Shown here: piece by piece, positions 1-46,229 of the stretch | How the letters are laid out: every line of letters starts with the position of its first letter | How positions within the stretch are numbered: the stretch's first letter is position 1 | DNA from: an uncultured Flavobacteriales bacterium | GTDB lineage: Bacteria > Bacteroidota > Bacteroidia > Flavobacteriales_D > CAJJDF01 | Assembly (NCBI GenBank): GCA_905182785.1 | Contig: CAJJDF010000049.1 | Location: forward strand, 1-46,229 | Direction: 5' to 3' | Length of the DNA stretch: 46,229 bases | Made by a program: the position numbers and the translations under genes | Notes under the pieces: model-generated | Told to the model about the DNA's origin: nothing | What the model saw: only the letters and a program-made list of their open reading frames with translations | Database searches by the model: none

Positions 1-219
1 TTATTGCAAGATAAATAGCAATAATGAAATTTAGCTTGGTTTTTAAAGTTGGTAAAGATAATCGATTTTCTCGATAATTCAAAAAGTATCTTGAACTAGC
101 TTGTTTATTTATCTTATATCCTTATTAAGATAGAAGAATAATGAGTCTTTACAAGGGAAAAGGCAATTATTATAGCGAAAAGCATTTAATTTATTTAGCA
201 GAATTTTTCAAAAAAAGTG

Positions 220-290
220 CAATGACCTCTCTCGATACAAATTTATTTTCGCTTTCACTCAAAACAATTTCACTCGAAATGAAAAAAAAA
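220..290. repeat. fragment resembling a dispersed flavobacterial intergenic repeat
   Basis: The 8-mer TTTCACTC occurs twice, at 253-260 and 268-275, seven bases apart, and is followed by CGAAATGA. Read on the minus strand the stretch has the look of short repeats with repeated GAGTGAAA words that I associate with intergenic DNA in flavobacteria. The direct repeat is seen; membership of a genome-wide repeat family is inference from memory. The rest of 1-341 shows nothing I can name. An open frame of 58 codons at 141-317 runs through this stretch and is probably not a gene. Confidence 0.35.
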
Positions 291-341
291 GCGTTTCATA
301 ACAAAGGATTGTGTTGAATTGCATGGAGAACAAATAACTAA

Positions 342-2108
342 TTAAATTCTACTCTGGTAAGTATGCAGCTCATGGTATCTTCCTTCGGTTGCCAATAATT
401 CATTATGAGTTCCACGCTCACAAATCTTACCGTCTTCGATAACCAATATCTGATCTGCTTTACGAATTGTACTCAATCTGTGGGCAATAACAAAAGTAGT
501 TCTGTTTTTCATTAGTTCGTTCAAACTTTTTTGAATGTACGATTCACTTTCTGTATCTAGATTTGAGGTTGCTTCATCCAAAATAATGATTTTTGGGTCG
601 GCCAAAATAGCTCTTGAGATAGAAATTCTCTGTCTTTGTCCCCCCGATAATTTAACTCCTCTTTCTCCAATAATTGTTTCTAATCCGTCTTCAAACTTAT
701 CTGTAAATTCATTTACGTAAGCAGCATTCACAGCTTGTTGCAGTTCCTCTTCGGAAGCACCTGGTCTTGGGTATAAAATATTTTCTCTTATTGTTCCTTC
801 AAATAAGAAATCATCTTGCAATACCACAGCCAAATGTTTTCTATAACTGCCCAAATTAACAGTAGAAATATCTACAGAATCTATGGTTACCTTACCTGAT
901 TTTGCATTCAAAAAAGTGGCAACTAAACCTGCAATAGTAGTTTTTCCAGAACCGGATGAACCCACCAAAGCGGTTACACTTCCTGGCTTAGCTTCGAAAG
1001 AAATATGGTGCAATACTTCTTTGTTTTCCTCATAGCTGAAAGAAACATCTTGGAATTCAATATGTCCTTTAATTTCTTTTAAGAACTCTGTTCTCACCTC
1101 AGGATCGTCTTCTTCTTTCATGTTCATTAATTCTTGAGTTCTATCAAGCCCTGCCATGGCATCTGTCAGTTGACTTCCAATATTTCCCATTTGAACAAGG
1201 GGTGCAATCATGAATCCAAGCAACAAAGTAAAGGAAAGAAATTCTCCCATTGTCATGCTTCCTCCCATCATGAAGTAACCTCCAATTCCCATAATTCCAG
1301 TGGACGCAAGTCCAATTAAAAAAACAGAAGAACTACTAATAATTGCAGTAGCTGTTAAACTCTTTTTTACGTTTAAATACAAACGATTTACTCCTTTTTC
1401 GAAACTGATAGTTTCTTGCTCTTCGGCATTAAAAGCTTTTATAACTCTTACTCCGCCTAAGGTCTCGGTTAAACTTCCTTGAACTTCGGCATTTATTTTT
1501 CCTCTAGCTCTAAATATAGGACGTACATACCCAAAAGCTTTCAACATGACAAAAGCAAAAATTAAAATAGGAATCAGCACAGAGATTGTCATGATTGGAC
1601 TAATTTGTAACAATAGAATTATGGAAGCAACAGAAGTGATTGTCCCTCCAATTAATTGTACAAACCCTGTTCCTACAAGGTTACGAACTCCTTCTACATC
1701 CGTCATTACTCTTGATACTAATGCTCCTGATTTATGATTGTCAAAGAATCCGATAGGTAATTTCAGCAGTTTACTTTGTACTTGTACTCTCATTTGAGAA
1801 ATCATAAGTTGTGCCTGAACACTCAGTAATCTTGTAATACTGAAAGAGGTAATGGAACGAATTAAAATAGAGAAAGCCACCACAGCTATCAATATCCACA
1901 ATCCTTTCATGTCTTTGTTTGGAACTATGTCATCAAATAAAAATCGACTTGCGTAAGGAGCAACCAATCCAGCCGCACTTTGAATTAAGATTAGAATTAG
2001 TCCAATTCCCAGCATTCCTTTTCGGGGCCAAATGTATTCTTTGAATGCCCATTTAAAGGAAACTCTTTTCTTGTCTTTGTTTTTTTCTGGTGCTGCGAAT
2101 GATTTCAT
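342..2108 (-). CDS. ABC exporter, MsbA-like half-transporter (permease fused to ATPase)
   Basis: A 588-residue half-transporter expected to work as a homodimer in the inner membrane, exporting a lipid, lipopeptide or drug. The N-terminal half has about six hydrophobic segments (the first near residues 34-55). The C-terminal ATPase is complete: Walker A GSSGSGKTT near residue 383, Q-loop VLQDD, signature LSGGQRQR near 486, Walker B IIILDEA near 503 and the H-loop histidine in IAHRL. Length and order match the MsbA/BmrA group (type IV exporters). Sequence alone cannot separate a lipid A core flippase from a multidrug pump. It is divergent from the kinase gene at 2213, with about 100 bp between the starts. 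No clear terminator follows its stop at 342. Confidence 0.93.
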   Translation of the reverse strand: MKSFAAPEKNKDKKRVSFKWAFKEYIWPRKGMLGIGLILILIQSAAGLVAPYASRFLFDDIVPNKDMKGLWILIAVVAFSILIRSITSFSITRLLSVQAQLMISQMRVQVQSKLLKLPIGFFDNHKSGALVSRVMTDVEGVRNLVGTGFVQLIGGTITSVASIILLLQISPIMTISVLIPILIFAFVMLKAFGYVRPIFRARGKINAEVQGSLTETLGGVRVIKAFNAEEQETISFEKGVNRLYLNVKKSLTATAIISSSSVFLIGLASTGIMGIGGYFMMGGSMTMGEFLSFTLLLGFMIAPLVQMGNIGSQLTDAMAGLDRTQELMNMKEEDDPEVRTEFLKEIKGHIEFQDVSFSYEENKEVLHHISFEAKPGSVTALVGSSGSGKTTIAGLVATFLNAKSGKVTIDSVDISTVNLGSYRKHLAVVLQDDFLFEGTIRENILYPRPGASEEELQQAVNAAYVNEFTDKFEDGLETIIGERGVKLSGGQRQRISISRAILADPKIIILDEATSNLDTESESYIQKSLNELMKNRTTFVIAHRLSTIRKADQILVIEDGKICERGTHNELLATEGRYHELHTYQSRI

Positions 2109-2181
2109 GTTTTATCATTAGACTAATATCAAGCCAAGGTTGTTTTTCTGCCAAAAAGACAGAATTTAAATAGAAGAATCT

Positions 2182-2189
2182 TACTTTTG
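2182..2189 (+). promoter_or_regulatory. putative -7 promoter element (TACTTTTG)
   Basis: An exact match to the Bacteroidota -7 consensus TAnnTTTG lies 23 bases before the ATG at 2213 in the divergent gap. I see no good TTTG or TTG element at the right distance upstream, so this is only a half-supported promoter. Confidence 0.35.
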
Positions 2190-2212
2190 TTTTCTATTCG
2201 ATTAGTCATTTT

Positions 2213-3202
2213 ATGAATTCAAATTTCAAAGATTTTCTTTTAAAAACAACCCATTCATCTTCTTGCAAAGAGATTGAGGTTATTCAATCTTTGTGGAGTG
2301 GATATGGAAAAATTTCTCGATATCAGCTAAGCGATTGTGAGTTTGAGACTGTGGTTGTAAAAAACATTTCGTTATCCAAAGCCAAGGAGCATCCAAGAGG
2401 ATGGAACACAGATTTTTCTCACCAAAGAAAAATAAAGTCCTATGAAATAGAGACAAACTGGTACGAGAAATGGAATCAGCTTTGTGATGATAAGTGTAGA
2501 ACGCCAAAATTTATTGGTTCATTTTCTCAGGGGAAAGACCAATGGATTGTGTTGGAGGATTTGGATGTGAAGTTTCCTTTACGAAAAGAAGAGATTAATC
2601 TCTTAGAAGTAAAAGTATGCTTGAAATGGTTGGCAAATTTTCATGCTAGATTCTTGAATAATAAACCAGATGGATTGTGGGAGATTGGAACGTATTGGAA
2701 TTTGAAAACTCGTCCAGATGAATTAGAGAAGTTAGAAGACCAAGAGTTAAAATTGAAAGCTCATTTAATTGATAAAATTTTAAATAATTGCCAGTATCAA
2801 ACAATTGTCCATGGAGATGCTAAGCTGGCTAATTTTTGCTTTTCTGATTCTTCGACAAGTTCAGGAAGCGAAAAAGCAGCTGCCCTAGATTTTCAATATG
2901 TGGGTGGCGGTTGCGGAATGAAAGATGTGGCTTACTTCTTGGGGAGTTGTCTTTCTAGTTCTGACAGTGAAACCTATGAAAAGGAGTTGTTGGATTTCTA
3001 TTTTTCAGAATTCGAACACTCATTGAAATCTTCTAAACTTAATTTTGAATTCAAAGAATTAGAGCAGGAGTGGAGGCGAATTTATCCAATTGCCTGTGCA
3101 GATTTCACGCGATTCTTATTAGGCTGGATGCCTACTCATCAAAAATTAACTCAGTATAATCTTAATTTGATGAATGCTGTTTTAGCTGGATTAAAGAATT
3201 GA
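2213..3202 (+). CDS. phosphotransferase of the protein-kinase-like fold (aminoglycoside/choline/ecdysteroid kinase-like)
   Basis: A 329-residue protein that probably transfers phosphate from ATP to a small molecule. The catalytic loop HGDAKLAN is at about residues 200-207, with H200, D202 and N207 in the Brenner-motif positions. The metal-binding DFQ follows near D226 in LDFQYVGGGCGMKDVAYFL, a form typical of the EcKinase-like/CHK kinase branch rather than resistance enzymes. The N-terminal lobe is less clear; VVVKN near residue 47 could supply the ATP-binding lysine. No signal peptide is visible, so it is likely cytosolic. It lies just before queG on the same strand, about 65 bp away. The substrate is unknown and a role in antibiotic resistance is not implied. 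Confidence 0.8.
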   Translation: MNSNFKDFLLKTTHSSSCKEIEVIQSLWSGYGKISRYQLSDCEFETVVVKNISLSKAKEHPRGWNTDFSHQRKIKSYEIETNWYEKWNQLCDDKCRTPKFIGSFSQGKDQWIVLEDLDVKFPLRKEEINLLEVKVCLKWLANFHARFLNNKPDGLWEIGTYWNLKTRPDELEKLEDQELKLKAHLIDKILNNCQYQTIVHGDAKLANFCFSDSSTSSGSEKAAALDFQYVGGGCGMKDVAYFLGSCLSSSDSETYEKELLDFYFSEFEHSLKSSKLNFEFKELEQEWRRIYPIACADFTRFLLGWMPTHQKLTQYNLNLMNAVLAGLKN

Positions 3203-3268
3203 GGCTTTTTTTGGAGCAAATAATAAAAGGTTTTATTTTGTATTGCTAATAGTTAACTAACTTTACCT

Positions 3269-4192
3269 ATCAACACAAAAGAAAAACATACAGCCCTTAT
3301 CAAAAAAAAAGCTCACGAGTTGGGGTTTATGTTTTGTGGAGTTTCTAAAGCAGATTTTTTGGAGGAGGAAGCTCCTCGGTTAGAAAAATGGTTGGAATCT
3401 AATATGCATGGGAACATGAACTATATGGAAAATCATTTTGACAAACGATTAGACCCAACTTTATTGGTTGATGGAGCAAAATCGGTTGTTTCTTTGGCGC
3501 TCAATTATTTCCCTGAGAAAGTACAAATAGATGATTCTTACAAATTATCTAAATATGCTTACGGAGAAGATTATCATTTTATTATTAAATCTAAACTCAA
3601 AGAATTGATGCATTTTATTCACCAAGAAATTGGGGAAGTAGGAGGGAGAGTATTTGTAGATTCTGCTCCTGTTCTAGATAGAGCTTGGGCAAAGAAAAGC
3701 GGATTGGGTTGGATTGGTAAAAACACCAATTTGATAAATAAAGAAGCGGGTTCTTTTTTCTTTTTGGCAGAGCTAATTATTGATTTAGAATTAGAAGCAG
3801 ACGGGCCAGTAAAAGATTACTGCGGAACTTGCACTGCTTGCATAGATGAATGTCCCACAGATGCGATTCCTGAGCCTTATGTGGTTGATGGGTCCAAGTG
3901 CATTTCTTATTTAACCATTGAGCTTAAAGACGAGATTATTCCCAAAGAGTTTCAAGGTAAAATGGAAAGCTGGATGTTTGGCTGTGACATCTGCCAAGAT
4001 GTTTGTCCTTGGAATCGTTTTTCTAAATCTCATAACGAACCTTTGTTAAATCCAAAACCAAATATATTGGGATTGAATAAGAAAGATTGGGAAGACCTTA
4101 CTGAAGAAGTATTTAGAGATATATTCAAAAATTCTGCTGTGAAACGAACCAAGTTTAAAGGTTTGAAAAGGAATATTGATTTTTTGAAATGA
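3269..4192 (+). CDS. queG: epoxyqueuosine reductase QueG, apparent AUC start
   Basis: QueG reduces epoxyqueuosine to queuosine in the wobble position of tRNAs, using cobalamin and two [4Fe-4S] clusters. Visible are the conserved [16 protein letters not shown] active-site region, the cluster motif [12 protein letters not shown] (near residue 185) and a second one [11 protein letters not shown] (near 239). Start choice: the first usual start codon in frame is TTG at 3320, or ATG at 3329, but both fall inside the conserved N-terminal region. The frame stays open upstream to a stop at 3254-3256 and encodes [20 protein letters not shown], matching the usual first helix of the family. The position expected for the initiator Met is ATC at 3269, giving 307 residues. 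Either AUC is the start, the gene is mutated, or there is a base error. Confidence 0.9.
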
Positions 4193-4236
4193 CTTGTATT
4201 TTATAAGTTGGACTTCGAGACATTTTTCCCACGGAA

Positions 4237-4290
4237 AACCCTCAGTCCGCAGATTGTAAAAAAAACGAACCCTCATTCCGAAGACTTGTA
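4237..4290. repeat. imperfect direct repeat, two units of about 22 bp
   Basis: AACCCTCAGTCCGCAGA (from 4237) and AACCCTCATTCCGAAGA (from 4268) match at 15 of 17 positions, and both continue into TTGTA, the second after one extra base. They lie between the queG stop and the icd terminator. Function unknown; possibly remnants of a dispersed element. Confidence 0.5.
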
Positions 4291-4336
4291 CAGTAAAGAA
4301 AGGAGCTTTTATATTTGATTCAGTTTAAAACAAAAA

Positions 4337-4369
4337 AAATCCATCTTGAAATAGAATCAAGATGGATTT
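4337..4369 (-). terminator. intrinsic terminator of icd
   Basis: A perfect 13-bp stem (4337-4349 with 4357-4369, arm AAATCCATCTTGA) encloses a 7-base loop. On the minus strand it is followed by a run of T (the A run at 4332-4339). It lies 20 bp beyond the icd stop. Confidence 0.85.
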
Positions 4370-4388
4370 GATAAGTTAAATTGGTATT

Positions 4389-6644
<2,256 letters not shown>

Positions 6645-6702
6645 TTACGAATTATTTCAGTTTATCTTAAATGAATTACAATATATGTGTATTAATTTTT
6701 GC

Positions 6703-6741
6703 AAAAAAAAACCTCTAGCTAATTAAGATGCCAGAGGTCTA
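6703..6741 (-). terminator. intrinsic terminator of rpoD
   Basis: Arms ACCTCTAGC (6711-6719) and GCCAGAGGT (6730-6738) pair with one G-U, and the minus strand then runs into a stretch of nine T. It separates rpoD from icd. Confidence 0.8.
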
Positions 6742-6803
6742 TTTTTATTTAAGTGTATTTCTTAACGAAATTATCTCTTTCTTTTTTACTCAGTAAATTA
6801 AGA

Positions 6804-7667
6804 TTATCCTAAATAACTCTTTAATAATTTACTTCTTGACTTTTGTTTCATTTTTCTTAATCCCTTCTCCTTTAATTGTCTCACTCTTTCTCTTGTCAAA
6901 TCAAATTTATCTCCTATTTCTTCTAAAGTTAAGGGATAGCTCTGTCCAATTCCAAAATAAAGTTTAATTATATCAGCTTCTCTTAAAGATAAAGTTTCTA
7001 AGATTCTATTTATTTCTTCATTTAAAGACCCTTTTAGCAATTCATCTTCAGGTGTCTCTGTATCTTTACTTGCAAAGACTTCATACATGTCATTCTCACT
7101 GTCTACACCAAGTGGTGCATCCATAGAAACTGATCTTCCAGAAATAGATTGTGCTTTTTTTACTTCTTTTAAACTAAATTCTAATGTTTCAGCAACTTCA
7201 GAGGGTGAAGGAGCTCTTTCAAATTTTTGTTCTAAAGAAGAAGATGTTTTATTAATTTTATTAATTGTACCAATCTTATTTAACGGTAACCTTACAATTC
7301 TTGCATGTTCTGCTATTGCTTGGAGTATTGCTTGTCTTATCCACCACACAGCATAAGAAATAAATTTAAACCCTCTTTTCTCATCAAATCTTTGTGCTGC
7401 TTTAATTAAGCCAAGGTTTCCTTCGTTGATAAGGTCAGATAATGATAATCCTTGATTCTGGTACTGTTTGGAAACAGAAATAACAAATCTCAAATTGGCT
7501 TTAGTTAATTTTTGCAAAGCATTTTCGTCTCCACTTCTAATTTGTGCAGCTAATGTAACTTCTTCTTCAGCTGTAATCAAATCATATTTGCTGATTTCTA
7601 GAAGATATTTATCTAGAGATTGAGTTTCTCTGTTTGTTATTTGTTTGGTTATTTTTAGTTGTCTCAT
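6804..7667 (-). CDS. rpoD: primary RNA polymerase sigma factor (RpoD/SigA, Bacteroidota short form)
   Basis: The housekeeping sigma factor directs RNA polymerase to most promoters. Its 287 residues carry region 1.2 ([20 protein letters not shown]), region 2 ([20 protein letters not shown] then [15 protein letters not shown]), region 3, and the region 4 helix-turn-helix [20 protein letters not shown] near residues 245-265. Region 1.1 and the long non-conserved insert of proteobacterial RpoD are absent, as is normal for this phylum, whose sigma factor recognises TTTG/TAnnTTTG. The gene follows pnp but is separated by the pnp terminator. It has its own consensus promoter about 190 bp upstream, implying a long untranslated leader. 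Confidence 0.95.
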
Positions 7668-7858
7668 GTTTTTCGTATTTAAAAGGAGCTATATAATATA
7701 TCTACGTATGTAAAGTCAATTTGTTTTCGTGCTCTGATGATTTAACGATCGAGATTAGCTATTGTTACGAAATCTGACCATTATTAACATAATTTAACAC
7801 TTCTATTTATTTAACGGTAGGTTTTAATCATTATTCATTTTGTTTACTTATTACAGTA

Positions 7859-7889
7859 CAAAGTTAAACAAAATAATTACGTTACCAAA
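7859..7889 (-). promoter_or_regulatory. consensus promoter of rpoD (TTTG-N19-TAACTTTG)
   Basis: On the minus strand, TTTG at 7889-7886 is followed after exactly 19 bases by TAACTTTG at 7866-7859. Both boxes match the Bacteroidota consensus fully. Transcription should begin near 7852, leaving a leader of about 185 nt before the ATG at 7667. This is sequence matching, not mapped. Confidence 0.65.
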
Positions 7890-7929
7890 GTATTTGTTTA
7901 ACAAATACACTAAATAATTAAACAAAATA
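7864..7929. promoter_or_regulatory. palindrome and flanking direct repeats upstream of rpoD
   Basis: A perfect 9-1-9 palindrome (GTATTTGTT at 7890-7898, AACAAATAC at 7900-7908) directly abuts the outer edge of the predicted rpoD -33 box. The 12-mer TTAAACAAAATA occurs on both sides, at 7864-7875 and 7918-7929. This arrangement looks like a binding site for a dimeric regulator. In this AT-rich DNA some symmetry could be chance. No gene lies between 7668 and 7995. Confidence 0.4.
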
Positions 7930-7942
7930 TTTTTTATGCAAA

Positions 7943-7976
7943 AAAAACCTCCAGATTTCTCTAGAGGTTTTTTTAT
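7943..7976 (-). terminator. intrinsic terminator of pnp
   Basis: Arms AACCTCCAGA (7946-7955) and TCTAGAGGTT (7960-7969) pair over 10 bp with one G-U and a 4-base loop, then a T run on the minus strand. It lies about 25 bp after the pnp stop. Confidence 0.85.
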
Positions 7977-7995
7977 TTATAGCTTATAATTACTA

Positions 7996-10146
7996 TTATA
8001 CTTCTTTCTTTTCAGCTCTTTCTGGTCTGTCCATTAAGATCTTTCTAGATAATTTATGTTTTCTTTTCTTTGGATCAAATCCAGTTACTTTAAAAGTAAC
8101 CATGTCTCCTACAGAAACTACATCTTCTACTTTGTCCGTTTTGTCCCAAGCTAATTCGGAGATATGGATTAATCCATCTTGTCCAGGAACTACTTCTACG
8201 AAACATCCAAATTCTTTGATAGATTTAACAGCTCCAGTATAAGTCATTCCAACTTCAATTTGAGGAGGGTTAACAATCAAATCAATTTTCTCAAGTGCTA
8301 AAGCCATTCCATCTCCGTCATTAGTTAATACAGAAACTGTAGCAGTTTCTCCATCTGGATTTTCATCAATACTAATTTCTGAATTTGTTTCAGCTTGTAA
8401 TTCTTGAATTACTTTTCCTCCTGATCCAATGATTGCTCCAATTTTATCAGCTGGAATAATCAAACTCTTAATTCTAGGAGTATGTTGTTTGTATTCATTA
8501 TTTGGAGTAGAGATAGTTTTCATCATTTCTCCTAAGATATGCGCTCTACCTGCTTTTGCTTGTTCAAGAGCTTCGGCTAATACAGTGTAAGGAAGTCCTT
8601 TTACTTTGATGTCCATCTGGCAAGCAGTGATTCCATTTTTAGTTCCAGTTACCTTGAAATCCATATCTCCAATGTGATCTTCATCTCCTAAGATATCAGA
8701 TAATACAGAGTATGTTCCTTCTTCATTCATGATAAGTCCCATTGCAATTCCAGATACTGGATTTGTAATTTTAATACCACCGTCCATCAATGCAAGAGAA
8801 CCTGCACAAACTGATGCCATAGAAGAAGAACCGTTAGATTCTAAAATTTCTGACACCAATCTTATTGTATAAGGATTTACATCTGGATCAGTTGGGATAA
8901 CTTGTTTCAAAGCTCTTTGAGCTAAGTTTCCATGTCCTACTTCTCTTCTTGATGTTCCTCTTAATGGTCTTGCTTCTCCAGTAGAGAAAGGAGGGAAGTT
9001 GTAGTGTAAAGTAAAGTTTTGAGTCTTTTCTTCAACAGCTCCGTCAAATCTTTGCTCATCTTTCTTTCCACCTAACGTAAGTGTAGTTAAAGATTGAGTT
9101 TCTCCTCTTGTAAATACAGCAGAACCGTGACAAGATGGTAAGTAAGCTACTTCACTCCAGATAGGTCTGATTTCATCAGTCTTTCTTCCGTCTAGTCTTT
9201 TCTTTTCATTCAACACAACATTTCTTATTCCTGCTTTTTGAGCATTTTTGAAATAACCGCTAATGAAAGGACCTTCAGCTTCTAATTCCTCTTCACTTAA
9301 AGAAGCAATGTATTCTTCTTTAATAGCTCCAAATAATTGAGCTCTCAATTCTTTATCAGCATGACCTGCTCTTGCAACATCTTCACATTTGCTAACTGCA
9401 AATGCTTTGATTTTTGCTTCAACAGCTTCGTCATGAGTTTCGTGAGAATATTCTCTTTTTGTTTCTTTACCTAGTTCTTTCATGAACTCAGCCATAATAG
9501 CACATTGTTCTTTAATAACAACATGTGCAGTTTTAATAGCATCAACCATTTCAGCTTCAGAAATTTCTTTCATTTCACCTTCTACCATCATAATGCTGTC
9601 TTTTGTTCCAGCAATTACCATGTCCATATCAGCTTTAGCATTTTGTTCGTAAGTTGGGTTAATTACGAATTCTCCGTCTACTCTAGATATTCTTACTTCA
9701 GAAACCGGAGTTTCGAAAGGAATATCAGAACAAGCTAAGGCTGCAGATGCAGCAAAACAAGCTAAAGAGTCTGCCATGTTTTCATCAGCAGATAATAATT
9801 GTATCATCACTTGCGTGTCTGCGTGAAAGTCTTCAGGAAAAAGAGGCCTAAGCGCTCTATCAACTAATCTCATAGTTAATATTTCATACTCAGAAGGCCT
9901 TGCTTCTCTCTTGAAAAATCCTCCAGGAAATTTCCCTGCAGCAGCATATTTTTCTCTATAATCAATAGTAAGTGGCATAAAGTCTACTCCTGGTTTTGCA
10001 TTTTTTGCAGCAACTGCAGTAGCTAATAATACCGTGTCTCCAATTCTAATCTCAACAGCTCCATCAGATTGTTTCGCTAATTTTCCTGTTTGAATTGTAA
10101 TTTCTCTACCGTCTGGTAGATTCATCTTTTTTGTAATAATGTTCAT
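7996..10146 (-). CDS. pnp: polyribonucleotide nucleotidyltransferase (PNPase)
   Basis: PNPase degrades RNA from the 3' end using phosphate and takes part in mRNA turnover. The 716-residue protein has the usual order: first RNase PH-like domain (about 10-140), alpha-helical linker, second RNase PH-like domain (about 310-460) with the catalytic region DILGDEDHIGDMDFKVTGT, a KH domain with IIGSGGKVIQEL near residue 560 and a C-terminal S1 domain (about 620-690) beginning GMTYTGAVKSIKEFGCFVEV. It is downstream of rpsO, as in many bacteria; the 180-bp gap contains a hairpin, so part of its transcription may be read-through. Its own terminator follows. Confidence 0.97.
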   Translation of the reverse strand: MNIITKKMNLPDGREITIQTGKLAKQSDGAVEIRIGDTVLLATAVAAKNAKPGVDFMPLTIDYREKYAAAGKFPGGFFKREARPSEYEILTMRLVDRALRPLFPEDFHADTQVMIQLLSADENMADSLACFAASAALACSDIPFETPVSEVRISRVDGEFVINPTYEQNAKADMDMVIAGTKDSIMMVEGEMKEISEAEMVDAIKTAHVVIKEQCAIMAEFMKELGKETKREYSHETHDEAVEAKIKAFAVSKCEDVARAGHADKELRAQLFGAIKEEYIASLSEEELEAEGPFISGYFKNAQKAGIRNVVLNEKKRLDGRKTDEIRPIWSEVAYLPSCHGSAVFTRGETQSLTTLTLGGKKDEQRFDGAVEEKTQNFTLHYNFPPFSTGEARPLRGTSRREVGHGNLAQRALKQVIPTDPDVNPYTIRLVSEILESNGSSSMASVCAGSLALMDGGIKITNPVSGIAMGLIMNEEGTYSVLSDILGDEDHIGDMDFKVTGTKNGITACQMDIKVKGLPYTVLAEALEQAKAGRAHILGEMMKTISTPNNEYKQHTPRIKSLIIPADKIGAIIGSGGKVIQELQAETNSEISIDENPDGETATVSVLTNDGDGMALALEKIDLIVNPPQIEVGMTYTGAVKSIKEFGCFVEVVPGQDGLIHISELAWDKTDKVEDVVSVGDMVTFKVTGFDPKKRKHKLSRKILMDRPERAEKKEV

Positions 10147-10256
10147 TGTTACGTTTTTTTTTATTTTTTTCTCGTTTCGTACAAATAAGGAGAGTGAAAA
10201 AAGTATCTCTTCTTAAATTTTGACCCTAATGGTCAGTTTTAAATTTCCATATAATA

Positions 10257-10291
10257 AATAAGGCAACCACTAAAAAAGAGATTGCCTTATT
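10257..10291 (-). terminator. hairpin after rpsO, probable weak terminator or attenuator
   Basis: AATAAGGCAA (10257-10266) and TTGCCTTATT (10282-10291) pair perfectly over 10 bp with a 15-base loop. The minus strand lacks a long T run after it, so it may only partly stop rpsO transcripts before pnp, or serve as a processing site. Confidence 0.5.
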
Positions 10292-10329
10292 AAAAAATGT
10301 TATGCATTTACTTGGTTGAGAAAAGTCAT

Positions 10330-10608
10330 TTATTTAAATGTATCTCTAATTCCAACTTCAGCAATTAGTTTTCTGTAAGCTACAATATCTTTATTTCTGA
10401 TATATCTTAAGTGCTTTTTTCTCTTTCCTACCATAATTACAAGTGATCTTTGTGTATTGTAATCTTTACGGTTAGTTTTAAGATATTCAGTTAAATCTTT
10501 AATCTTGCTTGTAAAAAGAGCTACTTGTGCAGCAGATGATCCTGTATTAGTCTCAACTCCTCCGTAAGTCTTAAATGCTTCTGTTTTTATTTCTTTACTT
10601 AAATTCAT
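10330..10608 (-). CDS. rpsO: 30S ribosomal protein S15
   Basis: S15 binds 16S rRNA early in assembly of the small subunit platform. The 92-residue protein (MNLSKEIKTEAFKTYGG at the N-terminus, VGKRKKHLRYIRNKD near the C-terminus) has the usual length of about 89 residues. The frame is open further upstream to an ATG at 10644, but that codon lies inside the predicted -7 promoter box and would add 12 residues not found in the family, so 10608 is chosen. It is first in the rpsO-pnp-rpoD cluster. Confidence 0.96.
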   Translation of the reverse strand: MNLSKEIKTEAFKTYGGVETNTGSSAAQVALFTSKIKDLTEYLKTNRKDYNTQRSLVIMVGKRKKHLRYIRNKDIVAYRKLIAEVGIRDTFK

Positions 10609-10641
10609 AGTCGTTTTTGTTACCTTTTCTATTTGAGAGTG

Positions 10642-10673
10642 CAAATATAAATAATAACTCTTAGTTTACACAA
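10642..10673 (-). promoter_or_regulatory. promoter of rpsO (TTG-N21-TATATTTG)
   Basis: On the minus strand TATATTTG (10649-10642) matches TAnnTTTG exactly and is preceded, 21 bases away, by TTG (10673-10671). The expected transcript start is near 10635, giving a leader of about 27 nt to the ATG at 10608. Confidence 0.6.
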
Positions 10674-10796
10674 CTATTTGTTTAAAACTTTTGAATTTGC
10701 ACTTTAATTCTTTTTCAGATTACTAAGGTAGTTTTTAATTATTATTATTATTTAAATTTTAAAACTTAAATGATTAAATATTAGGTAGAACGCTAA

Positions 10797-11146
10797 ATAA
10801 AAGAAACCACATTTACAGAAAACAATAAAGCGAAGTGGGCTGAATTTGAGCTTTTGTGAGAGAGGAACATCAAGGGCCCTGATAAATTGAGCGATCTTTT
10901 TACCGATCTTACTGAGGATTTACCCTACGCAAAGACTTTTATTCAAAAAGATCGGGAAGATTTTACCTTAATTATTTAGCTAAGGAAGTATATGTTTCTT
11001 TCAATAAACAAGGAAGAATATTATTTTCTATTTTTCTTACACGAAAATTTCCTCTTAAAATGTCCAATCGTCTCCACAATGGTAAAAGGATTTTAATTCT
11101 TTCTGTGATTTTTTACTTCCCGTTAAGGAGAAAAACTTTTTTTTGA
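10797..11146 (+). pseudogene. remnant of a SpoIIM-family (DUF95) integral membrane protein gene
   Basis: Reading from 10797 gives IKETTFTENNKAKWAEFELL, then an in-frame TGA at 10857-10859, then GPDKLSDLFTDLTEDLPYAK. After a frame change between about 10935 and 10964 the match resumes with YLNYLAKEVYVSFNKQGRI and a hydrophobic stretch ending in a stop at 11144-11146. In order these match the N-terminal part of the Bacteroidota SpoIIM/DUF95 membrane protein (a family of roughly 320 residues usually found with RDD and MoxR/DUF58 genes). Seen: lost start codon (ATA where ATG is expected), an internal stop, a frameshift and loss of the remaining two thirds. The family assignment comes from memory of its conserved pattern. 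None of the usual partners is nearby. Confidence 0.7.
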
Positions 11147-11240
11147 ATAAACAAAAATAATTAATGCCTTACTTTTAAAAAGAACGAATCGAAATAATAA
11201 TTATAAGTTATAATTTAAAAAAAAGGAATATTAAATACAA

Positions 11241-11675
11241 TTAATCTTCAAGAAACCACTCAGAATAACTGTTGGCAGTTTCATTCATTTTTGCATAAAC
11301 CAATATTATTCCGTTAGGTAATTTAGTAGAAATAAGAGCTACAATCTCTATCAATAAATTTTCGCAAGTAGGGTGATAATCTACATAAATTGTTTTGTCA
11401 TTTTTTGCTTCAATTCCTCTAAATCGAGAATCTGATTTAAGAATAAGTGCATGGTCTAATTTATCAACCACTTGTTCATTTACAATGTTTTTTAAGTCGG
11501 TAAAATCAATCACCATACCTACATCAGACTTCGAATTATCTGAATTCACATCTCCAATTACGGTAACGGTAAGTTTGTAAGAATGGCCATGAATATTCCT
11601 GCATTTACTATCATGCATATCTAATGCATGTGCAGTTTCAAAGGCAAACTCTTTAGATACTCTAATCTTTTTCAT
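11241..11675 (-). CDS. queD: 6-carboxy-5,6,7,8-tetrahydropterin synthase QueD (6-pyruvoyl-tetrahydropterin synthase family)
   Basis: QueD converts dihydroneopterin triphosphate to 6-carboxytetrahydropterin, the first committed step towards queuosine and other 7-deazapurines. The 144-residue protein has the CxxxHGH motif (CRNIHGH, C25 to H31), with C25 as catalytic cysteine and H16, H29 and H31 as zinc ligands, and the DKLDHA motif with D74 and H75. Start: ATG at 11675 gives the usual MKKIRVSKEFAFETAHAL. TACTTTTG on the minus strand (11701-11694) is a fitting -7 box just upstream. Biopterin-type PTPS is less likely given CxxxHGH and queG in the same window. Confidence 0.9.
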   Translation of the reverse strand: MKKIRVSKEFAFETAHALDMHDSKCRNIHGHSYKLTVTVIGDVNSDNSKSDVGMVIDFTDLKNIVNEQVVDKLDHALILKSDSRFRGIEAKNDKTIYVDYHPTCENLLIEIVALISTKLPNGIILVYAKMNETANSYSEWFLED

Positions 11676-11748
11676 CTGTAAATTGATTTGCTACAAAAGT
11701 AAACTTAAATCATAGAGTAAAAAATGACTTTACTCATAATTTTATATA

Positions 11749-12765
11749 TTATTCAATATATAAAGTGTTAAGCATTGTTTCTAATTCCATCATGTAGGGA
11801 CGCTTAGAAAATTTAGGAGCAAATAAATGACCTTCAAGTGTTACAATTCGGCCTCTTTTTTCATCAATTAATGAAATATTGATAAATGGACCTCCTCTAA
11901 AATCATTTACCATGCTGTATAATCCTCTTATTTCAAAAGCATAATTTCCTTTAAATAAGGTTTCCTTTGCAAAACTTGGAACTAAAGAATCTGGAGCTGT
12001 TATCATGTAAGAATCTTCCTTCTTTCCTCTAAAATATTTTTTTACTACAGAGTCTCTTTTTTGCAAAAGATTTTCTTTAGTTAATTGACTTTTGTCAGTA
12101 TATGGATAATCATATATGATTAAAAACTGTTGTAAGTCGCCTGCTGTAGTGTTTTTTTCTGAGACTAATCTTTTTTGTTGAAAAGCAGCAAAATGCTTAT
12201 TATTAATTGACAATACCATGTCTTTAGGGACTGTAACGGACAAATTATGTTTTAACAGCAGTTCTTTTTCCGAAACGTGATTTTTACTTCTCAATAAATT
12301 AACCTTCATTCTTTTTATTTCAAGCTCCATGAAATGATCTTGAATCTCTTGAGAGTTTGCCATGAATATGTCGTATAAATCCTGTTGGGTTTTTCCGATA
12401 ATTTTCACCATTGCTTGGTCGATTGCCCATATATCGGAAGAGTATTTTAATCCTGCTTCTATTTTATTGTGAGAATTTATTTCAAATTCTAATAAGTTTT
12501 TTTGTTTTTTACTTCCACTATTAAATTGCGTTTTAGAAGAATGAGCCAAATCAAATAAGTATTCTTCGTTAGGATAATAATCAATTAAAGGAGCAACTTT
12601 TTCTTTTACTATTTCGCCCAATCTACCATTCCATAATAAGTCTGGCATTATTACATCTATCCTTCCTTGTGTACCAATAGAAATTGGTTTGTAGACTCCT
12701 GAAGACTCTTCCGGTTCGCAAGATACAAGAGCTAATAAAAATGAGATAAAAAGTAGTTTTTTCAT
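11749..12765 (-). CDS. DUF4837 family lipoprotein
   Basis: A 338-residue protein with a lipoprotein signal (MKKLLFISFLLALVSCEPEE; lipobox ALVSC, Cys16), so it should be anchored in the envelope. The body resembles the Bacteroidota family DUF4837, whose members start with a pattern like GRIDVIMPDLLWNGRLGE. The function of the family is not known. It lies directly after the lytic transglycosylase gene (88 bp), an arrangement I recall as frequent in flavobacteria, which suggests a link to the cell wall or outer membrane. TATTTTTG on the minus strand (12799-12792) could give it an extra promoter. Confidence 0.8.
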   Translation of the reverse strand: MKKLLFISFLLALVSCEPEESSGVYKPISIGTQGRIDVIMPDLLWNGRLGEIVKEKVAPLIDYYPNEEYLFDLAHSSKTQFNSGSKKQKNLLEFEINSHNKIEAGLKYSSDIWAIDQAMVKIIGKTQQDLYDIFMANSQEIQDHFMELEIKRMKVNLLRSKNHVSEKELLLKHNLSVTVPKDMVLSINNKHFAAFQQKRLVSEKNTTAGDLQQFLIIYDYPYTDKSQLTKENLLQKRDSVVKKYFRGKKEDSYMITAPDSLVPSFAKETLFKGNYAFEIRGLYSMVNDFRGGPFINISLIDEKRGRIVTLEGHLFAPKFSKRPYMMELETMLNTLYIE

Positions 12766-12853
12766 GATATTTAGGTTTTGTAATAGTCTGTCAAAAATAA
12801 TTCCAAAACGGATTATGTTTATACATAACTATTTTAAGGTAGTTTTTGAGGGA

Positions 12854-14353
12854 TTAACTGCGGTTAAGAATTTTTATTTTCTTTCCCAGTTTCAAATTAT
12901 TAGAGTTTATTTCAGTATTGTGATCAATAAGGTCATCTAAGTTAATTCCTGGGTGTTTTTCAGCAATTTTCCAAAGTGTATCCCCCTTTTTTATAGTGTA
13001 ATAAGTGTAGCTTTCACCTGGTTTCAAAGGCACATTTTTTGGATGTGACTTAGGGGTAGTTTTTGTTTTTTTAGAGGAATAAATAACTAATATCTGGCCC
13101 GCTTTCAATTTGTTTCCTCTTAGTCCATTCCATCTTTTAATGTCACTAACTTTACAATTATACTGATTAGAAATCTTACCTAAAAAATCTCCACTTTTCA
13201 CTCTGTAATTTATTTTTTTACCTTTTCCTTTGTTCTTTTTAGCAGAGTTTTTCGGAATTTTGTATGCTCTTTTAAGCTCTTCGCTTAATGCATAAATTGA
13301 ACTGTCATTGGCAATAAACTCTCCTATTTTATTGGCAGGTAAGTAAAGGCATAATTGTTCTTCTTTATCTGGTAATATTCCGTGATAATAGGTAGGGTTT
13401 ATGTGAATTAAATAGTCAATTGGAGTATTTAAAAATTTCGAAACTAAAGCTAAATCAACTCTTTTTGATACGTATATAGTATCTATGTCAATGTGTTCGG
13501 CAATAGGATTTAATGGAAAGATGTTATAATCTTCATGGTAATTCATCATGTAATTCATTGCGATAAACGCAGGAACATAACCTTGAGTCTCTCGAGGAAG
13601 GTAAGGGAAAATTTTCCAATAATCTTTTTCACCACCAGCTTTTCTTATGGCTTTGTTTACATTTCCTCCCCCAGCATTATAGGCAGCAAGCACAAGTTCC
13701 CAATTATTATAGATTTTATAAAGTCTCGATAAATGCTTGCAAGCTGCCTCTGTCGATTTATAAGGATCTCTTCGTAAATCCATGTATGAATCTGCCTCAA
13801 GACCATACCTTTTTCCTGTGTTATACATGAATTGCCACAACCCAGTAGCTCCTGCCCAAGACTCTGCATCAGGTTTTAATGCAGACTCAACTATTGGGAG
13901 GTATTTAAACTCTAGAGGTAACTTATATTTTAGCAGCATTTCCTCAAATATTGGGAAGTAAGCTTCTTTTCTTGCCAAAAATACCGACATAGAAGTTCGT
14001 CTCTTTTCATACATTCTTATATATTCTAAGCTGACTCTATTAAAATTAAAATTAAAAGGTGTGTTATTGTCTAAAACAGTTAATCTTTGTTTTAATTCAA
14101 AATCTTCAAAAGCTACTGCAGTATTGTTTGTGTTCTCAAGGTCAATTTGGTTTGAGAATTTATTATCCAGTTTTTTGTAAAAAAGAATCATGCTGTCCAT
14201 TGCCGCAACAATAGGGTCGTCAGGATTCATAATATAACCGTCAAACTCTAGTTTTAGGTGAAGATTAAAATCTTTAATTGCTGTAATTGTATCCTGAGAA
14301 AATAACTGAAAAGAGCAAGTTAAAACTAGAAGAGATAAAATGTTTTTTTTCAT
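12854..14353 (-). CDS. MltD-like lytic transglycosylase with two LysM domains
   Basis: A 499-residue enzyme that should cleave peptidoglycan in the periplasm. In order: signal peptide (MKKNILSLLVLTCSFQLFSQ), an SLT domain with the catalytic glutamate in LPIVESALKPDAES (about residue 155), GATGLWQFMYNTGKRYGL and the AAYNAGGGNVNKAI motif, then two LysM peptidoglycan-binding domains at the C-terminus (YRVKSGDFLGKISNQYNCK and YYTIKKGDTLWKIAEKH). The frame is open up to an ATG at 14389, inside the preceding gene; the ATG at 14353 is chosen because it starts the signal peptide directly. It sits between two lipoprotein genes and is probably cotranscribed with the upstream one, the gap being only 4 bp. 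Confidence 0.92.
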   Translation of the reverse strand: MKKNILSLLVLTCSFQLFSQDTITAIKDFNLHLKLEFDGYIMNPDDPIVAAMDSMILFYKKLDNKFSNQIDLENTNNTAVAFEDFELKQRLTVLDNNTPFNFNFNRVSLEYIRMYEKRRTSMSVFLARKEAYFPIFEEMLLKYKLPLEFKYLPIVESALKPDAESWAGATGLWQFMYNTGKRYGLEADSYMDLRRDPYKSTEAACKHLSRLYKIYNNWELVLAAYNAGGGNVNKAIRKAGGEKDYWKIFPYLPRETQGYVPAFIAMNYMMNYHEDYNIFPLNPIAEHIDIDTIYVSKRVDLALVSKFLNTPIDYLIHINPTYYHGILPDKEEQLCLYLPANKIGEFIANDSSIYALSEELKRAYKIPKNSAKKNKGKGKKINYRVKSGDFLGKISNQYNCKVSDIKRWNGLRGNKLKAGQILVIYSSKKTKTTPKSHPKNVPLKPGESYTYYTIKKGDTLWKIAEKHPGINLDDLIDHNTEINSNNLKLGKKIKILNRS

Positions 14354-14357
14354 AAAA

Positions 14358-14858
14358 TTATCTTGTGATGACTTCAGATTCAACAACATTACTCACGTTC
14401 AAATTCCTATCTGCCAGAGATATTTTAAACATAATTGTATCCGATTGGGAAGAAAAAGGGTTGTAGTAAGTTGGTTCAATGGTCACTTCAATTTCCCCTT
14501 TTAGAGCTTTATTGTTTCCATTTGGAGTCAAATAAGGGATGCGATACAAAAAATTAATATCATCTCCAGCCATTGTTTTTCCTCTAATCCATCCTAGTGC
14601 ATCATCTTTTTCATAATACTCTACAAACAAATTGTGATGAAAATAACTAGTTGCAGAAAAATCTCCTGTAGTATCACTTTGCCTCAGTCCAATATCACCA
14701 TCACCATCAGTAAAAGAAACGACTAGGCTTGCAGAATCACTCATTACATTAAATCTTTCGTACGAAACTATTGGTTCCAAAGGGTAAACTTCAGGTTTGA
14801 GACAAGAACTCAAAACCAATGCTGATATTATTACTATAAAACTTACCTTTGTCATCAT
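14358..14858 (-). CDS. small lipoprotein, uncharacterised
   Basis: A 166-residue protein with a lipoprotein signal peptide (ISALVLSSC, Cys near residue 19). Near residue 50 there is a FTDGDGDIGL stretch, of the acidic calcium-binding-like type often seen in short Bacteroidota surface lipoproteins. I do not recognise a named domain. It is the first gene of a probable three-gene envelope operon with the transglycosylase and the DUF4837 lipoprotein. Its start is only 32 bp from the start of the divergent luxE-like gene. Confidence 0.75.
   Translation of the reverse strand: MMTKVSFIVIISALVLSSCLKPEVYPLEPIVSYERFNVMSDSASLVVSFTDGDGDIGLRQSDTTGDFSATSYFHHNLFVEYYEKDDALGWIRGKTMAGDDINFLYRIPYLTPNGNNKALKGEIEVTIEPTYYNPFSSQSDTIMFKISLADRNLNVSNVVESEVITR
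14844..14851 (+). promoter_or_regulatory. putative -7 element for the luxE-like gene (TACCTTTG)
   Basis: An exact TAnnTTTG match lies inside the first codons of the divergent lipoprotein gene, 39 bp before the ATG at 14891. No good -33 box is seen, so support is partial. Confidence 0.35.
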
Positions 14859-14890
14859 AACATTTCCACTTTTTTAGGAGTATAAAATTA

Positions 14891-15880
14891 ATGAAAATTC
14901 TTGAGCCAAACATAAATTCTATTTTTAAAATAAATTCTGAAGAAGAATTTAATAAAAAAGCACTCGAGATTTTCAGGTTTCAAGCTAAAAACAATATAAT
15001 TTATAAAGAGTTTATTTCCCTCTTGAGCTTGAATGCTGATAACGTAAAAAAGGTAGAAGAAATTCCATATTTACCCATTTCTTTTTTTAAATCAAAGAAA
15101 GTTTTAATTCACAACTCACATCAAAAAATATTTAAAAGTAGTGGCACAACAGGTCAAGTAAGAAGTCAACATTTTGTTTATTCTTTGCAGATGTATATCG
15201 ATTCATTTGTAAACGGAATCAATCATTTTTATTCTAATTTTCAAGATTACACAATTCTTGCACTATTGCCCTCTTACTTAGAACAAGGAGACTCTTCTTT
15301 GGTTTATATGGTGGATTATTTGATAAACGAAACCAAAGAGAAGCACAGTTCTTTTTACTTAAATAATCACGAAGACCTGAGTAATAAAATAGATGAACTG
15401 GAACAAAAAAACAAAAAATTCATTTTGTTTGGTGTAAGTTATGCTTTGTTAGATTTTAAGGATAAGTTCCCTAAGAATTTAGAGTCAGGAATCGTGATGG
15501 AAACAGGAGGAATGAAGGGGAGAAGAAAAGAAGTGACAAAAAAAGAACTCCATCAAGAGCTGAAGAATGGTTTTGGAACCGAAGAAATTCATTCAGAATA
15601 TGGGATGACAGAGCTCTTGAGTCAAGCTTATTCATTAAAAAAAGGGATTTATAAATGTCCTCCTTGGATGAAAGTATTGCTGAGAAATACTACTGATCCT
15701 TTTCAAATTTCTTCTAATCCATCCAAAGGTTTGATAAATATTATTGACCTAGCAAATATTTATTCTTGCTCTTTTATTGCAACAGACGACATTGGTAAAA
15801 TTGAAAATAAAAATGAGTTTTTAGTATTGGGAAGATTTGATGCCTCTGAGGTAAGAGGATGTAATCTGATGGTTGACTAA
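14891..15880 (+). CDS. stand-alone LuxE-like acyl-protein synthetase (adenylate-forming)
   Basis: The LuxE family activates fatty acids as acyl-adenylates and transfers them to an enzyme cysteine. This 329-residue protein has the nucleotide-binding motif FKSSGTTGQVRSQHF near residue 85, a second conserved region SEYGMTELLSQAYS near 236-250 and the C-terminal RGCNLM containing the putative acyl-accepting cysteine. No luxA, B, C or D gene is nearby, so bioluminescence is not indicated; in Bacteroidota such proteins occur alone and may supply acyl groups for lipids or surface polysaccharides (inference). AGGAG lies 10 bases before the ATG, an unusual Shine-Dalgarno-like site for this phylum. No signal peptide. 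Confidence 0.85.
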   Translation: MKILEPNINSIFKINSEEEFNKKALEIFRFQAKNNIIYKEFISLLSLNADNVKKVEEIPYLPISFFKSKKVLIHNSHQKIFKSSGTTGQVRSQHFVYSLQMYIDSFVNGINHFYSNFQDYTILALLPSYLEQGDSSLVYMVDYLINETKEKHSSFYLNNHEDLSNKIDELEQKNKKFILFGVSYALLDFKDKFPKNLESGIVMETGGMKGRRKEVTKKELHQELKNGFGTEEIHSEYGMTELLSQAYSLKKGIYKCPPWMKVLLRNTTDPFQISSNPSKGLINIIDLANIYSCSFIATDDIGKIENKNEFLVLGRFDASEVRGCNLMVD

Positions 15881-15945
15881 TTAAGAAAATAAAGAAGTTG
15901 GTTATTCTTTATTAGGTCAAAAAAAATATTTAGTATAAATTCGCA

Positions 15946-15973
15946 TTGAAATAAAATCTTGGCAAGATATTTG
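15946..15973 (+). promoter_or_regulatory. probable promoter of the lipoprotein gene at 16005
   Basis: TTG (15946-15948) is followed after 17 bases by GATATTTG (15966-15973), which keeps the TTTG but not the initial TA. The leader would be about 25 nt. Confidence 0.35.
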
Positions 15974-16004
15974 CAACTTTTTCAAAAACAAAAAAACTTA
16001 CCTA

Positions 16005-16529
16005 ATGAAAAAAATAGTTTATACATTTTTAGCCCTATCATTTTTGTTGAATTCTTGCTCATCTAAAATGCCATTTACTACTTCTGAGCAGACGAAATAC
16101 AAGTTATCTGATGATGACGTAAAAAGTCTTCAATTTTATACAATGGGAGATATTGTATTAACAAATAGTCAGGGAGATAAATCAAATAAAACCGAAGGTG
16201 GAGAATTGGTAATAAAAGATAATGTTAATTCTAATAAAGTTATTATAGCTGCTAACACTAGAGGCATAGTAGAAAAAGTAGAAGGAGATATTATGTATGT
16301 GAGTTTCGAAGAAGGGAAAAACTTAAAATTTAAAGCAAGTCCTACAGATGGAAAATATAGAATTAAATCTGATAGTTTTGATTCTCGTAAGAGAATGGGG
16401 GTTGTAAATTATGGGAACGAAGAATTTTTCGTAAACTCTACTAGTTTAAAATCTTACCTAGTATTTAAATTAAAAAATAGCACAAAAAGAAAAAATAGTG
16501 CTCGTTCTGTAAAGGGAAGAAAATTATAA
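16005..16529 (+). CDS. hypothetical lipoprotein
   Basis: A 174-residue protein with a lipoprotein signal (FLALSFLLNSCSSK, Cys near residue 18). The mature part is rich in short beta-prone stretches (KVIIAANTRGIVEKVEG, IMYVSFEEGKNLKF) and ends with a basic tail (KRKNSARSVKGRKL). I recognise no family. It is probably monocistronic, with a promoter-like sequence before it and a good terminator 22 bp after its stop. Confidence 0.75.
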   Translation: MKKIVYTFLALSFLLNSCSSKMPFTTSEQTKYKLSDDDVKSLQFYTMGDIVLTNSQGDKSNKTEGGELVIKDNVNSNKVIIAANTRGIVEKVEGDIMYVSFEEGKNLKFKASPTDGKYRIKSDSFDSRKRMGVVNYGNEEFFVNSTSLKSYLVFKLKNSTKRKNSARSVKGRKL

Positions 16530-16551
16530 AAGAATTAAGTTATTTTAAACT

Positions 16552-16580
16552 GGTCAGGTTTATCCTGGCCTTTTTTTTTG
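16552..16580 (+). terminator. intrinsic terminator after the lipoprotein gene
   Basis: GGTCAGG (16552-16558) pairs with CCTGGCC (16564-16570), allowing one G-U, around a 5-base loop and is followed by nine T. Confidence 0.85.
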
Positions 16581-16618
16581 GTTTTAACAGTTTAAAGCTT
16601 TTTATTTGACGACAGTAA

Positions 16619-17368
16619 ATGAAAAGAATAGTCTATTACATATTTGCCCCATTCAGATTTTTATACAAAGTATACTTTATACTTGTATTTTTAATTTTGG
16701 CAATACCCATGTTTCCTCTTTTTTATTTTTTATTAAAAACAGACAAAAGAATCCATCAAGCGTTTAAATTAAAAAGAATCTGGGCAAAATTATTGTTGTT
16801 GTTTACAGGGATTTTAGTGGTGCAAAAGAATAAGGAACTGTTACCAAAATCTCCTTTTGTAGTGTGTGCAAATCATGCTTCCTATTTGGATATAGTTTTG
16901 ATGTTTATTGTAATTCCCAATACTTTTTTGTTTCTAGGTAAAGCCGAATTACTGAAATGGCCAATCATCAAAATATTCTTTCGTAACATGGATATTCCTG
17001 TGGATAGAAGTAACGGGATGAAAGCAAAAAGATCAATAGAATTAACAAAAGAGGCAGTTCAAAAAGGATTTTCGATAGCTATTTTTCCAGAAGGATTAAT
17101 TCCTTCAGAGGGAATTCCAAAAATGAAACCTTTCAAACGAGGAGCATTTGTATTGGCCGTTTCTCAGCAAGTAGATCTAGTACCCGTTACTTTTGCAAAT
17201 AATTGGAAGCTATTTGCAACCGAATCCGATTTGTTTGGACCCGGAAGTCCAGGAATAGCAAAAGTCATTTTTCATTCTCCAATTTCTACCAAAGGAAAAA
17301 CTGAAAAAGACATTCCCGAATTAGTAAAAGAAACATTTTCTAAAATTGAAAAAGGAATCAGTTATTAA
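16619..17368 (+). CDS. plsC: 1-acyl-sn-glycerol-3-phosphate acyltransferase (PlsC family)
   Basis: This enzyme should acylate lysophosphatidic acid to phosphatidic acid at the inner membrane. The 249-residue protein begins with a hydrophobic N-terminus (residues about 7-40), then has the acyltransferase HX4D motif as NHASYLD near residue 91, the glycerol-3-phosphate-binding FPEG motif in IAIFPEGLIPSEG near 157, and the following VPVTFAN. Length and motif order fit PlsC. The gene is alone between a terminator and the gatC promoter. Related acyltransferases of ornithine lipid or lipid A pathways share these motifs, so the exact acceptor is not certain. Confidence 0.88.
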   Translation: MKRIVYYIFAPFRFLYKVYFILVFLILAIPMFPLFYFLLKTDKRIHQAFKLKRIWAKLLLLFTGILVVQKNKELLPKSPFVVCANHASYLDIVLMFIVIPNTFLFLGKAELLKWPIIKIFFRNMDIPVDRSNGMKAKRSIELTKEAVQKGFSIAIFPEGLIPSEGIPKMKPFKRGAFVLAVSQQVDLVPVTFANNWKLFATESDLFGPGSPGIAKVIFHSPISTKGKTEKDIPELVKETFSKIEKGISY

Positions 17369-17397
17369 TTTTAACCAATACTATTAAAGTAGTTTTC

Positions 17398-17428
17398 TTT
17401 TTATCTAAATTTAATTGTATTAAATTTG
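17398..17428 (+). promoter_or_regulatory. probable promoter of gatC
   Basis: TAAATTTG (17421-17428) matches the -7 consensus exactly, with a T-rich TTTT 19 bases upstream as a weak -33 box. The leader would be about 10 nt to the ATG at 17445. Confidence 0.4.
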
Positions 17429-17444
17429 TTTTAAAATTAAATCT

Positions 17445-17738
17445 ATGGAAATTACAAACGAAATAATAGATCATCTTTCAAATTTGTCTAAGTTAAAATT
17501 TGAAGACGATCAAAAAGATGGAATCCGAAAAGATTTATCAAAAATCATTGCTTTTGTAGATAAAATAGAAGAGCTAGACACAGAAAATGTAGTTCCTTTA
17601 ATTCATATCAATCAAGAAGTAAATGTCTTGAGAGAAGATGAGGTGAATGAAACAATTACACAATTTCAAGCTCTCAAAAATGCACCAAGTAAGGATTCTG
17701 ACTATTTTAAAATTTCTACCGTTTTGAGTAAAAAATAA
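17445..17738 (+). CDS. gatC: aspartyl/glutamyl-tRNA amidotransferase subunit C
   Basis: GatC stabilises the GatA-GatB complex that converts mischarged Glu-tRNA(Gln) or Asp-tRNA(Asn) to the correct amide. The 97-residue protein has the family pattern: an N-terminal helix VIDHLSNLSKL-like (IIDHLSNLSKLKF), FVDKIEELDTENV near residues 42-54, and VLREDEV near 65-71. Length matches the family (about 95). gatA and gatB are not in the window. It lies just upstream of the act operon, which has its own promoter. Confidence 0.93.
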   Translation: MEITNEIIDHLSNLSKLKFEDDQKDGIRKDLSKIIAFVDKIEELDTENVVPLIHINQEVNVLREDEVNETITQFQALKNAPSKDSDYFKISTVLSKK

Positions 17739-17808
17739 ATTGTTAAAATCTGTTAATTTAGAATTATTATAAATAAGCTTAAATAGCAAAAAAAAACCAC
17801 TCAAATAG

Positions 17809-17839
17809 TTTCTTATAAATGTTGACAATGCTACATTTG
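17809..17839 (+). promoter_or_regulatory. promoter of the act-cox operon (TTTC-N19-TACATTTG)
   Basis: TACATTTG (17832-17839) is an exact -7 match, with TTTC (17809-17812) as -33 box at the ideal 19-base distance. The start of transcription should be near 17846, giving a leader of about 26 nt to the ATG at 17872. This argues against the in-frame ATG at 17848 as the start of actA. Confidence 0.6.
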
Positions 17840-17871
17840 TTACATTATTGGATGAACCACAAATTCTTAAT

Positions 17872-19200
17872 ATGAACTTATTTTTATTGAAAAAATTGAA
17901 AACCAAAGATTTAACGCTAGGTCTTTCGTTTTTATTTTTTATGCTGATATCTTTCAGCTCAACCGCTCAGGACGGTAAAGCACTATTTAAACAAAATTGT
18001 GCTGCATGTCACAAACCACTTAAAGATGGTACTGGACCTGCACTTCAAGGAGCGAAAGCTAAATGGGAAGCTGCAGGAGATGATATTTATGCTTGGGTTA
18101 ATAATCCTCAAGCACAATATGATGCAGGAGTTGAGTCGGCTTTGGCAATACAATATCAGCCAGGAGGAATGGCAGGAATTGGAGTGAGTAAAGAAGAAAT
18201 TGATGCAATTTTAAAATATGTTGATGAATACACTGCTCCACTTCCACCTGTTACTGCGATAAACACAACTGCGAATCCAGGAACTGAGCAAAACAACTCA
18301 TGGTTAATGTGGTTAATTATAGGAGGAATACTTGCTATGCTGATTGTAGCTTTATGGGGAGTAAGAAAGCAACTTTATTACGCAGTAAAAGAAAAAGAAG
18401 AAGGGAAAGAGGTTGAAGAAGAAGAATCTTTTGGGAGTGAAGTAAAAAGTTGGATGGGAAGAAATCTAAAGCTAGTTAGTGTTTTAGGATTTGTTATAAC
18501 TGGTACTTTGGTATATTACGGAGCTGAAGAATTATATAAAGTAGGATTGGTGCCAGAAGGCTACAATCCTGAGCAACCTATTGCATTTTCACATAAAATA
18601 CATGCTGGAGCTAATGAAATTGATTGTCAGTATTGCCATAATTCAGTATCTAAAAGTAAAAGTGCTGGAATACCGACAGTAAATGTTTGTATGAATTGTC
18701 ACAAAGCAATTGGAGAAGCAACTTCTGGAGAAAAAGGAACTGCTGAAATTGCTAAAATACATAAAGCTGCAGGTTGGGATCCAGATAAAAGACAATATAC
18801 AGGTAAGACAGAGCCAATAAGATGGGTGAAAGTTCACAACATGCCAGATCATGTATATTTTAATCACTCACAACATGTAACAGTAGGAGAAATAGAATGT
18901 GAGAATTGTCATGGGGACGTGAAAACTTATACGACAGGAAAAATTTCTGGGACTGAAACAATAAATAACCTAGAATTAGAAGGTAAGAAGTTAGTTAAGC
19001 TATCTAGGCCTTTATTAACTATGGGGTGGTGTATCGAATGTCATGCTACTGCAGATGTTTCCACAAAAGGGAACAAGTACTATGATGAAATTCATGACAG
19101 GTTAAAAAAAGACAAGGAGCTTTACAAGAGTGTAATGGAAGATGGAAAGGTGAAAGTGAAAGAGTTCGGAGGATGGGAATGTTCAAAATGTCATTATTAA
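17872..19200 (+). CDS. actA: alternative complex III subunit ActA, multihaem cytochrome c with six CxxCH motifs
   Basis: ActA carries electrons in the periplasm as part of alternative complex III. The 442-residue protein starts with a signal/anchor segment, then a small single-haem cytochrome c domain (CAACH near residue 43), a membrane segment WLMWLIIGGILAMLIVALWG (about 144-163), a second hydrophobic segment near 202-220, and a C-terminal domain with CQYCH, CMNCH, CENCH, CIECH and CSKCH. That makes six haem sites; the classic ActA is described as pentahaem, so the N-terminal domain is the extra. The frame opens earlier (ATG 17848), but 17872 begins the hydrophobic signal and fits the promoter. 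First gene of the operon; actB starts 24 bp after its stop. Confidence 0.93.
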   Translation: MNLFLLKKLKTKDLTLGLSFLFFMLISFSSTAQDGKALFKQNCAACHKPLKDGTGPALQGAKAKWEAAGDDIYAWVNNPQAQYDAGVESALAIQYQPGGMAGIGVSKEEIDAILKYVDEYTAPLPPVTAINTTANPGTEQNNSWLMWLIIGGILAMLIVALWGVRKQLYYAVKEKEEGKEVEEEESFGSEVKSWMGRNLKLVSVLGFVITGTLVYYGAEELYKVGLVPEGYNPEQPIAFSHKIHAGANEIDCQYCHNSVSKSKSAGIPTVNVCMNCHKAIGEATSGEKGTAEIAKIHKAAGWDPDKRQYTGKTEPIRWVKVHNMPDHVYFNHSQHVTVGEIECENCHGDVKTYTTGKISGTETINNLELEGKKLVKLSRPLLTMGWCIECHATADVSTKGNKYYDEIHDRLKKDKELYKSVMEDGKVKVKEFGGWECSKCHY

Positions 19201-19224
19201 AAACAAATTTAGTTTAATTGATTT

Positions 19225-22200
19225 ATGAGTAAAGTCAAAACATATTGGAAAGGAATAGAAGAAAAAGAGCAATCAGATTCTTTTATCCAACAAAGTAAAA
19301 ATGAGTTTCCACAAGATTTACCAGCACAAGAATTTCTTGCTGATGAAAATTTAGCAGAATCTTCAACAAATCGTAGAGATTTCTTGAAATTTATGGGGTT
19401 TAGTGTTGCAGCAGCAACCCTAGCAGCTTGTGAATCTCCAGTAGTAAAATCTATACCATATGTAAATAAACCAGAGGAAATTACTCCAGGTGTTGCAAAT
19501 TGGTATTCTTCTACTTATTGGGATGGAAACGATTACGGAAGTATTTTAGTTAAAACTAGAGAAGGAAGACCAATTTTTATAAAAGGAAATAAAAGTTTTG
19601 GAATCAACAAAGGAGCTACAACTCCAAGAATGATTGCTTCAGTTCTTTCCTTATATAATGGAGCAAGGTTGCAAATGCCAATGGCCAATACTTTTGCAAA
19701 ATCTACAAAAGAGGAAGGAAAGTTAATTTCCGTTTCTTCTAAAAAAGCAACTTGGAGTACTATAGATAGAGAGATTAAAAATGAATTAGACGCAGTAGTA
19801 GCTAAAGGAGGAAAAGTAAGAGTACTTGCAGGAACCACTATGAGCCCATCAACTGATGCTATAATCAAGGACTTTATCGGTTCATTGTCTGGAGCTGATG
19901 CTAAAGTAGTAAATTATGATTCTATTTCTTACTCAGGAATCACCACGGCAAACAATAAGTCGTTTGGTAGCGCAGTAGTGCCAGATTATAATTTTGATAA
20001 AGCGGAAGTAATTGTAAGTATCGCAGCAGATTTCTTGACGAATTGGTTATTGTCTACAGATTACATGCCGGATTACTTATCAAATAGAAAACCAGATAAT
20101 GATTGGATGTCTAAGCATTTTCAATTTGAATCTACAATGACAACAACTGGATCTAATTCAGATGTAAGAATTCCAATTAAACCAAGTGAAGAAGGAATGG
20201 TAGCAGCAGCATTGTTGCAACACATTTCAGGTGCGTCAGTTCCTGGAGTAACTGTTTCGGCTGATATTCTTGCTAGAACTAAATTAGTAGCACAAGAATT
20301 AATAGCTAAAAAAGGAAAATCATTAGTTGTTGCAGGAAGTAACTGTTCTGGAATACAAACTGTAGTTAATGCAATTAATAATGCATTAGGAAATTACGGA
20401 ACAACCATAGATATTAATAACCCAGTAAACATTGCCAAAGGGAATGATGCAGAGGTTCAAGCATTGGTAAAAGAAGTAGAAGCAGGAACGGTAGATGCTT
20501 TATTCATTTATGGAGCAAATCCAGTTTATACCTTGCCAAACGGAGATAAATTTGCAGAAGGATTGAAGAAATTACCACTATCGGTTTCTTTCTCTCAATT
20601 TGCAGATGAAACAGCAAGTAACTGTCAATTCATTTGTCCAGACAACCATTACTTGGAATCTTGGAATGATTTTGCACCAAAAGCTTCTCATTATGCAGTA
20701 GCCCAGCCAGCAATAAGACCTTTATATGATACAGCTCAAGCACAAGAATCTTTCTTAGTTTGGTCAGGTAAAGCATCAAGAGCAGGAAAAAATTCAAGAG
20801 TAGTTTACGATTACATCAAATCAAAATTCACAGGAGATTGGAACATGTTAGTTCATAATGGTTCTGTAGATATGCCTTCAACAGCAATAGCTGCTTCAGT
20901 ATTCTCAGGAGATTTGTCAACTGCCGGTTCATTGATTGCTAAAAGCATAAAAAAAACTGGAGATTTTGAAGTAATCATTTATCAAAAGAATGGAATAGGA
21001 GACGGACAACAAGCTGCTAACCCATGGTTACAAGAATTGCCAGATCCAATTACAAAAGTGACTTGGGATAATTACATTACAATGTCTAGAGCTGATGCTG
21101 AGTCAAAAGGATTCAATATCTTGTTAGGAGAAAGAAATCCAGCTTCAATGGCATCTATCGAAGTAAATGGAACAACTCTAAACTTACCAGTATTTGTTCT
21201 TCCGGGACAAAAATCAGGAACAGTAGGTGTCGCATTAGGATACGGAAGAGGAGCAAACCAAGAAAACATAGGAGATTCTGCTTACCAGACACAAGAATAC
21301 GGTACACATATTATTACTGACGGTAAAAAGCAACTGATAGGAGAAAATGCATTTAGACTAACAACATACTCAGATGGAGAATTATCATTCTCTGGTTCTG
21401 CAAAAATTGAAAATTTAAATGAAGAGTATTTCTTAGCTTGTACTCAAACTCACCATACATTTATGGGGAGAACTTCAATCGTAAGAGAAACTACATTTGA
21501 TGTGTATAAAGCAGGAAATAGAAACGCATACAATGCACCTCATCAATTATCAACTCATGAAAAAGGAAGAACGGTAAAGAAAGATATTTCTGAATTTGAC
21601 TTATGGGATGATCATCCAGTAGAAAACGTAGGCCATAGATGGGGAATGTCAATTGATTTGAGTTCTTGTATCGGATGTGGATCTTGTATTGTTGCTTGTC
21701 ACACAGAAAACAATGTGCCAGTAGTAGGGAAAGATGAGATAAAGAGAGGGAGAGACATGCACTGGTTAAGATTAGATAGATATTTCTCTTCTGCAGAACA
21801 GGAAACAAGAGAAGTGACAATGGATCATAAAAAACGAATGTTTAAAGATCTAAAAACAGGAACCTCGGAAATTGTAAGTTTTGATGATACAGTAAAGATT
21901 AAAACTTTAACTGACGACAATAATTTCGAAGAAGTTACAGATTATAGCTACGATAAATTAGAACTTGCTGAAGAAAATCCTTCAGTAGTTCATATTCCAA
22001 TGATGTGTCAACACTGTAATCACGCACCTTGTGAAACAGTTTGTCCAGTTGCTGCAACAACTCACAGTAACGAAGGTTTAAACCAAATGACTTACAACAG
22101 ATGTATAGGAACAAGATATTGTGCAAATAACTGTCCCTACAAAGTAAGAAGATTTAACTGGTTTAATTACCCGTCAAACTCAAGATTTAAGCATTTTAAT

Positions 22201-22554
22201 CCGTCACAATTTGACATGGGAAGAATGGTATTAAATCCAGATGTAACAGTTAGGTCTAGAGGAGTAATGGAAAAATGTAGTATGTGTGTACAACAGATAC
22301 AATCAGGAAAACTAGAAGCTAAGAAAGAAAGCAGAACAATTACTGATGGAGAAATCCAAACAGCTTGTGCTTCTTCTTGTCCTACAGATGCAATTACTTT
22401 TGGAGATTTAAATGATTTTAAATCACATTCAGGAAAAGGATCTGCAGTTCGTCAAGGAGCAGATAGTGATAGAGCATACCATATCCTTGAGGAAGTTGGA
22501 ACACAACCAAATATCTATTACCAAGTTAAGGTAAGAAATATAGATGAAGCTTAA
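19225..22554 (+). CDS. actB: alternative complex III subunit ActB, molybdopterin-oxidoreductase-like iron-sulfur protein
   Basis: ActB is the large peripheral subunit of the complex. Its 1109 residues open with a TAT-like motif TNRRDFLKFMGFS near residue 48, followed by a lipobox-like LAAC. A long molybdopterin-oxidoreductase-like region comes next (in characterised ACIII this part carries no molybdenum cofactor). The C-terminal ferredoxin-like part holds the cluster cysteines: CIGCGSCIVAC, CQHCNHAPCETVC, CIGTRYCANNC, CSMC and CASSC, enough for three [4Fe-4S] and one [3Fe-4S] cluster as known for the family. It is a fusion of what are separate A and B subunits in related enzymes. Second gene of the operon. 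Confidence 0.96.
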   Translation: MSKVKTYWKGIEEKEQSDSFIQQSKNEFPQDLPAQEFLADENLAESSTNRRDFLKFMGFSVAAATLAACESPVVKSIPYVNKPEEITPGVANWYSSTYWDGNDYGSILVKTREGRPIFIKGNKSFGINKGATTPRMIASVLSLYNGARLQMPMANTFAKSTKEEGKLISVSSKKATWSTIDREIKNELDAVVAKGGKVRVLAGTTMSPSTDAIIKDFIGSLSGADAKVVNYDSISYSGITTANNKSFGSAVVPDYNFDKAEVIVSIAADFLTNWLLSTDYMPDYLSNRKPDNDWMSKHFQFESTMTTTGSNSDVRIPIKPSEEGMVAAALLQHISGASVPGVTVSADILARTKLVAQELIAKKGKSLVVAGSNCSGIQTVVNAINNALGNYGTTIDINNPVNIAKGNDAEVQALVKEVEAGTVDALFIYGANPVYTLPNGDKFAEGLKKLPLSVSFSQFADETASNCQFICPDNHYLESWNDFAPKASHYAVAQPAIRPLYDTAQAQESFLVWSGKASRAGKNSRVVYDYIKSKFTGDWNMLVHNGSVDMPSTAIAASVFSGDLSTAGSLIAKSIKKTGDFEVIIYQKNGIGDGQQAANPWLQELPDPITKVTWDNYITMSRADAESKGFNILLGERNPASMASIEVNGTTLNLPVFVLPGQKSGTVGVALGYGRGANQENIGDSAYQTQEYGTHIITDGKKQLIGENAFRLTTYSDGELSFSGSAKIENLNEEYFLACTQTHHTFMGRTSIVRETTFDVYKAGNRNAYNAPHQLSTHEKGRTVKKDISEFDLWDDHPVENVGHRWGMSIDLSSCIGCGSCIVACHTENNVPVVGKDEIKRGRDMHWLRLDRYFSSAEQETREVTMDHKKRMFKDLKTGTSEIVSFDDTVKIKTLTDDNNFEEVTDYSYDKLELAEENPSVVHIPMMCQHCNHAPCETVCPVAATTHSNEGLNQMTYNRCIGTRYCANNCPYKVRRFNWFNYPSNSRFKHFNPSQFDMGRMVLNPDVTVRSRGVMEKCSMCVQQIQSGKLEAKKESRTITDGEIQTACASSCPTDAITFGDLNDFKSHSGKGSAVRQGADSDRAYHILEEVGTQPNIYYQVKVRNIDEA

Positions 22555-22593
22555 GAATAAATTATTTAGGTAAAAGAATTAAAAATCTTACGA

Positions 22594-24342
22594 ATGCACA
22601 GAGAATCAGACATACGACTACCCTTAATACTAGGTGACAAAACCTATCATCAGATAACTGAAGATGTTTGTCGCCCTATTGAAAATCAAGCTCCAAGAGG
22701 TTGGTATATCTTAATATCCATTGCAGCAGTTATTGCTTTGTATGGAGTTGGATGTATCCTTTATCTTATTGGAGAAGGAATTGGAACTTGGGGATTGAAC
22801 AACACAGTAGACTGGGCTTGGGATATTACAAACTTCGTTTGGTGGGTTGGAATAGGGCATGCAGGAACTCTTATTTCTGCAGTACTGTTACTCTTTCGTC
22901 AGAAATGGAGAATGGCGGTAAACCGTTCTGCAGAAGCAATGACAATATTTGCCGTAATTATGGCAGCAACTTTCCCAGGAATTCACATGGGAAGATTGTG
23001 GGTATCTTACTGGGTATTACCATTACCAAATCAATTTGGATCTTTATGGGTAAACTTTAACTCTCCACTTCTTTGGGATGTATTTGCAATTTCTACTTAT
23101 TTCTCTGTATCGTTAGTGTTCTGGTACATTGGATTAATTCCTGATTTTGCTACTATCAGAGATAGAATGACTAAGCCTTTGACTAAAAAGATTTATGGAA
23201 TATTAAGTTTTGGTTGGTCTGGAAGAGCAAAACATTGGAACAGATTTGAAATTGTATCACTTGTATTAGCAGGTATTGCAACACCACTTGTGTTCTCTGT
23301 ACACTCTATTGTATCGTTTGATTTTGCTACTTCGGTAATTCCTGGATGGCATACAACGATATTTCCTCCTTACTTTGTTGCAGGAGCAGTATTTTCAGGA
23401 TTTGCAATGGTACAAACTTTAATGCTGATTGTTAGAAAAGTAATGAAGTTGGAAGCATACATCCACACAAAGCATATAGAATACATGAACATTGTAATTA
23501 TGGTTACAGGTTCTATTGTTGGGGTAGCTTATTTGACTGAGCTATTTATGGCCTGGTATTCTGGGGTAGAATATGAATCCTATGCATTCTTGAATAGAGC
23601 AACAGGACCATATTGGTGGGCTTATGCATCTATGATGACTTGTAATGTAATTTCTCCACAATTAATGTGGTTCAAAAAATTAAGAACAAGTTTACTTTTT
23701 ACATTTATCATTTCTATCGTAGTAAATATAGGAATGTGGTTTGAGAGATTTGTAATTATTGTAACTTCTCTACACAGAGGCCATTTACCATCTACTTGGT
23801 CAATGTTTTACCCAACATGGGTTGATATTGGTGTGTTCATAGGAACATTAGGAATCTTTACTGTATTGTATTTATTATACGCTAGGTACTTCCCAGTACT
23901 TGCAATTAGTGAAGTAAAAACAATTTTGAAATCTTCTGGAGAAAACTATAAAGAAGGATTTGGAGCAGGAAAAGGATATTATGGAGCAGACGGATCTCAC
24001 GGTCATCATGATGATCATGGAAACGAAGAAGTTTCAGTTAATAGAATCGTAGAAGAAAAAGCGGTAGAGTTATCAGAGGAAGCATTGAAACAAAATCAAT
24101 CTACTTTACTTGAAAGAGTAGGTAGTGCAAATGATTCTCAAGCTGATGATTTGAAATTAATTAGTGGAGTAGGACCTGTATTAGAAAAAACGCTTAACTC
24201 AGTTGGAATATTTACTTTTGAACAAGTAAGTAAAATGCAATCGGAAGAATATAACTTGTTAGATTCTTTAACGAAATCATTCCCTGGAAGAGCAGAAAGA
24301 GACGATTGGTCATCTCAGGCAAAAGATTTAATGAATAAATAA
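22594..24342 (+). CDS. actC: alternative complex III subunit ActC (NrfD/PsrC-like quinol-binding protein) with C-terminal helix-hairpin-helix extension
   Basis: ActC is the large membrane subunit, an NrfD-family protein that binds menaquinol. About ten hydrophobic helices fill residues 30-440, with family signatures such as FPGIHMGRLWVSYW and SVHSIVSFDFATS. At 582 residues it is roughly 100 longer than expected. The excess starts with a His/Gly-rich linker (about 465-480: SHGHHDDHGNEE), then an acidic helical stretch, then LISGVGPVLEKTLNSVGI near residue 523, the signature of a helix-hairpin-helix domain of the flap-endonuclease-like type (DUF4332-like), continuing to the C-terminus. The extension should face the cytoplasm or periplasm but its role is unknown. 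Confidence 0.95.
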   Translation: MHRESDIRLPLILGDKTYHQITEDVCRPIENQAPRGWYILISIAAVIALYGVGCILYLIGEGIGTWGLNNTVDWAWDITNFVWWVGIGHAGTLISAVLLLFRQKWRMAVNRSAEAMTIFAVIMAATFPGIHMGRLWVSYWVLPLPNQFGSLWVNFNSPLLWDVFAISTYFSVSLVFWYIGLIPDFATIRDRMTKPLTKKIYGILSFGWSGRAKHWNRFEIVSLVLAGIATPLVFSVHSIVSFDFATSVIPGWHTTIFPPYFVAGAVFSGFAMVQTLMLIVRKVMKLEAYIHTKHIEYMNIVIMVTGSIVGVAYLTELFMAWYSGVEYESYAFLNRATGPYWWAYASMMTCNVISPQLMWFKKLRTSLLFTFIISIVVNIGMWFERFVIIVTSLHRGHLPSTWSMFYPTWVDIGVFIGTLGIFTVLYLLYARYFPVLAISEVKTILKSSGENYKEGFGAGKGYYGADGSHGHHDDHGNEEVSVNRIVEEKAVELSEEALKQNQSTLLERVGSANDSQADDLKLISGVGPVLEKTLNSVGIFTFEQVSKMQSEEYNLLDSLTKSFPGRAERDDWSSQAKDLMNK

Positions 24343-24351
24343 ACTAAGAAC

Positions 24352-24885
24352 ATGTCAGATACAATAATATATGCAATGTATGATGATGATGATAAACTAG
24401 TAGATGGAGCCAAAATGCTTGTATCTAAAGGTATTCATGTCAATGAAGTATTTTCACCAATGCCAATACACGGGATTGATGATGTAATCGGAGTAAGACA
24501 TACAAGATTAGGTATTGCTGCCTTTTTGTATGGATTAACAGGATTAATGCTTGCTACATTAGGAATGAAATATTTCATGATTGATGATTGGATGATGAAC
24601 ATTGGTGGAAAACCAAGTTTCTCATACCTTGAAAACTTACCTGCATTTATTCCAATTACATTTGAGTTTACAGTGCTTTGTGCGGCACATGGAATGGCGA
24701 TTACATATTTTTTAAGAAATGGGACTTTACCCGGAATGCCAGCAACAAACCCAGATCCAAGAACAACTGACGATAGATTCGTGATGGAAATAAGAACTTC
24801 AGAGAATTCAAAATATTCTGCAAGTGATATCCAAGCATTGGTTAGATCAACAGACTTTGTGGAACTAGACGAGAAAACAGTTTAA
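24352..24885 (+). CDS. actD: alternative complex III subunit ActD (DUF3341)
   Basis: A 177-residue membrane subunit of the complex. It has a soluble N-terminal part (IYAMYDDDDKLVDGAKML) and two hydrophobic helices (about residues 60-85 and 95-130), as usual for DUF3341 proteins, and a soluble C-terminal tail. Its place between actC and actE, 9 bp after actC, supports the assignment. Its job is structural as far as known. Confidence 0.93.
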   Translation: MSDTIIYAMYDDDDKLVDGAKMLVSKGIHVNEVFSPMPIHGIDDVIGVRHTRLGIAAFLYGLTGLMLATLGMKYFMIDDWMMNIGGKPSFSYLENLPAFIPITFEFTVLCAAHGMAITYFLRNGTLPGMPATNPDPRTTDDRFVMEIRTSENSKYSASDIQALVRSTDFVELDEKTV

Positions 24886-24914
24886 ACCAGTATCTAATTA
24901 GATAAAATACTACT

Positions 24915-25658
24915 ATGAATATTAATTACATACATAAAATAGCTGCAGGAATAGCATTAACCGTAGTTTTTTCTTCTTGTGTTAAGAATGAAAACTCTTT
25001 TGGTTACGAATACATGCCAGACATGTACCGTTCGCCTGCTCAAGAAGCTTATGTAGATTATGGAGAGGTTAGATCATGGAAATCAAACGATTCTATTAAG
25101 AACACTCAGTCTGCAAAATTACCACCAATGGGAACTATTCCATTTCAAGGTGCAAATGCTGACCCAGCTTATTCAATGCCATATAAAAGATTACCTTCTA
25201 AAGCAATGATAGTTACACACAGTGCTATGAGTTTAGAATACAGTGATGAAGATTATGATGCATCTGCTTTGGATGTAAATCCTATGAGAATGTTTGAATC
25301 TAATGTAGAGCATGGAAAACAATTATACACTACTTTTTGTGATCATTGTCACGGAGAAAAAGGAGCAGGAGATGGTATAATTGCAGAGAAAGGACTTATC
25401 GTTCCTCCATCAAATGCATTTACTAAAGCGGAAGGTCAAATGTTTTACTCTATTACTTATGGTAAAGGAGATATGGGATCACATGCTTCTCAATTGAATC
25501 AAAAAGAAAGATGGCAAGTTATTTCTTACATTAAGTCTATGAGTGGTGGAGTGGTTATACCAGATGCATTGAAAACATTAGAAATGGAGAAAGTAACTGA
25601 TATTATTGGTACAGGATCAACTGTAGAATTATTACCAGAAACGTTAGCAGGTCACTAA
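24915..25658 (+). CDS. actE: alternative complex III subunit ActE, monohaem cytochrome c lipoprotein
   Basis: ActE is thought to pass electrons from ActA to the terminal oxidase. The 247-residue precursor has a lipoprotein signal (ALTVVFSSC, Cys near residue 22) and one haem site, CDHCH near residue 142, in a class I cytochrome c domain followed by GEKGAGDGI. A candidate axial methionine is in GKGDMGSHASQL. The length before the haem domain, about 110 residues, is normal for ActE. Operon position after actD fits. Confidence 0.94.
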   Translation: MNINYIHKIAAGIALTVVFSSCVKNENSFGYEYMPDMYRSPAQEAYVDYGEVRSWKSNDSIKNTQSAKLPPMGTIPFQGANADPAYSMPYKRLPSKAMIVTHSAMSLEYSDEDYDASALDVNPMRMFESNVEHGKQLYTTFCDHCHGEKGAGDGIIAEKGLIVPPSNAFTKAEGQMFYSITYGKGDMGSHASQLNQKERWQVISYIKSMSGGVVIPDALKTLEMEKVTDIIGTGSTVELLPETLAGH

Positions 25659-25704
25659 AAGAAGAAGTTAAGTAACAATCAAATAATTGTGGAAAATTAA
25701 AACT

Positions 25705-27294
25705 ATGAATTTTCAATTTACAAGTAAAATAAAAAGGAATCTATTTATTATCATAGCCGCAGGTTTAGCTATGTTTATTATTGGGTTTTCAACTGAGAAG
25801 AATCACATGTATTCAGAATTAGCAAATACTGAAGATGGTACAGAATCTCTTTTGGTAGAATATTACAATGAATTACCTTTTACAAAGGAAGCATTCATTG
25901 ATAGAGTAAAAACAGCAGCTTCTGAGCAAGGAATTACTGTTGATTTTGTAGACATGACTTTACATCATGGAACAGAAGTTCATGGAGAATCAACTCATCA
26001 TGATGAGTTTGAATTCAAGATGTTATTAACACCTCACGTTAAGGAAACCAAAGGTTCTCATGGTCATGATGAAGGAGGTACTCATGGGGTTGAAGAAGAC
26101 GGACATGTAGAAGATTCACATGGAGCTCATGGAGGAGTTGCACATTCACCAATGGAAACTCTTGAACATATTGTTCACGAACAAGGAACTTTTCCTGATA
26201 CAGGTCATGCAAGATCTTGGTCAAACTTATTAGTTAATGCCTTCTTTTTCTTCGGAATAGGACTTGGAGCTTTATTCTTTATTGCTTTACAGTATGCAAC
26301 TGAATCGGGATGGGGTGTTGTTTACAAAAGAATTTTAGAAGCAATTATTGGTTGGCTTCCTGTAGGAGCAATCTTTTTAATCTTTGTTTTCTTTGCAGGT
26401 TCAATGCATTGGAATCACATTTGGCATTGGATGGACCCCGCAGTAATGGACCCAGGAAATGCACATTTTGATCCAATTATTGCAAACAAACAGCCGTTCT
26501 TATCGCAATGGTTCTTTTGGATGATGAATGTAATTTACTTTTCTGTCTTTTTATTATTTGCTAGAGGATTTAGAAAAAGATCTTTACAAGAAGACCTGGA
26601 AGGTGGAACAAAAATACACATGAAAAATTTTGCTAAAGGAGCATTTTTCCTAGTGTTGTTTGGTTACTTATCTTCAGTAATGTCTTGGCATTGGATTATG
26701 TCTATCGATACACACTGGTTTAGTACTTTATTTGGCTGGTTAGTATTCTCAGGGATTTGGGTTTCTGCTACTATCTTTATCTTATTACTAGTATTTTGGT
26801 TGAAAGCACAAGGATATGTTAAATTCATCAATGAATCTCACATACACGATATGGGGAAATGGATGTTTGCAATTAGTTTTTTGTGGACGTACTTATTCTT
26901 CTCTCAATTTATGTTGATTTGGTATGCAGATATACCTGAAGAAGTTACTTATTACTTAGATAGATTTGGTAATTACAAATGGATATTATGGACAACTGTT
27001 GCAGTTAACTTCGTAATCCCAATTGTACTATTGATGTCTAGAGAAGCAAAAAGAAGTAAAATAACTATTCTAATTATTGGATCTATATTATTTGTCTTCC
27101 ACTGGGTAGATGTATTTATTATGGTAATGCCAGGTTCAGTATTTGACCATTGGGCAATTGGCTTCCTTGAAGTAGGAATGTTTATAGCATTTTTAGGGAT
27201 GTTTATATTTGTAGTTTTAAGAACACTTTCAAAAGCCCCACTATTAGTTACGAATCATCCTTACTTGGATGAAAACTTACACCACGATACATAG
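25705..27294 (+). CDS. actF: alternative complex III subunit ActF (NrfD/PsrC-like), with His-rich insertion
   Basis: The second NrfD-like membrane subunit, homologous to ActC but shorter. The 529-residue protein has one N-terminal hydrophobic segment (IIIAAGLAMFIIGF), then a long hydrophilic region with a histidine-rich tract at about residues 87-160 (for example HGESTHHDE, GSHGHDEGGTHG), then about nine membrane helices with SMHWNHIWHWMD and SWHWIMSIDTHWF. ATG at 25705 is preferred over the in-frame TTG at 25687 because it begins directly before the basic residues and hydrophobic segment. The His-rich region is unusual in length. Confidence 0.93.
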   Translation: MNFQFTSKIKRNLFIIIAAGLAMFIIGFSTEKNHMYSELANTEDGTESLLVEYYNELPFTKEAFIDRVKTAASEQGITVDFVDMTLHHGTEVHGESTHHDEFEFKMLLTPHVKETKGSHGHDEGGTHGVEEDGHVEDSHGAHGGVAHSPMETLEHIVHEQGTFPDTGHARSWSNLLVNAFFFFGIGLGALFFIALQYATESGWGVVYKRILEAIIGWLPVGAIFLIFVFFAGSMHWNHIWHWMDPAVMDPGNAHFDPIIANKQPFLSQWFFWMMNVIYFSVFLLFARGFRKRSLQEDLEGGTKIHMKNFAKGAFFLVLFGYLSSVMSWHWIMSIDTHWFSTLFGWLVFSGIWVSATIFILLLVFWLKAQGYVKFINESHIHDMGKWMFAISFLWTYLFFSQFMLIWYADIPEEVTYYLDRFGNYKWILWTTVAVNFVIPIVLLMSREAKRSKITILIIGSILFVFHWVDVFIMVMPGSVFDHWAIGFLEVGMFIAFLGMFIFVVLRTLSKAPLLVTNHPYLDENLHHDT

Positions 27295-27352
27295 TAGAAA
27301 AGAAGAAAAAGGAAATAAATTATTTTTTAGAGGAAGATTAAATTAAAGAGAA

Positions 27353-28642
27353 ATGAAGTTTTTAATAATTATAGTAATAGTATTGGTAATCATCACTGCA
27401 GCTCAGTTGATGAAAGTATATGAGCATTCATCAAGATTGAGAAATAAGGATGAAGCTGATGTAACAGAGGGTGAAACTAAATTTAATGCAGGAATGTTAT
27501 TGGTGTTTTATTTGGCATTAATGATTTCCTCCACTTATTTATTTATTGTTTATGGTGCTCGTCCGGGCCTTGGGCCCTCAGCCTCTGAACATGGAGTAGA
27601 AATAGATTATTTGTATGATGTCAACTGGATTATATTAATCATAGTTTATTATTTAACTCAAACACTTTTATTTGTTTTTGCAATAAAATATCACCAAAAG
27701 AAAGGTAGGAAAGCAGTTTTCTTCTCACATTCTACAAAACTAGAGTTACTTTGGACAGTTATTCCAGCTGTAACATTAGCAGGTATTATTATTGCAGGAT
27801 TAATGGTTTGGAATAAGATTACGGCAATGCCAGAAAATGCTCAAGTAATTGAGATATATGCAAAGCAATTTGACTGGACGGTAAGATACTCTGGAGAAGA
27901 TAATACATTAGGAAATTCTAACTTTAAAGTCATTGAAACAAATAACCCATTAGGTGTTGTGACTTCTGATTTGATTGATGCAAAAGAATTGGCATGGAAA
28001 GCTGATATTGCTAAGTTAGAAAAGACAATTTCTGAAGAAGGAGATTTAATTCCAGACGCGAAGTTATCTGAAATGAAATTTAAATTAGAAAGGCTTAATC
28101 GTCAATTAATAAGATTAACTCCTTTGAGAAAAGTTCAAACTCCACAAACTGATTCAGCAGCAAATGATGACGTAATTGTTAAGGAACTTTATTTAGTAAA
28201 AGGAGAAGTTTATGAGTTTAAATTTAGATCGAGGGATGTAATTCATTCTGCATTATTTCCACACTTTAGAGCACAAATGAATTGTGTTCCTGGTATGACA
28301 ACAAGACTTTCATTTAAGCCAACAATTTCTACAGCAGAAATGAGAGAGAATCCGGAAGTTATTGCTCAGTACAAGAAAACGAATGAAAAAAGAGCAGCTG
28401 AAGGAAGAGAAGAAGTAGACTTTAATTATTTATTATTGTGTAACAAAATTTGCGGAGCATCACACTACAACATGCAAATGAATATTGTAGTTGTTGATAC
28501 ACAAGCAGAATTTGATATTTGGTATGCAAAACAAAAAGAATCAAAAACCTTTGCTCAGTTAGCAGGTCTTTTAGAGCCAGAGGAAATAACTGATTCAACA
28601 ATAAAAGAGGTAATTGTTATACAAGAAGTAGCAGCAGACTAA
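27353..28642 (+). CDS. coxB: cytochrome c oxidase subunit II (CuA-binding)
   Basis: Subunit II receives electrons from cytochrome c at its binuclear CuA centre. The 429-residue protein has an N-terminal hydrophobic segment, two further helices (near 45-65 and 88-110) and a third near 135-155, then the cupredoxin domain. The CuA ligands are clear in CNKICGASHYNM near residue 362. A charged insertion at about residues 212-275 (for example LSEMKFKLERLNRQL), predicted coiled-coil-like, separates the first strands of the cupredoxin from the rest. There is no C-terminal cytochrome c domain, so electrons probably arrive via ActE. The gap to coxA is 40 bp. Confidence 0.94.
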   Translation: MKFLIIIVIVLVIITAAQLMKVYEHSSRLRNKDEADVTEGETKFNAGMLLVFYLALMISSTYLFIVYGARPGLGPSASEHGVEIDYLYDVNWIILIIVYYLTQTLLFVFAIKYHQKKGRKAVFFSHSTKLELLWTVIPAVTLAGIIIAGLMVWNKITAMPENAQVIEIYAKQFDWTVRYSGEDNTLGNSNFKVIETNNPLGVVTSDLIDAKELAWKADIAKLEKTISEEGDLIPDAKLSEMKFKLERLNRQLIRLTPLRKVQTPQTDSAANDDVIVKELYLVKGEVYEFKFRSRDVIHSALFPHFRAQMNCVPGMTTRLSFKPTISTAEMRENPEVIAQYKKTNEKRAAEGREEVDFNYLLLCNKICGASHYNMQMNIVVVDTQAEFDIWYAKQKESKTFAQLAGLLEPEEITDSTIKEVIVIQEVAAD

Positions 28643-28682
28643 GAATATTTAATTTATATTATAACGTTTTATAAAGATAGAA

Positions 28683-30458
28683 ATGGCAGAACACACACAC
28701 GAAGAAGGACATCACCACCACGAAAGTTTCATAACTAAATATTTATTTAGTCAGGACCACAAGATGATATCTAAGCAATTTTTATTAACAGCAATGTTAA
28801 TGGGAGTTGTTGCAGTAATTTTATCCGTACTATTTAGACTACAAATTGCTTGGCCAAATGAAGAGTTTGAAGCAATGAAATTCTTTTTAGGAGACAGTTA
28901 TTTAGGAACTGATGGATTATTAAAACCAGACAGATACTTAGCAATTGTAACGATACATGGAACTATTATGGTGTTTTTTGTATTGACAGGAGGATTGAGT
29001 GGTACGTTTAGTAATTTACTTATTCCGCTACAAGTAGGAGCAAGAGATATGGCTTCAGGCTTCTTGAATATGTTATCTTTTTGGTTCTTTGCATTATCAA
29101 GTTCAATCATGCTTTTTTCTTTAGTTATAGAAAATGGTCCGGCAGCATCAGGATGGACAGTTTATCCTCCATTAAGTATTTTGGAGCAAGCTATACCAGG
29201 TTCTGGATTAGGAATGACATTGTGGTTATTGAGTATGACTTTGTTTATTGCCTCTTCTTTATTGGGAGCACTAAATTACATTGTTACAATTATCAACTTA
29301 AGAACGATTGGAATGAAAATGACAAGATTGCCACTTACAATGTGGGCATTCTTTGTAACAGCTATTTTAGGAGTTCTTTCTTTCCCAGTATTAGTCTCAG
29401 CAGTATTGCTGTTATTAATGGATAAAACATTTGGAACAAGTTTCTATTTGTCTGATATCTTTATTGGAGGTGAAGCATTAGATGCATCTGGAGGTTCACC
29501 AATACTTTACCAACATTTATTTTGGTTCTTAGGTCACCCAGAAGTATACATTGTACTTTTACCAGCTTTAGGAATTACATCTGAGATTGTATCGACAAAC
29601 TCTAGAAAACCAATTTTTGGTTACAGAGCAATGATTGGCTCAATTTTAGCAATTGGTTTCTTGTCATTTATCGTTTGGGGTCACCATATGTTTATTACAG
29701 GAATGAATCCATTTATTGGAGGAATATTTGTATTCACAACTTTACTGATTGCAATACCATCTGCTGTAAAAGCATTTAACTACATTACAACATTATGGAG
29801 AGGTAATATCCGTTATACTCCAGCTATGTTGTTTTCAATTGGATTGGTATCCACATTTATTACAGGGGGATTAACAGGAATTATTCTTGCAGATGCAACC
29901 CTTGATATTCCAGTTCACGATACTTATTTTGTTGTAGCTCACTTCCATATTGTAATGGGATTATCGGCTATTTTTGGAATGTTTGCTGGTGTGTATCACT
30001 GGTTCCCAAAAATGTATGGTAAGATGATGAACAAGAAATTAGGTTATGCTCACTTTTGGGCTACCTTAATTGGAGGATACGGTGTATTCTTCCCAATGCA
30101 CTTTGTTGGATTGGCAGGAGCACCAAGAAGGTATTATTCTAACACAGAGTTTGCATTCTTAGATCACGTTCAAGATTTGAATGAGGTGATTACAATCTTT
30201 GCAATAATAGGAGGACTAGCTCAATTGATTTTCTTTTTCAATTTCTTCTATAGTATTTATGCAGGAAGAAAAACTACGCAAAATCCATGGAAATCGAATA
30301 CATTGGAATGGACAACACCAGTTAACCCTGGTCATGGAAACTGGCCAGGAGATTTACCAATAGTACACAGATGGCCTTACGATTATAGTAACCCAGACCA
30401 CGAAGAAGATTTTGTGCCGCAAAATGTTCCCTTGAAAGAAGGTGAAGTTGCACACTAA
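28683..30458 (+). CDS. coxA: cytochrome c oxidase subunit I
   Basis: The catalytic subunit of a haem-copper oxidase that reduces oxygen and pumps protons. The 591-residue protein begins with a His-rich tail (MAEHTHEEGHHHHES) and has about twelve membrane helices. The active-site motifs are present: HPEVYIVLLPALG near residue 284 (the cross-linked His-Tyr pair and the D-channel Glu), WGHHMFITGM (two CuB histidines) and VVAHFHIVMG (haem ligands). These are the features of A-type oxidases. Subunit III is neither fused nor adjacent; transcription ends at the hairpin after this gene. Confidence 0.96.
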   Translation: MAEHTHEEGHHHHESFITKYLFSQDHKMISKQFLLTAMLMGVVAVILSVLFRLQIAWPNEEFEAMKFFLGDSYLGTDGLLKPDRYLAIVTIHGTIMVFFVLTGGLSGTFSNLLIPLQVGARDMASGFLNMLSFWFFALSSSIMLFSLVIENGPAASGWTVYPPLSILEQAIPGSGLGMTLWLLSMTLFIASSLLGALNYIVTIINLRTIGMKMTRLPLTMWAFFVTAILGVLSFPVLVSAVLLLLMDKTFGTSFYLSDIFIGGEALDASGGSPILYQHLFWFLGHPEVYIVLLPALGITSEIVSTNSRKPIFGYRAMIGSILAIGFLSFIVWGHHMFITGMNPFIGGIFVFTTLLIAIPSAVKAFNYITTLWRGNIRYTPAMLFSIGLVSTFITGGLTGIILADATLDIPVHDTYFVVAHFHIVMGLSAIFGMFAGVYHWFPKMYGKMMNKKLGYAHFWATLIGGYGVFFPMHFVGLAGAPRRYYSNTEFAFLDHVQDLNEVITIFAIIGGLAQLIFFFNFFYSIYAGRKTTQNPWKSNTLEWTTPVNPGHGNWPGDLPIVHRWPYDYSNPDHEEDFVPQNVPLKEGEVAH

Positions 30459-30480
30459 TACTTGAATACATTAAGTTTAA

Positions 30481-30508
30481 AAGCCATTCTGAAAAGAATG
30501 GCTTTTTT
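30481..30508 (+). terminator. intrinsic terminator of the act-cox operon
   Basis: AAGCCATTCT (30481-30490) and AGAATGGCTT (30495-30504) form a perfect 10-bp stem with a GAAA tetraloop, followed by T residues. It lies 22 bp after the coxA stop. Confidence 0.92.
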
Positions 30509-30636
30509 GTTTAGGACAACTGCTCTACGAATTACAGATACTAAAGAGATAAGATGTTTTTTGATGAAGGTTCAATAATTGATTTTCACTCAATTAATTT
30601 AATTCTTTAATACATAAAATTTGTTAGACCTACTTC

Positions 30637-32739
30637 CTACGAAATCCTCCCCCAATTAGGTTTTTTCTTTATCAACTCAGCTAACCTTTGTCTGACAAGG
30701 TAATGTTCTTGCAAAGTAAGTTCAGGATCTTTTTTAAGAAGCTCTGAAGCATAGTTTCTTGCCGCAACTACTATTTTGTTATCCTTTATCAAATCACCAA
30801 GCTTAAGGTCTAAAACACCACTTTGTTGAGTTCCCATAATATCTCCAGGGCCTCTCAGTTTCAAATCCTCCTCAGCAATTTCAAAACCATCTGTGGTTCT
30901 CACCATGGTTTCTATCCTTGTTTTTGCTGTAGGCGATAATTTGTAATCCGTCATTAGCACACAATACGATTTGTCTGATCCTCTTCCTACTCGTCCACGA
31001 AGTTGGTGTAATTGAGATAATCCAAATTTATTGGCGCTTTCAATTACCATTACTGTTGCATTGGGAACATTTACACCTACTTCTATTACCGTAGTTGCAA
31101 CCATAATTTGAGTAATTCCTTTTACAAATTGTTGCATCTCGTACTCCTTGTCTTTGGCTTTCATTTTCCCATGTACAATACTCAATTTGTATTGAGGTAA
31201 AGGGAATCTTCTTGCCATACTTTCATAGCCATCCATCAAATCTTTAAAATCCAAATGTTCGGATTCTTCAATTAATGGATAAACGACATAAACCTGTCTT
31301 CCTTCAGCAATTTGTTTCTCCATAAAATTGAAAACATACAATCTATCTTTGTCAAATTTATGAATCGTAGTGACTTCTTTTCTTCCTGGTGGCAGTTCAT
31401 CTATTACTGAGATATCCAAATCTCCATAAACTGTCATGGCAAGAGTTCGTGGGATTGGAGTGGCTGTCATTACAAGAATATGAGGAGGAATGGTGTTTTT
31501 TTGCCATAGTTTAGATCTTTGTTTTACTCCAAACCTATGTTGCTCATCTATGATTGATAATCCTAAGTTTTTGAATTGTACAATGTCTTCGAGTAGTGCA
31601 TGGGTTCCAATAAGAATGTCTAGTTCACCTGATAATAATTGAGCGTGAATAATTCTTCTTTGAGCTACTTTTGTAGAACCGGTTAGTAGTAAAATTGTAA
31701 CTCCAGTATTTTCCAAATATTTGGAGATGGAGGTGAAATGCTGAGTTGCCAAAATTTCGGTAGGAGCCATCATTAAAGATTGGTATCCATTGTCTTTTGC
31801 CAAAAGCATAGCCAGTAAACCAACTAAGGTTTTTCCACTTCCTACATCCCCTTGCAACAAGCGATTCATGTGTTTTCCACTTCCTACATTATTTCTAATT
31901 TCTTTGACTACTCTTTTTTGAGCATTAGTTAATTCAAAAGGTAAATTTTTTGTGTAAAAGGAATTGAAACTTTCTCCTACTTTTTCAAACACAAACCCTT
32001 TCAGTTTCTTTTCTTGGACTACCTTTTGTTTCAGTATTCTCATTTGAAGAAAGAAGAACTCATCAAACTTCAATCTGAAGATTGCTTTTTTTAATAACTC
32101 AGGATTGGTAGGATGATGAATTTGCTGATAAGCTAATTCTCTAGGCATTAATTTCAATTCCTTGATCAAAGCGACCGAAAGAGTTTCGGGAATTTGTTGC
32201 CTGAGTAAGGGAGTAATAGTTTTGGTTAGTTTTTCAATTCCTTTGGAGTTCAATCCAGTTGCGTTTGCTTTTTCAGATGAATTATATACTGGTTGTAAGG
32301 CAGCTACTTGTTCATTTTCTTTTGGCTTCTCTTCAAAATCTGGATGAACCAGATTAAATGAATTGTTGAATTGAGTGGGTTTACCAAAAACGATAAATTC
32401 CTTTCCTATTATTAGTTTGGGTTTTACCCATTTTGCTCCTTTAAACCAAATAAGTTGCATTTCACCCGTATCATCTTGTAAGTAGGCTATAAGTCTTTTG
32501 CCTTGTTTTACTCCAGTTTCAGATACTCGGGTTATTTTTCCTCTCAATTGGATGTGAATTTCCGAAGAATTCACATCTTTAATTTTATGGATTTTAGATC
32601 TATCAATGTATCGAAAAGGAAAATGATTGATTAGATGATCGTAGGTAAAAATCCTCAATTCTTTCTTTAAAATATCTGCACGCTTTGGCCCAACCCCTTT
32701 CAGGTATTCTATAGAAGTAGATAGAAATGAGTTAGACAT
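30637..32739 (-). CDS. recG: ATP-dependent DNA helicase RecG
   Basis: RecG remodels stalled replication forks and Holliday junctions. The 700-residue protein has an N-terminal wedge/OB domain (VGPKRADILKKELRI at the start), Walker A GDVGSGKT near residue 298, the DEQH box near 398, TATPIPRTLA, and the motif QLRGRVGRG in the second RecA-like domain. Length matches the family. TAAATTTG on the minus strand (32766-32759) sits about 20 bp before its start, directly behind the Skp terminator, so it is probably its own transcript. Confidence 0.97.
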   Translation of the reverse strand: MSNSFLSTSIEYLKGVGPKRADILKKELRIFTYDHLINHFPFRYIDRSKIHKIKDVNSSEIHIQLRGKITRVSETGVKQGKRLIAYLQDDTGEMQLIWFKGAKWVKPKLIIGKEFIVFGKPTQFNNSFNLVHPDFEEKPKENEQVAALQPVYNSSEKANATGLNSKGIEKLTKTITPLLRQQIPETLSVALIKELKLMPRELAYQQIHHPTNPELLKKAIFRLKFDEFFFLQMRILKQKVVQEKKLKGFVFEKVGESFNSFYTKNLPFELTNAQKRVVKEIRNNVGSGKHMNRLLQGDVGSGKTLVGLLAMLLAKDNGYQSLMMAPTEILATQHFTSISKYLENTGVTILLLTGSTKVAQRRIIHAQLLSGELDILIGTHALLEDIVQFKNLGLSIIDEQHRFGVKQRSKLWQKNTIPPHILVMTATPIPRTLAMTVYGDLDISVIDELPPGRKEVTTIHKFDKDRLYVFNFMEKQIAEGRQVYVVYPLIEESEHLDFKDLMDGYESMARRFPLPQYKLSIVHGKMKAKDKEYEMQQFVKGITQIMVATTVIEVGVNVPNATVMVIESANKFGLSQLHQLRGRVGRGSDKSYCVLMTDYKLSPTAKTRIETMVRTTDGFEIAEEDLKLRGPGDIMGTQQSGVLDLKLGDLIKDNKIVVAARNYASELLKKDPELTLQEHYLVRQRLAELIKKKPNWGRIS

Positions 32740-32758
32740 TTTGGTTTTATATTAGACT

Positions 32759-32766
32759 CAAATTTA
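32759..32766 (-). promoter_or_regulatory. putative -7 element of recG (TAAATTTG)
   Basis: Exact TAnnTTTG match 20 bp before the recG ATG. The -33 position would fall inside the preceding terminator hairpin and shows no TTTG. Confidence 0.35.
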
Positions 32767-32769
32767 AGC

Positions 32770-32807
32770 AAAAAAAAACCTCTTATCCTTTTGGATGAGA
32801 GGTTTTT
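32770..32807 (-). terminator. intrinsic terminator after the second Skp/OmpH gene
   Basis: AAAAACCTCTTATCC (32774-32788) pairs with GGATGAGAGGTTTTT (32793-32807), 15 bp with one G-U and a TTTT loop, with T residues following on the minus strand. Confidence 0.85.
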
Positions 32808-32823
32808 GATAAAATGTTATTTT

Positions 32824-33348
32824 TTATTTTATTGGAGTAGGAGTTACTACTTTTTTAAGTTCAGCAATTACTAATGGAGTAACATCATTCCCTCCGTCAA
32901 AGTAAACTACAGTTCCTTGAGTGATGTCAAATATGTAAGAATATCCGTTATCTTTCCCTACTACTTTAATTGCATCTTGCAATTGGTTTAAAAGGGGTCC
33001 CATCAATTCTTGTTGTTTTGCTTGGATTTTAGCTTGTAAACCTTGCTCAAATTCAATTGCTGCATTTTGTAATTCAGTAATTTCCTTTTCTCTTGAACCT
33101 TGAATTGTTTTAGAAAGAGTTTCTTTTGTACCTAAGTACTCAGTATATCTTTTTTGTACAGTAGTTTTAATGTCTTTTAATTCACTTATTTTACTATCTC
33201 TATATCTCTCCATTTCTTTGTTAGAGTCTTCGTATCCAGGAACTGCTATTAGTAATTCTTGAGCGTTTATGTGTCCGTATTTTTGAGCATTTGCGGCACT
33301 TGTAAATCCTAAAAGAGCTACTGCTAATATTGCTATTAATTTTTTCAT
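32824..33348 (-). CDS. OmpH/Skp family periplasmic chaperone (second copy)
   Basis: Skp holds unfolded outer membrane proteins in the periplasm on the way to the BAM complex. The 174-residue precursor has a signal peptide (MKKLIAILAVALLGFTSAAN), a long charged helical region (about 40-125, probably coiled coil), and the short beta strands at both ends that build the trimer (KYGHINAQELL and YSYIFDITQGTVVYF). The gene follows a paralogue 35 bp upstream. The two proteins clearly differ in sequence, so they may serve different clients or form mixed trimers (inference). Confidence 0.9.
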   Translation of the reverse strand: MKKLIAILAVALLGFTSAANAQKYGHINAQELLIAVPGYEDSNKEMERYRDSKISELKDIKTTVQKRYTEYLGTKETLSKTIQGSREKEITELQNAAIEFEQGLQAKIQAKQQELMGPLLNQLQDAIKVVGKDNGYSYIFDITQGTVVYFDGGNDVTPLVIAELKKVVTPTPIK

Positions 33349-33382
33349 TGTATTAATTGTATTATTTATTGTTAGTTGGTTT

Positions 33383-33892
33383 TTATTTGTATCCTAAGTT
33401 CTTAAGTATTCTTTGGCTTTTATCCAATTTAGAGTCTGCATATAAAATATTACTCTGATTTGCTTTATCAAATATGAAAGAGTAATTTCCTACAGAAGCC
33501 AATTCCTTTACAGCATTGTATACTTTGTTTTGAATGGGTTCGATTAATTCTTTTCTCTTTTGAAATAATTCACCTTCTACTCCAAATTTATCTTGTTGAA
33601 ATTTTGACAAACCATTTTCCAAAGAAAAAATTTCTTCTCTTTTTTTCTTCTTCATATCTTCTGGAAGTAATAATTCTTCTGCTTGATATTGTTGGTATTT
33701 TTTATTGATTACCCTTTTTTTACTTTCAACATCAGCTTCCCATTTTTCTGATAAATCGTCTAAATTTTTTTGTGCTGTAATGTATTCTGGAATATTTTTC
33801 AAAATATAGTCAGTATCTACGTAAGCATATTTTTGTGCAAAAGTAGCTACTGAAAATAAGGCAATTGCCAAAGTTAAAATTATCTTTTTCAT
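33383..33892 (-). CDS. OmpH/Skp family periplasmic chaperone (first copy)
   Basis: A 169-residue precursor with a signal peptide (MKKIILTLAIALFSVATFAQ), the N-terminal strand KYAYVDTDYILKNIPEY, a helical middle (about 45-125) and the C-terminal strand YSFIFDKANQSNILY. Same family as the next gene. It lies 85 bp after bamA; TAAATTTG on the minus strand (33924-33917) with TTTC 20 bases upstream provides its own promoter, so the pair need not depend on bamA transcription. The bamA-skp-skp order is common in flavobacteria. Confidence 0.9.
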   Translation of the reverse strand: MKKIILTLAIALFSVATFAQKYAYVDTDYILKNIPEYITAQKNLDDLSEKWEADVESKKRVINKKYQQYQAEELLLPEDMKKKKREEIFSLENGLSKFQQDKFGVEGELFQKRKELIEPIQNKVYNAVKELASVGNYSFIFDKANQSNILYADSKLDKSQRILKNLGYK

Positions 33893-33916
33893 AGTGTTTT
33901 GTATTTTGAACGATTA

Positions 33917-33948
33917 CAAATTTAGGGTTTAATATTAAATAAATGAAA
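33917..33948 (-). promoter_or_regulatory. promoter of the skp pair (TTTC-N20-TAAATTTG)
   Basis: On the minus strand TTTC (33948-33945) is followed after 20 bases by TAAATTTG (33924-33917). The leader would be about 20-25 nt to the ATG at 33892. It has the same TTTC form of -33 box as the act promoter. Confidence 0.5.
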
Positions 33949-33977
33949 CTATTATTAAAGCGGCTTTATTCATTTGA

Positions 33978-36557
33978 TTACAACTCTCCAATATTCATGC
34001 CAATCGTAAAGTGAAACTGCCCTTGTGGCTTAAAATTACCAGGGCTATGTAAGGCTGGTCTATATCCAGAATTGTTTTGGGTTAATGGGTCTAACCCCCA
34101 TCCGTAATCTAATCCAATAAGTCCAAACATTGGTAAAAATAGTCTAAGCCCAACTCCCACAGATTTTTTTACCTCGAATGGGTTGTAGTCTTGGTAACTG
34201 TTCCAAGAATTTCCTGCTTCTCCAAATAGCATTGCAAAAACTGTAGCGCTAGGGTTAAGTGAAATTGGGTATCTCAGCTCAACTTTATATTTAGTAATAA
34301 GCGCATCACCCTCTGTAGATGAAATTGAATTATCTTCATATCCTCTCAATGCAATGTATTCTCTTCCTGCCAATCTAAATCCTGTAAGACCACTTCCTCC
34401 GTAATAAAATCTCTCGAACGGAGAAACTCCTTTTGCTTTGCTCCAAGGATTCAAGAATCCAAAACCAATACTTGAGTGAAGTACTAATTTTTTATCTTTA
34501 GATAAAGGCGTATACCATTTAGTAATAAATTTAATTTTATTGTATTCAATCCATTTGAATTTTTCTTGATTTGTTAAATCACTGTAGTCATCTCTGCCAT
34601 CAAACATAGAATAAGGAGCAGTAGTTTTGAATGATAAAGTCATTTCTGAACCACTTCTTGGATAAATTGGTTGATCTACTGAGTTCCTTGAAATAGAAAA
34701 TTTTAAACTTAAGTTATTTGCAAACCCATTAGAAAAGTCATCTACTAAGTTGTAATTTCTAAGCGTGTAGTATTCATAGCCCAATTCTCCGTAAAAAGTA
34801 AAGAAATCATCTGGTTTTTTAAGCCTTGTTCCAATTCCAATTGCAGTACCAAAAACATCAAAAATTCTTGTGTTAGGGTCATTTCTTTTTGTTTGATCTA
34901 GTTTTTGTAAAGAGTAGTAGGCATTAAAACTAAATGAAGTTGGTTTTTTTCCTCCCAACCAAGGTTCAGTAAATGATAAACTTAAGGATTGAAAAAAGAC
35001 ATTGGCAGACCCTCTCAAACTTAATCTTTGTCCATCTCCAGTTGGTAATGGTGACCACGATTCTTTTTTGAAAAAGTTATTAATAGAGAAATTAGTAAAT
35101 GATAGTCCCAACGAACCTACAAATTGATTTCCTCCCCATCCTCCAGATAATTCTATTTGATCGGACGGCTTTTCTGCTACTGTATATTCAATATCTACTG
35201 TTCCGTCTGCTGGGTTTGGCATTGGATTTACCCCCATTCTCTCAGGATCAAAATAACCTAAGTTACTCAACTCTCTTTGTGAACGAATAATATCTGCTCT
35301 ACTAAATATCATTCCAGGTTTAGTTTTCAATTCACGCCTAATAACGTGGTCATTTGTTTTTGTATTTCCGTTTATAATGATTTTTCCAATTCTTGCAATT
35401 TTCCCTTCATATATGATGATATCAATATCAATCGAATCATTTTCAACTGTTTTTTCGATAGGAGTTACTTGAAAAAATAAATGTCCTTGATCCATATATA
35501 AAGAACTTACATCTAGTTCTGTTTGACTCATGAAAAGCTTAGACTCTAGTTTCATTTTATTGTATTCATCTCCCTTACTTATTCCAAGAATAGAATCTAA
35601 TTGTCCATTACGGTATTTAGTATTTCCTACCCAATTTATGTCTCGGAAGTAGTATTTATTTCCCTCTTTAATTTTTATATCAACGTTTATCGTATATGGA
35701 TCATTAGTATAGACAGTGTCAAAAGTTATGGCTGCATCTCTAAAAGATTTTGAATTGTATTTAGCAATAATTGTTTGCTTTTCACCTTCATAACTATCTT
35801 CTATGAATTTTGATCTTTTCCAGAACCTCCACCATCTTCTTTCTTTAGTTTCTTTAAGCGATTTTTTTATTTTTGCATCAGAAAGTACAGGAGCTTCTTT
35901 TTTAATTAAGCTTAATGGGAATTTAGTTTTTTCAATTGCATTGTTTCCATCAATCGTTATTTTATTAATCTTTACCCTTTTTCCTTTGTCAATATTAATA
36001 ACTAATATTTGTGCATTATTCACCGAAGTATCAGGAAAACTAGTAATAGTTACTTTTGCATTCAAATATCCTTTTTCTACAAAATAATCTTTACACACAA
36101 ATTTTGTGTTGTCCAATAAACTCTCTGTTATTAATTTTCCACTGTATAAATCAAGATTTTCTTTCAGTGATTTTGCTTGTGAATTTGTAATTCCTTTCAG
36201 TTGGTACCTAGCCATTCTGTTTCTCTCTTTTAGAGATATTTTTAAAAAGATTGTATTTCCTGTAATTTTTTCTGCGTAGATGTTAATGTCAGAATAGTTA
36301 TTTACATCCCACAGTCTTTTTATTGCAGATGAAATATCACTTCCAGGAATGGTAATTTCTTTACCTCTTCTCAATCCAGAGAATGAAATAATTCTTTCTA
36401 CGTCAGTAATCACTGCACCTTCTACTGTGATACCTCCAATTTCATATTTTTTTGGACTAGCATAATCAATTTCAGAAGACGAAAATGTAAAGTCTTGAGC
36501 ATGAACTTCTGCAACCATAAAGATTGATAAAAAGAGTATTTTAAAAATTAATTTCAT
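33978..36557 (-). CDS. bamA: outer membrane protein assembly factor BamA
   Basis: BamA inserts beta-barrel proteins into the outer membrane. The 859-residue precursor has a signal peptide ending near VHAQ, a periplasmic part with five POTRA domains (about residues 40-480, for example IGGITVEGAVITDVERII at the start and IGKIIINGNTKTNDHVIRR later), and the C-terminal 16-strand barrel with the conserved loop-6 motif as LRGYEDNS near residue 745. The basic stretch KETKERRWWRFWKRS at about 240-255 is an unusual insertion in a POTRA. It is downstream of uppS (29 bp), as often in Bacteroidota. Confidence 0.95.
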   Translation of the reverse strand: MKLIFKILFLSIFMVAEVHAQDFTFSSSEIDYASPKKYEIGGITVEGAVITDVERIISFSGLRRGKEITIPGSDISSAIKRLWDVNNYSDINIYAEKITGNTIFLKISLKERNRMARYQLKGITNSQAKSLKENLDLYSGKLITESLLDNTKFVCKDYFVEKGYLNAKVTITSFPDTSVNNAQILVINIDKGKRVKINKITIDGNNAIEKTKFPLSLIKKEAPVLSDAKIKKSLKETKERRWWRFWKRSKFIEDSYEGEKQTIIAKYNSKSFRDAAITFDTVYTNDPYTINVDIKIKEGNKYYFRDINWVGNTKYRNGQLDSILGISKGDEYNKMKLESKLFMSQTELDVSSLYMDQGHLFFQVTPIEKTVENDSIDIDIIIYEGKIARIGKIIINGNTKTNDHVIRRELKTKPGMIFSRADIIRSQRELSNLGYFDPERMGVNPMPNPADGTVDIEYTVAEKPSDQIELSGGWGGNQFVGSLGLSFTNFSINNFFKKESWSPLPTGDGQRLSLRGSANVFFQSLSLSFTEPWLGGKKPTSFSFNAYYSLQKLDQTKRNDPNTRIFDVFGTAIGIGTRLKKPDDFFTFYGELGYEYYTLRNYNLVDDFSNGFANNLSLKFSISRNSVDQPIYPRSGSEMTLSFKTTAPYSMFDGRDDYSDLTNQEKFKWIEYNKIKFITKWYTPLSKDKKLVLHSSIGFGFLNPWSKAKGVSPFERFYYGGSGLTGFRLAGREYIALRGYEDNSISSTEGDALITKYKVELRYPISLNPSATVFAMLFGEAGNSWNSYQDYNPFEVKKSVGVGLRLFLPMFGLIGLDYGWGLDPLTQNNSGYRPALHSPGNFKPQGQFHFTIGMNIGEL

Positions 36558-36586
36558 ATAATTTATTAGTTGTATTATTTAGCAAC

Positions 36587-37324
36587 TTACTTAATTTGAG
36601 AACCAGTTTTTCCAAACCTACGTTCTCTGTTTTGAAATGAGCCTATTGCTTTATTAAATTCTTCTTCGGTAAAATCAGGCCATAGTGTATCGGTAAAATA
36701 AAATTCGGAGTAAGCTATTTGCCATAGCAAAAAGTTGCTGATTCTATATTCTCCACTTGTTCTTATGATTAATTCTGGGTCAGGAATGTCTGCTGTAGTA
36801 AGTTTGCTACTAAAAAGCTCTTCAGTTATGTCTTCAGGTTTCAAATTTCCACTTTTTACTTCTTTAGCAATTTGTTTTGTTGCTTCAAGAATTTCCCATC
36901 TAGAACTATAACTCAGTGCCAAAGTAAGAACTATTCCTGCATTTTTTTCTGTGTATTTTGCAGCTGAGATTAAGGCTTCTCTAGCAAACTCTGGTAAAAG
37001 ATTGGTGTTACCAATAAAGTTAATTTTAACTTCGTTTTGATGTAATTCTTCAATTTCATTTGCAATGGTTTTTGCAAATAAATTCATTAATCCATCTACT
37101 TCTTCTTTAGGTCTGTTCCAATTTTCTGTAGAAAAAGTATAAAGAGTTAAATAATCTATATTGTTTTTCTGAGCTGCTTTAAGTACTTCTCTTACAGAAT
37201 TCACTCCACTGTTATGACCGTGCAAACGATCTTTTCCATGGTTGTTTGCCCATCTTCCATTTCCATCCATAATTATAGCTACATGGCTAGGTGTATTGGC
37301 TGTATTTGAGTTTTGTTTAGACAT
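36587..37324 (-). CDS. uppS: undecaprenyl diphosphate synthase (cis-prenyltransferase)
   Basis: UppS makes the C55 lipid carrier for peptidoglycan and surface glycans. The 245-residue protein has the catalytic aspartate in IIMDGNGRWA (D20), the following HGHNSGVNSVREV, and the C-terminal signature RTSGEYRISNFLLWQIAYSE near residue 195-215. Length is typical. It precedes bamA and follows a small DUF4258-like gene by 86 bp in a probable envelope operon. Confidence 0.96.
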   Translation of the reverse strand: MSKQNSNTANTPSHVAIIMDGNGRWANNHGKDRLHGHNSGVNSVREVLKAAQKNNIDYLTLYTFSTENWNRPKEEVDGLMNLFAKTIANEIEELHQNEVKINFIGNTNLLPEFAREALISAAKYTEKNAGIVLTLALSYSSRWEILEATKQIAKEVKSGNLKPEDITEELFSSKLTTADIPDPELIIRTSGEYRISNFLLWQIAYSEFYFTDTLWPDFTEEEFNKAIGSFQNRERRFGKTGSQIK

Positions 37325-37410
37325 TTCTGTTTATAATATGCGAAAATGATAAGAATTTTTGAGGTATGAAAGTTATGGCTGTGATAATTACACAGTTTTA
37401 ACACATTTTA

Positions 37411-37842
37411 TCATTTCTTTTTGAAGGGTAATTTGATATTTCTATTCAATTCTTTAGAAAGTGAATCACATTGTGGGCATTCATTTTCAAAATCATCCAT
37501 AAAATAGGTTGGATCATAATGAGCTGGATCAACAGCAAAAACTAACTTTTTGCCTTTTAGTTTCAACACATATTCTCTGGGGTTAGATTGCACATTACTT
37601 TCCTTGAAATAAACAGCTCCTTCGGTAATTATCTCAACAATAGATTCAGCAGTAAAATCATTACAAACTAACTTGCAATCTATGTAATTACTGGTATTAA
37701 ACTTAGTAGTCATGATGTTTTTCTTTACATCATTTCCTGGTAAAATGTTACATCCTCCTCTGTCTCCAAAGAAATAAGAAGTCATTACTAATCCCAATCC
37801 AAACCCAATTGCATACACTCTAATCCTTTTCCAAAAACTCAT
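37411..37842 (-). CDS. DUF4258-like small membrane-anchored protein
   Basis: A 143-residue protein with one N-terminal membrane segment (IRVYAIGFGLGLVMTSYFFG) and a soluble domain. The visible features are CNILPGNDV near residue 28, DPAHYDPTYF near residue 110 and ENECPQCDSL near 125, a CxxC pair that might bind a metal. It resembles Bacteroidota proteins placed in DUF4258; function unknown. The ATG at 37842 is chosen over the upstream 37884 because it starts just before the membrane segment. It sits in front of uppS and 57 bp after the exonuclease gene. Confidence 0.72.
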   Translation of the reverse strand: MSFWKRIRVYAIGFGLGLVMTSYFFGDRGGCNILPGNDVKKNIMTTKFNTSNYIDCKLVCNDFTAESIVEIITEGAVYFKESNVQSNPREYVLKLKGKKLVFAVDPAHYDPTYFMDDFENECPQCDSLSKELNRNIKLPFKKK

Positions 37843-37899
37843 AATTTGCGAATTTATTTCTACGAATTTACGAGTAATATTCAACTATTGCCGTATGAT

Positions 37900-38619
37900 T
37901 TATTCAATAATTTCAATGTCTTTATCCTCAATTATTTTTTCCCCTTTGTATCTCAGTAAAAGTTGAGCAATTGTTAACACATCATTCTGGCAATATTCTT
38001 TTATTCGTTCTAAATCTTTGTCTTCGTAATAGGTTTTTGCAACCATAGAACCATCCAAATCTTGTTTGGGTGAAGGAATATTAAAAACATGAGCTAATAA
38101 CTCTAGAGAAGTATAGTGCTTGTAATCTCCAAATTTCCATAATTCCATGGTGTCTAGATGAAGTATCTCCCATGGTTTTTTTCCTGCAATATCTAATTGA
38201 CTTGGCAATTTTAGACCATTTATTAAAGTCCTTCTTCCAAGAAACGGAAAATCAAACTCTTTTCCATTGTGGGCACAAAGCATGTAATTTTCCTTAAGTG
38301 TTTTATTCAAAAGTGAGTGAAAACCAGTCAAAATTTCTTTTTCGTTATCTCCATAAAATGATTTCACTCTCAACTTCAATTTTTTTCCTTCTTTCGTAAT
38401 ATAACCTGCAGATATACAAACAATCTTAGCGAATTCAGCATAAATCCCTGACTTACTATAGGCTTCTTCGGCATTAATTTCCTGGTATTTTTGAATGTAT
38501 TTCGTCTTTTTATCCCAAAGATCTATAGTCTTTTTGGGTAAATCTTTAAAATTGTATTCCAAAGGAACTGTTTCTATATCAAGAAATATTATTTTTTGAA
38601 GGTCTAGGTTTTGAAGCAT
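37900..38619 (-). CDS. 3'-5' exonuclease (DnaQ/PolB-type RNase H fold)
   Basis: A 239-residue nuclease with the three exonuclease motifs: IIFLDIETVP near residue 10 (D-x-E), AHNGKEFDFPFLGRR near 118 (second Asp) and YCQNDVLTIAQLLLRY near 208 (third Asp). It corresponds to the predicted PolB-like 3'-5' exonuclease family of Bacteroidota. Substrate (DNA or RNA) is not evident. No signal peptide. The M16 operon terminator lies upstream of its start, so it begins a new transcript with the downstream DUF4258-like gene and uppS. Confidence 0.87.
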   Translation of the reverse strand: MLQNLDLQKIIFLDIETVPLEYNFKDLPKKTIDLWDKKTKYIQKYQEINAEEAYSKSGIYAEFAKIVCISAGYITKEGKKLKLRVKSFYGDNEKEILTGFHSLLNKTLKENYMLCAHNGKEFDFPFLGRRTLINGLKLPSQLDIAGKKPWEILHLDTMELWKFGDYKHYTSLELLAHVFNIPSPKQDLDGSMVAKTYYEDKDLERIKEYCQNDVLTIAQLLLRYKGEKIIEDKDIEIIE

Positions 38620-38664
38620 GATTGTAAATTATTTTATTCTTGAAATTACAAAATATTTTAACAT

Positions 38665-38700
38665 AAAAAAAGCCGACTAATTTTAATTAGTCGGCTTTTA
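38665..38700 (-). terminator. intrinsic terminator of the M16 peptidase operon
   Basis: AAAAGCCGACTAA (38668-38680) pairs with TTAGTCGGCTTTT (38687-38699), and the minus strand runs into T residues. It lies about 20 bp after the stop of the second peptidase gene. Confidence 0.9.
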
Positions 38701-38720
38701 ATTATTTTATAATTAACTTT

Positions 38721-40805
38721 TTATAATTTAAAAGTATCGTCAGAAATTGGTTTGTTTATTTCAACTTTATCTAATTTGAATTCCATTTTTTGTGGACCTT
38801 GACTTCCTTTCATCATATGAGGAATCATTACATTGTTTACTTTCTTGTAGTCAGAAAATTCTTGGACAACATTCACTTCACCTTGTGGAGATTTCTCAAC
38901 AGAAGTTTCTTTTACTTTTAAGTTTGTTGTTGCATCATAAAATACAGATTTTACTTTTCCTGAAGGATATGTAGTTTCTACTTCGTAAGCACTGCTTCCA
39001 TTCACCATTTTACTTCCAATTAATTTCGTTTTCACGTTTAATTCTTCATAAGCTAACTCTGGAATCATGTAACTATCAACTTTAGTATCTTGGTCTTTTC
39101 CTTCTGGTACTGGTACATTTTTACCTTGTGCAAGCATTTTTCCTTTATTCCCATCAAATATCATTTCTTGAACCACCATGTTCATTTGAACTACTTTGAT
39201 TTCAGATTTTGTTTTGTTTGGTGCTGCAAAATAGTTAGTCATTAAGATATCCATTCCCTGCATTTTTGTAGAGTATTCACCTTTCATTGTTTTAATTCCT
39301 GCAATGTTTGATTCTCCTCCTAAAGCTTTAATGTAGTTTGCAATAACAGTTTCTACAGTTACACCTGCAGCTACCGTTTCAGCTTTCTTTGGAGCTGACA
39401 CTTTATTTCCTTCAATATCTAAGTAGTTTAAATTACCAAAACGAGCTAGTTTTTCTCCAATTTCACTTGCTTCACCTACAACAATAATACTCATGTTTTC
39501 TGGCTTCATATATTTGTTAGAAACTCTTTTAATGTCTTCAACTGTTACAGCATCAATTCTTTTCAAGTAGTTTTTGAAATAATCTTGGTCCAATTTGTAA
39601 TCGTCAATGTTTGCTGCAAACCTTGCAATTGTTCTAGCGCTTTCAAGGGCTTGAGCAAATGTTCCTGCAATGTAGTTTTTAGCATTTTGTAATTCCTCTG
39701 CACTTACATTTTCAGTTCTTATTCTATTTATTTCATACATGAACTGATCTATTGCACTATCTGTTACTTCGTTTCTTACTTTGGCAGAAGAAGAGAAGTT
39801 TCCAATTAATTTGTTGGCTCTAATTCCTCCATACGCTCCGTAAGTATATTCTTTATCTTCTCTTAAGTTTTGGAATAATCTTCCAGCAAATCCACTTCCA
39901 AATATTTGGTTAAAAACCTGTGCAGCTTCATAATCTTGATCTCCTAGTTTAATTTCAGCTAGGTTACTAATTTGAATGTTTGATTGAACAGCCCCTTCTT
40001 TATTTACTACATAAACTTGAGTTTTTTCAGGTGAAGCTGGTGTTGAATAAGAATGAGTTGGAACGTCTCCTTTTTTCCACTCTCCAAAATATTTAGTTAC
40101 TAATTTCTCTGCATCTTCTTTAGTAATATCTCCTACAATTGTAAGCAGTGCATTGTTTGGTTTGAAATAAGTATTGTAATACTCTTTGCAATCTTCCAAT
40201 GTAATATTCTTTAGAGCTACTTCGGTCATAAACTCTCCGTAAGGATGTCCTTTTCCGTACAAAACAAGAGATTTAACATTTCCCATGATTGCATCAGCAT
40301 TGGTAGAACTAGATTTTAACCCTTCCACTGCTTCGTTTACTTTTTTACCCAATTCATCTTCAGGAAAAACAGGGTTTAGGGTTACGTCTGCAAGAATATC
40401 CATTAGTTTATCATTGTATTTTGATAAACCAGAAGTGAAAGCACCAGAGCTATATACTCCCATGTTTGCACCCATAAAATCTACTTCTTCGTTTAGCTCT
40501 TCTTTTGTTCTGTTCTTTGTCCCAGCTTCCATTAAGTCTCCTACCATAGAAGTGTATCCAGCTTTGTCCCCTTCTACAATTGGGTCAATGTCATACGATA
40601 AGTTGAAAGAAACGGTTGGTAGTTTATTGTTTTCTATCACAAATACTTTCATCCCATTTTTCAATGTAAATTCTTTGTGGTCTCCTATTTGTAATGCTTT
40701 AGCTTCTGATGCGCTAGGTCTAATACTTCTATCCAGTGGAGTAGAAGTTGTGCTACATGCTCCCAAAGTAAAAATAGCAAGTGCGGTTATAATTATATTT
40801 TTCAT
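38721..40805 (-). CDS. M16-family lipoprotein without zinc site, with C-terminal LolA-like domain
   Basis: A 694-residue protein with a lipoprotein signal (LAIFTLGAC, Cys near residue 17). Residues about 40-470 form a two-domain M16 peptidase-like half, but where HxxEH is expected it reads AGYTSMVGDLMEAGT, so it cannot bind the catalytic zinc. Residues about 480-694 form a separate beta-rich domain (YIKALGGESNIAGIKTMKGE, PISDDTFKL) that resembles outer membrane lipoprotein-sorting-like domains. It follows an active M16 gene by 33 bp and is probably its heterodimer partner, as for other inactive-active M16B pairs (known for the family). Confidence 0.88.
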   Translation of the reverse strand: MKNIIITALAIFTLGACSTTSTPLDRSIRPSASEAKALQIGDHKEFTLKNGMKVFVIENNKLPTVSFNLSYDIDPIVEGDKAGYTSMVGDLMEAGTKNRTKEELNEEVDFMGANMGVYSSGAFTSGLSKYNDKLMDILADVTLNPVFPEDELGKKVNEAVEGLKSSSTNADAIMGNVKSLVLYGKGHPYGEFMTEVALKNITLEDCKEYYNTYFKPNNALLTIVGDITKEDAEKLVTKYFGEWKKGDVPTHSYSTPASPEKTQVYVVNKEGAVQSNIQISNLAEIKLGDQDYEAAQVFNQIFGSGFAGRLFQNLREDKEYTYGAYGGIRANKLIGNFSSSAKVRNEVTDSAIDQFMYEINRIRTENVSAEELQNAKNYIAGTFAQALESARTIARFAANIDDYKLDQDYFKNYLKRIDAVTVEDIKRVSNKYMKPENMSIIVVGEASEIGEKLARFGNLNYLDIEGNKVSAPKKAETVAAGVTVETVIANYIKALGGESNIAGIKTMKGEYSTKMQGMDILMTNYFAAPNKTKSEIKVVQMNMVVQEMIFDGNKGKMLAQGKNVPVPEGKDQDTKVDSYMIPELAYEELNVKTKLIGSKMVNGSSAYEVETTYPSGKVKSVFYDATTNLKVKETSVEKSPQGEVNVVQEFSDYKKVNNVMIPHMMKGSQGPQKMEFKLDKVEINKPISDDTFKL

Positions 40806-40838
40806 AGTCTTAATTTTAAAATTGGTTTAAATGAGAAT

Positions 40839-42149
40839 TTATTTCTTTGGAAGGTAATAAAGGGTAACACTATTTGATTGAACTAAATATGTTTTAGACA
40901 CTCTCATAATATCTTCTCTTGTTACTGCTTTGTATTTTTCTAATTCAGTATTAATTAAGTCAGCACTTCCAAACATCATGTGGTAATCGGCAAGACTTTC
41001 TGCAATTCCAGCCATTTTTGAATTACTTCCTACAAAGTTGTTTTCCGTAATGTTTTGAATTTTTTGAAATTCCTTTTCAGTGATTAATTCAGTTTGTACT
41101 TTTTCAATTTCTTTTACGATTGCTACTCTAACATCTGATGCAGTGTAACCTTGATTTGGAAATCCTAAAGTTGCAAAGAATCCTCCACTTTCAAAACTCA
41201 TAGAAAAACCAGCTACTTGCACAGCCATTTGTTTGTCTTCTTTAAGAGCTACGTTTAATCTAGAACTTTTTCCGTTAGATAATAAGGTAGATAACATGTC
41301 TAAAGCATAAGCATCTTTAGTTCCTTGTTTTGGCACTTTGTAAGCTTGAAAAACTGCTTTCAGTTGAATGTTATCATAAACAGAATCAACTATTGGTGTT
41401 GTTAATAATGCATTTGGCACAACTGGTCTTGCAATTGCAGTTACTCCTTTAGGAATACTAGAAAAATACTTAGTGATGTATTTTTTAGCATCTTTCATAT
41501 TAATGTCACCTGTAAGAACTAAAGTTGCATTGTTTGGCACATAATACTGATCGTAAAATGCTTGAAAATCTGCGATAGAAGCTGCATTCAAATCATCAAA
41601 AGAACCAATTGGAGTCCATTCGTAGTTTGTTCCTTTATACATTCTTTTTGCAATCTCTGGGTACCAACTAGAATAAGGTCTATTGTCAGAAGTTCTTTTT
41701 TCTTCTTTCACGACTTCTCTTTGGTTATCTACACCTGCTTGAGTAATTTTTGCATTCAGCATTCTCTCACTTTCCATCCATATTCCTAATTCCAATTGAT
41801 TAGAAGGTAACACACAATGGTAATAAGTTTTATCACTTGACGTATAAGCATTAATTGTTCCTCCTACAGATTGAACAATTTTAGCATATTCATCTCTTGC
41901 AATGTTTTCAGATTCTTCAAACATTAAATGTTCAAAAAAGTGAGCGTATCCTGTTTTTCCAGTTACTTCATTTTTGGAACCAACATGGTACAATACACTA
42001 ACAGCTACAATAGGCGTAGAGTTATCTTGGTGTAGAATTACGTGTAGACCATTCTCTAGGTCAAATTCTTTAAATTCAATTTTGTTCTTTTGAGCAAAAT
42101 TTGAGCCTATCATTGTTAAGCAGGCTACTAATAAGGTTATTTTCTTCAT
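40839..42149 (-). CDS. M16-family zinc peptidase (active partner)
   Basis: A 436-residue protease with a signal peptide (MKKITLLVACLTMIGSNFAQ), so it acts in the periplasm or envelope. The zinc motif HFFEH is at H70-E73-H74, and E150 lies exactly 76 residues after H74, the usual third-ligand position (NQREVVKEEKR). The second M16 domain follows. It is the first gene of a two-gene operon with the zinc-less lipoprotein. A TACATTTG -7 box lies on the minus strand at 42221-42214, giving a leader of about 58 nt. Confidence 0.93.
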   Translation of the reverse strand: MKKITLLVACLTMIGSNFAQKNKIEFKEFDLENGLHVILHQDNSTPIVAVSVLYHVGSKNEVTGKTGYAHFFEHLMFEESENIARDEYAKIVQSVGGTINAYTSSDKTYYHCVLPSNQLELGIWMESERMLNAKITQAGVDNQREVVKEEKRTSDNRPYSSWYPEIAKRMYKGTNYEWTPIGSFDDLNAASIADFQAFYDQYYVPNNATLVLTGDINMKDAKKYITKYFSSIPKGVTAIARPVVPNALLTTPIVDSVYDNIQLKAVFQAYKVPKQGTKDAYALDMLSTLLSNGKSSRLNVALKEDKQMAVQVAGFSMSFESGGFFATLGFPNQGYTASDVRVAIVKEIEKVQTELITEKEFQKIQNITENNFVGSNSKMAGIAESLADYHMMFGSADLINTELEKYKAVTREDIMRVSKTYLVQSNSVTLYYLPKK

Positions 42150-42176
42150 TTGTTTATTTTTGATAAATAATTAATA

Positions 42177-42229
42177 TTGCCGATTATGGCTTAAGTCTTA
42201 TCTAATTTTGAATCAAATGTATAATTTTG
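42177..42229. promoter_or_regulatory. divergent promoter region between the M16 operon and rsmA
   Basis: On the plus strand TAATTTTG occurs at 42203-42210 (with TTG at 42177-42179, 23 bases upstream) and again at 42222-42229; TAATTTTGAAT is a direct repeat. Between them, on the minus strand, TACATTTG (42221-42214) fits the M16 operon. Three -7 matches lie within 27 bp. Confidence 0.45.
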
Positions 42230-42302
42230 AATTGGATTAATTAAATTTAAAGGACAAGAGGTTTTATTTGTAGATAAATGGAATTATGAGTACTATCGTT
42301 AT

Positions 42303-43088
42303 ATGAAAGGTAATTACAAAGAAGTAGAGGCAAAAAAATACTTGGGACAACATTTTTTGAAAGATGAAAATGTGTGTAAATCCATTGCCAATACGGTAGA
42401 TGATTTTGAAAGTGTTTCTAAAGTTGTGGAAGTTGGACCTGGAATGGGTGCAATTACTAAGTATTTAATCAAAAAAGAACACCCTTTTTCTGTGATAGAA
42501 GTAGATGGAGAATCGATTACTTATTTGCGAGAGAATTATCCAGAACTTGATGTAGTAGATTTCAATTTTTTGAAACTAGATTTAGGGACTTTAAATGACA
42601 ATAACCCGTTTAGCCTTATAGGAAACTTCCCTTATTTTATTTCTGCTCAAATTCTAACTAAGATATTTGACAACAGAAGTTTAGTTTCAGATGTTGTTGG
42701 GATGTTCCAGAAAGAAGTAGTGGAGAAAGTTATGGCAAAGCCAGGCAAGAAAAACTACGGAATTATTAGTGTATTGCTTCAAGCTTTTTACGACATGGAG
42801 TATTTATTTACAGTAGATCCAAAATCATTTGATCCACCACCAAACGTGCAATCTGGAGTGATAAAAATGACGAGGAACTCTGTGATAGAACTACCAATAG
42901 AAATTGGAACATTTAAGCAAGTAGTGAAATTAGGCTTTAACCAAAGAAGAAAAACTTTGCGTAATTCCTTAAAATCTATTTTGCCAGACGAAATAAGAGA
43001 CGAAGAAATTTTTAGTAAAAGACCTGAACAATTAGAGGTTCAAGAATTTATTGAGATTGGAATAATGATTGAAAAACATAGAGATTAA
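42303..43088 (+). CDS. rsmA: 16S rRNA dimethyladenosine transferase
   Basis: RsmA (KsgA) dimethylates two adjacent adenosines near the 3' end of 16S rRNA using S-adenosylmethionine. The 261-residue protein has KKYLGQHFLKDENVC at the start, the SAM-binding VVEVGPGMGAITKYL near residue 40, the acidic loop VIEVDG and the catalytic NFPY motif in GNFPYFISAQI near 112. Length matches the family. polA begins 1 bp after its stop, so the two are probably cotranscribed. Confidence 0.96.
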   Translation: MKGNYKEVEAKKYLGQHFLKDENVCKSIANTVDDFESVSKVVEVGPGMGAITKYLIKKEHPFSVIEVDGESITYLRENYPELDVVDFNFLKLDLGTLNDNNPFSLIGNFPYFISAQILTKIFDNRSLVSDVVGMFQKEVVEKVMAKPGKKNYGIISVLLQAFYDMEYLFTVDPKSFDPPPNVQSGVIKMTRNSVIELPIEIGTFKQVVKLGFNQRRKTLRNSLKSILPDEIRDEEIFSKRPEQLEVQEFIEIGIMIEKHRD

Positions 43089-43089
43089 T

Positions 43090-45876
43090 ATGGAAGAGAA
43101 AAAACTGTTTTTATTAGATGCTTACGCTTTGATTTTTAGAGCGTATTATGCGTTTATCAAAAATCCAAGAATAAATTCTAAAGGTTTTAATACTTCGGCA
43201 GTGTTAGGATTTACTAATTCTATGTTAGATATTATTAATAACCAAAAGCCAACTCACTTAGCAGTAGTTTTTGATTATCCTGCACAGACTTTTCGTTCCA
43301 AAGAATATGCCGAATACAAAGCTAACAGGCAGGAAACGCCAGAGGACATTAAAACCTCAGTTCCAGTAATTATGGAATTGATAAAAGCTTTTAATATTCC
43401 AATCTTGATGAAAGAAGGGTTTGAAGCAGATGATGTAATTGGAACACTTTCTGTAATGGCAGAAAAAGCTGGATTTACGACTTACATGATGACTCCTGAT
43501 AAGGATTTTGCACAATTGGTTACGGATAAAGTTTTTATGCATAAGCCACCAAGAGGAGGAAAGCCTGCAGAAGTTTGGGGAGTAGATGAGGTAAAAGATG
43601 CTTTTGGAGTAGAGGATCCAAAGCAGGTGATTGATATTTTAGGATTGATGGGTGATGCTGCAGATAATATCCCTGGAATCCCTGGAATTGGTCCAGTGGC
43701 TGCCAAAAAACTAATTGGACTGTATGGTTCTATGGAGAACATAATTGCTAATGCAGAGGAATTAAAAGGCAAGCAAAAAGAAAATGTAATCAACTTTGCT
43801 GAACAAGGATTAATGTCCAAAATGTTGGCAACAATTGTGCTGGATGTTCCTGTAGAATTTAACGAAGAGAAAATGAAGCTTTCTCCTCCCAACAAAGACA
43901 AAGTTGTTGAACTATTTAGTGAGATGGAATTCAGGACACTTACAAAAAGAGTGTTTGGAGTAGAGATACAACAAACACAAACTGGAGATCAGTTAGATAT
44001 GTTCTCAGTAAATGTGCCAACAACAGATGCAGAACAAATTCCAGAAACTCCAACAGAATTTAAAACGTTAGAAAACACAGAAACTAACTATTCATTAATA
44101 GATACGAAGGAAAAAAGGACTGAATTGATTGGTAAATTGATGAATGAAAAATCAGTTTGTTTTGATACCGAAACCACTTCCTTGGACTCATTGAATGCTA
44201 AATTGGTTGGGATTGCATTTTCATTCAAAGCAGGAGAAGCATTTTATGTTTCAATTCCTAAAGAGAAGAAAGAAGCAAATGAAATTGCGCAAGAATTTAA
44301 AGGATTCTTCGAAAACGAAGGCATTGAAAAGATTGCTCATAACATGAAATATGATTTGGCAGTTATCCTTAATTATGGAATAGAAATAAAAGGAAACTTG
44401 TTCGATACTATGGTTGCTCATTATTTGATTCAACCAGACATGAGGCATAACATGAATTTATTAGCGGAGACTTATTTGGGTTATAAGCCAGTTTCTATAG
44501 AAGCCTTAATTGGTAAAAAAGGGAAGAATCAGAAAAACATGGCAGATTTGGAGCCGTCTCAAGTTTCGGATTATGCGTGTGAAGATGCAGATATCACTTT
44601 CCAATTAAAACAATTATTCGAACCAAAATTATCGGAAACAGATACAGATAAATTATACAAAGAAATTGAAGCTCCGTTAATCACTGTTTTAGAGAAAATG
44701 GAAAGAGAAGGAATAAATCTAGACGTTCCTGCTTTGGCAGAATTTTCTATTGAACTAGGAGTAGACTTAGTGAAATTGGAAACTACAATAAAGGAAATGG
44801 CTGGAGTGGATGACTTTAATTTAGATTCACCCAAACAATTGGGGGAAGTTCTGTTCGAGAAAATGGACATTGATGTAAAAGCAAAGAAAACAAAAACGGG
44901 TCAATATTCTACCAGTGAAGAAACTCTAAGTAAAATGGTGGGTAAACACGATATTTTTGAATTAATCTTAGAATACCGTTCCTTAAAGAAATTGAAATCT
45001 ACTTACGTAGATGCTTTGCCATTATTGATTGATGAAAAGACCAAACGAATTCATACAAGTTACATGCAGACAGTTGCAGCAACAGGAAGATTAAGTTCGG
45101 TAAATCCAAATCTTCAAAATATTCCTATTCGTACAGAAAAAGGAAGATTGATAAGGAAAGCATTTATTCCAAGGGATGAAAATCATACTTTATTAGCGGC
45201 AGATTATTCGCAAATAGAGTTGAGAATTATTGCAGCATTAAGTGGAGACGAAGGAATGATAGAAGCATTTAACTCGGGTCACGATATTCATACTGCAACA
45301 GCCTCTAAGGTTTTTGATGTGCCAATGGAAGACGTCTCAAGAGAAATGAGAAGCAAAGCCAAAATGGTAAACTTTGGGATTATCTATGGTATTTCGGCAT
45401 TTGGATTGGGACAAAGGTTGTCTATTCCAAGAAAAGAAGCCAAAGAGATTATTGATAGTTATTTTGATAAATACCCAAAAATAAAATCTTACATGGAGGA
45501 AGTGGTTGTCACTGCTAAAGAAAAAGGATACGTAGAAACTTTACTCGGAAGGAGGCGAAATTTAAAAGACATAAATTCGGCCAATGCAATTGTAAGAAGT
45601 CACGCAGAGCGAAATGCAATTAACGCACCTATACAAGGAACAGCAGCAGATGTGATAAAAATTGCAATGATAAATGTGCAGAAAGAAATGGAAGAAAAAG
45701 GATTAAAATCAAGGATGTTACTTCAAGTACATGATGAATTAGTTTTTGATGTAGAAAAAAGTGAAGTCGAGGTGATGAAGCAACTAGTGAAAAAGAATAT
45801 GGAGGGAGCTGTGAAAATTGCAGTACCTTTGGATGTAGAAATGAACACAGGACATAACTGGTTGCAAGCACATTAG
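43090..45876 (+). CDS. polA: DNA polymerase I
   Basis: PolA fills gaps and removes RNA primers. The 928-residue protein has all three domains: 5' nuclease (LLDAYALIFRAYYAF at the start, GDAADNIPGIPGIGPVAAKK near 200), 3'-5' proofreading exonuclease with intact acidic residues (FDTETTSLDS, NMKYDL, YACEDADITF) and the polymerase with motif A LLAADYSQIELRIIAALSGD, motif B RSKAKMVNFGIIYG and motif C VHDELVFDV. ATG at 43090 is chosen; a start at 43069 would overlap rsmA and add 7 unusual residues. Confidence 0.97.
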   Translation: MEEKKLFLLDAYALIFRAYYAFIKNPRINSKGFNTSAVLGFTNSMLDIINNQKPTHLAVVFDYPAQTFRSKEYAEYKANRQETPEDIKTSVPVIMELIKAFNIPILMKEGFEADDVIGTLSVMAEKAGFTTYMMTPDKDFAQLVTDKVFMHKPPRGGKPAEVWGVDEVKDAFGVEDPKQVIDILGLMGDAADNIPGIPGIGPVAAKKLIGLYGSMENIIANAEELKGKQKENVINFAEQGLMSKMLATIVLDVPVEFNEEKMKLSPPNKDKVVELFSEMEFRTLTKRVFGVEIQQTQTGDQLDMFSVNVPTTDAEQIPETPTEFKTLENTETNYSLIDTKEKRTELIGKLMNEKSVCFDTETTSLDSLNAKLVGIAFSFKAGEAFYVSIPKEKKEANEIAQEFKGFFENEGIEKIAHNMKYDLAVILNYGIEIKGNLFDTMVAHYLIQPDMRHNMNLLAETYLGYKPVSIEALIGKKGKNQKNMADLEPSQVSDYACEDADITFQLKQLFEPKLSETDTDKLYKEIEAPLITVLEKMEREGINLDVPALAEFSIELGVDLVKLETTIKEMAGVDDFNLDSPKQLGEVLFEKMDIDVKAKKTKTGQYSTSEETLSKMVGKHDIFELILEYRSLKKLKSTYVDALPLLIDEKTKRIHTSYMQTVAATGRLSSVNPNLQNIPIRTEKGRLIRKAFIPRDENHTLLAADYSQIELRIIAALSGDEGMIEAFNSGHDIHTATASKVFDVPMEDVSREMRSKAKMVNFGIIYGISAFGLGQRLSIPRKEAKEIIDSYFDKYPKIKSYMEEVVVTAKEKGYVETLLGRRRNLKDINSANAIVRSHAERNAINAPIQGTAADVIKIAMINVQKEMEEKGLKSRMLLQVHDELVFDVEKSEVEVMKQLVKKNMEGAVKIAVPLDVEMNTGHNWLQAH

Positions 45877-45949
45877 TTTGTGTGATTAATGACTAGGCAA
45901 TAGTGACTAGTTTTTATATTTTCGTGTTATTCGCAGTATTTTTAAAGAA

Positions 45950-45985
45950 TCACAAGTTCCTTCCCTAAGGGAAGGCTAGGATGAG
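45950..45985. repeat. stem-loop resembling a dispersed intergenic repeat
   Basis: CCTTCCC (45959-45965), TAA loop, GGGAAGG (45969-45975), followed by CTAGGATGAGA. It is notably GC-richer than its surroundings. It lies between polA and the DUF1456 gene and has no T run, so it is not a normal terminator. The similarity to scattered Bacteroidota sequences is from memory. Confidence 0.4.
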
Positions 45986-46041
45986 ATTTATTTCATACTT
46001 TTGACAAATCACTACTTACTAACAACTTTTTCCTGACAACT

Positions 46042-46229
46042 ATGATTACAAATAATGACATAATGAAAAAACTGAGAGTTGCTCACAGTTTTAGAGATGA
46101 TGATATTTTAAAAGTCTTAGAGTTAGTTGATTTTAAAATGACTAAACCAGAATTGAATGCAATTTTTCAAAAAGAGGGTCATCAAAATTACAAAGAATGT
46201 GGAGATCAACTGTTGCGTAATTTCTTGAA
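46042..46229 (+). CDS. DUF1456 (YehS-like) protein, partial at the window edge
   Basis: The open frame starts at ATG 46042 and runs off the right edge after 62 full codons. The visible part (MKKLRVAHSFRDDDILKVLE, FKMTKPELNAIFQKEGHQ, YKECGDQLLRNFL) matches the repeat unit of DUF1456/YehS proteins, usually about 150-160 residues with two such units. Function unknown. No signal peptide. Confidence 0.85.
   Translation, partial: MITNNDIMKKLRVAHSFRDDDILKVLELVDFKMTKPELNAIFQKEGHQNYKECGDQLLRNFL

Follow-up and report, generated by a model that had tools for sequence, protein, structure and literature searches.

A pnp-linked RpoD gene in a Flavobacteriales genus carries operator-like modules of a putative pigment regulon and a predicted ECF-type promoter

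INTRODUCTION

How is the gene for an RpoD-like sigma factor itself controlled? Both the control of RpoD genes in Bacteroidota and that of rhodopsin in flavobacteria are open in print. The window analysed here, a 46,229-nt contig of an uncultured Flavobacteriales bacterium, raises the question in the region between pnp and an rpoD-like gene. There a sequence-only reading had described a promoter abutting a palindrome, a repeated 12-mer and a leader of about 185 nt, and had taken them as signs of specific control of the primary sigma factor. We compared the window's genome (G000) with those of three congener species (G001-G003), a sister genus and more distant relatives. The locus reads as follows.

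6804..7667, minus: ORF for an RpoD-like sigma-70 factor of 287 aa, downstream of pnp, ATG at 7667
7941..7974, minus: terminator-like hairpin after pnp, an inverted repeat with 15-nt arms, 93% complementary, and a T run
7996..10146, minus: upstream ORF of 716 aa, presumably pnp (polynucleotide phosphorylase), a name we took from its sequence and under which it served as the pnp query

RESULTS

Promoter P1, its palindrome and its leader

7859..7866, minus: P1 -7 box TAACTTTG, spacer 19, in this form in the window species only
7886..7889, minus: P1 -33 box TTTG; TTGG kept in 4/4 congeners
7890..7908, minus: 9-1-9 palindrome, perfect in the window species

The described elements are all there: both boxes of P1, the palindrome directly adjoining the -33 box, and the 12-mer at 7864-7875 and again at 7918-7929. 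The exact promoter pattern TTTG-N19-TAnnTTTG and the 9-1-9 palindrome each occur once in the window. In an AT-rich stretch of this kind neither is surprising alone: Markov-1 simulation yields averages of 0.63 and 0.53 per window, and 35% of the 60 simulated sequences contained such a palindrome. The weight therefore rests on comparison among species. That comparison does not bear out the palindrome, of whose nine arm pairs 4, 4 and 6 are left in the three congeners, where only its right arm (TTAAACA) is retained. The -7 box reads TAACTTTA, TAATTTTA and TAACTTTA in these species, with a spacer of 20 instead of 19. The palindrome core TTTGTTWAACAAA has six exact places in the window's genome; among the other five, one precedes dxs (C44), two lie inside ORFs (C6 and C69), one overlaps a start codon (C36) and one is intergenic (C54). 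We rejected the core as a site by itself.

Since the -7 box is placed at -12 to -5 relative to the start in Flavobacterium psychrophilum (PMC9723704, in part), we estimate the P1 start near 7854 and its leader at about 187 nt; leaders in that species have a mean of 65 nt and a median of 24 nt. The sequence-only reading overlooked a second, nearer promoter of predicted ECF type. A structured RNA leader was rejected, as folding is no better than in shuffles (z +1.16) and no Rfam family matches at gathering score. What emerges is mixed for the original proposal: a likely start nearer the ATG and an unconserved palindrome, yet a conserved region.

Two operator-like modules at P1

7893..7926, minus: operator module U, TTTGTTTA-N18-TAAACAAA, 0 mismatches, just upstream of the -33 box
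7839..7872, minus: operator module D, TTTGTTTA-N18-TAAACAAA, 0 mismatches, over the -7 box and start site

The pnp-rpoD intergenic region aligns well between the window species and its three congeners, and the conserved unit in it is an inverted-repeat pair, TTTGTTTA-N18-TAAACAAA, that occurs twice at rpoD in all four species. Mismatches in U and D are 0/0 in G000, G001 and G003 and 2/1 in G002; the gap between the arms is exactly 18 nt in 8/8 rpoD modules, and U and D lie 53-55 nt apart in every species. Three bases separate the end of module U from the -33 box. The left arm of module D closes with the TA of the -7 box, and this module extends over the expected start. The palindrome and the repeated 12-mers are pieces of these modules. 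Specific control is therefore upheld in so far as the promoter region holds conserved control elements, but the 9-1-9 palindrome is not the conserved unit. On the genomes compared, P1 with its operators is found only in this genus; the sister genus lacks modules at rpoD, which counts against a regulon reading. As a yardstick for AT-richness, the window has 10 single arms away from the rpoD region, and 4 of them likewise fall outside ORFs.

Genes at module sites

By chance a genome should contain 0.02-0.03 perfect modules. Two are found in G000 and two in G003, all at rpoD, and none in G002; the four in G001 comprise two at rpoD, one at dxs and one 12 nt from a rhodopsin gene (PF01036, 140 bits). 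When two mismatches are allowed, the counts show no excess over a reversed-pattern control (18 against 35 in G000; 25 against 19, 15 against 14 and 25 against 22 in the others). This counts against the regulon reading, and loose matches are thus meaningless by themselves. At no more than one mismatch there are 27 sites in the four genomes; in the 26 examined (G001:C114 was left out), none lies wholly inside an ORF and two overlap a start codon. They are distributed as follows.

rpoD: 7 sites
merR: 3 sites
crtI: 1 site (CrtID model 737 bits, cut-off 640)
rhodopsin: 2 sites
dxs: 1 site
SDR-TetR operon: 3 sites
small conserved protein, which we take to be DUF2452 (no NCBIfam match): 2 sites
presumed carotenoid-hydroxylase-like gene (no NCBIfam match): 1 site
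TonB-linked protein with a weak SusC/RagA match: 1 site, with two-mismatch sites in the other three species
presumably fasciclin-like genes: 3 sites
no clear link: 2 sites

In 6/28 compiled sites, some of them with two mismatches, an exact TAnnTTTG starts from the TA of the arm, and five more have TAnnTTTA; as the remaining 17 have neither, overlap with a -7 box can be claimed only for the sites at rpoD, SDR and TonB. The window's own genome has the SDR-TetR and small-protein sites; a search of approximately 267 kb of it found no merR, crtI or rhodopsin gene, a further point against the regulon reading. Taking these lines together, the best reading of the sites is that P1 is part of a carotenoid/rhodopsin regulon, so that a core transcription factor seems to be tied into a pigment/light programme. 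Among open-licence PMC papers, represented by extracts, we found none that describes a pigment-regulon operator at rpoD or an ECF-type rpoD promoter.

A CarH-like candidate regulator

The merR gene of G001-G003, encoded with crtI in sister species, has a module site 2 nt before its ORF start in 3/3 congeners where it was seen. Its product of 297 aa has an N-terminal MerR helix-turn-helix (PF13411, MerR_1, 49.5 bits; PF00376, 33.6 bits; both above cut-off) and a four-helix B12-binding_2 domain (PF02607, 26.4 bits, cut-off 23), and CarH chains 3whp and 5c8d match it at 2-3e-11. Residues 131-225 align with CarH and keep E-x-H-x-I-G (NEIHDIG against GERHEIG), with no Rossmann-type B12-binding Pfam match at E 0.001; we take E-x-H-x-I-G to be the axial histidine motif, the residue roles being assumed. 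The curated CarH model NF052513 is not passed (60.8 bits against a cut-off of 400), which speaks against the regulon reading, and for this reason we call the protein CarH-like, not CarH. By its domains and the sites at its own gene it is the likeliest regulator of the modules.

The LitR/CarH light regulators share with it the MerR head joined to B12-binding_2, the adjoining crt genes and the sites at carotenoid genes (PMC9758184, in extract). Sites of the Pseudomonas LitR proteins are built on TGTACA according to the same extract, whereas the unit here is TTTGTTTA-N18-TAAACAAA; unlike in the LitR/CarH systems, genes for an RpoD and a rhodopsin are among those at the putative sites in this genus.

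A predicted ECF-type promoter closer to the ORF

7743..7747, minus: P2 -10 element CGTTA, 16 nt after the -35, score 13.7
7764..7768, minus: P2 -35 element GTAAC (CGTAAC), conserved in 4 congeners and both sister-genus genomes
7781..7818, minus: conserved ACCGTTAAAT / GTGTTAAAT / TGTTAA repeats upstream of P2, kept in congeners and partly in the sister genus

Closer to the ATG lies CGTAAC-N16-CGTTA (7769-7743), with AAC in the -35, CGT in the -10 and a gap within the 16-17 nt range. Promoters of ECF sigma factors have AAC in the -35 and CGT in the -10. GTAAC-N16-CGTT is present in the window and the three congeners, and the sister genus, though without modules, retains CGTAAC/AGTAAC-N16-CGTT at rpoD. 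Further afield, G[TA]AAC-N16/17-CGT[AT] occurs within 160 nt of rpoD in 59/80 named Bacteroidota loci, these being the best 80 of 594 relatives with close relatives over-represented, and in 17/34 loci of the window's own group and order. Spacers in the 59 (again from the best 80 of 594) are 16 nt in 30 and 17 nt in 29, against 0.3 in shuffles and 0-2 for other spacers of 8 to 26 nt; the consensus over these loci is TGTAACATTT ... TACGTATAA. Across families only the two short boxes are kept, and the spacer varies in sequence at a length of 16 or 17. The pattern is absent in 12/12 Cytophagales-type loci, which counts against it.

With a matrix made from the named loci, the window site, which lies outside the training set, outscores all 384 background gene upstreams; the same matrix brings 10/35 own/order loci to the 1% level, low scores there being due to a -10 box that reads CGTT. 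A stricter form occurs once in each of 5/6 named Flavobacteriaceae-type genomes (reversed control 0), at rpoD in four of them and within an opposite-strand ORF in the remaining one. In the window's genome as a whole, TAAC-N16-CGTWA shows no enrichment (16 occurrences, 72 in the control), another point against; of its matches, the three that stand no more than 100 nt ahead of an ORF are at both rpoD genes and gldN. On this distribution P2, a promoter of predicted stress-sigma type upstream of rpoD in many Bacteroidota, is phylogenetically older than the P1 of the single-long-leader view. The repeats at 7781-7818 could be an activator site of the predicted ECF-type promoter. They include spaced GTTAAAT repeats, which in sister-genus locus L011 have a 21-nt spacing.

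Two published systems resemble P2. In Streptomyces the ECF sigma factor ShbA initiates transcription of hrdB and of its own gene (PMC9205884, in extract), so that a principal-type sigma gene is read from an ECF-type promoter, as predicted here; the differences are the phylum, an ECF sigma predicted here from the promoter form, and a candidate whose autoregulation pattern is confined to this genus. The SM6 promoters of F. psychrophilum share with P2 the CGT box at -10, taken there as ECF-dependent, and the selection of them printed in the excerpt of PMC9723704 comprises genes of type IX secretion and for an ECF sigma/anti-sigma pair, with no primary sigma gene among them.

Candidate sigma factors for P2

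An ECF sigma factor of L140 type (G000:C15:67987-68592) is encoded in 58/60 genomes of the order and in 22/22 named genomes, four of the latter being Cytophagales-type genomes whose rpoD upstream lacks the P2 pattern; because it is near-universal, its presence does not discriminate it as the partner of P2. Upstream of its own gene the P2 pattern is found in 3/4 congener loci, plus one variant, and in 0/25 loci from named genomes (three of which repeat a neighbour's upstream). In many relatives this gene has a recurrent leader, GCCTATAG..., followed by TCTACT ... AGTAGA arms just before the ATG, which might enclose the start in a hairpin (L140/L145, L146-L174).

Elsewhere in the window's genome, TAAC-N16-CGTAA stands 30 nt before gldN (G000:C17:53208-53232; GldN model 192.8 bits), whose F. 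psychrophilum counterpart has an ECF-type start (PMC9723704, in part). As a link to the SM6 set gldN mostly failed: the match in G000 and a fair score in G003 (8.7) are not kept in most relatives, and 0/13 named genomes have a good match. SigP of Porphyromonas gingivalis was set aside, its motif in the portion of PMC4800418 at hand being unlike P2.

Two RpoD copies

The position directly downstream of pnp is common to the rpoD genes of relatives (75/115 rows pnp-adjacent), and many genomes of the order have two RpoD-like genes. The window protein matches the NCBIfam RpoD models strongly without passing the curated ones (RpoD_Cterm, 260.6 bits against a cut-off of 354), and since the second copy of the same genome (C34) also falls below RpoD_Cterm (250 bits), this cut-off is uninformative here. 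Between congeners the window-type RpoD is 88.5-90.6% identical and the C34 copy 98.6% (one pair); to the sister genus the values are 74.6-79.4% and 92.3-93.0%, and one pair from another two-copy family gives 83.4% against 97.2%. The slow evolution expected of a main sigma factor is thus not seen in the window RpoD, and the label 'primary sigma factor', given to it by the sequence-only reading, is doubtful in this genus; the C34 copy may be the better candidate for it.

The five window-type proteins all carry H at 121 and I at 118 (Q121H, L118I), positions that are Q and L practically throughout 129 other RpoD sequences and that, by their position, we take to lie between the -10-binding part of the sigma factor and its linker. 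Given this location, a changed promoter preference of the window-type sigma is possible. In a tree of RpoD copies the window group is a single clade (SH-aLRT 100), on a branch so long that its placement is unsure. Genomes of the order show two RpoD types, pnp-linked (KQVTNRETAS) and second (KSITNRESQS); among 20 copies of both types, GTAAC-N16/17-CGT lies 50-75 nt upstream in 4/6 of the former and 0/14 of the latter, one of which has a match at -160.

DISCUSSION

We propose a model in which this rpoD-like gene has two promoters, P1, repressed via its modules by the CarH-like MerR protein, and P2, an ECF-type promoter for basal or stress expression, and we consider it moderately probable. P1 (7859-7889) would be a housekeeping-type promoter at which the regulator binds modules U and D; one site immediately ahead of the -33 box and another covering the -7 box together with the start have the geometry of repression. 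The regulator would most likely be the CarH/LitR-like protein encoded with crtI in sister species, so that P1 would share its release with carotenoid, isoprenoid and rhodopsin genes, light or cobalamin state being a plausible signal. Nearer the gene, P2 (7743-7768) would supply basal or stress expression with a leader of about 70 nt. The sites, their geometry and conservation and the genes beside them are observed, as is the spacer-specific recurrence of the P2 type; from these we infer binding, repression, the identities of regulator and ECF sigma, and a response to light.

The identity of the regulator is where a competing account has most to offer. The same operators and regulon might answer to the TetR-type protein behind the SDR gene, or to another regulator, with a signal other than light. 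The TetR gene, whose product has a confirmed TetR_C_23 domain, could be the regulator: its operon has a module site, right at its start, in 3/4 genomes (G000, G002 and G003), and the gene occurs in the window's genome, the searched stretch of which yielded no merR. We nevertheless regard this as rather unlikely, since merR is likewise marked by a module site at its own gene (3/3) and placed with crtI, the carotenoid and rhodopsin targets suit a CarH-like regulator, and the 18-nt gap between 8-nt arms is long for a single TetR dimer. It is improbable that P1 is a plain constitutive housekeeping promoter, its TTTGTTTA boxes AT-rich upstream elements or drift, and P2 alone regulated. The AT-rich arms, the window arms that fall outside ORFs by the yardstick given above, and two-mismatch counts no higher overall than in the control are in line with such a reading, but it has to contend with the exact 18-nt spacing in 8/8 modules and with a shared set of pigment genes at modules in different species.

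For P2, a conserved transcription-factor site or an RNA element in the leader might be imagined in place of a promoter. The conserved GTTAA repeats just upstream would fit, P2 being a promoter predicted from its letters. We give this little credence: the two boxes are kept across families around a varying spacer of 16 or 17 nt, the form equals that of ECF promoters, with a CGT -10 read as ECF in F. psychrophilum (PMC9723704, in part), and the shuffle-like folding and missing Rfam match speak against an RNA element. The original picture, in which the 9-1-9 palindrome is an operator for the primary sigma factor and the 185-nt leader is regulatory, is very improbable. Its elements exist as described, but the palindrome is unconserved in the genus, the leader is unstructured and contains a second, predicted promoter, and the window gene is probably not the main sigma factor of this genus.

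The two-promoter model may be taken further, as a tentative possibility that we hold with less confidence than the model itself. The pnp-linked RpoD would have been handed to the light/pigment programme, with a CarH-like repressor on P1 in the dark; on release, the altered sigma factor (Q121H, L118I) would retune transcription, while the second RpoD served housekeeping. Beneath this would lie an older circuit from an ECF sigma to RpoD in Flavobacteriales and many Bacteroidales, parallel to ShbA-HrdB. Rhodopsin-bearing Dokdonia likewise have two RpoD homologues, and their authors suggest that the second RpoD may control the rhodopsin genes (PMC3587595, in extract). Flavobacteria with rhodopsin and a second RpoD are thus common to both cases; for the Dokdonia second RpoD no operator or promoter is described in that extract, whereas here it is the pnp-linked copy that carries operator-like modules. 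Work on the control of flavobacterial rhodopsin is called for in the same extract of PMC3587595. Our analysis provides for it a defined operator, a candidate regulator and a target list, and indicates that in many species rpoD may have a promoter of ECF type.
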